This document shows positions 1-64,000 of a stretch of 64,000 bases of DNA, piece by piece. This stretch comes from Comamonadaceae bacterium (GTDB taxonomy: Bacteria; Pseudomonadota; Gammaproteobacteria; Burkholderiales; Burkholderiaceae_C): positions 62,001 through 126,000 of the forward strand of contig CANFOS010000008.1 of assembly GCA_947448735.1 (NCBI GenBank), written 5' to 3'. The notes under the pieces are model-generated. The model made no database searches and had not been told where the DNA came from. It was given only the letters and a program-made list of their open reading frames with translations. The position numbers were made by a program, and so were the translations under genes. Every line of letters starts with the position of its first letter. Positions within the stretch are counted from its first letter, which is position 1.

Positions 1-96
1 AGCTTTTAACGAACAATGGCAGTTTGAATGTCATGGCGGCGAACAAGAGTTGATAGATCAATGAAACAAAGCATAAACCAATGGATTCAAGGGGCC

Positions 97-129
97 AAAA
101 AAAATGCCCGCACTAGGCGGGCATTTTTG
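97..129 (-). terminator. Rho-independent terminator of the Ala/Lys-rich secreted protein gene
   Basis: A perfect 8-bp stem (104-111 with 117-124) around a 5-base loop is flanked by A-rich sequence on the left and a T run on the right, so it can work in either direction. It lies 13 bases beyond the stop codon of the minus-strand gene that ends at 142 and fits as its terminator. Confidence 0.85.
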
Positions 130-141
130 GACAGATGCAAA

Positions 142-399
142 TTACTTGGCAGCTGGCTTGGCATCAGCTTTCTTGGCTTCAGCTTTTTCTTTCTTGGCAG
201 CAGCTTTTTCTTCTTTGGTTGCTTTTGCTGGCTTGGCATCAGCTTTCTTTTCTTCAGCTTTTGCAGCAGGTGCAGCAGGTGCAGCAGCAGCGGCTGGCTT
301 GGCAGCCGAAGCGCCGGCCATAGGAGCACCAGCGTGGGAAGCGGCGAATGCGCCAACAGCAAACAGGCTAGAAATCAGAGCAGCGAGGATTTTGTTCAT
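142..399 (-). CDS. small secreted Ala/Lys-rich protein of unknown function
   Basis: An 85-residue protein. Residues 1-19 form a signal peptide (MNKILAALISSLFAVGAFA) with a likely signal peptidase I site after AFA. The mature part is almost entirely Ala, Lys, Glu and Pro, in an alternating histone-H1-like pattern (AKAEEKKADAKPAK and similar), so it is probably unfolded or helical and strongly charged. A Shine-Dalgarno-like AGGAA lies just upstream of the ATG, and a strong terminator follows, so it appears monocistronic. Exported Ala/Lys-rich proteins of this kind occur in Burkholderiales, but I know of no established function. It is divergent from icd. Confidence 0.75.
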   Translation of the reverse strand: MNKILAALISSLFAVGAFAASHAGAPMAGASAAKPAAAAAPAAPAAKAEEKKADAKPAKATKEEKAAAKKEKAEAKKADAKPAAK

Positions 400-654
400 T
401 TTGAGTTTCCTGAAATAACGTTATTGGAAAATTACCCCGAATATTTTCGGAGGCCTAACCGTAACGAGATCGCTTTGCAATCGGTTGACAGGACAATCAA
501 CTTTTTTGAGATGGGGTTTTAAAATGAGTTTGCGGCTAGAATTTACGGGTTTTTACCTAAAATGGCGATGAAATATGACGTTTTACCGTCATTTTCACGC
601 CCACTTTTCCTCACTCATCAGCAATTTACCGTACCTTCTGGAGACTTTTAAAAT

Positions 655-1908
<1,254 letters not shown>

Positions 1909-1933
1909 CTCGTCCCCATCTCTGGGGAATGAA

Positions 1934-1970
1934 TCAACCGCCTGGGAGTCATCCCACGGCGGTTTTTTTA
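1934..1970 (+). terminator. Rho-independent terminator after icd
   Basis: An inverted repeat (ACCGCCTGGGA paired with TCCCACGGCGGT, one bulge) is followed by seven T residues. It lies 28 bases after the icd stop. Confidence 0.85.
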
Positions 1971-2026
1971 TTGACTTATTCCAACTCCCAGCTCAAAAAG
2001 TCTGACCGATGGCTAGAATGAATTTC

Positions 2027-2395
2027 ATGGCGACCAAATCACCCAAAACTCCTGCAAGCCCTAGCACTCCTACTTACAAGCCGCAAAAGGTAGACGACGG
2101 CGGCACCGTGGTGCTCGAACGTCTGCCGCAAAAAACAAAACCACCACAAATGCACCAGGTGGTGGTGCTCAATGACGACTACACGCCGATGGAGTTTGTG
2201 GTGATGGTGATTCAGGAGTTTTTCAACAAGGACCGGGAAACCGCTACCCAGATCATGCTGAAAATCCACCTGGACGGCAAAGGTGTTTGCGGTGTGTTTT
2301 CGAAAGACGTGGCTGCGACCAAGGTTGATCAGGTCACAGAGGCGGCTCGTAAACACGGTCATCCATTACAGTGTCTGAGCGAGCCGCTGGAATAA
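2027..2395 (+). CDS. clpS: ATP-dependent Clp protease adaptor ClpS
   Basis: ClpS delivers N-degron substrates to the ClpAP protease. The conserved core is clear: [23 protein letters not shown], which contains the N-end-rule binding pocket residues, followed by [18 protein letters not shown]. The N-terminal roughly 30 residues are Pro/Thr/Lys-rich and flexible, as in the family. I chose the ATG at 2027 (MATKSPK) because homologues commonly begin MATK. An in-frame ATG at 2009 would add six residues, and neither has a strong Shine-Dalgarno. clpA follows 91 bases downstream, the standard clpS-clpA arrangement. Confidence 0.93.
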
Positions 2396-2486
2396 GAGGC
2401 CACAGTAAGCTATTGAATTGCCGTAATCCGCCGCCAATATTCAAAGAGTCGTCAGTTATTTAACGCAGCAAGCTAAAGGAAGCCCA

Positions 2487-4826
2487 ATGATTGCCCAAGA
2501 ACTAGAAGTCAGCTTGCACATGGCCTTCGTCGAAGCGCGACAGCAGCGCCATGAATTCATCACGGTCGAGCATTTGTTGCTTGCCCTCCTGGACAACCCC
2601 AGCGCTGCCGAGGTGCTGCGCGCGTGCTCCGCCAATGTCGATGAATTGCGCAAATCACTTGCCAACTTCATCAAGGACAACACGCCGCAAGTTGCGGGTA
2701 CCGAAGATGTCGATACTCAGCCCACGCTCGGTTTTCAGCGCGTCATCCAGCGCGCCATCATGCATGTGCAGTCCACTGGAAACGGTAAAAAAGAAGTCAC
2801 CGGCGCCAACGTGCTTGTTGCCATCTTTGGTGAGAAAGACTCGCATGCGGTGTACTACCTTCACCAGCAGGGCGTGACCCGGCTTGACGTGGTCAACTTC
2901 ATTGCGCACGGTATCAAAAAGAGCGATCCGCCCGAGCCCGCCAAAGCTGGCGAAAGCGCTGCCGAGAATGAAGAAGGTGGCGCTGAAAAGAACGAGAAAC
3001 AGTCTCCGCTTGAGCAATACACCCAAAACCTGAACCAGATGGCCAAAGACGGCAAGATTGACCCGCTGATTGGCCGTCAGTATGAGGTCGAGCGCGTCAT
3101 CCAGATTTTGTGCCGTCGCCGTAAAAACAACCCCCTGTTGGTGGGTGAGGCTGGTGTTGGCAAGACGGCAATTGCTGAGGGCCTGGCTTGGCGCATCACC
3201 CAAAAAGATGTGCCTGAAATCTTGGCGGAAGCCCAGGTTTATTCGCTTGATATGGGCGCCTTGCTGGCCGGCACCAAATACCGCGGTGACTTTGAGCAGC
3301 GCCTGAAGGGCGTTCTGAAGTCACTCAAGGACAAGCCGAATGGTATTTTGTTCATTGACGAAATCCATACGCTGATCGGTGCAGGCGCTGCTTCTGGTGG
3401 CACGCTGGATGCATCGAATTTGCTCAAGCCCGCGCTCAGCTCGGGCCAGCTCAAGTGCATTGGTGCCACCACATTCACAGAATACCGTGGTATTTTCGAA
3501 AAAGACGCTGCACTGTCGCGTCGTTTCCAGAAGGTTGATGTGGTTGAACCGACAGTACAGGAGACGGTGGACATTCTCAAAGGTCTGAAGTCGCGCTTTG
3601 AAGAGCACCACAGCGTGAAATATGCCGTAGCTGCCTTGCAGGCCGCGGCTGAACTGTCTGCCAAGTACATCAATGACCGCCATTTGCCCGACAAGGCGAT
3701 TGACGTGATTGACGAGGCTGGTGCTGCCCAGCGTATCTTGCCGCCGTCCAAGCGCAAGAAAATCATCACCAAAACCGAGGTCGAAGAGATCGTTGCCAAA
3801 ATCGCACGCATCCCGCCCGCCAATGTGTCAAACGACGACCGGGGCAAGCTCAAAACACTTGAGCGCGACCTCAAGAGTGTCGTGTTTGGCCAGGACAAGG
3901 CACTCGACGTGCTGGCCAGCGCCGTCAAGATGGCGCGCTCCGGATTGGGCAAAGACGACAAGCCAATCGGTTCCTTCCTGTTCAGCGGCCCGACTGGCGT
4001 TGGCAAGACCGAGGCCGCCAAGCAGCTTGCGTACATCATGGGCATTGAGCTGATCCGCTTTGACATGAGCGAGTACATGGAGCGCCACGCGGTGAGCCGC
4101 CTGATTGGTGCGCCGCCGGGCTATGTGGGTTTTGACCAAGGCGGTCTGCTGACTGAGGCCGTGACCAAAAAACCGCATTGTGTGCTCTTGCTTGACGAGA
4201 TTGAAAAAGCGCATCCAGACATCTTCAATGTGCTGTTGCAGGTCATGGACCACGGCACGCTGACTGACAACAACGGCCGCAAGGCAGATTTTCGCAATGT
4301 CATCATCGTCATGACCACCAACGCGGGTGCCGAAACGATGAACAAGGCAACGATTGGCTTTACCAACCCGCGTGAAGCGGGCGATGAAATGGCCGATATC
4401 AAGCGCTTGTTCACGCCGGAGTTCCGCAACCGCCTGGATGCGACGGTCAGTTTCAAGGCGCTTGACGAAACCGTGATTTTGCGGGTGGTTGACAAATTTT
4501 TGCTGCAGCTTGAGACGCAACTGGCGGAAAAGAAAGTTGAAGTTACCTTCACCGACACACTGCGTAAATATCTCGGCAAGAAGGGTTTTGACCCGTTGAT
4601 GGGTGCACGTCCAATGCAGCGCCTGATTCAGGACACCATTCGCCGCGCCCTGGCCGACGAATTGTTGTTCGGCCGCCTGATGGATGGTGGGCGCCTGACG
4701 GTAGACATGAAAGTCACAAGCAACGAAAAAGGCGTGGAGGACGGCGAGGTGCAACTCGACATTCAGCCACTGCCTAAGAAAGAAGGCAAGACCAAGCCTG
4801 AGGCGGAATCGGCTGAAGCCGGTTAA
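2487..4826 (+). CDS. clpA: ATP-dependent Clp protease ATP-binding subunit ClpA
   Basis: A 779-residue AAA+ unfoldase that, with ClpP, degrades N-degron and other substrates in the cytoplasm. The order is an N-terminal Clp repeat domain (about 1-145), an acidic Glu/Ala/Lys linker, AAA module 1 with Walker A GEAGVGKT, and AAA module 2 with Walker A GPTGVGKT and Walker B LLLDEIEKAHPD. The C terminus is a charged Lys/Glu tail. There is no ClpB-type coiled-coil middle domain, which together with clpS upstream fixes the identity as ClpA. An AAGGAAG Shine-Dalgarno precedes the ATG, and a terminator follows. Confidence 0.97.
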   Translation: MIAQELEVSLHMAFVEARQQRHEFITVEHLLLALLDNPSAAEVLRACSANVDELRKSLANFIKDNTPQVAGTEDVDTQPTLGFQRVIQRAIMHVQSTGNGKKEVTGANVLVAIFGEKDSHAVYYLHQQGVTRLDVVNFIAHGIKKSDPPEPAKAGESAAENEEGGAEKNEKQSPLEQYTQNLNQMAKDGKIDPLIGRQYEVERVIQILCRRRKNNPLLVGEAGVGKTAIAEGLAWRITQKDVPEILAEAQVYSLDMGALLAGTKYRGDFEQRLKGVLKSLKDKPNGILFIDEIHTLIGAGAASGGTLDASNLLKPALSSGQLKCIGATTFTEYRGIFEKDAALSRRFQKVDVVEPTVQETVDILKGLKSRFEEHHSVKYAVAALQAAAELSAKYINDRHLPDKAIDVIDEAGAAQRILPPSKRKKIITKTEVEEIVAKIARIPPANVSNDDRGKLKTLERDLKSVVFGQDKALDVLASAVKMARSGLGKDDKPIGSFLFSGPTGVGKTEAAKQLAYIMGIELIRFDMSEYMERHAVSRLIGAPPGYVGFDQGGLLTEAVTKKPHCVLLLDEIEKAHPDIFNVLLQVMDHGTLTDNNGRKADFRNVIIVMTTNAGAETMNKATIGFTNPREAGDEMADIKRLFTPEFRNRLDATVSFKALDETVILRVVDKFLLQLETQLAEKKVEVTFTDTLRKYLGKKGFDPLMGARPMQRLIQDTIRRALADELLFGRLMDGGRLTVDMKVTSNEKGVEDGEVQLDIQPLPKKEGKTKPEAESAEAG

Positions 4827-4861
4827 AGCGGGCTGATGGGCTTTGATGCCCTGATTCTTGT

Positions 4862-4897
4862 TCAAAGCCGCTGGCGTCACGCTGGCGGCTTTTTTCT
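4862..4897 (+). terminator. Rho-independent terminator after clpA
   Basis: The arms AAGCCGC (4865-4871) and GCGGCTT (4885-4891), with an inner GCGT/ACGC stem, are followed by a T run. Confidence 0.8.
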
Positions 4898-4900
4898 TGG

Positions 4901-4965
4901 TGCTCCTATATCAGGAGCTTGTAGCCCTGATATTCATTGGGCTAGCGGCTGGTTTAGTTTTCGCC
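4901..4965. repeat. family-I interspersed repeat, intergenic copy
   Basis: This copy contains the shared segments GCTCCTATATCAGGAGCTT and TATTCATTGGGCTAGCGGCT. The same layout (GCTAT..., AGGAGCT, ATTCATTGGGCTAG.GGC, GATTT) recurs at 12432-12493, 35529-35582, 54010-54063 (inverted) and 57444-57503. It lies between the convergent ends of clpA and the HupE-like gene. Confidence 0.75.
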
Positions 4966-4986
4966 TAAAAGCCTGACAAATCGTAC

Positions 4987-6117
4987 CTAAAGGTCAAACG
5001 CACGCTGTATCAGCCACCAGCATGCCAGCAGCGCTACGATGATTGAGCCACCGGTCAATACCCCGACCCGATAAAAACGGCTTGATCGTAGCCAGAAGGC
5101 GATGGGTAAAAATAGGGCCACGATGCAAAGCTGTCCGATTTCTACACCACCGTTAAAGCCTATCAGTGCCAGCACCAGCGCATCCTGCGGCAAGCCCAAG
5201 TCGGCCAGTACCGATGCGAAACCGAAGCCATGTATCAGGCCAAAGACAAAGGCCATGACCCAGCGCTTTTTGTCAATGGTGCCTCGCAAGTTGTTCAGCG
5301 CTGCAATCACCACCGATGCGGCAATGACCGACTCGACCAGGCGCGACGGCAAGCTGATGATCTGCATGGCTGCCAGGCTGAGCGTGATGGAATGCGCAAG
5401 GGTAAACGCAGTCACGACTTTTAAAACTTCAACGAATGCGCCTTTCAGCGTGGGTGCAGGGTCCCATTGACCTGCCCTGCGCACCAATACGGCAGGCAAG
5501 AGCAATGACAGCAAAAACAGGATGTGGTCGTAGCCAATCCATATGTGCCACGTGCCATCAACCGCATATTGACGCAGGGTTTGCCAGGCACTGACGGGCG
5601 TCAAGGCCAGCGTCTGTTCAGCCGATTCGGTGCCAAAAACCAGCGCCTGAGTCACCGCCTTTGTGCCCGTTGCGCCGGGCACTATCCACTGCACCAGCCC
5701 CCGATGGGACGGGTCGACATCAAATAACAGGCTGTAGCTGGCCTTCAGGGGTGCGGCAAGCGCTGCACATTGCGCATTCAGGCTCAACACGACATAGGTG
5801 CCGTCGCTGTGCTTGTCCAGTTGCAGGTCTGCAGTGCTCACCATAAGGCAGGGTTTGCCAGCTGCAGTGATCGAGAGCCGTTCCGTTGCCAAGCGTGTGA
5901 TATCGCCGGCGCGCTGGCGCACCTCACCCCAGGTCAAATCGCCGTTGTCGTCACGGTCAATCTGCAACACGTAGTCAAGGTCACGCAGAGCGATGTCCCA
6001 GCGTATTTCGACATTGTTGCTGCTGCCAGCGCGCAGTGTCAGATAGCTGTCGCTGGGTTTGTGCGCCCACACCGGGCTTTGTAGCAGCAAGACCAGCAGC
6101 AGTATCCAGCGCTTCAT
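4987..6117 (-). CDS. HupE/UreJ-family membrane protein
   Basis: A 376-residue protein. It has an N-terminal signal peptide (MKRWILLLVLLLQSPVWA), a periplasmic domain of about 180 residues with an EF-hand-like acidic loop (DRDDNGDLTWGEV), then about six membrane segments. The C-terminal half carries GYDHILFLLSLLLPAVL and VFGLIHGFGFASVL, the His-containing helices typical of the HupE/UreJ_2 family. HupE and UreJ are linked to nickel transport, but the wider family is uncharacterised, and no hydrogenase or urease genes are nearby. Its ATG overlaps the stop of the upstream TPR gene (ATGA), so the two are translationally coupled. Confidence 0.85.
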   Translation of the reverse strand: MKRWILLLVLLLQSPVWAHKPSDSYLTLRAGSSNNVEIRWDIALRDLDYVLQIDRDDNGDLTWGEVRQRAGDITRLATERLSITAAGKPCLMVSTADLQLDKHSDGTYVVLSLNAQCAALAAPLKASYSLLFDVDPSHRGLVQWIVPGATGTKAVTQALVFGTESAEQTLALTPVSAWQTLRQYAVDGTWHIWIGYDHILFLLSLLLPAVLVRRAGQWDPAPTLKGAFVEVLKVVTAFTLAHSITLSLAAMQIISLPSRLVESVIAASVVIAALNNLRGTIDKKRWVMAFVFGLIHGFGFASVLADLGLPQDALVLALIGFNGGVEIGQLCIVALFLPIAFWLRSSRFYRVGVLTGGSIIVALLACWWLIQRAFDL

Positions 6118-7310
6118 CGCGTAGCTCCCTGGGCTGCGAGCTGCCTGGCCAACTTTTCCAGTGCCGGGTCCTCGTAGCGGCTACTGCGCAACCAGTCCAG
6201 CGCGACCTGAGCAGTTTTTGCTTGTTTGGCTGCCAGGGCGGCGCGCATGAAAACTTCAGCATCTCGCGGTTCTTTCTGGACTTGGTAGTTGGCACTGGCC
6301 AAACTCAGGGCCTTGGTTGCATTGCCCTCGACGTCGAGTTCAAAACGCGCGGCCTCCTGCTCGTGCAGACGATCGCCGCGCAAGGCGGCGGCCGCAAAGC
6401 GGTCGCGCAGCTGGGCGGCCCAGTCACTGCCGCGTTTATCGCCTGTTGCCTTGCCGGCCAAGGCCAGGCGAAGCAGCAAAATATCAGAGCGTTCCCAATC
6501 GGCCAAAAGACGAATGACCTCGCCTGGCCTTTGCCGTGCCAATAAAAAATCTGCATAAGCGCCCAGCAAAAACTGGTCTGTCACGCCCAGCTTTAGCGCG
6601 CTTTTGAAGTAGCCCTCGGCCACATCAAAGCGCTCCAGTCGCCATGCCATTTCGGCCAGTCGGGTCGCTTGCCAAAGCTGCAACTCTGGCGCGACTCGGG
6701 GTGCGGCACTGACAGCAGCCGACAATTTTTCAAATGTCTTTTCAAGTCGCCCTATGCTGGCTTCGACATAAGCACTGCAGCCCAACCCCAGCAGGGGGTC
6801 TGCCAAAGGCGCAACGCGCGCGCATTCCTGCGCAGCATCTGCGTAGCGTGCCTGAACCATAAAAATGGCACTTCGCCAAAGCAGTGGTTCAACCGACGCT
6901 GGATTGAGCTGGCTGGCTTTGGCCAGGTTGGCCAGTGCCGGCTCAAACGAGTGGCTAAATTGCTGGATCAGCCCCAGCACCAGAAGGTAGTCGGCCTGTA
7001 GGTTGGCGGCCTCCGGTGCAGTTTTTGCCAACGGGGCGATAGCCGCTGATGCATAGCCCACATAGCGCGGGTCACCCAACGCCATCGCCATGTCAAAGTA
7101 ACGGCGGGCAATTTCTATTCGCAACCCTGAATCATCAGGCCGGGCGGCAAGCTGCTTTCGCAGCGAATCAACACGCCGGATGTCCGGATTGGCTCGGCTT
7201 GGCAGGCGTTCAACAATTTCGGCATCACTGGCGGGCGTGAAAGGCGCAGCATGGGCGCAGCTCAAAATGAGAATGAAGCCTGCTATTGCGGCCAGTTTTT
7301 TTAAAAACAC
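6114..7310 (-). CDS. exported tetratricopeptide-repeat protein
   Basis: About 398 residues from a GTG at 7310, which gives a good signal peptide (VFLKKLAAIAGFILILSCAHA). An open frame extends to 7406, but its extra residues look non-coding and run into the divergent exonuclease gene's leader, so I prefer the internal GTG. The rest is helical, with TPR-like units: for example the DDSGLRIEIARRYFDMAMALGDPRYVGYASAAIAPL region and several repeats ending in YADAAQECARV or EGYFKSALKLG. Such proteins act as periplasmic scaffolds. Coupling to the HupE-like gene suggests a shared function, but the partner is unknown. Confidence 0.75.
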   Translation of the reverse strand: MFLKKLAAIAGFILILSCAHAAPFTPASDAEIVERLPSRANPDIRRVDSLRKQLAARPDDSGLRIEIARRYFDMAMALGDPRYVGYASAAIAPLAKTAPEAANLQADYLLVLGLIQQFSHSFEPALANLAKASQLNPASVEPLLWRSAIFMVQARYADAAQECARVAPLADPLLGLGCSAYVEASIGRLEKTFEKLSAAVSAAPRVAPELQLWQATRLAEMAWRLERFDVAEGYFKSALKLGVTDQFLLGAYADFLLARQRPGEVIRLLADWERSDILLLRLALAGKATGDKRGSDWAAQLRDRFAAAALRGDRLHEQEAARFELDVEGNATKALSLASANYQVQKEPRDAEVFMRAALAAKQAKTAQVALDWLRSSRYEDPALEKLARQLAAQGATR

Positions 7311-7482
7311 TTGATTTGTAACGAACGAATGGATAGCTGTTTTGGACCGAATGCAAGACTTAAACTTAAAGGCTATCTGGCACCCGCCGACCCATTGTAA
7401 GAACAACGGCTGCTGTCGATTGGAGTGGGGGAATTCGGGACAGGGTTTACGGAGATATTGTTCGCTGGGAATTAATCAATAT

Positions 7483-8964
7483 ATGACGTCGCACACCTTT
7501 TTATGGCATGACTACGAGACTTTTGGCCTGAACCCCAGACGTGAACGGCCTGCGCAGTTTGCTGGCATCCGTACTGATGCAGACCTCAATGAGATGGGTG
7601 AGCCTGTCATGCTCTACTGCCAGCCCGCCAACGACTACCTGCCCGACGCCGAGTCGTGCCTGCTGACTGGCATCACACCGCAACTGTGTCTGGCGCGCGG
7701 CGTGCCCGAGCATGAATTTGCTGCAAAAATTCAAGCCCTGCTCGCTCAACCGGGCACGATTGGTGTCGGCTACAACTCCATCCGGTTTGACGACGAAGTC
7801 ACTCGGTACCTCTTCTGGCGCAATTTGATCGACCCCTACGCTCGTGAATGGCAAAACGAGTGTGGCCGATGGGACATACAGGATGTGGTGCGCATGGCCT
7901 ACGCGCTTCGGCCTGATGGCATCCGGTGGCCGACAAAACCAGATGAACGCAAGCCGCTCAATGGAGAAATTAGCCCAACTGCGATTCGTCCCAGCTTCAA
8001 GCTGGAAGACCTGGCCAGAGCCAATGGACTGCTGCACGAAGCCGCGCACGACGCGCTGTCTGATGTTCGGGCCACCATCGCGCTGGCACGGCTGATTCGC
8101 AATGCACAGCCCAGGCTGTTTGAGTTTTGCCTGAGCCTGCACAAAAAAGACCGCGTGGCGGCAGAGTTGGGCTTTCCAACCAGTCAGCAACTGGCTCAGC
8201 CGTTTCTGCATGTGTCTGGCATGTTCCCGCCCGAGCGCGGCTGCCTGGCAGTCATGTGGCCGCTGGCAACACACCCGAGCAACAAAAACGAGGTCCTGGC
8301 CTGGGACTTGTCACATGACCCAAGCGAACTGCCGGGCCTTGACATCGCCACCTTGCGTCAGCGCCTGTTCAGCAAGTCATCTGACTTGCCTGAAGGCGTG
8401 CTGCGCCTGCCGATCAAGTCGGTGCACTTGAACAAGTCGCCCATGGTGGTGAAAAAGCTCAAAACGTTGACGGTCGACATGGCTGCCAAGTGGGGCATTG
8501 ACATGGCCGCTGCGTTGGCCAATGCTGAAAAGGCCCGCGCTTTGCCCGACATGAGCGCGATCTGGCCAGATCTTTTCAATCGGCCCAAAGCAGATACCCC
8601 CGACGTTGACGAAGACCTGTATGGCGGCTTTGTCGGCCATGCAGACCGCCGCCGCCTGAACCAGCTTCGTGAGTTGTCGCCTGCAGAGCTGGCGGTCAGC
8701 CGTGTGGGGTTTGACGACGAGCGGCTGGACGAGCTGGTGTTTCGTTACCGTGCCCGCAATTTTCCAGAAACCCTCACCCAGCAGGAGCAGCAACGCTGGG
8801 GAGAGCACCGCACCGCAAGGCTGCTCGAAGGTGAGGGCGGTGCACGCAATGTGGATGCCTATTTTGCGCAGATAGACACGTTGTCGGAAACGGCTGACGA
8901 GCGGGCTGAAGAAATTCTGGGCACGCTGTATGACTATGCCGAAGTCGTCGCACCGGAACAATAA
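7483..8964 (+). CDS. sbcB: exodeoxyribonuclease I
   Basis: A 493-residue single-strand 3'-5' exonuclease involved in recombination and mismatch repair. The DEDD exonuclease motifs are visible: WHDYETFGLNP (first Asp/Glu pair), GYNSIRFDDEV, and EAAHDALSDVRATIALARL (last His and Asp). The C-terminal SH3-like and helical extension, ending near the motif RTARLLEGEGGARNVDAYF, matches the ExoI family. I chose the ATG at 7483 (MTSHTFLWHDYE) because conserved sequence begins there. Upstream in-frame codons overlap the divergent TPR gene's leader and look non-coding. Confidence 0.93.
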   Translation: MTSHTFLWHDYETFGLNPRRERPAQFAGIRTDADLNEMGEPVMLYCQPANDYLPDAESCLLTGITPQLCLARGVPEHEFAAKIQALLAQPGTIGVGYNSIRFDDEVTRYLFWRNLIDPYAREWQNECGRWDIQDVVRMAYALRPDGIRWPTKPDERKPLNGEISPTAIRPSFKLEDLARANGLLHEAAHDALSDVRATIALARLIRNAQPRLFEFCLSLHKKDRVAAELGFPTSQQLAQPFLHVSGMFPPERGCLAVMWPLATHPSNKNEVLAWDLSHDPSELPGLDIATLRQRLFSKSSDLPEGVLRLPIKSVHLNKSPMVVKKLKTLTVDMAAKWGIDMAAALANAEKARALPDMSAIWPDLFNRPKADTPDVDEDLYGGFVGHADRRRLNQLRELSPAELAVSRVGFDDERLDELVFRYRARNFPETLTQQEQQRWGEHRTARLLEGEGGARNVDAYFAQIDTLSETADERAEEILGTLYDYAEVVAPEQ

Positions 8965-8969
8965 GCCAT

Positions 8970-9010
8970 AAAAAAAGCGCCTGCCCTTCAACAGGGACAG
9001 ACGCTTTTGT
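8970..9010. terminator. bidirectional terminator between sbcB and rpoD
   Basis: An A-rich run is followed by AGCGCCTGCCCT, a short loop, AGGGACAGACGCT and a T run. The arms pair with three single mismatches. It lies between two converging genes and can serve both. Confidence 0.75.
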
Positions 9011-9023
9011 CGGGCCTCGACGC

Positions 9024-11534
9024 TTACAGCGTATCGATAAAGCTGCGCAGCTTGTCTGAACGCGAAGGGTGCTTGAGCTTGCGCAAAGCCTTGGCTTCTA
9101 TCTGGCGAATCCGCTCGCGCGTCACGTCAAACTGTTTGCCCACTTCTTCCAGGGTGTGGTCAGTAGACATTTCAATACCAAAGCGCATGCGCAGCACTTT
9201 GGCTTCGCGTGGGGTCAGGCTGTCCAGAATGTCTTTGACCACATCGCGCAGGCCAGCTTGCATCGCGGCCTCCAGAGGTGCGGTGTTGGCGCCGTCTTCA
9301 ATGAAGTCGCCCAGGTGTGAATCGTCATCATCACCAATCGGCGTTTCCATCGAAATCGGCTCTTTCGCGATCTTCATGATCTTGCGAATTTTGTCTTCCG
9401 GGATCTCCATCTTCTCGGCCAGCACGCTGGCATCCGGCTCAAAGCCGAACTCCTGCAGGTGCTGACGGCTCAGGCGGTTCATCTTGTTGATGGTTTCAAT
9501 CATGTGCACCGGGATGCGGATGGTGCGCGCCTGGTCTGCAATGCTGCGGGTGATCGCCTGGCGAATCCACCACGTCGCATAGGTCGAGAACTTGTAGCCC
9601 CGGCGGTATTCAAACTTGTCTACGGCTTTCATCAGGCCGATGTTGCCTTCCTGAATCAAATCAAGGAATTGCAAGCCGCGGTTGGTGTACTTTTTGGCAA
9701 TCGAAATGACCAGGCGCAAGTTGGCCTCAATCATTTCTTTCTTGGCATCGCGCGAGTTGGTCTCGCCTTCGTTCATGCGCTTGTTGATGTCTTTGAGGTG
9801 CAGCAGTGGCACCACCACACGGGCCTGCAACTCGCCCAGTTTGGTTTGCAGTTCCTGAATCGGCGGAATGTTACGCGCCATCACCACAGACCACGGCTTG
9901 CCAGCAGCAACCTGCTTTTCAACCCATTTCAGGTTCAGCAGATTGGGTGGAAAGTCCTTGATGAAAGTCTCTTGCGGCATGCCGCATTTTTCAACAATGA
10001 TCTTGCGCAGCTCACGCTCTTTTTTGCGCACGTCGAGCACCTGGCCGCGCAGCAGGTCGCACAGTTTTTCAATCGTCTTGGCGGTAAAACGCACGGTCAT
10101 CAGCTCTTCGCTGAGGGACTTTTGCGCCTTTATGTAGGTTGGCGTGCCGTAGCCTTCCTTGTCGTAGGTTTTGTGCACCTTCTCAAAGTGGATGGCAATT
10201 TTGTCAAAGCGGCTCAGCGCTTCTATTTTCAGCTCTTCCAGCTTTTTGGTCAGTGCTTTGGAGCCGCCCTTGCCGTCGTCATCGTCTTCTTCGTCAAACT
10301 CGTCGAAGTCTTCTTCGGCCACATAGTCGTCGGCCTCGTCGGCAACGGTAAAGCCGTCCACCACGGTAGAGATCACCACCTTGCCCTCGCGAATTTCTTC
10401 GCCCAGGCGCAAAATTTCTGCAATCGTGGCAGGGGACTCAGAGATGGCTTCCATCATCTTCATCAAGCCGCCTTCGATGCGCTTGGCAATTTCAATTTCG
10501 CCTTCGCGTGTCAGCAGCTCAACCGTGCCCATCTCGCGCATGTACATGCGCACCGGGTCTGTCGTCCGACCAAACTCGCTGTCAACTGTGGACAGCGCAG
10601 CTTCTGCTGCTTCTTCGGCTTCTTCTTCGGTTGAGCCTGCAGGCGCGTTGCTGGTGATCAGCAACGACTCTGCATCGGGCGTTTGCTCATACACCGCAAC
10701 GCCGAGGTCGTTCAGCGTCAGAATCACAGCTTCGAGCGTTTCGGCGTCGATCAGTTTGTCGGGCAGGTGGTCAGATATTTCGCCGTGAGTCAGGTAGCCA
10801 CGCGTTTTGCCCAGCTTGATCAGCGCTTTCAGGCGCATGCGGCGTTTCAGAATATCTTCTTCGCTCAGGACAGTTTCGTCCAGGCCAAACTCTTTCATCA
10901 AGGCACGTTCCTTGGCCTTGCTGATCTTCATCCGCAGGGGCTTGACCTTTTCGGTCGCGTCAGCCACCGGTGCTTCGTCAAATTCAGCCACAACGTCAGA
11001 CAGGTCTTCGTCGCTATCGCCTTTGGATTTAGGGCCGCGTTTAGCACCCGGTTTCTCGCCTGGTTTGCCGACCTCCACCGCTTTCGCCGGACGGCCGGGC
11101 TTCTTCTTCACAACAACTTCAGCGGTGGCGGCAACTGGCTTGGCAGCCAGGGGCTTGGAGTCAACAATTTTCTTGGTGGGCACTAGGGGAGCTTTCTTCG
11201 GGAGCGGAGCGGAGGGACTGGATTTGTCGGCTTTTGCAGCCTTGACAGCTGTTTTGGCAACAGCTTTAGAGCTTGTGGCTTTTTTGGTTTTATCAACCTT
11301 TACCGGCTTTGTGACAGCCTTTGTGGCGGGCTTGGTTGCCGCTTTCTTGACGGGTTTTGCCACTGCTTTTGTGCCTGCCTTTATGACCTGCTTTGCAACC
11401 GGTTTAACACCTGATTTCACCGCCGGTTTTGCGGCCGGTTTCACAGCCGGTTTGACGGCTTTTTTTGCGGCTGGTTTTGCGGCTGGTTTTGCGGCTGGTT
11501 TTGCGACAGGTTTTTTGGATGTTTTCGAAGGCAT
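9024..11534 (-). CDS. rpoD: RNA polymerase primary sigma factor RpoD (sigma-70)
   Basis: An 836-residue housekeeping sigma factor. Region 1.1 homology begins after about residue 190. Region 1.2 starts at [21 protein letters not shown]. An acidic non-conserved insert ([18 protein letters not shown]) follows. Regions 2.1-2.4 contain [16 protein letters not shown] and [17 protein letters not shown]. Regions 3 and 4 end in [20 protein letters not shown]. The first roughly 110 residues are a low-complexity Lys/Ala/Pro extension. I chose the ATG at 11534 ([11 protein letters not shown]) because a GGAG lies 9 bases upstream and the upstream residues are not sigma-like. dnaG lies upstream on the same strand, the core of the macromolecular-synthesis operon, but no rpsU is seen next to it. 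Confidence 0.97.
11467..11508. repeat. tandem 12-bp repeat in the rpoD 5' coding region
   Basis: The unit GCGGCTGGTTTT occurs at 11467-11478, 11479-11490 and 11491-11502, with a degenerate further unit. It encodes the repeating Lys-Pro-Ala-Ala of the sigma factor N terminus. Such a repeat could change in copy number without a frameshift. Confidence 0.8.
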
Positions 11535-11865
11535 AGCGGGTCTCCGGTTGACAAAATGAATCCACAGAAGCAGTGACAAACGACGCGCCAGCCAAAAGCT
11601 GACACACAACTCATGGGCGCGTTAAAAACAACAAGACATGAATGAAAGGAGCTCGGGCCAGACAGATATTTGGCCAAACACAAACTGTGGGGGCGAACAT
11701 TTGGTGTGCAGTCCTTGCGGAGCGGTGGCCAGCTCTTTTTTTGTAGAGCATTTCCGCTGTGCGGAAGGCCGATGCCGGAGGTGCTGCTGTCGCGTTTGCG
11801 CTGTCGAAAGTTGGATTGTACCCTATTGCCTGTTTTTTAGGCGCGCCAAACTGACTATCTGAGAC
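11535..11865. other. dnaG-rpoD intergenic region, no gene seen
   Basis: This 331-base gap contains no convincing coding frame, RNA gene or terminator. Its length suggests that rpoD has its own promoter here in addition to read-through from dnaG. I could not pick a convincing -35/-10 pair by eye. Confidence 0.5.
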
Positions 11866-13818
11866 TTATTTTTGCAGCCTGTTGGCGAGTTCTTTGTAGC
11901 GCTGCATGGCCAGCGGGTCAGTGGCAGCACGTCCAGCGAGCTCCTGCATTTCCTGCTGCCACCTGAGTTTGACGAGCTGATCGATGATGCTGCGCACCTC
12001 GCTGAAGTCGGCTTCAATGCCCTCTGGGATTTGCGAGATCTGGACAATCGCATGGGCTTCGTGCGCATGGCCGCGTAAACCCTCCCGCAGGGCCGCCCAA
12101 GGCTGGGGGCCGTGGTCATGGAGTTGGCTTTCAGCCCAGGCGAACAGGGGGCCATGCGGGGCAGGCAGGGCGCACAGCAGGTGTTGCTCGTCGCTATCTA
12201 GCAAGTCCCAGCTTCGCGGCTCAGTCAGTAAAAACCGCAACACGCGGTCTTCCCGGCTGGCTGGCTGCAGGCGGCCTGCCAGCCGGCGAGTGGTTTTGAC
12301 GGTGGCGGCAAGGGGTGCCGAAAAATGCGGCTCCGAGCTTGAGTAATCCACCTCGTCGCTGCCTGGGTAGCCCACATCATCCGGGTAGTCTGAAAACGAC
12401 TCTTTGCTGCTGTTCTGGACCGGTTTTAGCGGTGATTTAGGGCTGCCAGCCAATGAATCATTACGCGGGTAGCTACTTTTTTTATAGCTTCCCACCTTGC
12501 TTGCTGGCTGCCACAGCTCCAGCAAGTCCCGCCCGTCAATCAGCACCTTGTCGGCAATCTCGGCCAGCAGTTGGCGCTTGAGCGCGCCGTCGGGCAGCGG
12601 TGTCCACAGCGGCCTGGCGTTGCTGGCCATGTGGGCGCGGCCTTCGGCGGTGTCCAGGTCGCAATCTTCGGCGGCCGCTTGCAGCATGAACTTACTCAGG
12701 GGCAGCGCCTTGGTCACCATCTCGGCAAAGCCGTCTTTACCGTGCTCACGAATGTAGCTGTCGGGGTCATGCTCGGCCGGTAAAAATAAAAACTTGACGG
12801 TCCGCACATCAGTCGCAAAGGGCAGGGCGGCATCAAGCGCCTTTCGTGCTGCCCGGCGGCCCGCGCCGTCACCGTCAAAGCTGAACACAACCGATTCGGT
12901 AAAGCGAAACAGCTTTTGCACATGCTCTGCTGTGCAGGCCGTGCCCAGAGTGGCCACGGCGTTGGCAAAGCCCATTTGCGCCAGCGCCACCACGTCCATG
13001 TAACCTTCGGTCACCAGCGCGTAGCCGTGCTCGCGCAGAGCGGTACGCGCTTCAAACAAGCCGTACAGCTCGCGTCCTTTGCTGAACACGGGTGTCTCGG
13101 GCGAATTTAAATATTTGGGCTTTTCGTCAGACAGCACCCGCCCGCCAAACCCAATGCATTCTCCCTTGACGTTGCGGATCGGGAACATCACGCGGTCCCG
13201 AAAACGGTCATACCGTTTGGCCTCAGCAGCGGTTTTTTCTTCACCAGGCTCACCGGTGATGACCAAACCGCTTTCCACCAGCAGGGGATCGTTGTAGTCG
13301 GGAAAAACGCCGGCCAGGCTGCGCCAACCTTCGGGGGCATAGCCCAGGCCAAAGGTTTTTGCAATTTCGCCCGACAGGCCGCGCCCCTTGAAGTAATCAA
13401 TTGCCTTGGGTGAGTTGCGCAGGGCTTTGATGTAGGCCAGGCCGGCTTTTTCAAGCACGCTGGTCAAGGTGGCCTGCTGCTGACGCATTTGCGCGGCTTT
13501 GGCCCGGTCTTGGGGAGAGACATCGTCTTCGGGCACCGGCAGGCCGTATTGCTGGGCCAAGTCCTTGACGGCTTCAATAAATGTCATGCCGGCGTGATCC
13601 ATCAGAAAGCCGATGGCATTGCCGTTTTTGCCGCAGCCAAAGCAGTGGTAAAACTGCTTGGCGGGGCTGACAGTGAACGATGGCGACTTTTCGCCATGAA
13701 AAGGGCACAGGCCCATGAAGTTGGCGCCGCCCTTTTTCAGCTGCACATACCGGCCCACAATGTCAACCACGTCGGCGCGGGCCAGTAGCTCTTGAATAAA
13801 GGATTGTGGAATCGCCAT
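11866..13818 (-). CDS. dnaG: DNA primase DnaG
   Basis: A 650-residue replicative primase. The CHC2 zinc finger ligands are C38, H41, C59 and C62 (in LCPFHGEKSPSF and HCFGCGKNG). The TOPRIM/RNA-polymerase core contains ALVTEGYMDVVALAQ and SVVFSFDGDGAGRRAARKA, where the catalytic Glu and Asp residues lie. A long hydrophilic linker follows (about 435-515), and then the DnaB-binding helical domain. The linker is longer than usual and about residues 442-463 are encoded by an interspersed repeat (12432-12493). The gene is upstream of rpoD on the same strand. Confidence 0.97.
   Translation of the reverse strand: MAIPQSFIQELLARADVVDIVGRYVQLKKGGANFMGLCPFHGEKSPSFTVSPAKQFYHCFGCGKNGNAIGFLMDHAGMTFIEAVKDLAQQYGLPVPEDDVSPQDRAKAAQMRQQQATLTSVLEKAGLAYIKALRNSPKAIDYFKGRGLSGEIAKTFGLGYAPEGWRSLAGVFPDYNDPLLVESGLVITGEPGEEKTAAEAKRYDRFRDRVMFPIRNVKGECIGFGGRVLSDEKPKYLNSPETPVFSKGRELYGLFEARTALREHGYALVTEGYMDVVALAQMGFANAVATLGTACTAEHVQKLFRFTESVVFSFDGDGAGRRAARKALDAALPFATDVRTVKFLFLPAEHDPDSYIREHGKDGFAEMVTKALPLSKFMLQAAAEDCDLDTAEGRAHMASNARPLWTPLPDGALKRQLLAEIADKVLIDGRDLLELWQPASKVGSYKKSSYPRNDSLAGSPKSPLKPVQNSSKESFSDYPDDVGYPGSDEVDYSSSEPHFSAPLAATVKTTRRLAGRLQPASREDRVLRFLLTEPRSWDLLDSDEQHLLCALPAPHGPLFAWAESQLHDHGPQPWAALREGLRGHAHEAHAIVQISQIPEGIEADFSEVRSIIDQLVKLRWQQEMQELAGRAATDPLAMQRYKELANRLQK
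12432..12493 (-). repeat. family-I interspersed repeat inside dnaG (in frame)
   Basis: Read in the dnaG sense, the order is GCTATAAAAAAAGTAGCTAC, then GATTCATTGGCTGGCAGCC, then TAAATC. This lines up over its full length with the intergenic copy at 57444-57503. It encodes dnaG residues of about 442-463, in the linker between the polymerase and helicase-binding domains, without breaking the frame. Confidence 0.7.
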
Positions 13819-13860
13819 AGCGCTATTTTGACCTGTCGGGTCGCTTGTGGTTCAGGCGTA

Positions 13861-13910
13861 GAAAAGCCCGAAAAAAACCCGAAAAAAAACCCGCACATGG
13901 CGGGCTTTTC
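13861..13910 (-). terminator. nested inverted repeats downstream of the small basic ORF
   Basis: An outer perfect 10-bp inverted repeat (13861-13870 with 13901-13910) encloses an inner CCCGC/GCGGG stem (13890-13894 with 13900-13904). Between them are tandem CCCGAAAAAAA units, so on the minus strand the inner hairpin is followed by a long T run. The inner stem is a good terminator for the ORF at 13929-13994, and the outer stem offers an alternative fold. Confidence 0.7.
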
Positions 13911-13928
13911 AAAATTCATCGCCGCAAC

Positions 13929-13994
13929 TTATTTTGCAGGTGCTTTTTTCGATGCTTTTTTGCTTTTCTTTGGTTTTGCGGTGGCGTTGTTCAT
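13929..13994 (-). CDS. candidate 21-residue Lys/Ala-rich basic peptide
   Basis: A short complete frame reads MNNATAKPKKSKKASKKAP followed by AK and a stop, giving nine Lys in 21 residues and no acidic residue. A strong terminator lies 19 bases downstream. A weak Shine-Dalgarno-like GAGAC precedes the ATG. Composition resembles the Lys/Ala-rich, histone-H1-like tails seen elsewhere in this genome (the rpoD N terminus and the protein at 142-399). It lies upstream of dnaG on the same strand, near where rpsU is found in other genomes. It could instead be a leader peptide. Translation is not proven by sequence alone. Confidence 0.5.
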   Translation of the reverse strand: MNNATAKPKKSKKASKKAPAK

Positions 13995-14165
13995 GGTGTC
14001 TCACTTGAGTTAAGGGTGCGAATTACAACAACCGAGGGCTGCTGCAGACTCTTGTTACGCTATGGAACTGCTTCCAAGCTTGGCAAGTGAATTTTAAACG
14101 GCATATCGGTGCGCATGGTTGACATCATTTGCTGAATTTTGTTATTTAACAACCCTCGTTGATTG

Positions 14166-15623
14166 ATGAACGCTCAACCGTTAAAACCTGCCCATTCCCC
14201 TTATCGCAGGAACTACCAAAACCGGGACTTTGTCCGCTTTCTGCTTTGCCGCCCGTTTTACGTCATGTTGTTCTTTTTGGTGGTCGAGGCTGCTCTGGCC
14301 GCTGCCACGACCGCGCTCATCATCAAGGCCGGGCATGATGTTGCCGAGCAAGCGTTTTTGATTTCAGACTTTGTCTGGATTGTGCTGGCTCAGTCGGCGT
14401 CCTATGTGGTGGGCGCGACCAGCTGGGTGTTTGCCGAGCGGGCCGGCTTTGGCGCTTATGGCCGTTATATGTTGCGTTTTGCACGCGACAACCGAAGCCA
14501 GCCAGAGTTGCTGGGTGACCAGGTCCAGCGTGAGCACACCGAACCGTTTTTAACCAACGAAACTTTTCAGATATTTTTTGAACTTGTCTACGAGCTGGAG
14601 GCTGATTTAAAGCTCTTGTTTGGCCTGATTTTCAATGCCATCGTGCTCGGTTTTGCGATTGATGCCGGGCTACCAGGCGTGTACGCATTTGTGTTCGTGT
14701 TGCTGCTGGGCCTGCAGTACCTGGTGCGCCGGCCGGTGGCTGCTGCCTATCTGGCGCAGCAGGCCACCAGCAATCGCATGACGGCCCACACTTACGCCGC
14801 TTGGGACAACATCACAGCCGGCAACCGCTACAACTACCGACTGTGGCATGCGGGCTTCAAGCTGCGGCTACGCGATGCACTGCGGGCGCAAATCAGGGCG
14901 ATTTTGGCGCGGGAGGGTATTGCCACGGTCAGCGGCATTTTTGCGCTGGTGGTGGTCTTCAGTTACCTGGCCTGGATAGCCGGACGCAACGTCACCGATA
15001 CCGGACTGTTGATCGCCCTGGCCGCCACGCTGCCCCGGCAGATTGACTTGTCATACAACGTGCATGGCCTGGCCAGCGGTTGGAACGACCTGCTGGCCGT
15101 GTGGACACGCATGACGGGTGCCTGCGCTGCCATGCGTCCAGAGCCCCCTGCCAACTTTGACCAGCGCATTCAGTTTGATGGCGTGGCCTTGTCTGATGGT
15201 CCGGACGCAGTGGTGTGCGCGAGCGTTGACGATGCGCTGGCCCGTATCCGCGCTCAGCCGCATGGCCGCCTGCTGGTGCGCGGCAGCAATGGCTCGGGCA
15301 AGTCAACCCTGCTGGTGGCGCTCAAGGCGCAGCTGGGATCGGCTGCCTACTACTGGCCAACCAGTGACAAATTGGCGTTTGCGTTTTGGGGTAATGTCGC
15401 TGCTGATGAAGGTGGTGAGCCTGTTGCAAGTGGCTTTTCGTCCGGCGAGCGGCAGCTTAAAAGCCTGCAGGAAATCGTCAACCGAACCCATGCACAGGTG
15501 TATTTGCTTGACGAATGGGACGCCAACCTGGACGCCAAAAACCGAGCCAGCGCGGAAAGCCTGGTGGCCCAACTGGCAGCCCGCGCCGTGGTGGTTGAAA
15601 TATCGCACCGTGACCGGGTATAA
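14166..15623 (+). CDS. ABC half-transporter with fused, divergent ATPase domain
   Basis: About 485 residues. The N-terminal half (about 25-310) carries roughly six hydrophobic segments like an ABC exporter membrane domain. The C-terminal part is a short ATPase of about 150 residues with Walker A (GSNGSGKST, near 373-381), signature SSGERQ (near 424) instead of LSGGQ, Walker B VYLLDEWDANLD (near 446) and an H-loop ISHRD near 478. No clear Q-loop or A-loop stands out, and the ATPase is shorter than the usual 200 or more residues. The order resembles SbmA/YddA or cyclic-peptide exporter types, but I cannot assign a substrate. I preferred the ATG at 14166 over the preceding TTG. No partner genes are adjacent. 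Confidence 0.75.
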   Translation: MNAQPLKPAHSPYRRNYQNRDFVRFLLCRPFYVMLFFLVVEAALAAATTALIIKAGHDVAEQAFLISDFVWIVLAQSASYVVGATSWVFAERAGFGAYGRYMLRFARDNRSQPELLGDQVQREHTEPFLTNETFQIFFELVYELEADLKLLFGLIFNAIVLGFAIDAGLPGVYAFVFVLLLGLQYLVRRPVAAAYLAQQATSNRMTAHTYAAWDNITAGNRYNYRLWHAGFKLRLRDALRAQIRAILAREGIATVSGIFALVVVFSYLAWIAGRNVTDTGLLIALAATLPRQIDLSYNVHGLASGWNDLLAVWTRMTGACAAMRPEPPANFDQRIQFDGVALSDGPDAVVCASVDDALARIRAQPHGRLLVRGSNGSGKSTLLVALKAQLGSAAYYWPTSDKLAFAFWGNVAADEGGEPVASGFSSGERQLKSLQEIVNRTHAQVYLLDEWDANLDAKNRASAESLVAQLAARAVVVEISHRDRV

Positions 15624-15653
15624 GCTCAACTGACACAAAACGAAAGAGACAAC

Positions 15654-17297
15654 ATGCCCAATATTTTTGATACCGATCTGCCCAAAACCGCCGCCAACTA
15701 TGCGGCCCAGTCGCCGCTCGCATTCATTGAACGAACGGCCGAGGTCTACCCCGACAGATTAGCCGTGGTGCATGGCGACCTTCGCCAAACTTGGTTAGAG
15801 ACGTTCACCCGCTGCCGCCAGTTGGCCAGCGCACTCCAAAAGCACGGTATTGGCAAGGGCGACACGGTAGCCGTGATGCTGCCCAACACGCCACCCATGG
15901 TGGAGACGCACTTTGGCATACCCGTGACGGGCGCGGTTCTGAATGCGCTGAATACCCGGCTGGATGCTGAAACGATCGCCTTCATGCTCGACCATGGCGA
16001 GGCGAAAGTGGTGATTGTTGACCCGGAATTTACAGGCACCATGCAGAAGGCCCTGGCGCTGCGCACGTCTAATGCGCCGCTGTTGGTCATCCATGCTGAG
16101 GACGCGCTGTATACGGGCGACAGCCTGAAGATTGGCAGCATCAGCTACGACGAATTTTTGGCCACAGGCGATGCCAGCTATGCGTGGAAGCTGCCTGAGG
16201 ACGAATGGGACGCGATAGCGCTGAACTACACCAGCGGCACCACGGGCAACCCCAAGGGCGTGGTCTACCACCACCGGGGCGCAGCGGCCAATGCTGTGTC
16301 AAACATTCTGGAGTGGGATATGCCCAAACACCCGGTTTATTTGTGGACGCTGCCCATGTTTCATTGCAATGGTTGGTGCTTTCCGTGGACGGTGGCGGCG
16401 CGTGCAGGCGTGAATGTGTGCCTGCGCAAGGTGGCTGCGCCCGAGATTTTTGGGGCGATCAGTGCCCACGGCGTGACCCATTACTGTGCCGCGCCCATCG
16501 TGCACGGCATGCTGGTCAACGCGCCTGATGCGCTCAAGCAGGGCTTGCCGCGCGGCGTCAAAGGCATGGTGGCAGGCGCAGCGCCGCCCGCGTCGATGAT
16601 TGAGGGCATGGAAGCGCTGGGCTTTGACTTGACCCACGTTTACGGCCTGACCGAGGTCTATGGCCCAGCCACCGTCTGCGCCAAGCACGATGCCTGGGAT
16701 GCTCTGGACATTGGCGAACGGGCACGCCTGAACGCCCGGCAAGGCGTGCGCTACCACCTGGAAGCCGACGTGCGCGTGCTCGACCCTGCCACCATGCTGC
16801 CCGTGCCGCAAGACGGCGAAACCATGGGCGAGATCATGTTCAAGGGCAATATCGCCATGAAAGGTTATTTGAAAAACGCCAGAGCCACCGACGAGGCTTT
16901 TGCAGGCGGCTGGTTTCACTCAGGTGATTTGGCCGTGTGCTACCCCGACGGCTACATGAAGATCAAAGACCGCAGCAAAGACATCATCATCTCGGGCGGG
17001 GAAAACATCAGCTCCATCGAAGTAGAAGATGTGCTGTACCGCCACCCGGATGTTCTGGCCGCCGCGGTGGTGGCCAAGCCCGACGAGCGCTGGGGTGAAA
17101 CGCCTTGCGCATTTGTGGAGTTGAAGGCGGGGACAACAACGCGTGCAGAAGACATCGTGGCCCATTGCAAAAAGCACTTGGCCGCTTTCAAAGTCCCGCG
17201 CGCAGTGGTGTTTGGGGAGTTGCCCAAAACGTCGACCGGCAAGATTCAGAAGTTTGAGCTGCGCAAGCTGGCGGGGTCGGCAGCGGCCATTGGCTGA
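15654..17297 (+). CDS. acyl-CoA synthetase (AMP-forming, ANL superfamily)
   Basis: A 547-residue enzyme that activates a carboxylic acid to its CoA thioester through an acyl-adenylate. Visible motifs are the P-loop [12 protein letters not shown] (near 190), VYGLTEVYGP (A5), GWFHSGDLAVCYPDGYMKIKDRSKD (A7/A8) and the C-terminal lysine motif PKTSTGKIQKFELR. The N terminus (AQSPLAFIERTAEVYPDRLAVV) is typical of medium-chain or methylmercaptopropionate-type ligases rather than acetyl-CoA synthetase. Substrate cannot be fixed from sequence. It starts 30 bases after the ABC gene, with a GAGAC Shine-Dalgarno-like sequence, and may be cotranscribed with it. Confidence 0.9.
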   Translation: MPNIFDTDLPKTAANYAAQSPLAFIERTAEVYPDRLAVVHGDLRQTWLETFTRCRQLASALQKHGIGKGDTVAVMLPNTPPMVETHFGIPVTGAVLNALNTRLDAETIAFMLDHGEAKVVIVDPEFTGTMQKALALRTSNAPLLVIHAEDALYTGDSLKIGSISYDEFLATGDASYAWKLPEDEWDAIALNYTSGTTGNPKGVVYHHRGAAANAVSNILEWDMPKHPVYLWTLPMFHCNGWCFPWTVAARAGVNVCLRKVAAPEIFGAISAHGVTHYCAAPIVHGMLVNAPDALKQGLPRGVKGMVAGAAPPASMIEGMEALGFDLTHVYGLTEVYGPATVCAKHDAWDALDIGERARLNARQGVRYHLEADVRVLDPATMLPVPQDGETMGEIMFKGNIAMKGYLKNARATDEAFAGGWFHSGDLAVCYPDGYMKIKDRSKDIIISGGENISSIEVEDVLYRHPDVLAAAVVAKPDERWGETPCAFVELKAGTTTRAEDIVAHCKKHLAAFKVPRAVVFGELPKTSTGKIQKFELRKLAGSAAAIG

Positions 17298-17399
17298 GCA
17301 GGGTGCGCGGTTGCGGGCGGCGTGTTGCGCTGACCTGCCCCTATCCAGCCGTACCAATGCATTTTATGTACAGGCCCCGCCCCATTCAATTCGCGCGCC

Positions 17400-18368
17400 T
17401 CAATCCACCCGGACCTGTGCAAGCTTGATGACTCGCGCCCACTTGTCGATGTCAGCTTTGATGACTGCACCGAATGCTGCTGGCGTGCTGCCCTGTGAAA
17501 TGGTTCCCTGATCGGCATAAAACTTTCGAATCTCGGGAATCGCAAGTATTTTGACAATTTCAGCGCTGAAACGATCTACAGCCACTTGAGGCGTGCCTGC
17601 CGGCGCCATCATTCCGACCCAGGCATCTTCGACAAAGCCCGGCACGGCTTCGACGACGGGTGGAACATTGGGCATGTTGGGATTTCGCCCAGCCGAGGTC
17701 ACTCCCAGGGCGCGAATACGGCCGTTTTCTGCAAACGGTTTCATGGTTGCCATGCCGTCAATCATCAGATCAACCTGGCCACTGATCAAATCAGTTCTGG
17801 CGACCGAACTTGATTTGTAAGGGACATGAACAAGGTTGGTTCCCGTCAAATATTTAAACTGCTCGGTGATCAAGTGATAGATGGTTCCTGACCCTGAGGA
17901 CGCGTAATTGAGTTTTCCAGGATTGGCCTTTGCATACGCAATCAGGTCCTGTGTTGTCTTAAAAGGCAGAGCTGGGTTGACCACCAGAATCAGAGGAAAA
18001 ACAGCCATCGCGGTCACCGGTACGAAATCCTTCAGCGTGCTGTAGCCCAAGTTGGGCTGGAGTGTCTCGATGATCGAATGCGTGTTGGAGATCATCACGA
18101 AGGTGTGCCCGTCAGTTGGCGTGCGTATGGCGGCACGCATGCCGAGCGCACCGCCAGCGCCGGGCAGGTTTTCCAAGATGACTTGCTGACCAAGGGCCTC
18201 GGATAATTTTTGAGCAATCGGTCGCATCACCGTGTCACCACCACCGCCTGCAGCAAAGGGCAAAATAATTTTCACGGGTTTCGTCGGCCAGTTCTGAGCT
18301 TGCGCTGCAAAAGCGCCGCAACCGAGGAAGGCCAAAACAACATGGATAGCGAGACGCTTCAAATTCAT
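17400..18368 (-). CDS. Bug-family (TctC) periplasmic solute-binding protein
   Basis: A 322-residue receptor of the tripartite tricarboxylate transporter class. It has a signal peptide (residues 1-24, ending AFAAQAQ), then NWPTKPVKIILPFAAGGGGDTVMRPIAQKL, the canonical Bug start, and LPGAGGALGMRAAIRTPTDGHTF. This family is massively expanded in Burkholderiales, and members often lack adjacent TctAB membrane genes, as here. The ligand is typically a carboxylate but unknown in this case. An alpha/beta hydrolase gene lies 36 bases upstream on the same strand, suggesting a two-gene operon. Confidence 0.92.
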   Translation of the reverse strand: MNLKRLAIHVVLAFLGCGAFAAQAQNWPTKPVKIILPFAAGGGGDTVMRPIAQKLSEALGQQVILENLPGAGGALGMRAAIRTPTDGHTFVMISNTHSIIETLQPNLGYSTLKDFVPVTAMAVFPLILVVNPALPFKTTQDLIAYAKANPGKLNYASSGSGTIYHLITEQFKYLTGTNLVHVPYKSSSVARTDLISGQVDLMIDGMATMKPFAENGRIRALGVTSAGRNPNMPNVPPVVEAVPGFVEDAWVGMMAPAGTPQVAVDRFSAEIVKILAIPEIRKFYADQGTISQGSTPAAFGAVIKADIDKWARVIKLAQVRVD

Positions 18369-18404
18369 GACGGACCTTATTGGGTAACTCAGTTAGAAAA
18401 ATGA

Positions 18405-19199
18405 TCAGTTTGCTGCAAAGAACTGTAGCATCGCGTCGAACGCTTCAGGCCTTTCGGCCATGAATCCGTGCAGGGTGTCTTCATAAACCAGCATTTGAGA
18501 ATGGGGTATGCGACTGCCGATGTCCTGACTCTGCTCAAGGGTGGTGATGATGTCGTTTTGACCGATGAGTATTTGCGTCGGGCACTGAATGTCGCACAGA
18601 CGGTCGCGGGAATCGTGGGTCAGCAAACTGTGGCCCGTATGAAGATAGCCATGCAGTGGTCGGTTGACCTGAAGCATGGCGTTAACAGATTGTTCGATTT
18701 TTTCCTGATTCAACTCGCAGTAGCGTTCGGAGTAGAAGTAGGTCAATAGGCCCAGGAGGAAGCTGCGGTCAATGCCTGTCGCCTTGGCTGACGCCATCCA
18801 CCATTGAACCATGTGGCGGCCGCGGGGGCCAAGATGTGCAAAGGTTGATGTCATCGCCAAGCTTCGAACGCTGTCAGGCCCCAGGATAGCCATCCACTGA
18901 GCAATGGCACCGCCCAAAGATTTACCCATCACATGAGCACGCTGAATGCCCAACGCCTGCATCAGCCCCAGCGCATCTTTGGCCAGCATCTGGGTTGTGT
19001 AAGGCGTGTCGGGTGCATCAGTGCCGCCTATGCCGCGGTTGTCAAAAGCCAAGACCTTGAATTTTTGGGCGGCACGATCAAGCTGCTGACCCCAGGAAGA
19101 CCAGTTTCCGCTGGCGTATCCACCCACCATGACCAGCCAGTCGCCTTCACCTTGCACGGTGTAATTCATCATCAGATCACCGACCTTGATACGGGGCAT
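18405..19199 (-). CDS. alpha/beta-hydrolase fold protein
   Basis: A 264-residue hydrolase. The nucleophile elbow is GKSLGGA (in HVMGKSLGGAIAQW). The oxyanion segment is VMVGGYASGNWSSW. The fold also shows FDNRGIGGTDAPD and a C-terminal DTLHGFMAERPEAFD that supplies the catalytic His. Overall it resembles 3-oxoadipate enol-lactonase or ring-cleavage C-C hydrolase relatives, but the substrate is undetermined. It precedes the Bug receptor gene. Its first ~107 coding bases and ~77 upstream bases are duplicated at 20752-20937. Confidence 0.88.
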   Translation of the reverse strand: MPRIKVGDLMMNYTVQGEGDWLVMVGGYASGNWSSWGQQLDRAAQKFKVLAFDNRGIGGTDAPDTPYTTQMLAKDALGLMQALGIQRAHVMGKSLGGAIAQWMAILGPDSVRSLAMTSTFAHLGPRGRHMVQWWMASAKATGIDRSFLLGLLTYFYSERYCELNQEKIEQSVNAMLQVNRPLHGYLHTGHSLLTHDSRDRLCDIQCPTQILIGQNDIITTLEQSQDIGSRIPHSQMLVYEDTLHGFMAERPEAFDAMLQFFAAN

Positions 19200-19441
19200 A
19201 AAAGTACTTTCTGCAATCTAAAAAACACTCAAATCGATAGATCTGATGACAAATTTAGCATAATTAAAGGAGATAAACGATATAGCCAGCTCGCCCCATC
19301 GCCAACCGGCAGCCACTTGGCGGGACTTAAACTGACGGGGATCGAGAAGGGGTATGAAGACCTTTGCCAGATTGAGGTGATGCCAACCGAATAACGGTTT
19401 GGCGGCAACCTGAAGACACCATCATCTGCAAGTACTCTTTT
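19200..19441. other. non-coding gap upstream of the alpha/beta hydrolase
   Basis: The first ~77 bases (to about 19276) are the upstream region shared with the duplicate at 20860-20937 and probably contain the hydrolase promoter. The remaining bases, about 19277-19441, show no recognisable gene. Confidence 0.5.
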
Positions 19442-20422
19442 TCAGTGCTTGTGCGCGCTGTGGTCGTGTGAATCAGAACCCTTAGCTGTAGGCGCAAGTT
19501 GGTGAGTCCCCGTACTTTCTTGAACAACAAGCTGTCCTTTCATGCCTGATTCAAAATGACCTGGCACCAAACAAGCCATCTGTAAGTTTTGGCTTTTGTC
19601 AAAACGAATGACCCATTCTTTGGTTTTGCCAGGCTGAACACTCAATGCAAGAACGTTGCTGCTGGAGCGATGGTCATGCGAATCAGTGTGCCCGGCCTTT
19701 TGAGTAGCCGCTTGCTTCATTTCGGCCGAATGTATTTTGAGAGACTCTTGCGATCCTAAAACCATTTCGTGAGATAGTTTGCCGCTGTTATGAACCACGA
19801 ATTTAATGGTTTCACCGGCATTGACTGTCAATTGATCCGGTGAAAAACGCATCGTGTCGTTCATGTCAATATCAATGCTGCGAGAAACTGTCAGTGCAAT
19901 CGGTGGCGTATCTGCTTCATGAGCCTCGTGTGCATCGACTTGAGCTACACCATGTGCATGCCCGACCGCGGCCCACTGAGGATTCTTCTCAAAGGCTTGA
20001 TAGGCTGTCCAACTGCTGGCCGTGACCACGATACCCATCCCCAGTGCGTAGACCACCAAGGCGCGATGAACACGGATTTGCAAACTAAAGACGAGAGCAA
20101 CTATAGACATCACAAAGCCCAAAGGAACTACCCAAGAGCTTCTTGCGGGCGAGTCTGGAAAGTGCTGTAGACCGCCGGTAAAAAAGCCCAAGCCAATGGA
20201 CAACAAAGTACCGACCCAGAGAGATTCAAACAAACCAGTTTTGCTATCTTGGTGACGATGCTCCATCCAAGCACCCACCACAAAAAGGACGATGCCTGCT
20301 GCCGCGGTCCACAGCGAACGCTCACCGCTGAAGAAGCCGTGATTGACCGCGCCAGAAATAAAACTTATTCCTGAGTACTTAAGCAGCATTGCGCTGTGTT
20401 GAACTTCAAACGATGCTTTCAT
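19442..20422 (-). CDS. membrane protein fused to a C-terminal cupredoxin domain
   Basis: A 326-residue protein with two parts. Residues of about 11-140 form roughly five membrane helices. After a His-rich linker (GHAHGVAQVDAHEAHEA), residues of about 180-302 are a cupredoxin resembling CopI-type copper-resistance proteins: MRFSPDQLTVNAGETIKFVV, then SHEMVLG, then ACLVPGHFESGM. Likely type-1 copper ligands are H218, C284, H289 and M294. The tail SDSHDHSAHKH and the HTDSHDH loop could bind further metal. Stand-alone periplasmic cupredoxins are usual, so fusion to a membrane domain is uncommon. A role in copper or silver tolerance is inferred. No regulator or efflux gene is adjacent. Confidence 0.82.
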   Translation of the reverse strand: MKASFEVQHSAMLLKYSGISFISGAVNHGFFSGERSLWTAAAGIVLFVVGAWMEHRHQDSKTGLFESLWVGTLLSIGLGFFTGGLQHFPDSPARSSWVVPLGFVMSIVALVFSLQIRVHRALVVYALGMGIVVTASSWTAYQAFEKNPQWAAVGHAHGVAQVDAHEAHEADTPPIALTVSRSIDIDMNDTMRFSPDQLTVNAGETIKFVVHNSGKLSHEMVLGSQESLKIHSAEMKQAATQKAGHTDSHDHRSSSNVLALSVQPGKTKEWVIRFDKSQNLQMACLVPGHFESGMKGQLVVQESTGTHQLAPTAKGSDSHDHSAHKH

Positions 20423-20614
20423 ATCTTCCTGAGGTTGGTAAATGTGTTCATTTGCACATTTTGAATGGTCTGATGTACCCTGTCAGAAGGAATGACATTT
20501 AAAAGGGCAGCACCAGCCCTGCATCCAACTGTCATTTAAAACGACACCGACCGACCAGGTCAAGCCGATGGCGCGGTAGCTACTTTGAGGAACACGCCGT
20601 AGACCCAAAGTGCA
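20423..20614. other. upstream region of the cupredoxin fusion gene
   Basis: No gene is seen. Two near-identical 12-base direct repeats, TGACATTTAAAA (20493-20504) and TGTCATTTAAAA (20530-20541), lie 37 bases apart and could be regulator sites for the minus-strand gene. I did not find a CueR-type dyad. Confidence 0.35.
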
Positions 20615-20748
20615 TCAAACCCAACCCTGACGCCAGACGCCGTCATCTTGCAGTACACGCCAAGCGATCACTTGAGTGGCTTTAGAAAACACGGCTTCAA
20701 TTTCCACGTTTTCGATCGGGTCGGTCGGCAGCGGGGCGAATCACGCGG
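20615..20748 (-). pseudogene. duplicated 3' fragment of the Trp-rich TIGR02450 gene
   Basis: This segment copies the 3' end of the gene at 23325-23546. The stretch of roughly 103 bases from about 20621 matches 23329-23431 base for base by eye, including the stop side. Further along it loses two bases relative to the original, which breaks the frame. Only about the last 47 codons are represented. It ends at the sequence GCTGACC, where it joins the hydrolase fragment. Confidence 0.85.
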
Positions 20749-20937
20749 CTGACCCCAGGACCGGTTTCCGCTGGCGTATCCAGCTACCATCACCAGTCAG
20801 TCGCCTTCACATTACACGGTGTAATTCATCGTCAGATCACCGACCTTGATACGGGGCATAAGCGTACTTTCTGCAATCTAAAAAACACTCAAATCGATAG
20901 ATCTGATGACCAATTTAGCTCAGTTAAATGAGATAAG
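20749..20937 (-). pseudogene. duplicated 5' fragment of the alpha/beta-hydrolase gene with its upstream region
   Basis: This segment copies 19087-19276: the first ~36 codons plus ~77 upstream bases. The start codon is kept (20857-20859), but the frame reads MPRIKVGDLTMNYTV and then stops, because a Gln codon has become TAA. About 15 differences over roughly 185 bases make it more diverged than the neighbouring TIGR02450 fragment. It is therefore a relic, not a gene. Confidence 0.85.
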
Positions 20938-21159
20938 GCCATGGTTTTTGCTGACCTTGCCGACTTCCAGCGTTTGATGGCGATTATTTTTGGTTGCTGA
21001 CTGCACATGGTTAGGTACGACTAACTCGTTGACGGAAATCTTTGCAGAAGAACGGTGCCGGCCAGCTAGAAAACGCAACCCCTAAAGAGGTTTACTCAGG
21101 CTTGCCCCTGACTTGACGAGGTGAAATCAAAGAAAAGTAAACGCGCTAGATCGAGGATT
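20938..21159. other. non-coding gap between the duplication scar and the caspase-like gene
   Basis: These 222 bases contain no frame that I can support, and no clear terminator or repeat. Confidence 0.4.
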
Positions 21160-23064
21160 TCAGGGGGCTCGAGTGAAGTAAAAATCACCAACGACCTGAT
21201 CGTAGATTGCTGGTACTTGGTCGTGCCCAACTGACTTGGCCAAATTGACGACCTCGTTTCTGACATTTCTGACAACCCGATCCACACTGACGCCAGGCTT
21301 TCGAATTTCTCGGAGAAAAACCCGAGTGAACAATCCATTGCGATCTGTGTCTTTCGGCCCAAGCTGATCCAGTGCTTGCTGGCCTACGCCCGCTGAAAAA
21401 ATGATCATTTGACCCGTCGCTGCAGTCGTCGGTGCTAGGCCACGCCCGCCAATGGATCTTCCCGCACCCTTAAAAGGATTGTCGCGACATGCATCGATCA
21501 CTGCCAGTGTAAATTTGGCTCTGCGCTCCACCATCTCGTCCAACAAGCGCTGCAATTGAATGGCATCGTCTTTAACTTGAGCTTCGCTTTCACCGCCTAT
21601 GTCAATTGGCAATAAATAATTGGCTGCACCCAATTGAACCCCATGTCCTGCATAGAAAAAAAGTACCTCATCGCCACCGTTTATTGTTGCCGAAAAACTT
21701 CGAATAGATGCCTTCATTTCCTTCTCGGTTGCATCAAGTCTGATCGTGACTTGATACCCATAAGACCTCAATGCTGAGGCCATAGCTGTTGCGTCTTCTT
21801 TGGCATTTTTTAGCCTTGAAACGCTTTGATAATTATCATTTCCAAAAATTAAGGCTTTCCTGACACCTTTATCGCTTGACTGTTGCGATTTAACTAAATT
21901 ATTTGAATTTGAATTCGACGATATATAAGATTGACTAACTTCAGCTTTGGCTACTGCAGATTCAGCTTTTATGGGTGGTATGGAGCCTGTTGATTCGTAA
22001 ATTGTTCGCGGTATCAACGCCAGGTTTTCGCGCGCAATTTTTTTAACTGCAGGGCTAAACTGTGGCAAATCAAGTAGTTTTTTATAAAGTCTTGCGGCTG
22101 ATACCTCATCTTTATTGGTACCCAAGCCATTTTGAAAGAGCCATGCCAGATTGGAAATCGAACTGGGCTCATCTCCAAGGTCTCCAAGTTCAAACCAATA
22201 TTTCGCTTCTTCATAATCTTTTTTTGACGCGCAGTAGCTATGGTAGTAGCCTGCGTACGCAAAAAAATCAACTGGCGATTTGCATTCCATCGGCTTTCCA
22301 TTGCCTGCTGATGCTCGGCAGCGCATTTTTAGATAGTTCGGGTCGCTTTGCAATGATTGTTTAGCAAAACCAGCCCACATGTTTGCCTGTTTAAGAAGGT
22401 CTTCACTTTTTGAACAGCCGCTCGCTTCCTCCATCATCGGTGGCATAAGAGCCCCTTTCGAGTTGGAATTGGCAGTGACTCCTGAAGTCACTTGTAGGGC
22501 GGGTTTTTCCTCATTGGCCGCTGTTCCGCGATCAAGCAATGCGATATTCGCCTTATTTATTCTGATACTCGTGGGGGTCGCGTCTTTGGCATCGAGTGCA
22601 GTTTTATAAAGACTTTTGGCTTTTTCCAAGTCGAGTTCAACCCCCAAGCCGTTTTGATACATCCATGCCAAATTGTGTATCGCTGATATGTCTCCAGCCT
22701 TCACCGCCCAATCGAGCCAGTACTTTGCTTCGATAAAATTCTGGCCGACTTCAATCTTTTTTCCATACAAGCTGCTACTGCATCCAGTTAAATAGAACCA
22801 ACCGAGAGTCGCAATATTGGCTCTTGCAGCATTTAAAATAGTTTGCTGTCCAATTTGATAAGAAGCAACTGCGTTTTCAGCTATCGCACCAACCATCTCA
22901 AATCGATCGCAGGTCGTAAATTGTCCGTTCGGCTCTATTGAAACTCCGGTCAGAGGGGTTGCTTGCAGCTGAGGTGACCCGGTTAAAAAGCATCCTGAAA
23001 TCAAGAGGAAAGCAAGGGCCTTGAACCTGTAACGATATGCAAAAAATTTAAATATTTTTTCCAC
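21160..23064 (-). CDS. caspase-family (peptidase C14) lipoprotein with Sel1-like repeats
   Basis: A 634-residue protein. A signal peptide ends in the lipobox ISGC (C25), so it is probably a lipoprotein. Two Sel1-like repeat blocks follow (AKYWLDWAVKAGDISAIHNLAWMYQNGLG and EAKYWFELGDLGDEPSSISNLAWLFQNGLG regions). The C-terminal ~240 residues are a caspase fold starting KALIFGNDNYQSVSRLKNA, with likely catalytic H474 (FFYAGHGVQ) and C526 (VIDACRDNPF), and ending VPAIYDQVVGDFYF. Its base composition is visibly richer in A/T than its neighbours, suggesting acquisition. Bacterial caspase homologues act in proteolytic signalling or defence, but the role here is unknown. No partner effector gene is adjacent. 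Confidence 0.9.
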   Translation of the reverse strand: MEKIFKFFAYRYRFKALAFLLISGCFLTGSPQLQATPLTGVSIEPNGQFTTCDRFEMVGAIAENAVASYQIGQQTILNAARANIATLGWFYLTGCSSSLYGKKIEVGQNFIEAKYWLDWAVKAGDISAIHNLAWMYQNGLGVELDLEKAKSLYKTALDAKDATPTSIRINKANIALLDRGTAANEEKPALQVTSGVTANSNSKGALMPPMMEEASGCSKSEDLLKQANMWAGFAKQSLQSDPNYLKMRCRASAGNGKPMECKSPVDFFAYAGYYHSYCASKKDYEEAKYWFELGDLGDEPSSISNLAWLFQNGLGTNKDEVSAARLYKKLLDLPQFSPAVKKIARENLALIPRTIYESTGSIPPIKAESAVAKAEVSQSYISSNSNSNNLVKSQQSSDKGVRKALIFGNDNYQSVSRLKNAKEDATAMASALRSYGYQVTIRLDATEKEMKASIRSFSATINGGDEVLFFYAGHGVQLGAANYLLPIDIGGESEAQVKDDAIQLQRLLDEMVERRAKFTLAVIDACRDNPFKGAGRSIGGRGLAPTTAATGQMIIFSAGVGQQALDQLGPKDTDRNGLFTRVFLREIRKPGVSVDRVVRNVRNEVVNLAKSVGHDQVPAIYDQVVGDFYFTRAP

Positions 23065-23324
23065 GCTTTAACCTTTTAATGGATCGCCTCAACAAAAATC
23101 ATCAGCGAATGCTACAGCGAACAAGCAAAGAAGCAAAATGATGCAGACAAAGAATGGGGACGTTACTTGGCACATTACTTTCCCGCTGGTCTTTTTTCGG
23201 TGGATGTGTTGCGTGGGTGAGTCGATGAAATCGCGTTCGTCGATTGCACCGAACTGACATCAATCTTGAGCAGCCACGATCTGAAGGAAGATGGTTCGGC
23301 GAGAAGGCCGTTCCGGCCGACCTG
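23065..23324. other. non-coding gap upstream of the caspase-like gene
   Basis: No supported gene. It contains the motif TGGGGACGTTACTTGGCACA (23156-23175), which reminds me of sequences bordering REP-associated transposases, but no transposase is present. It may be a mobile-element footprint. Confidence 0.3.
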
Positions 23325-23546
23325 TCAAAGCCAACCCTGACGCCAGACGCCGTCATCTTGCAGTACACGCCAAGCGATCACTTGAGTGGCTTTAGAAAAC
23401 ACGGCTTCAATTTCCACGTTTTCGATCGGGTCGTTGGGCAGGTCGGGTTGAATCACGCGGCTGACCAGGAAGTGCTTTTGTTTCGCTTGGGGCGTGACCG
23501 CCGTCCATTTGGTGAGCAGCAGCTTTTTGGGATTCAGGGGGTTCAT
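23325..23546 (-). CDS. Trp-rich conserved protein of the TIGR02450 family
   Basis: A 73-residue protein: MNPLNPKKLLLTKWTAVTPQ at the start, then KHFLVSRVI, a variable acidic stretch, VEIEAVFSK, and WRVLQDDGVWRQGWL at the end. This matches the small family TIGR02450, whose members share NPKKLL.SKWTAV and a terminal W..GW. Function is unknown. It ends 9 bases before the MltB start on the same strand reading direction reversed (it lies downstream of mltB), so the two may be cotranscribed. Its 3' end was copied to 20615-20748. Confidence 0.85.
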   Translation of the reverse strand: MNPLNPKKLLLTKWTAVTPQAKQKHFLVSRVIQPDLPNDPIENVEIEAVFSKATQVIAWRVLQDDGVWRQGWL

Positions 23547-23555
23547 GGCCTTGGG

Positions 23556-24683
23556 TTACTTGCTGTTTTTCAGTTCCTGCGCCACAGCCTGCCCCAGTTC
23601 AATGACCGCCATGGCGTAGTAACTGCTCCAGTTGTAACGGGTGATGGCGTAAAAGTTTTCTGTGCCTGCCACGTACTGCGGCGTGTCCGGCCCGTTGAGC
23701 AGTTCGATCAGGGCCAGTGGGCCTGAATGCGCCAGCCCGGCGCCGTCCAGCACAGCGCCTTTGGCAGTGAAGCTGGCGGTGCTGAAGGTGGGCAGAATGT
23801 CTGGCGCCATCAGGGCGTCCATGTCCAGGCTGGTTTTGTCGAAAGTAACGGGGTAGTGGGTGGGCATGCCGGGCTGCCAGTTGAAGGTCTTGAAGTAGCT
23901 GGCAACCGAGCCAATCACATCGGCGGGGCTGTTCCACAGGTCAATCTTGCCGTCGCCGTCAAAGTCAACCGCGTACTTGGCCACGCTAGAGGGCATGAAC
24001 TGCGGCATGCCCATGGCGCCTGCAAAGCTGCCGCGCGGCTCAAGTGGGTCTGCGCTGCGGCGGCTCTGCAGGCTCAAAAATTGTTCGACTTCGCCTTTGA
24101 AAAATTCGCTGCGTTCTTTTGCGCGCGGGTGACTGGCTGGAAAGTCAAAGGCCAATGTTGTCAGGGCATCCAGCACCCGAAAGCTCCCGGTGTCGCGACC
24201 ATAAATGGTTTCAACGCCGATGATGCCGATGATGATGTCGATCGGCACACCGTATTCTTTTTCGGCGCGCTCCAGCGTTGCCTGGTTGGCCTGCCAAAAC
24301 TTTACTCCTGCAGCGATGCGGACCGGGTCAATAAAGCGGCTGCGGTAAATGCGCCAGTTTTTGACAAAGGGTTTGGCCGCCGGTTGCATCAGTTTGACGA
24401 CCGTGGCGCTGTAGCGCGCTTGACCGATGGCGCTCTTTACCCAAGCAGGATCCAGGTCGCGCCGTGCGGCCAGGTCGCCAGCAAACGCCATGACCTCCGG
24501 TCGGGTGGCGTACAGCGGGCCAGCACTGTTGCGCTGCATGGCTGTCTGCCGGGAGCTTGAACCGGGCCGCTTTGAGAGGTGTTTTTTGGCGTCATTTTGG
24601 CCCTTGGCCCAGGTATTACCTAGGCAAGCAGCTCCTAAAAAAAGAGCAATTAAAACGCTAAGAGCGTGCCTTGAAAATATCAT
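23556..24683 (-). CDS. mltB: lytic murein transglycosylase B
   Basis: A 375-residue peptidoglycan-cleaving enzyme. An N-terminal signal (MIFSRHALSVLIALFLGAAC) carries a Cys in a lipobox-like context. The catalytic domain shows the MltB motif EYGVPIDIIIGIIGVETIYGRDTGSFRVLDAL, with the catalytic Glu in GVETIYG. PRGSFAGAMGMPQFMPSSVAKYAVDFDGDGKIDLW follows, and the end is VAGTENFYAITRYNWSSYYAMAVIELGQAV. Length is usual for the family. The signal-peptide coding region resembles part of an interspersed repeat (24621-24651). It lies 9 bases after the transglutaminase gene on the same strand, possibly in the same transcript. Confidence 0.95.
   Translation of the reverse strand: MIFSRHALSVLIALFLGAACLGNTWAKGQNDAKKHLSKRPGSSSRQTAMQRNSAGPLYATRPEVMAFAGDLAARRDLDPAWVKSAIGQARYSATVVKLMQPAAKPFVKNWRIYRSRFIDPVRIAAGVKFWQANQATLERAEKEYGVPIDIIIGIIGVETIYGRDTGSFRVLDALTTLAFDFPASHPRAKERSEFFKGEVEQFLSLQSRRSADPLEPRGSFAGAMGMPQFMPSSVAKYAVDFDGDGKIDLWNSPADVIGSVASYFKTFNWQPGMPTHYPVTFDKTSLDMDALMAPDILPTFSTASFTAKGAVLDGAGLAHSGPLALIELLNGPDTPQYVAGTENFYAITRYNWSSYYAMAVIELGQAVAQELKNSK
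24621..24651 (-). repeat. possible partial family-I repeat in the mltB signal-peptide region
   Basis: Read in the mltB sense, ATTGCTCTTTTTTTAGGAGC and the next bases match ATTGCTATTACTTCAGGAGC of the intergenic copy from 57444 at most positions, but only for about 30 bases. The second half of the repeat is absent. Chance similarity in a T-rich hydrophobic-coding stretch is possible. Confidence 0.35.
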
Positions 24684-24692
24684 TCGGTCATT

Positions 24693-26738
24693 TTACGCAG
24701 GCCATACCAGCGCAGTGAACTGTTGCCTGAGCTGGTGGAGTTGCTGGCCAGACGCCGAGGCCCTGGCGTAGCGTTGCGCCTCCAGTTGCATCAACCAGGT
24801 CTGCAGCGCTTCATACTGGCTGCCATACCGCGCCTGCAACAGGGTGGCCAGTTGGCGCGGTGTGGTCGCTTCAGCCATGTTCTCTGGCGTCACCATGCCG
24901 GCTTTGACCAACTGTTTGCGCGCCTGGTTCAGCAGGCGTAGCCAAGGGTCTTGCTGGTTTCGCTCCCACAGCGACCATAGCGCCCCCATCAGGCTGATGG
25001 CGACGATGATGGCGATCAGCACGATGCTCAGGTCTTGCCAGCTGGGGGATTCAAAACCGATGTTTCTCAAGAGGTCAAGCTGCTTGCTTTGGGTGTAGTT
25101 CAGGACGCGCTGGTTCCAGGCATTGTTGACGGCGTCCCAAACGGCGTGCAACCCGATGGTGAAGCTGGGGCTGATGTTGCTGAGTGCCTGGCCAACTGCG
25201 CCCTGCGGGGCGACCAGTCTTTGCGATGCGCCCGTACGGCCTGGCGAGACCGCGGACGTTGGGTCAACTCGCAGCCAGCCACGCCCCTCGTGCCACACCT
25301 CGGCCCAGGCGTGGGCGTCACTTTGGCGAAGTACCCAAAAGTCGTCAACCGTATTTCGTTCGCCGCCCTGGTAGCCCGTGACAATACGGGCAGGCACGTC
25401 CAGAGCCCGCATCAAGATCACAAAACTCGATGCGATGTGTTCGCAAAAGCCCGCTTTCTTGTCAAACCAGAACTCGTCAGCGGTGTTGGACCCGTACACA
25501 CCGGGCTCCAGGGTGTAGGTGTAGCCGCCGGTGCGCAGTCGGTCGATCACCACCTGAACCAGCTCGGCGCTGCCTGCCTGGGTGTAGCGCGCGTCGCGCC
25601 GTATTTCATTGGCCAAAGCCAGGGTGCGTGGGTTAAAGCTTGGCGGCAGCTCAACAAACTCGCGCAGGCCTATGACGGGTTTTTCAGGCCCGTGCCTGAA
25701 GCTGGTGAAGCTTTGCGCCTTGTAACGAATCAGCTCGCTTGCGGGCTTGTTCAGCATCCACTGCAAATCTGCCTGCATGGCAGTCTGGTAGCCCGACAGT
25801 CGCGGGCTGTTGGGGGTGGCATCCAGCACAAAAAGCCAGGGTCGATTGGTCGGCTCCAGTGTCACTTCGTAGTTGATCGGCTTGCCGGTCACCATCAGGC
25901 CGGCGGTCAGTCTGAAACGGGATGCGACGTCAGGACTTGCGGGGCGCCACTCGCGTCCGTCAAAGTTGGACAGCACCGGGCCGCGCAGGTACATCTCGCG
26001 TTGGGGCGGCGGCTGGCCCTCAAACTTGATGCGCATAGACACGCTGTTGTCAAGCGCTAACTGGGCAACGGTGCCGACTTGCATTGTTTCGCTCAGACCA
26101 CTTTTGCCTCGGACTGTGTCACCGGAAACGCCCCACAGTGGCGACAGCCTGGGAAACAGCACAAACAGCACCACCATGATGGGGGCACCGAGCAGCGTTA
26201 TCCAGCTGGCTGTTTTGGCGGCGTCCATCAGAGGTGGTTTGCCAACCGGCATGTGCGCATTGACCAGCACCGTCAGCAATCCCAATAGGGCGATCAGCAT
26301 GCTGGCGGCGGTGAGCAAAGACTGCGAGTAAAAAAAATTGCTCAACATGCAGAAAAACCCAAGATAAAACACCACAAAAGCATCGCGCCTGGCGCGCAGT
26401 TCAAGTGTTTTCAGGGTCAGCAGCACCACCAGCATCGTGACGCCTGCGCCCAGCCCGATCAGGGTTTTGTGGGTGAGCAGCGTGGCACCGACGGTGATGG
26501 CCAGCAAGCTCAGCACCCACCAGCGGCCGGGTAAGGGCTGGTTGTTGGCGGCCAGGTAGCCGCGCCAAAGCAGCACACCGCTGGCCAGCACAATGCACCA
26601 AAAGGGCAGGTTGACCGCCTGCGGCAACAGCACCCAAGCGATCACCAGCAACAAAAACAGTGTGTCGCGTGTGTCACGCGGCAGGTTTTGCAGCCATGTT
26701 GACAGCTTGGTCAGCACAGGGCCAGTGCCTCCAGGCAT
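24693..26738 (-). CDS. TgpA-like membrane transglutaminase (DUF3488 plus transglutaminase core)
   Basis: A 681-residue membrane protein. About six transmembrane helices occupy the N-terminal ~200 residues (DUF3488 region). A periplasmic transglutaminase-like domain follows, with KKAGFCEHIASSFVILMRALDVPARIVTGYQGG (Cys), SDAHAWAEVW (His) and RVDPTSAV (Asp), the catalytic triad. A C-terminal membrane helix (SIVLIAIIVAISLMGALW) and a helical tail complete it. Pseudomonas TgpA is the reference. Its start overlaps the DUF58 gene end by 28 bases. The MoxR-DUF58-transglutaminase order is a conserved operon, probably for envelope or secreted-protein maturation. Confidence 0.92.
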   Translation of the reverse strand: MPGGTGPVLTKLSTWLQNLPRDTRDTLFLLLVIAWVLLPQAVNLPFWCIVLASGVLLWRGYLAANNQPLPGRWWVLSLLAITVGATLLTHKTLIGLGAGVTMLVVLLTLKTLELRARRDAFVVFYLGFFCMLSNFFYSQSLLTAASMLIALLGLLTVLVNAHMPVGKPPLMDAAKTASWITLLGAPIMVVLFVLFPRLSPLWGVSGDTVRGKSGLSETMQVGTVAQLALDNSVSMRIKFEGQPPPQREMYLRGPVLSNFDGREWRPASPDVASRFRLTAGLMVTGKPINYEVTLEPTNRPWLFVLDATPNSPRLSGYQTAMQADLQWMLNKPASELIRYKAQSFTSFRHGPEKPVIGLREFVELPPSFNPRTLALANEIRRDARYTQAGSAELVQVVIDRLRTGGYTYTLEPGVYGSNTADEFWFDKKAGFCEHIASSFVILMRALDVPARIVTGYQGGERNTVDDFWVLRQSDAHAWAEVWHEGRGWLRVDPTSAVSPGRTGASQRLVAPQGAVGQALSNISPSFTIGLHAVWDAVNNAWNQRVLNYTQSKQLDLLRNIGFESPSWQDLSIVLIAIIVAISLMGALWSLWERNQQDPWLRLLNQARKQLVKAGMVTPENMAEATTPRQLATLLQARYGSQYEALQTWLMQLEAQRYARASASGQQLHQLRQQFTALVWPA

Positions 26739-27706
26739 TGCCGCTTATGCACCTCGCCGCTGGCTGGTGCAATGCTGAGCGTCGGCAGGCGCAAGCCGTA
26801 AACCACCGCCTGCTTGTCCGCCGCCAGTACCCAGGCGCACAGGCGCGACAGCTTGTGTTCCTTGTCGCCCGTACCGGCCTGCATGAAGTCAAGCCACAGC
26901 TCAAGGGCATTGGCTTGCGCGCTGTCACGCACCACCAGTCCATTGCCTGACTCGTCTGCTTTGGCGGCTTTCTTCCACACGACCAGCCTCAATGGGTCAC
27001 CCCGCCTGTAGCCACGCACGCCATCCAATTCGCCGGTGTCGCGCGTACGCGAGGCATTGGCTGCATCGCCAGAGCGCGGCTCGCCAGGCGGCAGGGGCGG
27101 TGCCTGGCTTTCAGGTGCGGGATACACCAGCACCTGTGCAGCAGGCCGCCAGACGGTCCAGACGCGAAACGTTCCGATTGGAAATCGTGTCTCGGCCGTC
27201 AGCGTGGGCAGGCGGTGCAGGCCGCGTCCGGTGGGCTTGAAAGCCACTTGTACGGTGCTGTTGCCCTGGCCGGGAACATCCGTCCAGACCCAGTGCTTTG
27301 ACGCACGGCTGTCCAATACGCTCAGGCCAATGCCGTGGCGGGTGGCGCGCCGGGTATTCGTCAACCGGATGTCAACAGGGGCTGTGGCACCGGCGTAATG
27401 TGCGCCGGGTGCCTGCAGATGCAGGGCCAGCCCGCGTAGCGTGCCGTGGCACACGTGCATACCGATCAGCGCGCTGCCCGCCAGCAAAAAGGTCAGAAGG
27501 TAGCCCAGATTGAGCTGGTAGTTGATCGAGGCCACCAGCAGGATCATCAGCGTGACACCCAGCATCAGCCCGGGACGGGTGGGCAAGATGTAAACGGTAC
27601 GCTGCGTTAGCGTGATGTGGTCACTCAGCGGAAGCCGGTTTTCAAACCAGCGGCGAAAGCGTTGACGAAAATAAACGGCGGGTCGGGAAAGCACGGGACT
27701 CAACAC
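26711..27706 (-). CDS. DUF58 domain-containing membrane protein
   Basis: A 331-residue protein. Two hydrophobic helices near the N terminus (RPGLMLGVTLMILLVASINYQLNLGYLLTFLLAGSALIGM region) are followed by the DUF58 segment, with GELDGVRGYRRGDPLRLVVWKKAAK close to the C-terminal third, the family's R.Y..GD..R.I.W signature. DUF58 proteins usually accompany MoxR ATPases and transglutaminase-like partners, as here. The biochemical role is undefined. It begins 3 bases after the moxR stop and overlaps the following gene. Confidence 0.9.
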   Translation of the reverse strand: MLSPVLSRPAVYFRQRFRRWFENRLPLSDHITLTQRTVYILPTRPGLMLGVTLMILLVASINYQLNLGYLLTFLLAGSALIGMHVCHGTLRGLALHLQAPGAHYAGATAPVDIRLTNTRRATRHGIGLSVLDSRASKHWVWTDVPGQGNSTVQVAFKPTGRGLHRLPTLTAETRFPIGTFRVWTVWRPAAQVLVYPAPESQAPPLPPGEPRSGDAANASRTRDTGELDGVRGYRRGDPLRLVVWKKAAKADESGNGLVVRDSAQANALELWLDFMQAGTGDKEHKLSRLCAWVLAADKQAVVYGLRLPTLSIAPASGEVHKRQCLEALALC

Positions 27707-27709
27707 CCA

Positions 27710-28630
27710 TCACGGCAGCGGTACAGCGGCCAGCATGGCGCGTACCTGCTCCATCGCGCCGCGTCCTGCGTTGCTCACAGGTATCAGGCGGTGCGCAGCC
27801 GTTTGCGGCAACACCGCGGCGATGTCGTCGGGCGCCACATAGTCGCGTTGGTTTAAAAATGCCTGCGCCTTGGCGGCGCGCATCACGGCGATGCCTGCCC
27901 TGGGGCTCAGACCCTGCAAAAACCAGCGGCCTGAACGGGTGGCGGCCATCAGGTCTTGCATGTAGTTCAGCAGCGGCTCTGCGGCATGCACCTGGCTGAC
28001 CTGACTTTGCAGCGCCATCAGGTCGTGCGGCGTCAGCACAGCCTGCAGCTTGTCCACCATGTCGCGCCGGTCGGCACCTTTGAGAAGTTCACGTTCTGCC
28101 GCGCGGTCCGGGTAGCCAAGCGATATGCGCATGTGAAAGCGGTCCAGCTGCGATTCAGGCAGCGCATAGGTGCCGAGCTGGTCATGCGGGTTTTGCGTGG
28201 CAATGACAAAAAACGGCAAGGGCAGGGGGCGCGTGGCCCCTTCAATCGTGACTTGCTTTTCTTCCATCGCCTCCAGGAGCGCGCTTTGGGTTTTGGGGCT
28301 GGCCCGGTTGATCTCGTCTGCCAGCAGCACTTGGGCAAACAGCGGCCCCGGGTGAAACACGAAGCTTTCTTTTTGCCGCTCGTAAATCGACACCCCTGAC
28401 AAATCGCTTGGCATCAAGTCAGCTGTGAACTGAACGCGTGAAAATTGCAGCCCGAATGATCGGGACAGCGCATGCGCCAAAGTCGTTTTGCCGACACCGG
28501 GGACGTCCTCAATCAGCAAATGACCGCCCGCCAACAAGCAGGCCACGCAGTCTTGCACCTGTGCGGGCTTCCCCACAATGACCGTGTTAAGCTGATTTAA
28601 GAGAGTGGTGAGTTTTTCTTTAACTTGCAT
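27710..28630 (-). CDS. MoxR-family AAA+ ATPase
   Basis: A 306-residue AAA+ chaperone. Walker A is EDVPGVGKTTLAHALSRSF. Other motifs are GPLFAQVLLADEINRASPKTQSALLEAMEE (Walker B and sensor region) and FFVIATQNPHDQLGTYALPESQLDRFHM. The C-terminal helical lid contains LSPRAGIAVMRAAKAQAFL. I chose the ATG at 28630 (MQVKEKLTTLL). A longer open frame upstream is antisense to the deacetylase gene and not real. MoxR proteins act with DUF58 and VWA partners in maturation of protein complexes. The next gene upstream is divergent, with only 30 bases between starts. Confidence 0.94.
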   Translation of the reverse strand: MQVKEKLTTLLNQLNTVIVGKPAQVQDCVACLLAGGHLLIEDVPGVGKTTLAHALSRSFGLQFSRVQFTADLMPSDLSGVSIYERQKESFVFHPGPLFAQVLLADEINRASPKTQSALLEAMEEKQVTIEGATRPLPLPFFVIATQNPHDQLGTYALPESQLDRFHMRISLGYPDRAAERELLKGADRRDMVDKLQAVLTPHDLMALQSQVSQVHAAEPLLNYMQDLMAATRSGRWFLQGLSPRAGIAVMRAAKAQAFLNQRDYVAPDDIAAVLPQTAAHRLIPVSNAGRGAMEQVRAMLAAVPLP

Positions 28631-28660
28631 TTTGTTACGATAACTCAAAATAGTGGCCCC

Positions 28661-29614
28661 ATGAACGCGACTGGTTATTTCACACACCCGGATTGCCGGA
28701 AACACGAGATGGGACGCGGCCACCCCGAGTGCCCGGAGCGGCTTGACGCGATTGAAGACTGGCTTTTGACCACCGGCGTCAAAGACGCACTTGATTGTCG
28801 CCAGGCACCCGAGGCTCCCATCGCTGACATTGAACTGAGCCATGACCGAATGATGGTGGCCGGTATTCGCGGCCTGGGCGCACAATTGCTGGACGACATC
28901 AATGCCGGTGGGCCGGCCTACGCGTCGATCGACCCTGACACGACGATGAACGTGCATACGTGGAGCGCCGCCTTGCATGCAGCAGGTGCTGCGCTGGCTG
29001 CGACCGATGCCGTGATGGCCGGCGAGATGGAAAACGCTTTTTGCGCGGTGCGACCGCCCGGCCACCATGCCTGCCATGACAAAGCCATGGGCTTTTGTTT
29101 CTTCAACAACATTGCCATTGCCGCACGTTATGCGCTTGAGCGCCATGGCCTAAAGCGCGTGGCGGTGGTTGACTTTGACGTCCACCACGGCAATGGCACA
29201 GAAGACATTTTGAAGGGTGACGACCGGGTGCTGATGGTCGGGTTTTTCCAGCACCCGTTTTACCCTTACTGCGGCACCGACCATCCGGCCAGCAACATGC
29301 TGAACCTGCCCATGCCGGCCTACACCCAAGGCATGGCGGTGCGCGAGATGATTGAGTCTTACTGGATACCGCGGCTGGACGCGTTTGAGCCTGACATGAT
29401 TTTCATCAGCGCCGGGTTTGACGCCCACCGTGATGATGATTTGGGCCAGATGGGCTTGGTCGAGCAGGACTACGCATGGATCACCCAGCGCATCAAAGAC
29501 GTGGCCAAGCGGCACTCACACGGCCGCATTGTTTCAAGCTTGGAAGGCGGCTATCACCTGAACGCCTTGGCCCGCAGTGTCGAAGCGCACATTCGTGTGC
29601 TGGCAGATTTATAG
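28661..29614 (+). CDS. histone deacetylase family protein
   Basis: A 317-residue zinc-dependent deacetylase-like protein (acetoin utilisation/acetylpolyamine class). Visible active-site motifs are FCAVRPPGHHACHDKAMGF (the paired His), DFDVHHGNGTEDI (zinc Asp and His) and SAGFDAHRDDDLGQM (second zinc Asp). Length fits bacterial class-II-like members. Substrate could be acetylpolyamines, acetylated proteins or other amides. I chose the ATG at 28661 (MNATGYFTHP); earlier TTG codons overlap the moxR start. An enoyl-CoA hydratase gene starts 8 bases downstream. Confidence 0.93.
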   Translation: MNATGYFTHPDCRKHEMGRGHPECPERLDAIEDWLLTTGVKDALDCRQAPEAPIADIELSHDRMMVAGIRGLGAQLLDDINAGGPAYASIDPDTTMNVHTWSAALHAAGAALAATDAVMAGEMENAFCAVRPPGHHACHDKAMGFCFFNNIAIAARYALERHGLKRVAVVDFDVHHGNGTEDILKGDDRVLMVGFFQHPFYPYCGTDHPASNMLNLPMPAYTQGMAVREMIESYWIPRLDAFEPDMIFISAGFDAHRDDDLGQMGLVEQDYAWITQRIKDVAKRHSHGRIVSSLEGGYHLNALARSVEAHIRVLADL

Positions 29615-29622
29615 ACGTTCCC

Positions 29623-30420
29623 ATGACCACAACACCCACCGAACTCCCGCCACCCTTACTGCACAACCGTGACGCCCGGGGGGTGCACACACTGGTGCTG
29701 AACCGACCCGCCAGCTTTAATGCCCTGAGCCACGACATGCTGGCAGCGCTGCAAGCGGCACTTGACTTTGTTGCCGACGATGCCACGGCTCGATTGGTTG
29801 TCATTGCCGCCGAAGGCAAGGCCTTTTGCGCTGGCCACAACCTCAAGGACATGCGCGCTCACCCCGAACTGGCTTACTACCAAAAGTTGTTTGCCCAATG
29901 CACGCGCATGATGCTGACGATTCAAAATTTGCCTGTGCCGGTCGTTGCAAGGGTCCAGGGCTTGGCCACTGCCGCAGGTTGCCAATTGGTGGCTCAGTGC
30001 GATTTGGCCGTGGCTGCCAGCAACGCCACTTTCGGCGTCAACGGGATTGACGTGGGCCTGTTTTGCGCCACACCCAGTGTGCCGCTGGTGCGCAACATGC
30101 CCGCCAAGCAAGCCATGGAAATGCTGCTGACGGGCGAGTTCATCAGCGCAGATGAGGCGCGTGTTCGCGGCTTGGTCAACCGGGTAGCGCCGCTTGACGC
30201 GCTTGATTCTGAGCTTGAAAAACTGGTGCTGTCCATCCTGGCCAAACCGCGTGAAGCCCTCGCTTTGGGCAAAGCACTTTTTTACAAGCAGCGCGAAACC
30301 GGTATCGAAGCGGCATACCAGCTGGCGGGCCAAACCATGGCCTGCAACATGAACCACCCGGTTGCCCAAGAAGGCGTGCAGGCGTTCATCGACAAGAGGA
30401 AGCCGCAATGGCCAGCGTGA
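29623..30420 (+). CDS. enoyl-CoA hydratase/isomerase family protein
   Basis: A 265-residue crotonase-fold enzyme. It shows VLNRPASFNALSHDML at the N terminus and AEGKAFCAGHNLKDMRAH (first oxyanion hole segment). GLATAAGCQLVAQCDLAVAASNATFGVNGIDVGLFC gives the second oxyanion Gly-Gly region, and VNRVAPLDALDSELEKL follows. At the position of one catalytic Glu the sequence reads A-A-G-C-Q-L-V-A-Q, so catalytic competence as a hydratase should be confirmed. I chose the ATG at 29623 (MTTTPTELPP). It overlaps the start of the MscS gene by 13 bases and lies 8 bases after the deacetylase gene, so the three appear to form an operon. Confidence 0.88.
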   Translation: MTTTPTELPPPLLHNRDARGVHTLVLNRPASFNALSHDMLAALQAALDFVADDATARLVVIAAEGKAFCAGHNLKDMRAHPELAYYQKLFAQCTRMMLTIQNLPVPVVARVQGLATAAGCQLVAQCDLAVAASNATFGVNGIDVGLFCATPSVPLVRNMPAKQAMEMLLTGEFISADEARVRGLVNRVAPLDALDSELEKLVLSILAKPREALALGKALFYKQRETGIEAAYQLAGQTMACNMNHPVAQEGVQAFIDKRKPQWPA

Positions 30421-31784
30421 GTTCTTTAAGCTTGTTGAGCCTGGGAACGATTTTTCCGCCGGGCTTGTTTTCCGGGTCGGCGGCCTACCCTAAGCAGCGG
30501 ATTGATAACTTTGACCAATGGTTGTCAGCCATCACGCAGTCCACCGCGCTGGTTGAACTGGCCGTGTTGCTGGCCTGTGCACTGCTGGCCTGGGCGGTGG
30601 TGCGGCTGGTTCGCCGCATCAGTCGTAACACCGATATCAAGTCAATCCTGTTTGGCAAACGCATCATTGACGGGGTGCTGTTTCCCATGCTGCTGTTGCT
30701 GACGGCTTACACCGTCAGCGTGCTGTTGGCCCGACTGTTTCCGCTGGCGGTCTTTAAGGTGGCGATTCCGGTGTTGTTGTCGCTGGCCGTTATCCGCTTG
30801 GGCGTGAAGGTGCTGCAAGCCGCTTTCAGCAATGCCCCCTGGGTGAGCGCGCTAGAGCGGTCCATTTCTTGGCTGGCCTGGCTCGTCATGCTGCTATGGG
30901 TCAGCGGCTTGCTGCCGGTGGTTTTGGAAGAGCTCGATGCCATTCACTGGAAAATGGGCACCAGCACTCTCTCGGTGCGTAATTTACTGGAAGGGTTTTT
31001 GACAGCCAGCGTGGTGATTTTGATCACGCTGTGGATATCGTCGAGCATCGAATCCAAGCTGCTGCGTAAAGCCACGGGCAATGAGCTGTCACTGCGCAAG
31101 GCTGCCAGCAACGCAATTCGTGTGGTGCTGGTGTTTGTCGGCCTCATGGTCGCCTTGTCAGCAGTGGGGATTGACTTGACGGCGCTGTCGGTGTTGGGCG
31201 GAGCGATCGGCGTGGGTGTGGGCTTTGGTCTGCAAAAGCTGGCTGCCAACTACGTCAGTGGTTTTGTCATGCTGGCCGAGCGCAGCGTGCGCATTGGCGA
31301 CAACGTGAGGGTTGACGGTTTTGAAGGGCTGATCACCGACATCCGGGCGCGTTACACCGTGGTGCGCGCACTGTCGGGGCGCGAATCGATCGTGCCTAAC
31401 GAAATGTTCATCAGCAACCGGATTGAAAACCTCTCGCTGGCTGATTTGCGGGTGCTCCAATCGACTGTGGTGTCTGTTGGATATGACAGCGATGTCGATC
31501 TGGTGATGCGCCTGCTGGCCGATGCAGCGCTGTCACAGGAGCGCGTTTTGAAAGACCCCGGGCCTGGGGTGAATCTGACCAATTTTGGTCCTGATGGCCT
31601 TGAATTCACCCTCAATTACTGGATGACTGACCCCGAAAACGGACAGCAAAACTTGCGTTCGCTGGTCAATCTTGCAGCTTTGGCAGCACTGCGTGAGCAC
31701 GGCATTGAAATTCCCTTTCCCCAGCGTGTGTTGCACACAAAGGTCGATGCGAAAGCGCAGCCCAATAGTGGTGCAAACGCCTAG
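30408..31784 (+). CDS. MscS-family mechanosensitive ion channel
   Basis: A 458-residue inner-membrane channel that gates on membrane tension. Residues of about 45-210 carry several helices. The pore helix and following segment are GGAIGVGVGFGLQKLAANYVSGFVMLAERSVRIGDNVRVD, with the Gly/Ala packing typical of MscS TM3. The beta-domain contains VRALSGRESIVPNEMFISNRIENLS. Its N-terminal extension with extra helices makes it larger than E. coli MscS (286 residues), so it is a YbdG/YjeP-like longer homologue. The ATG overlaps the preceding gene. Confidence 0.93.
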   Translation: MASVSSLSLLSLGTIFPPGLFSGSAAYPKQRIDNFDQWLSAITQSTALVELAVLLACALLAWAVVRLVRRISRNTDIKSILFGKRIIDGVLFPMLLLLTAYTVSVLLARLFPLAVFKVAIPVLLSLAVIRLGVKVLQAAFSNAPWVSALERSISWLAWLVMLLWVSGLLPVVLEELDAIHWKMGTSTLSVRNLLEGFLTASVVILITLWISSSIESKLLRKATGNELSLRKAASNAIRVVLVFVGLMVALSAVGIDLTALSVLGGAIGVGVGFGLQKLAANYVSGFVMLAERSVRIGDNVRVDGFEGLITDIRARYTVVRALSGRESIVPNEMFISNRIENLSLADLRVLQSTVVSVGYDSDVDLVMRLLADAALSQERVLKDPGPGVNLTNFGPDGLEFTLNYWMTDPENGQQNLRSLVNLAALAALREHGIEIPFPQRVLHTKVDAKAQPNSGANA

Positions 31785-31798
31785 AGGGATTTAAAAAT

Positions 31799-31812
31799 AG
31801 AACGACCGTTCT
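31799..31812. promoter_or_regulatory. palindromic operator-like site upstream of etfBA
   Basis: AGAACGACCGTTCT is a near-perfect dyad (arms AGAACG and CGTTCT around a 2-base centre), with A-rich sequence on the left and T-rich sequence on the right extending the symmetry. It lies about 116 bases before the etfB start. The shape resembles operators of TetR-family regulators of fatty-acid or branched-chain degradation. I cannot name the regulator, and none is encoded in the window. Confidence 0.55.
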
Positions 31813-31928
31813 TTTTCTGTAAACTAAGGGCTATTGGAGCCTCTGGTAAACCATGCAACCCGCATAGAAGCATAAAATGCAGGGTTTACCTTTACGTCAA
31901 CGTCAATTAACCATCCTGGAGCCGCGCA

Positions 31929-32678
31929 ATGAAGGTTTTGGTACCCGTCAAACGAGTCGTCGATTACAACGTCAAAGTTCGCGTTAAGTCCGACGGCACA
32001 GGCATTGATATCGCCAACGTCAAAATGAGCATGAACCCCTTTGACGAGATTGCCATTGAAGAAGCCACGCGGCTGAAAGAAAAAGGCCTTGCCACTGAAA
32101 TCATCGCCGTGAGCTGTGGCGTGTTGCAGTGTCAGGAAACCTTGCGCACGGCCATGGCCATTGGCGCAGACCGCGCGATTCTGGTGGAAACCGCTGAAGA
32201 ACTGCAGCCGTTGGCGGTCGCCAAGCTGCTCAAGGCCCTGGTGGACAAAGAGCAGCCACAACTCGTCATTCTGGGCAAGCAAGCCATTGATGATGACTGC
32301 AACCAGACCGGCCAGATGCTGGCTGCCTTGCTGGGCTGGCCGCAGGCAACTTTTGCCTCCAAGGTTGAAGTTGCCGATGGCGTTGCCAAGGTCACCCGTG
32401 AGGTTGATGGCGGTCTGGAAACCCTATCCCTGACGCTGCCTGCCATCATCACGACTGACTTGCGCCTGAACGAGCCGCGCTACGTCACGCTGCCCAACAT
32501 CATGAAGGCCAAGAAGAAGCAGCTGGATAACTTCAAGCCTGAAGATCTGGGTGTCGATGTCAAGCCGCGTATCAAAACCCTCAAGGTCAGCGAGCCGCCC
32601 AAGCGCAGCGCGGGTATCAAGGTGGCCGATGTGGCCACGCTGATTGACAAGCTCAAAAACGAAGCCAAAGTGATTTAA
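31929..32678 (+). CDS. etfB: electron transfer flavoprotein subunit beta
   Basis: A 249-residue subunit that, with EtfA, carries electrons from acyl-CoA dehydrogenases to ETF-quinone oxidoreductase. Signatures: [20 protein letters not shown] at the start, [19 protein letters not shown], the [13 protein letters not shown] motif, [31 protein letters not shown], and [20 protein letters not shown]. It is followed 11 bases later by etfA. A GGAG Shine-Dalgarno-like sequence lies upstream. Confidence 0.97.
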
Positions 32679-32689
32679 GGACGCACGCC

Positions 32690-33622
32690 ATGACCTCTTT
32701 AGTAATTGCCGAACACGACAACGCCAGCATCAAGCCGGCCACCCTGAATACCGTGACAGCTGCTGCCCAGTGCGGTGGTGAGGTTCATATTCTGGTAGCA
32801 GGCAAGGGCGCTGAAGGCGCTGCAAAAGCCGCTTCAACGATTGCGGGCGTCGCCAAAGTCATTCATGTCGAGGGCGATCATTTCGCCCACGGCCTGGCTG
32901 AAAACATGGCGACGCAAGTTTTGTCGATTGCCGCCAGCTACTCACACATTCTTTTCCCGGCGACGGCGTCCGGCAAAAACATTGCCCCTCGCGTGGCCGC
33001 GGCACTCGATGTGGGTCAGATTTCTGACATCACCCAGGTGGATGCACCGGACACCTTTGAGCGTCCCATTTACGCGGGCAACGCGATTGCTACCGTGCAA
33101 AGCATGGACGCCACGAAAGTCATCACCGTGCGCACGACGGGTTTTGATCCTGCTGCCAGCACGGGCGGCAGCGCCGCCATGGAGGTGCTCGCAGGTGTCG
33201 CCGACAGTGGTAAAACCGCATTTTTGGGCTCAGAAATTGCCAAAAACGATCGGCCCGAGCTGACAGCCGCCAAGATCATCGTCTCCGGGGGTCGCGCTTT
33301 GGGTTCCGCGGAAAAATTCAATGATGTCATGACGCCCCTGGCCGACAAGTTGGGCGCCGCACTTGGGGCATCGCGCGCTGCGGTCGACGCCGGCTACGCC
33401 CCGAATGACTGGCAAGTGGGCCAGACCGGCAAGATCGTGGCGCCTCAGCTTTACATCGCCGCAGGCATATCGGGAGCCATCCAGCATCTGGCTGGCATGA
33501 AGGACAGCAAGGTCATCGTGGCCATCAACAAAGACCCCGAAGCGCCGATTTTCAGTGTGGCTGACTATGGGCTGGAGGCTGATCTGTTCGCCGCTGTGCC
33601 TGAGCTGACGGCAGCGCTTTAG
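32690..33622 (+). CDS. etfA: electron transfer flavoprotein subunit alpha
   Basis: A 310-residue FAD-binding ETF subunit. It begins [20 protein letters not shown], and the C-terminal FAD motif reads [40 protein letters not shown], the family hallmark. [11 protein letters not shown] segment precedes it. It is cotranscribed with etfB, and the following acyl-CoA dehydrogenase is probably a redox partner. Confidence 0.97.
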
Positions 33623-33637
33623 GCGTTTGACGACCCC

Positions 33638-33658
33638 GCCGCAGCGCCTCACTGCGGC
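33638..33658 (+). other. hairpin between etfA and the acyl-CoA dehydrogenase gene
   Basis: A 7-bp perfect inverted repeat (GCCGCAG with CTGCGGC) has a 7-base loop and no T run afterwards. It is therefore probably not a terminator. It could stabilise or partly attenuate the mRNA between etfBA and the dehydrogenase. Confidence 0.45.
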
Positions 33659-33683
33659 TTGAACACGACGACAGAGACATCAC

Positions 33684-35516
33684 ATGACTTACAAAGCCCC
33701 CCTCAAAGACATGCTGTTCAACATCCGGCACATCGCCGATATTGAACAGGTCGCCAAAATTCCCGGTTTTGCAGATGCGGGCTTTGAAACGGCACAGGCG
33801 GTGCTCGAAGAATGTGCCAAATTCAATGAAGGCGTGCTGGCACCCCTGAACTGGGCGGGCGACATCAATCCGTCAAGCTTCAAAGACGGTGTGGTCACCA
33901 CCACGCCCGGGTTCAAGGAAGCGTTCAAGCAATACGCTGAAGGCGGCTGGCAGGCGCTGCAGCACCCGTCTGAATATGGCGGCCAGGGCTTGCCGAAAAC
34001 CATTGGTGCGGCCTGCGGCGAAATGCTGAATTCGGCCAACATGAGCTTTGCCCTGTGCCCGCTGCTGACTGACGGCGCGATTGAGGCGCTGCTCACGGCG
34101 GGCAGCGATGAACTCAAAGCGACCTACCTGGAGAAACTGGTCACCGGCGAATGGACCGGCACCATGAACCTGACCGAGCCGCAAGCGGGCTCGGATCTGG
34201 CCGCTGTTCGCTCACGCGCCGAGCCGCAGGCCGATGGCACCTACAAGGTGTTTGGCACCAAGATTTACATCACCTACGGTGAGCACGACATGGCCGACAA
34301 CATCGTGCACCTGGTGCTGGCCCGCGTGACGGGGGCGCCTGAAGGCGTGAAGGGCATCAGCCTGTTTGTGGTGCCGAAATTCATGGTGGGCAAAGATGGC
34401 GCGTTAGGCGCGCGCAACGATGTGCATTGCGTCAGCATCGAGCACAAAATGGGCATCAAAGCCTCACCCACTGCCGTGTTGCAGTATGGCGACAACGGCG
34501 GCGCCGTGGGTTACATCGTCGGGCAAGAAAATCGCGGCCTCGAATACATGTTCATCATGATGAACTCGGCCCGCTACGCCGTCGGCGTGCAGGGTATCGC
34601 GATTGCCGAGCGCGCCTACCAAAAAGCGGTCAGCTTTGCCAAAGATCGCGTGCAAAGCCGACCGGTCGATGGTTCGATCAAGGCCAGTGCGCCCATCATC
34701 CACCACCCGGACGTCAAGCGCATGCTGATGACCATGCGCGCCTACACCGAAGGTTGCCGCGCCATGGCCAGCGGCGCCGCGGCTGCGTATGACGCAAGCC
34801 ACCACCACCCGGATGCGGATGTGCGCAAGCAAAACCTGGCGTTTTATGAGTTTATGGTGCCGCTCGTCAAAGGCTACAGCACCGAAATGAGTCTGGAAGT
34901 CACGTCCTTGGGCGTGCAAGTTCACGGCGGTATGGGCTTTATCGAAGAAACCGGCGCTGCGCAGTACTACCGGGACGCCAAGATTCTGACGATTTACGAG
35001 GGCACAACAGCCATTCAGGCCAACGACCTGATTGGCCGCAAAACGATGCGTGACGGAGGTCAGACGGCCAAGGCGATTGCGGCGCAAATTGAAGTGACGG
35101 AAAGCGAGTTGATCAAACGAGGCAACGCCGATGCGCTGGCCCAATTACCAGACGGCGCTGACGCGCTGGCAGTGGCCAAGCGCCTGAGAGCTGCGCGTAT
35201 GGCGTTGATCGACGTGATTGAGTTTGTGGTCGATTTCGGCAAGAACAGCCCCAATGCTGTCTTTTCGGGCAGCGTGCCGTACCTGATGCTGGCCGGCAAC
35301 GTTGTGGCAGGCTGGCAAATGGCGCGCTCATTGCTGGCAGCCCAGGAGCAGCTCGACAAATCGGAAGGTGGGGGCGTTGACGTTGACTTCATGAAGGCCA
35401 AGATAACCACGGCGCGGTTTTATGCCGACCACTTGCTGACCAAAGCGCCAGGCATGCGCGACAGCATTGTTGAGGGTGCAGACTGTGTGACAGCGCTGGC
35501 GCTTGAAGCGTTTTGA
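33684..35516 (+). CDS. acyl-CoA dehydrogenase (long form with C-terminal extension)
   Basis: A 610-residue flavoenzyme, longer than classic 380-residue acyl-CoA dehydrogenases because of an extra C-terminal helical domain (DmdC/FadE5-like class). Motifs: WTGTMNLTEPQAGSDLAAVRSRA (flavin region), MFIMMNSARYAVGVQGIAIAERAY, VHGGMGFIEETGAAQYYRDAKILTIYEGTTAIQANDLIGRK, where the Glu in YEGTT is the likely catalytic base. It follows etfA by 61 bases, which supports transfer of its electrons to EtfAB. The acyl substrate is unknown. Confidence 0.93.
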   Translation: MTYKAPLKDMLFNIRHIADIEQVAKIPGFADAGFETAQAVLEECAKFNEGVLAPLNWAGDINPSSFKDGVVTTTPGFKEAFKQYAEGGWQALQHPSEYGGQGLPKTIGAACGEMLNSANMSFALCPLLTDGAIEALLTAGSDELKATYLEKLVTGEWTGTMNLTEPQAGSDLAAVRSRAEPQADGTYKVFGTKIYITYGEHDMADNIVHLVLARVTGAPEGVKGISLFVVPKFMVGKDGALGARNDVHCVSIEHKMGIKASPTAVLQYGDNGGAVGYIVGQENRGLEYMFIMMNSARYAVGVQGIAIAERAYQKAVSFAKDRVQSRPVDGSIKASAPIIHHPDVKRMLMTMRAYTEGCRAMASGAAAAYDASHHHPDADVRKQNLAFYEFMVPLVKGYSTEMSLEVTSLGVQVHGGMGFIEETGAAQYYRDAKILTIYEGTTAIQANDLIGRKTMRDGGQTAKAIAAQIEVTESELIKRGNADALAQLPDGADALAVAKRLRAARMALIDVIEFVVDFGKNSPNAVFSGSVPYLMLAGNVVAGWQMARSLLAAQEQLDKSEGGGVDVDFMKAKITTARFYADHLLTKAPGMRDSIVEGADCVTALALEAF

Positions 35517-35528
35517 ATATTTTCAATC

Positions 35529-35582
35529 GCTATATTTTTGATAGCTGATTGTCTTCAGATTTATTGGGCTAGAAGCCTATTC
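35529..35582. repeat. family-I interspersed repeat, intergenic copy
   Basis: GCTATATTTTTGATAGCTG is followed by TTATTGGGCTAGAAGCC. The layout equals that of the other family-I copies. It lies in the gap between the acyl-CoA dehydrogenase and nitronate monooxygenase genes. Confidence 0.7.
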
Positions 35583-35616
35583 GATATCCCGATTCAGCCC
35601 TCTTTGAGTCAAATTC

Positions 35617-36567
35617 ATGTCCAAACTGCCAGCCCCTCTCAATAACCTGCCACTGCCCATCATCGGCTCGCCGCTGTTCATCATCAGCAACCCCCAGCTG
35701 GTCATCGCCCAGTGCATTGCCGGTGTGGTCGGCTCCATGCCTGCGCTGAACGCCCGGCCTGCAGAGCAGCTGGAAGAATGGCTGATCGAGATCTCGGAGA
35801 CGCTGGCGGCCTACAACAAGGCCAACCCCGACAAGCCCGCCGCACCGTTTGCCATCAACCAGATCGTGCACAAGTCAAATGACCGGCTGGAACACGACAT
35901 GGCGATGTGCGTCAAGTACAAAGTGCCCATCATCATCACCAGCCTGGGGGCGCGTGAAGACATCAACGCTGCCGCCCACAGCTACGGCGGCGTGGTGCTG
36001 CACGACATCATCAACAACAAACACGCTCACAAAGCCATTGAAAAGGGTGCTGACGGTCTGATTGCCGTTGCCGCCGGAGCAGGCGGTCATGCGGGCGTCA
36101 AAAGCCCGTTTGCCCTGATTCAGGAGATCCGTCAATGGTTCGATGGCCCGATCGCGCTGTCGGGTGCCATTTCCACCGGCGGAGCCGTGCTCGCCGCTCA
36201 GGCTATGGGGGCCGACTTTGGCTACATTGGCTCCGCTTTTATTGCAACCACGGAAGCGCGCGCCTCTGACGCTTACAAACAAGCCATTGTGGACAGCAAC
36301 TCAGACGACATCATCTACAGCAACCTGTTCACAGGCGTGCACGGCAACTACCTGGCGCCGTCGATTCGCGCAGCGGGCATGGATCCCGACAATCTGCCCG
36401 TCAGCGACCCCAGCAAGATGAACTTCGGCGGCGACAAGTCCAAGGCATGGAAAGACATCTGGGGCTGTGGGCAAGGCATTGGCGCGATTGACAAGGTGCA
36501 GAGCACGGCCGACTTCGTGGCGCAACTGCGGCATGAATACGAGGCAGCCAAAGCGCGATTGATGTAG
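35617..36567 (+). CDS. nitronate monooxygenase (NPD/2-nitropropane dioxygenase family)
   Basis: A 316-residue FMN enzyme of the class I-like nitronate monooxygenase or enoyl-reductase TIM-barrel fold. Motifs: PIIGSPLFIISNPQLVIAQCIAGVVGSMPALN, FAINQIVHKSNDRLEHDMAMC, GADGLIAVAAGAGGHAGVKSPFALIQEIR (flavin phosphate region with GGHAG), and ISTGGAVLAAQAMGADFGYIGSAFIATTEA. Detoxification of propionate 3-nitronate or a related nitroalkane is typical, but some members have other roles. It stands alone. Confidence 0.9.
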   Translation: MSKLPAPLNNLPLPIIGSPLFIISNPQLVIAQCIAGVVGSMPALNARPAEQLEEWLIEISETLAAYNKANPDKPAAPFAINQIVHKSNDRLEHDMAMCVKYKVPIIITSLGAREDINAAAHSYGGVVLHDIINNKHAHKAIEKGADGLIAVAAGAGGHAGVKSPFALIQEIRQWFDGPIALSGAISTGGAVLAAQAMGADFGYIGSAFIATTEARASDAYKQAIVDSNSDDIIYSNLFTGVHGNYLAPSIRAAGMDPDNLPVSDPSKMNFGGDKSKAWKDIWGCGQGIGAIDKVQSTADFVAQLRHEYEAAKARLM

Positions 36568-36633
36568 TCTGGCTTGTGCACGAAGACTGTTCATGCAGTC
36601 GGCCCCGCCTGCAGCGAAATGAACAGGATACCC

Positions 36634-37134
36634 ATGCTGATGAATGTTTTAGACCATCCGCGCCGCGTTTTGGCGCTGGTATGTGCTGCTTGCATCGCGA
36701 TGTTGGCTTTTGGTTTGTACCTGCAACATGTGGTCGGGCTGGAGCCTTGCCCGATGTGCATCGTGCAGCGTTATGCGCTGGTGCTGGTGGGTATCGTTGC
36801 GGGCATCACAGCTCTTGCCACGCGCAAAAGCCTGCTTGTCATCGGCTTGGGTCTGATGACCGTGCTGTCTGGACTGGGCGCTTTTGTCGCAGCCCGACAA
36901 AGCTTTTTGCAGTGGTACCCGCCTGAAATTGCCAGCTGTGGACGCGACCTCTACGGCATGATCGAAACCTTTCCCCTCAAACGCGCCATTCCAATGATTT
37001 TCAAGGGCAGCGGCGATTGCACCAAAATCGACTGGACGTTTTTGGGCTTGTCGATTGCCAACTGGTCCTTTGTGTGTTTTGTGGTGATTGCCGCGCTGGC
37101 GATCGCACTGGTTGTCAGGCGATTGAAAAAGTAA
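36634..37134 (+). CDS. dsbB: disulfide bond formation protein B
   Basis: A 166-residue inner-membrane quinone reductase that reoxidises DsbA. Four membrane helices are visible. The first redox pair is CPMC in the first periplasmic loop (EPCPMCIVQRY). The second pair is the Cys in IASCGRDLYG and the one in GSGDCTKIDWTFLG. I chose the ATG at 36634 because AGGA lies 5 bases upstream. Candidates at 36619 and 36640 would also give plausible proteins. Confidence 0.92.
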   Translation: MLMNVLDHPRRVLALVCAACIAMLAFGLYLQHVVGLEPCPMCIVQRYALVLVGIVAGITALATRKSLLVIGLGLMTVLSGLGAFVAARQSFLQWYPPEIASCGRDLYGMIETFPLKRAIPMIFKGSGDCTKIDWTFLGLSIANWSFVCFVVIAALAIALVVRRLKK

Positions 37135-37262
37135 GTCACCGCCCGTTTTTGACCCGCGGCGGCTCGGGTAACATTGAAGCTTGCGATTTCTCAGGCCGCT
37201 TGCCTTGCAGGCAATAAAAGCTAAAAAAATCAACAGCTTACAAAATAAACACGGGTTGCCTT

Positions 37263-40200
37263 TTGCGTCTTAATTCCATCAAGCTTTCTGGTTTCAAGTC
37301 GTTCGCCGAGCCGACAAACTTTGTGCTGCCTGGTCAACTGGTGGGCGTGGTGGGGCCCAACGGTTGCGGTAAGTCCAACATCATGGACGCAGTGCGCTGG
37401 GTGCTGGGTGAAAGCAAGGCGTCCGAGTTGCGCGGCGAGTCGATGCAGGACGTTATTTTTAACGGCACGACCACCCGCAAGGCCGCCAGTCGCTCCAGCG
37501 TCGAGCTGGTCTTTGACAACGCCGACCACCGCGCCGGTGGCCAGTGGGGCCAATTTGTCGAAATTGCTGTCAAGCGGGTGCTGACCCGCGACGGCACATC
37601 CAGCTACTACATCAACAATCAGCCCGTGCGCCGTCGCGATGTGCAGGATGTATTTTTGGGCACCGGGCTCGGGCCAAGGGCTTACGCCATCATTGGCCAG
37701 GGCACGATCAGCCGCATCATCGAGTCCAAGCCTGAAGAGCTGCGGCTGTTTCTCGAAGAAGCTGCTGGTGTGTCCAAATACAAGGAACGCCGCCGCGAGA
37801 CAGCCAATCGCCTGTCTGACACGCGTGAAAACCTCACGCGGGTTGAGGACATCTTGCGTGAACTGAACGCCAACCTGGAGCGGCTTGAAAAGCAGGCCGA
37901 GGTGGCCAAACGCTACAACGCCTTGCAGGCCGACGGAACGCTCAAGCAGCAGCAACTGTGGTTCTTGAAGCGGCTCGATGCACAAGCCGATCAAGCCAAA
38001 ATCAAGGAAGGCGCTGAAAAAGCGGTCACTGAACTTGAAAGTCGCGTGGCTGACTTGCGGCATATTGAAGCCGATCTGGAGACCATTCGTCAGGCGCATT
38101 ACGCCGCTGGTGACCACGTCAACCAGGCGCAGGGCAAGCTGTATGAGGCCAGCAGTGAGGTGGGCCGGCTTGAGGCTGAAATCCGCTTTGTGGTTGACGG
38201 CCGTGCGCGAGCCGAGCAGCGCCTGGCGCAGCTCAAAGAGCAAACCGACCAATGGGCCACCCGCAAGGACGATGCGGCGGTTGAAGCTGAAAATCTGACA
38301 GCGCTGGTTATTGAGGGCGAAGAAAAAGCCGAACTTCTGGCCGCACAAAGCGAAGAGCAACAGGCCCAGTTGCCAGCACTTGAAGAAGCCCTGCGCAGCG
38401 CCCAGGCCAAAGCCAATGAGCAACGCACTGGCGTGGCTCAGGTGCAGCAGCACATTCAGGTGTTGGCCGCTGACCAGCGAAATATCAGCGAGCAGTCGCG
38501 TGCACTGAGCCTTCGGCTTGAAAAGCTGACCACTGACCGCAATGCCTTGAATGCGCCGGATGAAGCGCGTCTGGTCAACTTGAGCAGCCAGTTTGAGGCG
38601 GCGCAAGAATCGCAACTTGAAGCCGCAGCCCGCCTGCATGAACTGACAGATAGCGTGCCCCAGTTAGATGAAGATCGCCGTGCCAAACAAGCCGCGGTCA
38701 ACATTGAATCGGCCAAACGCGCTGATCTGTCGGCCAAGCTTGAGGCCCTGAAGGCGCTGCAAGAAAAAGTGAAAACCGATGGCAAGCTCAAACCCTGGTT
38801 GGCCAAACACGGGCTGGATGGCTTGCAAGGGCTGTGGAGTCGCATCCATATTGAGCAAGGCTGGGAAAATGCCTTGGAAGCCGCGTTGCGAGAGCGGCTG
38901 GGTGCCCTTGAAGTCAGCAGACTCGACATGGTGCGCGGCTTTGCCGGCACGCAAGGCCAGGACGCGCCACCCGCCAAGCTGTCGTTTTATTCACCTCCCG
39001 TTGGCGCTGCTCCTGCCAGATCGACCAGCCTCAGTCTGAAGCCTTTGGCAGAATTGCTGCGCTTGAACGATGCTGGCCAGTCGGCGCTGCTGGGCGATTG
39101 GCTGCATGGCTGCTATACGGCGGCCAGTCTGGACGACGCGCTGGCAGCGCGCGACAAGCTGCAGGCTGGGGAATCGATTTACATCAAGAGCGGTCACGCA
39201 GTTACCCTGCATAGCGTCAGTTTTTACGCCCAGGACTCGGAGCAAGCCGGTCTGCTGGGTCGCGCACAGGAGATCGAAAACCTTGACAAACAGCTCAAGG
39301 CGCAGGTTTTCATCAACGACGAGGCACGCAGTGCCTCGATACGGGCTGAATCTGTATACCAAGACGCCGCCCAGCGCCTGGCCACGGCTCGCCGTGAAGC
39401 CGCGGAAGGCCAAAGCCGCGCTCATGAGTTGCAGGTCGAACTGCTGCGCTTGAGCCAATTGGCTGAACAAACCCGTGCCCGCAGCGAACAGATTCAGCTC
39501 GACATGAGCGAGATTGAGGCCCAGCTGGGTGAGCTTGAAGAACGCAAGGTCGCGGCTGAAGGCCGCTTTGAAGAGCTCGACATGCAACTGGCTGACAGTC
39601 AGGAGCGGCATGCGCAGTTGGATGACCGGGTGATTGAGGTCGAACGCAAGCTCAATGAGTCACGCGAACAGCAGCGCGCGCTGGAGCGACAAAACCAGGA
39701 AGCCGCGTTTGCGCTTCGAGCCTTGGCGGCACGGCGCGAAGAGCTGACACGGTCCATCCACATCGCGGCGCAGCAGGCAGACACCATCGCGCAGGAAATG
39801 GCGCGCGCGCAAGAAGAGCTTTCGCGCCTGACAGACGCCGCTGCACAAGCCGGATTACAGGCCGCACTGAGCGTGAAACTCGAGCGCGAGGCTGACCTGG
39901 GTGCCAAGCGCAGCCAGTACGACGACCTGACGACCAAACTGCGCGCCAGCGACGAGCGCCGCTTGGCGCTGGAGCGAGATCTAGACCCGATGCGTCAGCG
40001 CATCACCGAGTTTCAATTGAAAGAGCAGGCTGCGCGGCTGGGCTTTGAACAATACGAGCAGTTGCTGAGCGACGCCCAGGCCGATCTGGCTGCACTGGCG
40101 ACGTCTATAGAGCAGGGCAATGTGCGCATCGCAGGCCTGCAAGGCGAGATTGACCGCATCAACCGCGAGATTGCATCGCTCGGCGCAGTCAACCTGGCAG

Positions 40201-40796
40201 CGCTGGACGAGTTGGCCACCGCGAGCGAACGCAAACAGTTTCTGGACGCGCAATCGGCTGACTTGAACGAGGCCATGACGACGCTTGAAGACGCGATCAA
40301 GAAAATTGATGCCGAAACCCGCGACTTGCTGGGCAGCACCTTTGACAAGGTCAACGAGCAGTTTGGACGGATGTTCCCAGAGCTGTTTGGCGGCGGCAAC
40401 GCACAGTTGAAAATGACTGGCGAAGAAATACTCGACTCCGGTGTGCAGGTGATTGCCCAGCCACCCGGCAAGAAAAACCAGAGCATTGCCCTGCTGTCCG
40501 GCGGCGAAAAAGCATTGACCGCGATCGCTCTCGTTTTTGCTATTTTTCAGTTGAACCCGGCGCCGTTTTGCCTGCTGGACGAGGTCGATGCGCCGCTGGA
40601 CGACGCCAATACCGAGCGCTATGCCAAATTGGTCAAATCAATGAGCAAGGAAACCCAGTTTCTGTTCATCAGCCACAACAAGATTGCCATGGAAATGGCA
40701 GAGCAACTGATTGGCGTGACCATGCAGGAGCAGGGCGTGTCACGCATTGTGGCGGTCGATATGGAAGCCGCGCTTGGCTTTGCCGAAGCGCTATGA
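37263..40796 (+). CDS. smc: chromosome partition protein SMC
   Basis: A 1177-residue condensin ATPase that organises and segregates the chromosome. The N-terminal head has Walker A GPNGCGKSN (near residue 33) after LRLNSIKLSGFKSF. Long coiled coils flank a hinge at about 500-640 (GLDGLQGLWSRIHIEQGWENALEAAL onward). The C-terminal head has the signature LSGGEKALTAIAL and Walker B PFCLLDEVDAPLDDANTERY. It starts with TTG. The next genes are zipA (14 bases later) and ligA, a conserved betaproteobacterial cluster. Confidence 0.97.
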   Translation: MRLNSIKLSGFKSFAEPTNFVLPGQLVGVVGPNGCGKSNIMDAVRWVLGESKASELRGESMQDVIFNGTTTRKAASRSSVELVFDNADHRAGGQWGQFVEIAVKRVLTRDGTSSYYINNQPVRRRDVQDVFLGTGLGPRAYAIIGQGTISRIIESKPEELRLFLEEAAGVSKYKERRRETANRLSDTRENLTRVEDILRELNANLERLEKQAEVAKRYNALQADGTLKQQQLWFLKRLDAQADQAKIKEGAEKAVTELESRVADLRHIEADLETIRQAHYAAGDHVNQAQGKLYEASSEVGRLEAEIRFVVDGRARAEQRLAQLKEQTDQWATRKDDAAVEAENLTALVIEGEEKAELLAAQSEEQQAQLPALEEALRSAQAKANEQRTGVAQVQQHIQVLAADQRNISEQSRALSLRLEKLTTDRNALNAPDEARLVNLSSQFEAAQESQLEAAARLHELTDSVPQLDEDRRAKQAAVNIESAKRADLSAKLEALKALQEKVKTDGKLKPWLAKHGLDGLQGLWSRIHIEQGWENALEAALRERLGALEVSRLDMVRGFAGTQGQDAPPAKLSFYSPPVGAAPARSTSLSLKPLAELLRLNDAGQSALLGDWLHGCYTAASLDDALAARDKLQAGESIYIKSGHAVTLHSVSFYAQDSEQAGLLGRAQEIENLDKQLKAQVFINDEARSASIRAESVYQDAAQRLATARREAAEGQSRAHELQVELLRLSQLAEQTRARSEQIQLDMSEIEAQLGELEERKVAAEGRFEELDMQLADSQERHAQLDDRVIEVERKLNESREQQRALERQNQEAAFALRALAARREELTRSIHIAAQQADTIAQEMARAQEELSRLTDAAAQAGLQAALSVKLEREADLGAKRSQYDDLTTKLRASDERRLALERDLDPMRQRITEFQLKEQAARLGFEQYEQLLSDAQADLAALATSIEQGNVRIAGLQGEIDRINREIASLGAVNLAALDELATASERKQFLDAQSADLNEAMTTLEDAIKKIDAETRDLLGSTFDKVNEQFGRMFPELFGGGNAQLKMTGEEILDSGVQVIAQPPGKKNQSIALLSGGEKALTAIALVFAIFQLNPAPFCLLDEVDAPLDDANTERYAKLVKSMSKETQFLFISHNKIAMEMAEQLIGVTMQEQGVSRIVAVDMEAALGFAEAL

Positions 40797-40809
40797 AAAC
40801 GACAAGGCG

Positions 40810-43991
<3,182 letters not shown>

Positions 43992-44089
43992 TGGCTTAAC
44001 GGTTTACATGCCGTTACCTTGCTTTGCAGACGGTAAGTCAGGCGGCAAATGCTGTCGAGCGTTAAGGGTTCTGGACCACTGGAGCTCTC

Positions 44090-44347
44090 ATGACAACTTC
44101 TTCGACGACGCGCCTGACGGTAAGGGCTGGTTTGCCTGGACTGCTGATGGCAACCACCTTGGCAACACTGCTTTCAGGCTGCGTGGTGGCACCGATAGGG
44201 CCACGTCCCCTTGTGGTTTATCGGGCGCCACCTCCTGTGTATGTCGAACCCGTACCCGTGATTGTGGTTCCCGCTCCACCGCGCTATGACGGCTATTACA
44301 GTTATCCGGCTTCCCCGGGTTATAGAGGCTACCGGCACTGGCGATAA
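44090..44347 (+). CDS. small Pro/Tyr-rich lipoprotein of unknown function
   Basis: An 85-residue protein. A signal segment ends in lipobox LLSGC (C31), giving a short lipidated protein. The mature part is rich in Pro, Val and Tyr (YRAPPPVYVEPVPVIVVPAP and a Tyr/Arg/Gly C terminus) and is probably unstructured. Small lipoproteins with such compositions are common in Comamonadaceae and have no assigned role. It lies between ligA and def. Base use and the intact signal support a real gene. Confidence 0.65.
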   Translation: MTTSSTTRLTVRAGLPGLLMATTLATLLSGCVVAPIGPRPLVVYRAPPPVYVEPVPVIVVPAPPRYDGYYSYPASPGYRGYRHWR

Positions 44348-44428
44348 AGCTGAGGCCAGGATGCCAGTGACTGGGCCCCCCAGCAAGGCCATGCTGCACA
44401 AATAGCTGTGCGCCTCGATAATCCAGGG

Positions 44429-44968
44429 ATGACCATTCACACCATTCTGAAAATGGGCGACCCACGACTGTTGCGAGTTGCCCAACCCATCACCCAATTC
44501 GATACTGACGAGCTACATCTGCTCATTGGCGACATGTTTGAGACCATGCGCTCGGTCAACGGGGCCGGGCTGGCTGCCCCGCAGATTGGGATTGATCTGC
44601 AACTTGTGATTTTTGGCACCGACGCGCCGAACCCGCGCTACCCGGATGCGCCGCTGGTACCTCGTACCGTGCTGCTCAACCCGGTGATCACGCCGCTCAG
44701 CACTCTGGAAGAAGACGGCTGGGAAGGATGCCTGTCAGTGCCGGGCTTGCGCGGGGTGGTGCCGCGTTTTTCGCAGGTCAGGTATACCGGGCTCGATCAA
44801 TACGGCGATGCGATTGACCGCACGGTGGACGGCTTTCATGCGCGAGTGGTGCAGCATGAATGTGACCATCTGATCGGCAAGTTGTATCCGATGCGGATCC
44901 GCGACTTCACCCAGTTTGGGTTTACCGAGATTCTGTTCCCGGGGCTTGACGCCAGCCAGGACGACTGA
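44429..44968 (+). CDS. def: peptide deformylase
   Basis: A 179-residue metalloenzyme that removes the N-formyl group from nascent proteins. All three motifs are visible: [18 protein letters not shown] (Cys metal ligand) and QHECDHL (two His ligands and the catalytic Glu). I chose the ATG at 44429 ([12 protein letters not shown]), as homologues begin with this pattern. A GTG at 44408 would add seven residues. It ends 2 bases from the convergent racemase-fold gene. Confidence 0.96.
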
Positions 44969-44970
44969 AA

Positions 44971-45711
44971 TCAGTGATGTGACAACAGGGAACCGAAGCC
45001 TTGAATCTTGTCGTGGATGCCCACCGCTCGCAGTGCATGCCAGTACGTCGCGGTGTTGATCGCGATCACCGGTTTGCCCAAAAACAATTCAGCTGCCGCT
45101 GCAAAGCGCACCATCGACAAGTTGGTGCCCACCTGAACAATCGCGTCAATGTCGTCGCCGTCCAGCTGCTTTAAGGCGTCCCGGCACATGGCGTCTGTGG
45201 TGTGAGCAATTTGTACCGGGCTGGGGCGTTGCAGGCACAGGTCGCGCACCACGGTAAAGCCGCAGTCTTCGTAAAAACGGCGCACCTGCGCATTGGCTAC
45301 CGGAAAGTAGGGCGAGAAAAACGCGATGCGCTTGGCCTTGTGCACATTCAGCGCGGCCTCGGTGGCAAAGGAGCCGCACGACACCTCTACTTCAGCGCGT
45401 TCACGCATGATATTGAGGTAACGCAGCGCACCCTCACGCCCGTCCCAGAACGTTGCCGCCGACATGCCCATCACCAGGTATTGCATCTCGCAGCTTTTCA
45501 GAACGTCTGCCGCGTCTAGCGTGTTGCTTTGAATGTTCTTGACCAGCCGCAGGAAGTCTTCATCTGTGTTGACCGGGTCGTTGGGAATGATGATGCGGCT
45601 GTAATGATTGGTCACGCCAACCGGGCGCATGTCGTCAAAATCAGGTTGGACGATGGTGTTGGTCGAAGGGCCGAGTGCCCCAAACTTCATTCTGTAACCG
45701 AGGTGGTCCAT
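44971..45711 (-). CDS. Asp/Glu-racemase-fold protein (maleate isomerase/AMDase-like)
   Basis: A 246-residue member of the superfamily that includes maleate cis-trans isomerase and arylmalonate decarboxylase. The fold is suggested by MGMSAATFWDGREGALRYL, KAKRIAFFSPYFPVANAQVRRFYEDCGF, and DDIDAIVQVGTNLSMVRFAAAAELFLGKPVIAINTATYWHALRAVG. Where the catalytic Cys residues sit in maleate isomerases I see non-Cys residues (MSAAT and VQVGTNL), so its reaction may differ. It is the last gene of the operon, 2 bases after the amidase gene. Confidence 0.75.
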   Translation of the reverse strand: MDHLGYRMKFGALGPSTNTIVQPDFDDMRPVGVTNHYSRIIIPNDPVNTDEDFLRLVKNIQSNTLDAADVLKSCEMQYLVMGMSAATFWDGREGALRYLNIMRERAEVEVSCGSFATEAALNVHKAKRIAFFSPYFPVANAQVRRFYEDCGFTVVRDLCLQRPSPVQIAHTTDAMCRDALKQLDGDDIDAIVQVGTNLSMVRFAAAAELFLGKPVIAINTATYWHALRAVGIHDKIQGFGSLLSHH

Positions 45712-45713
45712 CT

Positions 45714-46349
45714 TCAGGCTTTCATCAATGCGCTAAGAAAAACATCACGTGTCATGACATCGGCGTACTTTTGCCGCATGTCAAACAGGTTGGCATGGTG
45801 CGGGCCCAGGGCGCGGTCGCCCACACAGTCTTCAATCACGATGGTCGAGAAGTTGAACTGCATGGCATCGACCACCGTGGCGCGTATGCAGCCGCTGGTG
45901 GTGCAGCCGACAATGACCGCTGTATCTACACCGCGCAAGTGCAGCCACTCTGACAAACCGGTCGAAAAGAAGGCAGAGGCCGATGTCTTGCGCACGATCA
46001 GCTCGCCCTGGACAGGTGCAAGCTCCGGCACGGTTTGCGAACCATGCGCATGCTCGGTCAATTGCAGCAGCGGCGGTACTTTGATGCAAAACACGTTTTT
46101 ATTGGCATCATCGTCTGCAAACACAACCCGAGTGTGAACCACAGGCAAGCCAGCCTTCCTGAAGGCGGCCAGCAAAGGAATCGTGGTTTGAACAGCGGCT
46201 GCAATGTGCGGCCCGCCAAACTGTTCGGCATCGACGAAACCGTTCACAAAATCCACCAGAATCAGGGCGCATCGTTTGCCGATGCCTGATAAATTGCCAA
46301 AATTTTGTTTTCGATAAACGTCGTTCTCGTCGTTCTCGTCCACCATCAT
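45714..46349 (-). CDS. isochorismatase-fold cysteine hydrolase (amidase)
   Basis: A 211-residue hydrolase of the N-carbamoylsarcosine amidase/maleamate amidohydrolase group. The triad is visible: Asp in CALILVDFVNGFVDAE, Lys in IVRKTSASAFF, and Cys in VIVGCTTSGCIRATVVDAM. Such enzymes release ammonia from amides such as maleamate, carbamoylsarcosine or ureidoacrylate. The start overlaps the lyase gene end by 4 bases (ATGA), and the stop is 2 bases before the next gene, so it is coupled in the operon. Confidence 0.85.
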   Translation of the reverse strand: MMVDENDENDVYRKQNFGNLSGIGKRCALILVDFVNGFVDAEQFGGPHIAAAVQTTIPLLAAFRKAGLPVVHTRVVFADDDANKNVFCIKVPPLLQLTEHAHGSQTVPELAPVQGELIVRKTSASAFFSTGLSEWLHLRGVDTAVIVGCTTSGCIRATVVDAMQFNFSTIVIEDCVGDRALGPHHANLFDMRQKYADVMTRDVFLSALMKA

Positions 46350-47257
46350 TTCTCCTTGGAAACAGCGGGCGTATGGGCTGCGTCAAACTCTGCCACCCAG
46401 TCAAACCCCATGAGTTGCGAGAAGTCCTGAAAGTTATGCAGGGGTACCGCCACCTGCTTGCTGGAACCTGTGCTTTTGATGCTGCTGTAGACGCTTTGCA
46501 GGGCAGCGCCAGCAGCCAAAAAGCCGGTGGCCGGGAAGATGGCCAGACCATAGCCGATGCGCTTGAGTTCTTCGTGACTCAGCACAGGGGTACGCCCACC
46601 TTCAACCATGTTGGCCACCAGCGGCAGGTCAAACGTTCGGCCAATCTTTTCCATTTCTTCAACCGACTCCGGACTTTCAATGAACAGCATGTCTGCGCCA
46701 GCCCGGGCGTAGCTTTCAGCGCGGCGCAGCGCCTCGTCCAGGCCAAGCACGGTACGCGCATCGGTGCGGGCAATGATCATGAAGTTCTTGTCGTTGCGAG
46801 TCTCAACTGCCACCCGTATTTTGTCCACCATGTCTTGCTGGGGTACCACACGGCGGCCCAGCATGTGGCCGCATTTTTTCGGGAATTCCTGGTCTTCAAG
46901 CTGGATGGCGCTTGCGCCTGCCGACTCGTAGCCGCGCACCGTGTGCATGACATTGAGCAGTCCGCCGTAACCCGTGTCGCCATCGCAGATCAGTGGTGTG
47001 TCGGTGATGCTGGCGTACTGCGCCACGCGGCTCACCATGTCGGTGTAGCTGGCCACACCTGCATCGGGCAGGCCCATATAAGAGGCCACCGTGCCATAGC
47101 CCGTCATGTAAAGCGCTTCAAAGCCCATGCGGTCTGCGATTTTGGCCGAGATCATTTCATAGACGCCAGGCGCAACCACCAGGTGGCCTTTGCTAAATCT
47201 GGCTTTCAGTTCTGCGCGGCGATCAGCCGCTGTTTTGGTGTGAATGCCTTGTTTCAT
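46346..47257 (-). CDS. isocitrate lyase/PEP mutase-family lyase
   Basis: A 303-residue TIM-barrel enzyme. Motifs: APGVYEMISAKIADRMGFEALYMTGYGTVASYMG, the metal Asp in LICDGDTGYGG, GASAIQLEDQEFPKKCGHMLGRRVVP, where KKCGH is the flexible catalytic-Cys loop typical of the lyases rather than mutases, and FMIIARTDAR. Relatives cleave 2-methylisocitrate, dimethylmalate or oxaloacetate. Substrate cannot be set from sequence. It follows the monooxygenase by 8 bases. Confidence 0.87.
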   Translation of the reverse strand: MKQGIHTKTAADRRAELKARFSKGHLVVAPGVYEMISAKIADRMGFEALYMTGYGTVASYMGLPDAGVASYTDMVSRVAQYASITDTPLICDGDTGYGGLLNVMHTVRGYESAGASAIQLEDQEFPKKCGHMLGRRVVPQQDMVDKIRVAVETRNDKNFMIIARTDARTVLGLDEALRRAESYARAGADMLFIESPESVEEMEKIGRTFDLPLVANMVEGGRTPVLSHEELKRIGYGLAIFPATGFLAAGAALQSVYSSIKSTGSSKQVAVPLHNFQDFSQLMGFDWVAEFDAAHTPAVSKEK

Positions 47258-47265
47258 GATTAACC

Positions 47266-48459
47266 TTATTCAATAGCCTCTGCGCGTTCCAGCGCGTCCA
47301 TCATCGATGTTTTGCGCAGATAGTTTCTGGCCGCATCCGGGTTGGCGGCAGTGGCGCGTAATTCATCATGCGTTTTGCGCCGTGCCTCTGGGTTGCGTTC
47401 TTCCATGTTCTTTTTGTTGCGCGCGGTGTTGGCGTTGATGTATTCGATTGCCACCGAGCGCCGCTGTCGCTCGTAACGGTCCAGCAGCGCTTCATCAGCA
47501 CCGCTGACAAGAATATCGACCAGTTTGTCGGCCAGGCTGAAGGCATCATGCACGCCACCGTTCATGCCCATACCACCCAACGGGTTGTTGATATGGGCTG
47601 CATCGCCGGCCAGCAAAACGCGGCCTCGCCGGAACTGTTTGGCAACCCGCTGGTGCACTTTGTACAGCGTACGGTGCACGGTTTGGTAAGGCTTGTCCTG
47701 CGGCAGCAAATTCTGCAAGCGTGCTTGTATCGACTCATCTGTCATGACCGCCTCGTCAGACTCCTCAGGATGCGTCGGAAAAAGCACGCGCCACAGTGTG
47801 GGCACGCGCAGCAGCACACACCACTCCTGCGGGTCAGACACGTAATTCACGTAAGACAGTTTTGGAAGGTGGTCGGCAAACTCAAACGCGGTCGATACCA
47901 CCAAAAAGCGCTCGGGGTAGGTAAAGCCTTCAAATTCGATACCCTGCGACTGGCGCACGGAACTCCACGCACCGTCAGCACCGATCAGGTAATCGCCCTT
48001 GAAGGTCTGGACATCGCCCCTCACGTCAACCTTGACGTCAACACCGTTTGCGTTTTGTTCAACCGATTGCAGCTCGGCGCCGAGCAGCACTTTGGCATGC
48101 GGGATTTTTGCCAGTCGATCCAGCAGCAGTTTGTTGAGCTTCCACTGCTCGCATTGCAGTCGGTAAGGGTGCTGTGTCAAACCTGCCAGCAGTGACATGT
48201 CGAATTGAGCCACCAAACCCTCCTGGCGGTCGCGTTGCTGGGTGTAACGTGCTACCAGACCTTGAGGCAGCAGTTCGTCAGAAATGCCAAAACGAGCCAG
48301 CATGTCCAGAGTGGGCGGGTGAAAGGTTGATGCGCGCAGGTCTTCCGGTGCGCTTAGGGCGCGCTCAAAGACGGTAACCTGCACGCCGGCAGTGGCCAAG
48401 ACCAATGCACTGACCAGACCGACAGGCCCTGCGCCCGCGATTAAAACGTGATGGTTCAT
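47266..48459 (-). CDS. FAD-dependent aromatic-type monooxygenase
   Basis: A 397-residue group A flavin monooxygenase. It shows the Rossmann GxGxxG (HVLIAGAGPVGLVSALVLATAG), the DG motif (DYLIGADGAWSSVRQSQG) and the GD motif (RVLLAGDAAHINNPLGGMGMNGGVHDAF). This family usually hydroxylates aromatic or heteroaromatic rings with NAD(P)H. As the first gene of the four-gene operon it probably starts the pathway. The divergent Bug receptor starts 71 bases away. Confidence 0.88.
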   Translation of the reverse strand: MNHHVLIAGAGPVGLVSALVLATAGVQVTVFERALSAPEDLRASTFHPPTLDMLARFGISDELLPQGLVARYTQQRDRQEGLVAQFDMSLLAGLTQHPYRLQCEQWKLNKLLLDRLAKIPHAKVLLGAELQSVEQNANGVDVKVDVRGDVQTFKGDYLIGADGAWSSVRQSQGIEFEGFTYPERFLVVSTAFEFADHLPKLSYVNYVSDPQEWCVLLRVPTLWRVLFPTHPEESDEAVMTDESIQARLQNLLPQDKPYQTVHRTLYKVHQRVAKQFRRGRVLLAGDAAHINNPLGGMGMNGGVHDAFSLADKLVDILVSGADEALLDRYERQRRSVAIEYINANTARNKKNMEERNPEARRKTHDELRATAANPDAARNYLRKTSMMDALERAEAIE

Positions 48460-48530
48460 TTTTGCTTTACGATCTGTGAGAAATTTTTAAGCCTACCCAT
48501 TTATTGTGCACCACGCTCAGGAGAACCGCG

Positions 48531-49514
48531 ATGCGATCTTTTACACAGTTGTTTAACTCGATGTTGATGTTGTTGACGACGGCGTTTTTTTTGCCGCAAG
48601 CCAGCCACGCACAGCCCTTTCCGAACAAGGCGCTGCGCATCATCGTGCCGGCCACGCCTGGTGGCTCGTCGGACGTGTTGGCCCGTGCGATAGCCCTGAA
48701 GCTGCAAGATGCATTGGGCAAGCCGGTCATTGTTGAGTACAAACCTGGTGCAGGTACCAATATTGGCAATGACTTTGTCGCCAAGTCTGCGCCTGATGGC
48801 TACACCCTATTGATCAACGGCATTCCGCTGGCCACCAACCCGTCGCTGTATGCCAACATGCCCTACAACCCAGCCAAGGATTTCGCGCCCATCATTGAGG
48901 TGGCTGAAATGCTCAATGTCGTCACAGTGCACCCCAGCGTGCCGGCCAACAACATGAAAGAGCTGATCGCGCTGATCAAAAAAGAGCCTGGCAAGTTCAA
49001 TTACGGTACGGTAGGGGCGGGCAGTTCTGGGCATTTGTCAGGTGAATTACTGGGCCTCAAAACGGGTGCAAAAATCAACCACGTGGCCTACCAGGGCAAT
49101 GCGCAGGCCGCCACTGACCACATCGGCGGCACCTTGCAGGTCGGTTTTGTGAATTTGGCAGCAGCTTTGCAATTGGTCAAAAGCGGTCGGCTGAAAGCAC
49201 TGGCGGTGACGTCCAGCAAACGCACGCCCTTGTTGCCTGATGTACCGACGGTCTCTGAAGCCTTGGGCATCCCTGACTACGAGTTGACCGCATGGTTTGG
49301 CCTGCTGGCCCCTGCGCGCACACCGCCCGACGTGGTGGTCCGCTTGCAGGACGAAGTCAGCCGTATTTTAAAAATGCCCGACATGATTGAAACCGTGCGG
49401 GCGGCAGGTGGCGAAATGGTGGGTGGCAGCAGCAGCCAGTTTGATGCGCGCATCAAGAAAGACACTGAACGGTTGACTGAAGTGATTCGCCTGTCAGGTG
49501 CTACAGCGAAATAG
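48531..49514 (+). CDS. Bug-family (TctC) periplasmic solute-binding protein
   Basis: A 327-residue receptor. A signal peptide ends LPQASHA before QPFPNKALRIIVPATPGGSSDVLARAIALKLQ, then EYKPGAGTNIGNDFVAKSAPDGYTLL, the Bug signature. I chose the ATG at 48531 because AGGAG lies 8 bases upstream. An upstream TTG frame has no such site. It is transcribed divergently from the catabolic operon, so it probably captures that operon's substrate or a related carboxylate. Confidence 0.93.
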   Translation: MRSFTQLFNSMLMLLTTAFFLPQASHAQPFPNKALRIIVPATPGGSSDVLARAIALKLQDALGKPVIVEYKPGAGTNIGNDFVAKSAPDGYTLLINGIPLATNPSLYANMPYNPAKDFAPIIEVAEMLNVVTVHPSVPANNMKELIALIKKEPGKFNYGTVGAGSSGHLSGELLGLKTGAKINHVAYQGNAQAATDHIGGTLQVGFVNLAAALQLVKSGRLKALAVTSSKRTPLLPDVPTVSEALGIPDYELTAWFGLLAPARTPPDVVVRLQDEVSRILKMPDMIETVRAAGGEMVGGSSSQFDARIKKDTERLTEVIRLSGATAK

Positions 49515-49538
49515 CCATCCGACTTTTCACGTTTTCTA

Positions 49539-52166
49539 TCAGGCGTTCAGGGCTTCGAGCAGCTCGGTCTCAATCGCAATCTGGGCCTTGTTGTGCTGAA
49601 GCTCCGGCCCGTCAATCAAAAACGTGTCTTCTACGCGCTCGCCCAGCGTGGTGACCTTGGCCAATTGCAGGTTGATATTGTGCTTGGCCAGCACCCGCGC
49701 AATCAGGTAGAGCAAACCCACGCGGTCACTGGCCGACACACTGAGCAGCCAGCGTTGGGCCTTTTCGTCAGGCTGCAGGTCAACCCGCGGCGCGACAGGA
49801 AAGCTCTTGACGCGACGTGAAACGCGCCTTTTGCCGAAGGCGGCAGGAGATGGCAGCGGCCCACGTTCTTCAATGGTGCGGTCCAACTCGGCTTCAACCA
49901 TGGCGGCCAGCTCACGAAAGTGGTCAGTTGCATCTAGCGGGTCGGCAAGATCATGACTGCTGACCTGAAACGTGTCCAGCGCGTAGCCGTTTTTGGCAGT
50001 GTGGACACGCGCATCCAGAATACTGAAGCCGGCATGGTCAAAGTAGCCACAAATGCGCGCAAACAAATCGGGCACATCGGGGGTGTAAACCAGCACCTGC
50101 ATGCCTTCTCCCGCTGAAGATCGGCGGGCCCGCACAACAGCCTTGGCCTTACCCACGTGGCGCGACAACTTCCGCGCGTGCCAGGCAATATCGCTGGCGT
50201 CATGGCGCATGAAGTAACTCACGTCCAGGGTGTCCCACAGCGCTTTGTGGCCCTCAAAAGGCTCGGCGTGCAGGGCCAGCGTGGTCAGCGCCTCACGCTT
50301 GCGCGCTTCAATTTCTGCATCGGCATCCGGTGCGCGGCCGCCAAGCACCCGCAGGGTATACCGGTACAGATCTTCCAGCAGCTTGCCTTTCCAGGCGTTC
50401 CACACCTTGGGGCTGGTACCGCGTATGTCGGCCACCGTCAGCAGGTACAGCGCAGTCAGGTAGCGCTCGTTGCCCACGCGCCGGGCAAAGGCCGTGATGA
50501 CTTCCGGGTCGCTCAAATCTTCTTTTTGCGCGATGCGGCTCATGCTCAAATGCTCGCGCACCAAAAACTCGGCCAACTGGGCGTCCTCGTTAGCGACACC
50601 GTGCTGCCGGCAAAACAAGCGCACGTCTTTGCAGCCGAGCTCGGAATGGTCACCGCCGCGGCCCTTGGCAATGTCATGAAACAGGGCGGCGATGTACAGC
50701 ACCCAGGGCTTGTCCCAGCCTGCTGCAAGCTGGGAGCACATCGGGTATTCGTGCGAATGCTCGGCCATAAAAAAGCGCCGCACATTGCGAAGCACCATCA
50801 GAATGTGCTGGTCCACGGTGTAGACATGAAACAGGTCATGCTGCATCTGTCCGACGATTTTGCGAAACACCCAAAGGTAGCGACCCAGCACCGAGGTCTG
50901 GTTCATCAGCCGCAGCGCATGGGTGATGCCCTCAGGCTGCTGCAGGATATTCAGGAAGGTCTGGCGATTGACGCGGTCGCTGCGGAAATTTGCAGTCATG
51001 AGACTGCGTGCGTTGTACAGCGCACGCAGCGTCCGGGCAGACAAGCCTTTGATGCCGACGGTGGATTCGTAGAGCAAAAATGTCTCCAGAATCGCATGCG
51101 GCTGTTTCACATACAGGTCGTCGCTGGCCACCTCCAGCATGCCGGCTTTGTCCAAAAAACGCGCATTGATGGCGCGCAGCGTATGCGTGGCGGGGTTCAG
51201 GCGCTCCTCAATATTGAGCAGCAGAATCTGGTTCAGTTGCGCCACCGCTTTGGCTGCCCAGTAATAGCGCCGCATCAGGGCTTCGCTGGCGCGGCGCAGC
51301 AATCTGCCGTTGGCGTCAAGTTTGCTGGCGTAGTTGAATGATTCAGCCACCACCGTTTGCAGGTCAAACACCAGACGGTCTTCACGCCGGCCCGCCAGCA
51401 GATGAAGACGCGCGCGAATCAGGCATAACAATGCTTCATTGGCCTTGAGCTGCTTGACTTCAAAAGGGGTGATCAAGCCATTTTTAGCCAGCTCGTCCCA
51501 GGTCCTGCCCAAGCCCGCGACATGCGCCACCCATAAAATAATTTGCAAATCCCGCAGACCGCCAGGCGACTCCTTGCAATTGGGCTCCAGAGAGTAGGGG
51601 GTGTTCTCAAATTTATTGTGGCGCTGGCGAAGTTCAAGCGTTTTCGCCACAAAAAAGGCTTTGGGATCCAGTCCAGCGGTCAGTTGCGTTTTGAGTCGCT
51701 CGACGTTTTTTTTGTGGCCGGTGATCCAGCGCGCTTCCACAAGAGCCGTTTGTACGGTCACATCTTTGGCGGCCTCGCTTGCGCACTCAGCGACAGTGCG
51801 CACGCTGGAGCCAATTTCAAGCCCCGCGTCCCAGCAGTTGCTGATGAATTGCTCGATTTTTGCCTTCAGCGCCGGGTTGTCCTCAACCGCGCTGTCGTCT
51901 GCCAGCAGCAGCAGCACATCGACATCAGAAAAAGGAAAAAGCTCGCCCCGGCCATAGCCACCAGTTGCCACCAGGCTTGCGTCTGGCGGCATATCGGCCA
52001 GCAGCCACAGGGTTTGCAGGGTTTGGTCGGTGTGTTTGGCCAGTTTTTGGAGCCGGGCATGAATGCCCCGTGTCGATGCACCGCTGGCACCCAAAGATTC
52101 AAACAGCGCGGCTTTGCCTGCGCGATACTGCTCACGCGCCAAAGCGAGTTGGGCAAGCTGCGACAT
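49539..52166 (-). CDS. glnD: PII uridylyltransferase/uridylyl-removing enzyme
   Basis: An 875-residue nitrogen sensor that uridylylates PII under nitrogen limitation and removes UMP when glutamine is abundant. The order is a nucleotidyltransferase domain ([20 protein letters not shown] with the catalytic Asp residues), a middle helical region, an HD domain ([17 protein letters not shown]), and two C-terminal ACT domains ([21 protein letters not shown] and [20 protein letters not shown]). I chose the ATG at 52166 ([13 protein letters not shown]). The longer frame overlaps the map stop. map lies 13 bases upstream. Confidence 0.96.
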
Positions 52167-52179
52167 CTGAAGCCTTGGC

Positions 52180-53016
52180 TCAGGCCAGCACGGCTTCTTG
52201 CGCGCTGGACGGGGTGACAAAGGCAGGCAGCGGTGGGTAGCCTGCTGACAGCGTCAGCACCTCGTAGCCTGTCTCGGTCACCAGAACTGTGTGCTCCCAT
52301 TGCGCCGACAGCGAATGGTCACGGGTGACGATGGACCAGCCGTCTTTTTCCGGGCCGTCCTTGATGTCGCGCTTGCCTGCGTTGATCATCGGCTCAATCG
52401 TGAAAATCATGCCGGGCTTGAGCTCTTCCAGCGTGCCTGGCTTGCCGTAGTGCAGCACCTGGGGGTCTTCATGAAACTTCTGGCCAATACCGTGGCCGCA
52501 AAACTCGCGCACAACGGAAAAGCCCTGGCGTTCGGCAAACTGCTGGATCGCAAAGCCAATGTCACCCAGCCGAATGCCGGGTTTGACGCGCATGATGCCT
52601 TGCCACATGGCCTCGTAAGTGATGGTGCACAGGCGCTTGGCGGCAATCGAGCAATCGCCCACCAAAAACATGCGGCTGGTGTCGCCATGCCAGCCGTCTT
52701 TGATCACCGTCACGTCCACATTCACAATATCGCCTTTCTTGAGCGGTTTGTCGTTGGGAATGCCGTGGCAAACCTGGTGGTTGACGGACGTGCAAAGTGA
52801 CTTGGGGTAGGCCGCATAGCCCTGCGGCTGGTAGCCCAGCGTGGCGGGGATGGTCTGTTGCACCTGCGTCATGTAGTCATGCGCCAGGCGGTCAATTTCA
52901 TTGGTGGTCAGGCCGGGCTTGATAAAGGGTGTCAGATAGTCCAGCACTTCAGAAGCCAGTTTGCCAGCCACCCGCATGCCTTCAATGCCCGCTGCGTCTT
53001 TGTAGGTAATGGTCAT
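52180..53016 (-). CDS. map: methionine aminopeptidase type I
   Basis: A 278-residue metalloprotease that removes N-terminal Met. Metal-binding residues lie in [20 protein letters not shown] (two Asp), [15 protein letters not shown] (His) and [10 protein letters not shown] (Glu), with a further Glu near [16 protein letters not shown]. The N terminus [26 protein letters not shown] is the typical start. It precedes glnD on the same strand, and rpsB, often divergent at this site in other species, is replaced by purL. Confidence 0.96.
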
Positions 53017-53112
53017 GGGGGGATTATCCCACCGTCAAAGCCGCCCTGTGCGGCGTGGGTGCGAGGTTAAAATCACGCCCTGCCCGCCAACAATCACCAG
53101 GCCACCCACACC

Positions 53113-56100
53113 GTGACACTGCACTTGACTACATTTGAGGGCGACAGCTCTACAAACGCTCCGATTTCCGCTCTCAGCGACTTTCGCGCCCTTCAGCTTT
53201 TGCCCCAGCTACAGGCTATTGATCACAAGATAGTGGGCATCAGTGCCCGTTTTGTTCACTTGGTCGCCACCGAACAGCCCCCCAGTCCACAACAAAAAAG
53301 TCAACTGGCTGCCCTGCTCAGCTACGGCGAGCCGTGCAAGGCGCCAGAAGGTAAAAAGCTGGATGAGGCGGTGTTCATCGTCTCCCCCCGTTTGGGCACC
53401 GTGTCGCCCTGGGCCTCCAAAGCCACAGACATTGCGCGCAACTGCGGTTTGGCAGTCAAACGCATTGAACGCATCACCGAATACCGCGTTGTCTTGAAGT
53501 CTGGCCTGTTTGGCAAAGCTGCCTTGACGAGCGAGCATCACCAGCAAGTGGCCGCGTTGCTGCACGACCGCATGACGGAAAGTGTGATGGCAGACCGCGC
53601 TCAGGCTGCAGCGCTGTTCACCGAGCTACAGGCGGCGCCCCTGGCCAGCATCGACGTGCTGACAGGGGGCAAAGCTGCGCTTGAACAAGCCAACGCCGAG
53701 TTTGGTCTGGCCCTGGCGGCCGATGAAATCGACTACCTGGTACATGCCTTCATCCAGCTCAAGCGCAACCCGACCGACGTTGAACTGATGATGTTTGCCC
53801 AGGCCAACAGCGAACATTGCCGCCACAAAATCTTCAACGCCGACTTCACGGTTGACGGTGTGGCCCAGGGCATCAGCCTGTTTGGCATGATTCGCAACAC
53901 CGAAAAACTGAACCCGCAACACACGGTGGTGGCCTATTCAGACAACGCCTCCATCATGGAAGGCTCAAAAAGGCAGGTTTTTACCGCAACACCGGCAGTT
54001 TCAGGCGTCAAATCGGCCTCTAGCCCAAGAGATACCTACGCTAGCAGCTCCCAAATGTATAGCGCAGCAAATGACGTGTTGACCCACGTCCTGATGAAGG
54101 TCGAAACCCATAACCACCCGACAGCCATCTCGCCTTTTCCTGGCGCGTCCACTGGCGCAGGCGGCGAGATACGCGACGAAGGTGCCACGGGGCGTGGCTC
54201 CAAACCCAAGGCGGGTTTGACCGGTTTTACCGTGTCAAAGCTGTTCGGCAGCGACTACGGCAAGCCAGACCATATCGCCAGCCCGTTGCAAATCATGACC
54301 CAAGGCCCGCTCGGCGGCGCGGCTTTCAACAACGAATTTGGCCGCCCCAACCTGAACGGCTACTTTCGCGAATACGAGCAAACCGCCCAAGGTCAGCGCT
54401 GGGGCTACCACAAGCCGATCATGATTGCGGGCGGTGTCGGCACGATTGACGCCGGCTTGACGAAGAAAATCCTGTTTCCGGCGGGTACCTTGCTGATTCA
54501 GCTCGGCGGGCCGGGCATGCGGATTGGCATGGGCGGCAGCGCGGCCAGCTCGATGGCCACCGGAACCAATGCCGCACAACTCGACTTTGACTCGGTGCAG
54601 CGCGGCAACCCCGAGATTGAGCGGCGTGCGCAAGAGGTGATCAACCAGTGTGCACAGCAGGGTGCGGCCAACCCGATTCTGGCGATTCACGACGTGGGCG
54701 CGGGCGGCTTGTCCAACGCCTTTCCTGAATTGACGAACGATGCCGGGCGGGGTGCAAGGTTTGATTTGCGTGCCGTGCCGCTGGAAGAAAGCGGGCTGTC
54801 ACCCAAAGAAATCTGGTCCAACGAAAGCCAGGAGCGCTATGTGATGGCGATTGCGCCCGAGTCCTTGCCGCAGTTCAAAGCATTTTGCGAGCGTGAGCGT
54901 TGCCCGTTTGCAGTGATTGGCGTGGCAACTGAGGAGCGGGATCTGTTAGTCACCGATGGGAAAGAATCTTCTCTTGACCAGCCGGGGCCGCGGAACCGGC
55001 TTAGCCGGGCCGCAGGCGCAGCGGCCCCCTCGGGGGGCAGCGAAGTACACGAAGTGACGAGCGTGGGGGCACCAGTGAATATGCCAATGGAAGTACTGCT
55101 CGGAAAGCCGCCAAAGATGCACCGCGACGTCAAAACCGTCAAGCACAGCATCAAACCCATCGACCTGACCGGCATAGACCTGCAAAAAAGCGCGATCGAC
55201 GTGCTCAGCCACCCCACAGTGGCGTCCAAACGCTTTCTCATCACCATTGGCGACCGCACGGTAGGTGGCCTCACGCACCGCGACCAGATGGTGGGCCCGT
55301 GGCAAGTGCCGGTGGCCGACTGCGCCGTGACGCTGGCCGACTACCATGGCTTTGCAGGCGAAGCCATGGCCATGGGCGAGCGCACGCCGCTGGCAGTAGT
55401 CAACGCGGCAGCATCAGGTCGCATGGCTGTTGCCGAAGCCATCACTAACCTGCTGGCCGCGCCGATAGAACTGCCACGCGTCAAGCTGTCGGCCAACTGG
55501 ATGGCCGCTTGCGGCGAGCCGGGTCAGGACGCGGCGCTGTTTGAAACCGTCAAAGCCGTGGGTATGGAGCTGTGCCCCGCGCTGGGCGTGTCAATTCCGG
55601 TCGGCAAGGATTCGCTGTCGATGCGCACCACTTGGAACGATGGCACTGACAGCAAAAAAGTCACATCGCCCGTGTCATTGATCGTCAGCGCTTTCGCCTC
55701 GTTGGCCGACGTACGCGGCACACTGACCCCGCAGCTCAACCGGGACGAAGCCGACACCACCCTGATTCTGATCGACCTGGGCAAAGGCCAGCACCGCATG
55801 GGCGGCAGCATTTTGGCGCAAACCCTGAACTGTGAAGACGGCCACGTGCCCGACCTCGACGACGCCAAAGACCTGATCCATCTCGTCAATGCCATCAACG
55901 CGCTCCGGGCCAAAAACCAGATCATGGCCTACCACGACCGCAGCGACGGCGGTCTGTTTGCCTGCATCTGTGAGATGGCCTTTGCTGGCAACGTTGGCGT
56001 GGCGCTGAACATCGACATGCTGCTGGTGGAAGGCGACGGCATCACCGACAGCCGCATGGAAGTGGGCGACAGCAAAAACTGGGCAAGCCAGGTCGGTGTT

Positions 56101-57276
56101 CGGCGCGACGAGATGACGCTCAAGGCACTGTTCAACGAAGAGCTGGGCGCGGTGATCCAGGTCAACACAGCTGTCCGCAACGAGGTCATGCAAACCTTGC
56201 GCGAGCACGGCTTGAGCAAATTCAGCCACTTCATTGGCAAAACCCGTCCCGAACATTCGCAGCTCACCGTTGGCAAAGGCGAAGTTCAAGTCTGGCGCGA
56301 CACCAAAGCGGTCTTCAAAGCCAAGCTGCAAGACCTGCATCAGGTGTGGGACTCTGTGAGCTGGCGCATTTGCCAGCAGCGCGACAACCCGGCAGGCGCG
56401 GACGCAGAGCACGCGGCAGTCGGTGATGTGGCCAACCCCGGCTTGCATGTCAAGTTGACATTTGATGCAGGCCAGTTAGCAGCCCCCACTCTGCTGCTGT
56501 CCAAGCCCAAAGTCGCCATCCTGCGCGAGCAGGGCGTCAACTCCCATATCGAGATGGCCTATGCCTTTACCCAGGCCGGATTTGAGGCCTACGACGTTCA
56601 CATGACCGACCTGCAAACGGGCCGTGCCCAACTGGCCGACTTCAAAGGCGTGGTTGCCTGTGGCGGCTTCAGCTATGGCGACACGCTGGGCGCAGGCATC
56701 GGCTGGGCCCGGTCCATCACCTTCAACTCGGCCTTGGCCGATCAGTTCAAGGCGTTTTTTGCTGAAAAAGACACGTTCGGCCTGGGCGTTTGTAACGGCT
56801 GCCAGATGTTTGCCGAACTGGCCAACATCATCCCCGGCGCGCAGGCCTGGCCGCGCTTTACCACCAACCGCAGCGAGCGCTTTGAAGCCCGCCTGAGCCA
56901 GGTTGAAGTGCTGGATTCCCCCAGCCTGTTTTTTAAAGGCATGGCCGGCAGCAGACTGCCCATCGCCGTAGCCCACGGTGAAGGCTTTGCCAACTTTGAG
57001 CCTGCACTCGGCGGACGCGGCGATGCCGCCAAGTCCATTGCAGCGATGCGTTTTACCGACAACCACGGCGCAGCCACGGAAAGCTACCCAGCCAACCCCA
57101 ACGGCAGCCCAGGCGGCTTGACAGCAGTCACCACGGCAGACGGCCGCTTCACAGCCATGATGCCGCACCCCGAGCGTGTCTTTCGCAATATCCAGATGAG
57201 CTGGACACCGCTGGACGCAGCAGCCCACAGCCCCTGGATGCAGTTGTGGCGCAACGCGCGGCGCTGGGTGGGGTAG
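53113..57276 (+). CDS. purL: phosphoribosylformylglycinamidine synthase (large fused type)
   Basis: A 1387-residue purine enzyme making FGAM from FGAR, glutamine and ATP. Domains: N-terminal PurS-like region, two AIRS-like synthetase halves ([29 protein letters not shown] marks the ATP site), and a C-terminal class I glutaminase with [12 protein letters not shown] (nucleophile Cys) and MMPHPERVF. It starts with GTG. It is about 90 residues longer than the E. coli enzyme (1295), and at least 50 of those come from two in-frame interspersed repeats, at residues of about 300-317 and 622-653. Both lie outside the visible catalytic motifs. Confidence 0.96.
54010..54063 (+). repeat. family-I interspersed repeat inside purL (in frame, inverted)
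   Basis: The reverse complement reads GCTATACATTTGGGAGCTGC onward and ends TTGGGCTAGAGGCCGATTT, aligning along its whole length with the intergenic copies. It begins exactly on a codon boundary and encodes residues 300-317 ([18 protein letters not shown]), replacing a segment that differs in E. coli PurL just before the conserved [10 protein letters not shown]. Confidence 0.85.
54976..55071 (+). repeat. family-II GC-rich interspersed repeat inside purL (in frame)
   Basis: Contains CGGCCCCCTCGGGGGGCAGC, then GAAGTACACGAAGTGAC and GTGGGGGC, matching the intergenic copy at 60071-60148. It also contains GCCGGGGCCGCGGAACCGGC and another GC-rich palindrome. It encodes residues of about 622-653 ([20 protein letters not shown] and so on), between VTDG and the conserved [16 protein letters not shown]. 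Confidence 0.85.
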
Positions 57277-57443
57277 TGCGTGATGCGGGTCAAAAACAGT
57301 CACAGTTTTGATCCGTTTTCCGTTATCTCAACCAGGCGTTAGCGGGTGACTGGCTGATCTTTGTTGATGCCGATACGCTGGTCAATATTGACGTGGTGCG
57401 TTGATCAGCTGCGCCATGACGCGTGAAGCCCTTCATAATTGCT

Positions 57444-57503
57444 ATTGCTATTACTTCAGGAGCTTATCGCCCAAGTATTCATTGGCTTGCAGGCTGATTT
57501 GAC
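57444..57503. repeat. family-I interspersed repeat, intergenic copy
   Basis: ATTGCTATTACTTCAGGAGC is followed by AAGTATTCATTGGCTTGCAG and GCTGATTT. It is a good reference copy for the family. It lies between the convergent purL and solute-binding lipoprotein genes. Confidence 0.75.
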
Positions 57504-57568
57504 GCGGTTGAAAAACGCTAAAAAGCGAGTTTTCCAGCGTCAAAATAACTAAAAACCGCAAGATCGTT

Positions 57569-58408
57569 TCAAGGCCCAGCTTGGGGCGCAACCATCGCCC
57601 CCTCGATCCCGTGCCTGCTCAGTGCCGCAGCCACAAAGCCGCTGGCCTTCATCTCTTCAACAAACGCCGTCACGTAACGCGCGCCAGCCTCACGGCCTTT
57701 GGGCACACCCATGGCTTGCTGGATCACCATGAAGCGCCCGTCCAGCAGGCGCAAGCCGGGCAGACGTTTCGCATCCAACTGCAATTGCTGCTTGACCCCG
57801 GCGGCGACCTCTAAACCCTGGGCTAAAAAGTAGTCCACCACAGCGGGGGAGGTGGGGGCGCGCAGCAAGGCTGCAGCCTTGATTTCCCGGCTCAGGTACA
57901 GGTCGTAGGCGCTGCCATGGCCGACGGCGATGCGGTTGCCTGGGCGGTCAACCTCGGCGTTGGTTTTGATGGGCGAGTCTTGGCGCACCAGGTAGGCGCC
58001 TTCAATGATGACGTAGGGTGGCGTTTGCAGCATGTCTGCGCCGCGCACCGGGTCAATGGCGACGAAGGCGATGTCGGCCTGGGCGGTTTTGATGGCTTCG
58101 ACCGATTTGCCAGCCGCGTCAAAAAGTACCAGTTCAACCGGCACGCCCAGGCGCTTGCCCAGCTCTCGCGCCAGGTCCACCGACACGCCGCGCGGCTGGC
58201 CAGCGCTGTCTTTGCTGGCCAAAATGGGGTTGCCAAAATTGATCGCGGCGCGCAGCTTGCCTGTGGGGGCAAGCTCTGCGGTGGGCGCTGGGGGAGTTGG
58301 TGTGGATATGGGCATGGCGCAGGCCGTCAGCAGACTGGCCAGGGCGAATAAAAAACCAAACCGTGAAGGGCCAGCAAGTGTCACGGGATGGTTTGTCAAG
58401 GTGCTCAC
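57569..58408 (-). CDS. family-3 solute-binding lipoprotein
   Basis: A 279-residue protein with a signal peptide and lipobox LLTAC. The mature part is a SBP_bac_3 domain: GKLRAAINFGNPILASKDSAGQPRGVSVDLARELGKRLG, AQADIAFVAIDPVRGADM, and VGHGSAYDLYLSREI. It resembles amino-acid or other small-molecule binding proteins, or a sensor-like orphan binder, since no permease is adjacent. Its ATG overlaps the stop of the parvulin gene by 4 bases (ATGA), so the two are translated together. Confidence 0.82.
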   Translation of the reverse strand: MSTLTNHPVTLAGPSRFGFLFALASLLTACAMPISTPTPPAPTAELAPTGKLRAAINFGNPILASKDSAGQPRGVSVDLARELGKRLGVPVELVLFDAAGKSVEAIKTAQADIAFVAIDPVRGADMLQTPPYVIIEGAYLVRQDSPIKTNAEVDRPGNRIAVGHGSAYDLYLSREIKAAALLRAPTSPAVVDYFLAQGLEVAAGVKQQLQLDAKRLPGLRLLDGRFMVIQQAMGVPKGREAGARYVTAFVEEMKASGFVAAALSRHGIEGAMVAPQAGP

Positions 58409-59187
58409 TCGATCTTGGCTTTGTCCCTCAGGCCTTGCTGGTAGGCGCCCAGGCGCTGCTGTTCGATCTGCTGTGCAATTTGGGGCTTGAGTTCCTCAAA
58501 CGAGGGCAGTTGGGCGGTGCGGATGTCGTCAACGCGGATGATGTGAAAGCCAAATTGGGTCTTGACGGGTACGTCGGTCATCTGGCCCTTGTTGAGTTTC
58601 AGCATGGCTTCGGTGAACTCGGCAACGTAGCTGCTCGGGTTGGCCCAGTCGAGGTCGCCGCCGTTGGCACCTGAGCCAGAGTCTTTCGACTGCTTTTTGG
58701 CGATGTCTTCAAATTTGCCGCCCTTTTTGAGGCTGGCAATGATGGCTTTGGCTTCGGCTTCTTTCTCAACCAGAATGTGACGTGCCTTGTATTCCTTGCC
58801 ACCGTTGGCTGCTGAAAACTTGTCGTACTCGCCTTTCAGCTCTGCGTCGGTCACGGCGTTTTTCTTTTTGAAGTCTTCAATCAGCGACGTGATGAGAATG
58901 CTCTGACGCGCAATTTCCATTTGGCTCTTGAAATCGTCGCTGCCGACAAGGCCGAGTTTTTCAGCTTCCTGGGCAAAAATTTCCCGAACAATCACCGCCT
59001 CACGCATTTGCGCCTGTACTTCGGGCGTGACCGGGCGTCCCGACTTGGCCACTTGTTGGGCCAGGGCGTCCAGGCGTGCTTTTGGCACCGCCTTGCCGTT
59101 GACGATGGCAATGTTTTGCGCCAGAGCGCTTTGCGCGGTGACGGCCATCAGTGCGGCGGCGCAGACAAGTAAGAGTTGCTTTTTCAT
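58405..59187 (-). CDS. periplasmic parvulin-type peptidyl-prolyl isomerase
   Basis: A 260-residue chaperone. It has a signal peptide (MKKQLLLVCAAALMAVTAQSALA), a SurA/PpiD-like helical N domain, and a rotamase domain with YKARHILVEKEAEAKAIIASLKKGGKFEDIAKKQSKDSGSGANGGDLDW and VKTQFGFHIIRVDDIR. I chose the ATG at 59187. Longer frames run into bolA. The gene order bolA-parvulin is typical of betaproteobacteria. It is coupled to the downstream solute-binding lipoprotein. Confidence 0.92.
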   Translation of the reverse strand: MKKQLLLVCAAALMAVTAQSALAQNIAIVNGKAVPKARLDALAQQVAKSGRPVTPEVQAQMREAVIVREIFAQEAEKLGLVGSDDFKSQMEIARQSILITSLIEDFKKKNAVTDAELKGEYDKFSAANGGKEYKARHILVEKEAEAKAIIASLKKGGKFEDIAKKQSKDSGSGANGGDLDWANPSSYVAEFTEAMLKLNKGQMTDVPVKTQFGFHIIRVDDIRTAQLPSFEELKPQIAQQIEQQRLGAYQQGLRDKAKIE

Positions 59188-59215
59188 GAAAGTCCTGTGG
59201 AGAGTAAGAGGTGGT

Positions 59216-59497
59216 TTATTCGAGGATGTCGATGGCCAGGGCGTGCAGGCCCTGGTCGATAAAAATTTGCATTGCATCATACACAAGCCGATGCTTGGCC
59301 ACACGGGTCTTGCCCGCAAACGCCGGGCTGGCAATGCGAACCCGAAAGTGCGTGCCAAAACCTTCGGCATTGGCGCCCATGTGCCCGGCGTGGTCAGCGC
59401 TTTCGTCAATCACCTGAAGCTGTGTGGGCTGCAGCTTTGCGATGAGTTGTTGCTCAATGGCCGCGCTGTGCACGGGCAGCATTGTAGGGGCGCTCAC
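59216..59497 (-). CDS. BolA-family protein
   Basis: A 93-residue protein of the BolA/YrbA family that works with monothiol glutaredoxins in iron-sulfur and stress functions. The family core is [45 protein letters not shown], including the FRVRI and HRLVY segments. Its ATG overlaps the yciB stop by 4 bases, and the parvulin gene follows 28 bases later. Confidence 0.92.
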
Positions 59498-60039
59498 GAG
59501 CTGATCTTTTCATCATCTGGTTGCAGGTATTTGGCGATGTACAGGCCTTGCCCGACCAGAAACAGCAGCGGCAGGGCATAACCCCATAGCTTGAAGTTGA
59601 CCCACTGCTCGGTGGTGTAAAACAAGGCCACATAGGCGTTGAGCGCCGCCATGAAAAAGCTGTAGCTGATCCAGATGATGGTCAGATTGCGCCAGATCGG
59701 GTCAGGCAATTTGAGTTGCGCACCCAGCATCATTTTGAGGAAATTCTTCTTGAGGACCCACAAACCAAAGGCCAGAGCCAGACCGGTAAAAGCGTACAAC
59801 ACTGTGGGCTTGATCTTCACAAAACGTTCGTCATGAAAGCCGAGCGTCAGCGCACCAAAGCCCAGCACCAGCGCCAGGGTCACTTTGTGCATGGTTTGCA
59901 ATCCGCCATCGAGTTTGTACAAGATGGCCATCTGCACGCTGGTCGCCACCATGATGACGCCGGTGGCAACGTAGATGTCGTACATCTTGAACGCGCCGAA
60001 AAACAGCAGGATGGGGAGAAAATCGAGGAGTTGCTTCAT
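59494..60039 (-). CDS. yciB: inner-membrane septation protein A (YciB/IspZ family)
   Basis: A 181-residue protein with about five membrane helices. It starts [32 protein letters not shown] and contains [52 protein letters not shown] and the end [19 protein letters not shown]-like segment, the family pattern. It affects cell-envelope integrity and division. I chose the ATG at 60039. It is coupled to bolA. Confidence 0.93.
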
Positions 60040-60070
60040 GAACGTGATTATCGTGCTAGCTGAAAACGCG

Positions 60071-60148
60071 CAGCGACGGGCCGCCCCGAGCAAGTGACGG
60101 CCCCCTCGGGGGGCAGCGTAGTACGCGAAGCGACAAGTGTGGGGGTCA
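60071..60148. repeat. family-II GC-rich interspersed repeat at the msrB 3' end
   Basis: CGGCCCCCTCGGGGGGCAGC followed by TAGTACGCGAAGCGAC and GTGGGGGTC matches the copy inside purL. It lies between msrB and yciB and reaches the msrB stop codon (60146-60148), which it probably supplies. Confidence 0.8.
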
Positions 60149-60559
60149 TTTAGTGGGTTTGAAGTCCAGCGAAGCCGAATTCATGCAGTAGCGAAGCCCC
60201 GTCGGTGACGGTCCGTCGTTGAACACGTGGCCCAAATGCGCGCCACAGTTGGTGCAGACCGTCTCGGTGCGGCGCATGCCGTACTTCATGTCGACATGCT
60301 CGGTAATCGCCGTTTCATTGGCGGCCTGGGAAAAGCTGGGCCAGCCGCAACCCGCGTCGAACTTTGTTTCAGAGTCAAACAGCTTTTCACCGCAGCACAT
60401 GCAGTGGTAGGCGCCGTTGGCCCAGACGGTTTCGTATTTGCCCGTGAAAGCGCGCTCGGTGCCGGCGTGGCGGGTGACTTCAAAGGCAACAGCTTCTGCG
60501 CCTTTTTCTTTGAGCAGGGCTTTCCACTCAGCATCTGTTTTCTGGATCTTGGGGGTCAT
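60146..60559 (-). CDS. msrB: peptide-methionine (R)-S-oxide reductase
   Basis: A 137-residue repair enzyme for oxidised Met. Zinc Cys pairs are CMCCGEKLF and CTNCGAHLG. The catalytic Cys lies in [17 protein letters not shown] and [12 protein letters not shown] complete the family pattern. I chose the ATG at 60559 ([16 protein letters not shown]). The frame upstream runs towards selO. Its stop codon touches the family-II repeat. Confidence 0.95.
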
Positions 60560-60578
60560 TCGTTGCTTTCTAAAAAGA

Positions 60579-62051
60579 TCATGAACTGCAGCTGATTTCA
60601 ATACCGCTGGCCCAGTCTGGCGGAAAGCCAGCCAGCGCATTGTGGTCAGGATGCTCATCAAATGGGGCTTGCAGGGTGTCTAACAAGGTCTGGATCTTTG
60701 AGTAGTCTTTAAGTTTCGCGGCGCGGATGGCTTCTTCGCCCAAATGGTTGCGCAACACGTATTTCGGGTTGCTTTTGAGCATCAAAATAGCTCTTGAATC
60801 GGCCTCCAGGCCAATAGATTCTTGGGTGAGCAGCTCTGAATAGTGTAGCGCCCAGGCATTGAAGGATTCCCGGTCAAAAAACAAATCGCGCAGGGGTTCA
60901 TGGCCACTTTGCGGGGTAAATGCACACAGTCGCCGCCAGAAAATGGTGTAGTCCACTTTGTTGTCGGCCAGCAGCTTGAAGGTGCTTTCAATCAGCGCGT
61001 TGGTATCGGCTGTCGCTTGGGTCAAGCCCAGTTTGGCGAGCATTTTGCCGCCGAGTGCGGCGGGGAAGATGGCTTTGTACGGCTCGAGCGCCGTCAGCGC
61101 CAGGTCTTGCTCGCCGATCAGCGGCAGCAGGGCTTGGCCTAAGCAAAACAAGTTCCAGTAGCCGATGTTCGGCTGCTTGTTGTAGGCATAGCGGCCATGG
61201 GTGTCTGAATGGTTACAGATGTGCGTTGGGTCAAAAGCGTCGAGAAACTGGAACGGGCCGTAATCAATCGTCAACCCCAAAATGCTCATGTTGTCGGTGT
61301 TCATCACGCCATGGCAAAAGCCGACCGATTGCCACGCGGCCATCAGGCAGGCAGTACGTTCGCTCACGGCTTCGAGCAGCGCGGCATAAGGGTTGGTCGC
61401 ACCACGGCAGGCCGGGTAAAAGCTGTCGATGACAAAGTCGGCCAGGGCTTTGAGTTCGACATGCCTATCGTTGTAGCTGAAGTGCTCAAAATGCCCAAAA
61501 CGGATAAAACTCGGTGCGGTGCGGGTGACAACAGCTGCGGTTTCTATTTCTTCGCGCAACACTTTGGCGTCCGAGCCAGTCAGGCACAGCGCTCTGATGG
61601 TTGGTATGCCCAGGCCGTGCATGGCTTCAGAGCATAAATATTCACGGATGGAAGAACGCAGCACGGCCCGGCCATCGCCCATGCGGGAGTAGGGCGTTTT
61701 GCCTGCGCCTTTTAACTGAACCTCCTGACCGCCCGAAGGCGTGTCAAGTTCACCGAGCAAAATCGCCCGGCCATCGCCGAGCTGCCCCGCCCATTGGCCA
61801 AACTGGTGGCCGCTGTACACGCTGGCCAGCGGTTCGCTACCGCTCAGAACGCTGTTGCCGACAAAGGCTTGCAGTGCGTCCTGCGATTCAAACCACTCTG
61901 CTTCAAGGCCCAGTTCCCGCGCAACTGCCTGGTTGCGGCTAACCCAATAGGGTTCAGGAAGGGCCTGGGGCCGCAAGCGGGTTGAAAAATTCGCACCCAA
62001 TCGGGCAAAGCGGTTGTTCCAGGCCAATTGCTGCGAGAGATCAGTTGTCAT
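60579..62051 (-). CDS. selO: protein adenylyltransferase SelO
   Basis: A 490-residue pseudokinase that transfers AMP to Ser, Thr or Tyr of target proteins. Motifs: [96 protein letters not shown], and a terminal CSS, matching the C-terminal Cys-Ser-Ser of bacterial SelO where eukaryotic homologues carry Sec. It may link redox state to AMPylation, and msrB is next to it. I chose the ATG at 62051. Confidence 0.94.
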
Positions 62052-62169
62052 GCCCAAATTGTCTCCCAAGCGCCATGGTCTGCTGGATTCAGGGGGAATC
62101 CCCCATGCAAGGGTCTGGCGGGTACGGCATGATAGCGGCTTGTTTTTGATGACCACTGGAGATGTTGAA

Positions 62170-63795
62170 ATGCTAGGTTTAATGCAAAGTCAGCCGATGC
62201 TGATTTCAGGTTTGATCGAATTCGCCGAACGCCACCACGGTGACGCAGAAATTGTGTCGCGCCGGGTGGAAGGCGACATTCACCGCTACACCTACAAGGA
62301 CTCGGCCAAACGCGCCCGGCAGGTGGCAGGCGCGTTGGATGGACTGAAGCTGGCGTTCGGCGATCGCGTCGCCACACTTGCGTGGAACGGCTATCGGCAC
62401 TTTGAGCTGTACTACGGCGTCAGTGGCTCAGGCCGGGTGCTGCACACGATCAACCCGCGACTGCACCCGGACCAGATCGCCTGGATAGCCAATCATGCCG
62501 AAGACCAGGTGCTGTGTTTTGACCTGAGCTTTTTGCCGCTGGTGCAGGCGGTACATGCCAGGGCTGGCACCATCAAGCATTACATTGCGATGTGTGACGA
62601 AGACAAGCTGCCCAAAGATTCCGGCGTGCCCAATCTCATCAGTTACGAAGCCTGGATCGCAGCGCAGTCCGGTGCTTACCAATGGCCCAGTTTTGATGAA
62701 AACACCGCATCGAGCATGTGCTACACCAGCGGCACCACGGGCAATCCCAAAGCCGCGCTGTACAGCCATCGCTCCAGCACGCTGCACGCCTATGCGGCTG
62801 CACTGCCGGACGTGATGAGCCTGTCGGCACGCGACGCCGTGCTGCCTGTGGTGCCGATGTTTCACGTCAATGCCTGGGGCATTCCGTATTCGGCTGCGTT
62901 GACTGGAGCCAAGCTGGTGTTTCCCGGCCCGGCAATGGACGGCAAGTCGATTTACGAATTGCTGGAAGCCGAAAAAGTCACCTATGCAGCCGGTGTGCCC
63001 ACGGTGTGGCAAATGCTGCTGGCCCACCTGGCTGCCAACGGCTTGAAGTTTTCACACCTCAAGCGCACGGTGATTGGCGGCTCGGCCTGCCCGCCGGCCA
63101 TGATCAAGGCCTTCAATGACAACTATGGCGTGGAGGTATTGCACGCTTGGGGCATGACTGAAATGAGCCCCCTGGGCACGCTGTGCACGCTGAAAAACAA
63201 GCACGATGCCTTGAGCACTGACGAAAAAATGAAGATTCGTCTCAAGCAGGGACGGGCCATTTACGGCGTTGACATGAAAATTGTTGACGAAGCGGGCAAA
63301 GAACTGCCATGGGACGGTAAAACCTACGGTGACTTGCTGGTCAAGGGCCCGTGGATTATTCGCGAATATTTCAAAGGCGAGGGCGGTGACCCGTTAATCG
63401 ATGGCTGGTTTCCCACAGGCGATGTCGGCACGATCGATGCCGACGGCTATCTGCAAATCACCGACCGCAGCAAGGACGTGATCAAGTCTGGTGGTGAATG
63501 GATCAGCTCCATTGACATCGAAAACATTGCCGTAGCGCACCCGGCGGTGGCGATGGCCGCCTGCATTGGCGTGGCGCACCCCAAGTGGGACGAGCGCCCG
63601 ATTGTGGCAGTGGTTAAAAAGCCGGGCATGGAAGTCACGGCCGCTGAGCTGATCAAGTTTTATGAAGGCAAGACGGCGAAGTGGCAAATACCGGATGACG
63701 TCGTTTTTGTCGATGCAATTCCTTTGGGCGCTACAGGAAAGATGCTGAAGACCAGGCTGCGTGAAACTTTGAAAGATTACAAGCTACCGGGCTGA
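62170..63795 (+). CDS. long/medium-chain acyl-CoA synthetase (ANL superfamily)
   Basis: A 541-residue AMP-forming ligase. P-loop [20 protein letters not shown]. Also seen: [18 protein letters not shown] (A5), [36 protein letters not shown] (A7/A8), and the C-terminal lysine region [45 protein letters not shown] is the usual N terminus of fatty-acid or 3-(methylthio)propionyl-CoA ligases. I chose the ATG at 62170 because GGAG (62158-62161) precedes it. It is divergent from selO. Confidence 0.92.
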
Positions 63796-63928
63796 TTTTG
63801 AAGTTGTCGCGTCTGGGATAGAGGCGTGCTTTCTGCGGCTTTCCTGAGGGCATTCCCTAGCCGCGAACGATGGAAATACTTGTACGCTTGACCCAGTGTG
63901 CGTTTTTTTAATTAATGGAGACTGAACC

Positions 63929-64000
63929 ATGAAATATTCCTTGAAATTTGTTGTTGCCACTGTGGCGGTTCTTTGTTCTGCTGCAGCGTTCGCGCAAAAA
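63929..64000 (+). CDS. exported protein, 5' end only (runs off the window)
   Basis: A GGAG 8 bases upstream precedes an ATG. The 24 visible codons encode a signal peptide, MKYSLKFVVATVAVLCSAAA, with a likely cleavage site after FAQ or AFA. The mature part lies beyond the window, so function cannot be judged. Confidence 0.7.
   Translation, partial: MKYSLKFVVATVAVLCSAAAFAQK

Follow-up and report, generated by a model that had tools for sequence, protein, structure and literature searches.

The purL gene, encoding a phosphoribosylformylglycinamidine synthase of 1387 aa, occupies positions 53113 to 57276 on the plus strand of the window (the whole 64,000-nt stretch of DNA that was analysed), and was identified by its FGAR-AT and GATase_5 Pfam matches and by comparison with 1t3t and other solved PurL structures. 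Its reading frame is uninterrupted and carries, on the minus strand at 53999-54066, a copy of a short repeat, here termed the family-I element, with a 64-nt core at 54003-54066 and the element's 3' end at 53999-54009. Codon 300 begins at position 54010, and the segment 54010-54063 (54 nt) is read as 18 residues (codons 300-317), which correspond to the reverse complement of a repeat also located between genes. The original prediction of a codon-aligned, inverted repeat copy at 54010-54063 was therefore correct, the segment being part of the longer copy. A position-weight scan for 64-nt cores, using a profile of the 150 copies listed in a genome-wide search with the purL copy included, yielded eight copies in the window with scores from 71.9, for the purL copy, to 32.6; the next best place scored -17.7 and the maximum in five mononucleotide shuffles of the window was -5.5. 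Plus-strand copies at 4899-4962 (score 51.7) and 35526-35589 (56.7) lie between genes, and another at 57444-57507 (68.6) lies downstream of purL and is also found in the relative G015. These are the three that had been named previously, at 4901, 35529 and 57444, and four others had been missed, all on the minus strand. They are found in frame in selO (PF02696), where the element's own strand is read (60789-60852, 54.2), in frame in ligA, at about residues 275-296 within the match to the adenylation domain (42703-42766, 32.6), in frame in dnaG, at about residues 443-464, past the DnaB-binding match (12428-12491, 35.3), and near the N-terminus, as placed by a predicted start, of a lytic transglycosylase (SLT_2) ORF (24587-24650, 56.3).

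When the purL copy was used in a blastn search of its own genome, which is Polaromonas-like, 37 places were found at E<=1, itself included, and 33 copies (30 blastn places and the three named previously) align nearly ungapped as one family. A first sequence model, built from 29 of these 33, gave at least 150 matches in the 3.83-Mb genome, the weakest listed having an E value of 8e-8, which bears out the expected genome-wide excess of the repeat. Since the model was made from blastn partners of the purL copy and the three named copies, recruitment is biased to purL-like copies, and since the window copies at 12428 and 42703 are not among the 150 listed matches the genome total must exceed 150. 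In the alignment of the 150 listed copies, information rises sharply at TGCTATT and fades after CCTAAA, which delimits an element of about 68 nt, and most listed copies (102 of 150) lie outside long ORFs. Of 41 genomes of the genus searched with the same model, 13 had no match at E<=1e-4, under stricter filters that cause weak matches to be lost, and these 13 element-negative genomes provide a control. A search with a short pattern (14 nt, 3 mismatches) did not discriminate, its 15 matches being equalled in 20 of 100 shuffles. A plasmid collection searched with the purL copy gave no match.

The surroundings of all 150 listed copies were examined, and 48 of them lie in an ORF of at least 150 aa with at least 15 aa on each side (35 and 13 from two batches). 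In 24 of the 150, confirming the existence of further in-frame copies, the element is inside a conserved gene, with Pfam matches bracketing the copy in one frame or, for FtsX, an ortholog alignment. The products are PurL, a benzoate-CoA-ligase-like enzyme, a SpoU methylase, a dihydrolipoamide-dehydrogenase-like protein (Lpd), an HrpA-like helicase, Tex, a laccase, LeuRS, NadE, YjeF, FtsX, a UvrD helicase, SbmA, SelO, ComEC, GpsA, a 6PGDH-like enzyme, an oxidoreductase with a POR domain, MeaB, a GluQ-like synthetase, TruB, an Lhr-like helicase, PGI and NIF3, several of these short names being assigned from the Pfam descriptions. Sixteen of the 48 were left out because Pfam matches did not bracket the copy or none was found (L101, L260, L262, L267, L275, L028, the second ORF of L279, L281, L283, L293, L298, L299, L021, L301, L303 and L328), and eight outside the Pfam scan were uncounted (L252, L254, L004, L294, L297, L317, L333 and L335); some of these 24 uncounted long-ORF copies are probably real and others are surely spurious frames. 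The idea that in-frame copies avoid domain cores holds by Pfam boundaries for Lpd, NadE and SbmA, in which the copy falls between domains, but not for GpsA, SelO, the CoA ligase and LigA, in which it is inside a domain match, and a general exclusion from domain interiors is therefore unsupported.

The choice of reading frame is biased. Sixteen of the 24 in-gene copies share one minus-strand frame, S-x-x-P-x-A-Q-x-I-x-x-x-A-A-P-E-x-I-A, yet just 18 of the 102 copies outside long ORFs have it open; a frame open in 63 of those 102 is used by 3 of the 24, and PurL reads a frame other than that of the 16. The prevalence of a rarely open frame suggests that it is the encoded peptide, not mere openness, that decides which copies are retained, and the peptide thus seems to be under selection. 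To judge from the open and conserved frames, the in-gene copies would be translated.

In PurL the copy corresponds to 18 extra alignment columns relative to the solved structure 1t3t. A predicted model of residues 1-669 (64 sequences, mean pLDDT 69, pTM 0.68) places strands at 280-292 and 316-328, with pLDDT <50 at residues 297-301 and 303-313, in a model of modest quality in which 196 of the 669 residues have pLDDT <50, including long stretches elsewhere than the insert loop. The insert region is probably a flexible, extended hairpin loop, in keeping with the predicted loop location. Together with the genome-wide excess and the further in-frame copies, this location supports the original prediction that a dispersed element supplies protein sequence to PurL.

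A further question is whether the element was added to its host proteins or took the place of native residues. A complete relative, G149, has counterparts for 22 of 23 searched segments, that of the POR protein being weak, and 14 of the 22 show an element match of >=14 bits at the same place. At the site of the copy Tex is 27 aa shorter in G149, and solved Tex has 29 aa fewer; in comparison with this solved homolog the Tex copy is a clear insertion. The SpoU methylase is 16 aa shorter in G149. The proposal that all in-gene copies are plain insertions was dropped, however, since SelO, GpsA, LeuRS and the CoA ligase show little, no or only moderate length change relative to solved homologs. The SelO site has a weak match, of 17 to 24.5 bits, in three of five further Polaromonas-like relatives and one of 35.5 bits in the sister genome G015; the small length change and these matches point to native loop residues having been lost, or overwritten by the element.

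On a PurL tree the window protein is surrounded by neighbours named Polaromonas, and the same loop with a recognisable copy is found in Rhodoferax, Acidovorax, Ottowia and other relatives. Scored as the presence of both DNA motifs at the right spacing, the insert occurs in 61 of 176 PurL rows, which include duplicates of single genomes, and the same two-motif test was negative in all 20 genomes from other families. In a tree calculated with the loop excluded, 27 of 92 rows carry the insert and all belong to one group of 52 rows, mostly of named Comamonadaceae genera. Judged from the sequences compared, the PurL insertion is old, not fresh. Possession of the same residues by all related genera, with codon usage unlike that of the repeat, had been put forward as evidence against a repeat origin; this is touched on in part, for the insert is indeed common to related genera, but it also tracks the repeat. 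Among genomes of the genus with a readable PurL loop it is present in 15 of 17 that bear the element and in none of four that are element-negative (G005, which retains one of the two motifs, G013, G032 and G034). In G025 and G002 both motifs were not seen together in the PurL loop that was read, despite at least 129 copies of the element in the former and 123 in the latter. G025 has two PurL matches (C31 and C4), the one read being without the insert. A second PurL site, near residue 1075, is occupied by a family-I copy in two records, one of Rhodoferax and one of Polaromonas (L171:6230-6289 and L162:6216-6276). The PurL of L195, a metagenome-assembled genome named Methylobacillus, falls among Comamonadaceae rows on the tree, and the record is possibly misnamed.

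The element consensus differs between genera, and in-frame copies tend to follow the version of their own genome. The profile of a copy's own genome gave the best score for 23 of 24 in-frame copies in the window genome, 11 of 11 in G168 and 9 of 10 in G097, that is 43 of 45 over three genera, in a comparison of small numbers in which the scores include any base-composition drift. The window-genome profile comprised 19 copies drawn at random from the 126 outside the in-gene set of 24, and those of G168 (19 copies) and G097 (20 copies) comprised the copies not in frame among the best 30 per genome. For G168 and G097 an ORF was the sole basis, without Pfam, for calling a copy in frame; all copies of these two genomes were found with the window-genome model, which should work against the result obtained. 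The GpsA copy scored 46.6 on its own profile against 26.3 and 33.7 in the window genome, and 40.8 against 27.9 and 27.5 in G168. For TruB the G097 copy scored 57.5 on its own profile against 41.6 and 43.1, and that of the window genome had no clear best (51.7, 50.5 and 50.7). The PurL copies of the window genome and G168 scored best on their own profiles, the G097 purL copy reaching 40.3 on its own and 41.7 on that of G168. Such likeness at several shared sites hints at conversion or repeated insertion. A more far-reaching proposal, that the family is homogenised genome-wide, coding copies included, with the PurL, GpsA and TruB loops being repeatedly rewritten across genera into the local version of the repeat, is put forward only tentatively, and the balance of our judgement is somewhat against it; if true, it would amount to concerted evolution linking non-coding DNA with loops of essential enzymes.

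The explanation favoured here, with high confidence, is that a dispersed element of about 68 nt, probably non-autonomous, has spread through Comamonadaceae genomes and that copies entering a gene in a readable frame at a tolerant spot have been retained and are presumably translated. Insertion, and not only replacement, would have placed the element in most of the genes, the encoded residues would form tolerated loops without a needed function, and the copies in PurL and some other loops would have been refreshed by conversion or re-insertion. A simpler history for PurL would be one ancient insertion in the ancestor of these genera followed by vertical descent, erosion and losses, without conversion or re-insertion. 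The insert is at one site and confined to one group of the tree, as such a history would have it, and the six changes required on the tree, five of them forced by starred (well-supported) branches, may represent either one gain with losses or several gains; some of the six may be no more than erosion, since the motif test scores the eroded forms L150, L059, L052 and L174 as absent. The number of changes nevertheless tells against it, and so does the condition of the window copy, which takes 11th place among the 150 when scored with a profile built from 122 copies outside the first model. The insert of the window genome, like that of its sister G015, is also 7 residues (21 nt) longer, the added DNA ending in the element's own 3' sequence, and the window copy has the GGAGC variant, as do 68 of the 150 listed copies of its genome, whereas most other Polaromonas PurL copies have the ATAGC form. 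The longer 3' part and the GGAGC form look like a second event at an old site, and a history of descent alone is considered rather unlikely.

The nature and possible mover of the element have also to be considered. RAYT transposases are associated with REP elements, palindromic units that bear a GTAG or CGTC tag, and the family-I element might be of REP type and owe its spread to a Y1 (RAYT-like) transposase. One Y1_Tnp gene was found in the window genome (C3:75972-76298; locus L326, G000 C3:75639-76466), and a family-I copy at 76403-76466 starts about 26 nt from the upstream end of its stop-to-stop ORF; G015 has the arrangement too (L453), and copies occur close to Y1_Tnp genes in G190 (L437) and G012 (L444). 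Every one of the 41 genus genomes gave a Y1_Tnp match, however, the 13 element-negative ones among them, so that its presence is no guide to the mover of the element, and 7 of the 30 Y1 loci fetched have an element match at E<=0.1, two of them being those of the window genome and its sister. The hairpin that defines a REP is likewise without covariation support. RNAalifold found no pair in the aligned copies; two short stems drawn by hand were paired in 76.4% of cells against a shuffle mean of 77.7%, with 2 pairs showing double changes against 3.1 in shuffles, and sliding the stem partners lowered pairing to 32-53%, so that the consensus arms can pair with each other yet show no covariation. 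The idea that the element is built on a conserved hairpin was rejected on these grounds, and a search of the window against Rfam gave no family at gathering score. A REP-type origin is considered unlikely. It is less likely still that the element is a functional DNA or RNA site, for instance one that binds a protein, kept at the DNA level even within genes. Such a site would account for the equal match to the consensus of the 24 in-gene copies (mean 58.1) and the 102 outside long ORFs (58.4; p=0.85), but erosion is masked by the score threshold common to both groups, and 13 of 41 genus members lack a copy at E<=1e-4 and the consensus varies from genus to genus. Chance or convergence in a low-complexity loop could be entertained for PurL, whose loop length is variable among the Burkholderiales read, but as an account of the DNA match it is refuted by the 50-bit gap between copies and background in the window and by the lack of a match in 13 of the 41 genomes of the genus.

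The best-documented examples of repeats in frame within housekeeping proteins come from Rickettsia, whose members are obligately intracellular, and weak selection is the usual explanation. The window genome belongs to a lineage that is presumably free-living. It had been suggested that the purL insert resembles the palindromic elements (RPE) of Rickettsia, which, according to the parts of the literature consulted, are of 105-146 bp with a long predicted stem-loop and are found both between genes and in frame in conserved proteins (PMC2229807; PMC10969869). The likeness of behaviour holds, both being small dispersed repeats with intergenic and in-frame copies, the latter in conserved genes, and with a recurring encoded peptide. 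Family membership does not, since at about 68 nt and with a hairpin that lacks covariation the family-I element fails two defining features, length and stem-loop; as far as those sources go, it differs further in being found in Polaromonas and relatives and in having in-gene sites common to several genera. The phenomenon is the same in kind and its setting new. The protein-coding palindromic repeats of Wolbachia and the palindromic repeats with coding potential of Methanocaldococcus jannaschii, likened here by title and not by sequence, are similarly found in genes. M. jannaschii is free-living, and a free-living host is therefore not new by itself. ERIC and other intragenic MITEs resemble the element in being short and of high copy number (PMC10969869, PMC2229807), and in-frame fusions by intragenic MITEs are described as not unusual (PMC10969869). 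MITEs have terminal inverted repeats, in contrast to the family-I consensus, whose ends, TGCTATT and CCTAAAA, show no inverted-repeat relation to one another; those reported for Polaromonas JS666 (cited in the review PMC10969869) may or may not be the family-I element. REPs, described as palindromes of 20-40 bp in the part of PMC3733652 consulted, are likewise short repeats of high copy number, and one family-I copy adjoins a Y1 transposase gene; the available text of that paper contains no mention of Polaromonas, Acidovorax, Rhodoferax or Comamonad*. The literature searched, including work on Rickettsia and Methanocaldococcus repeats, held no description of the family-I element, its coverage being partial and implying no absence from print. 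The measured preference for one frame and the tendency of shared sites to follow their own genome's version of the repeat are, within the portion of the literature consulted, undescribed.

What is added is the finding of two dozen bracketed in-frame cases in one genome of a presumably free-living lineage, with some sites kept over several genera and one frame preferred. Filled and empty orthologs exist, as for Tex and PurL, and the feeding of repeats into protein evolution can thus be tested by comparison. There is also a practical consequence, in that the PurL, SelO and GpsA loops of Comamonadaceae can hold repeat-derived letters that mislead alignments and trees. PurL contains a second, GC-rich repeat-derived stretch on the plus strand at 54961-55068 (about residues 617-652), with a further, intergenic copy at 60098-60145; by themselves, residues of about 600-677 find matches at many other places in the genus, some of them within open frames, and among relatives this stretch is present, absent or replaced by a different version. 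Elsewhere in the window there are two pairs of long direct repeats, one of 178 nt with 92% identity (19099-19276 and 20759-20936) and one of 117 nt with 97% identity (20615-20731 and 23325-23441).
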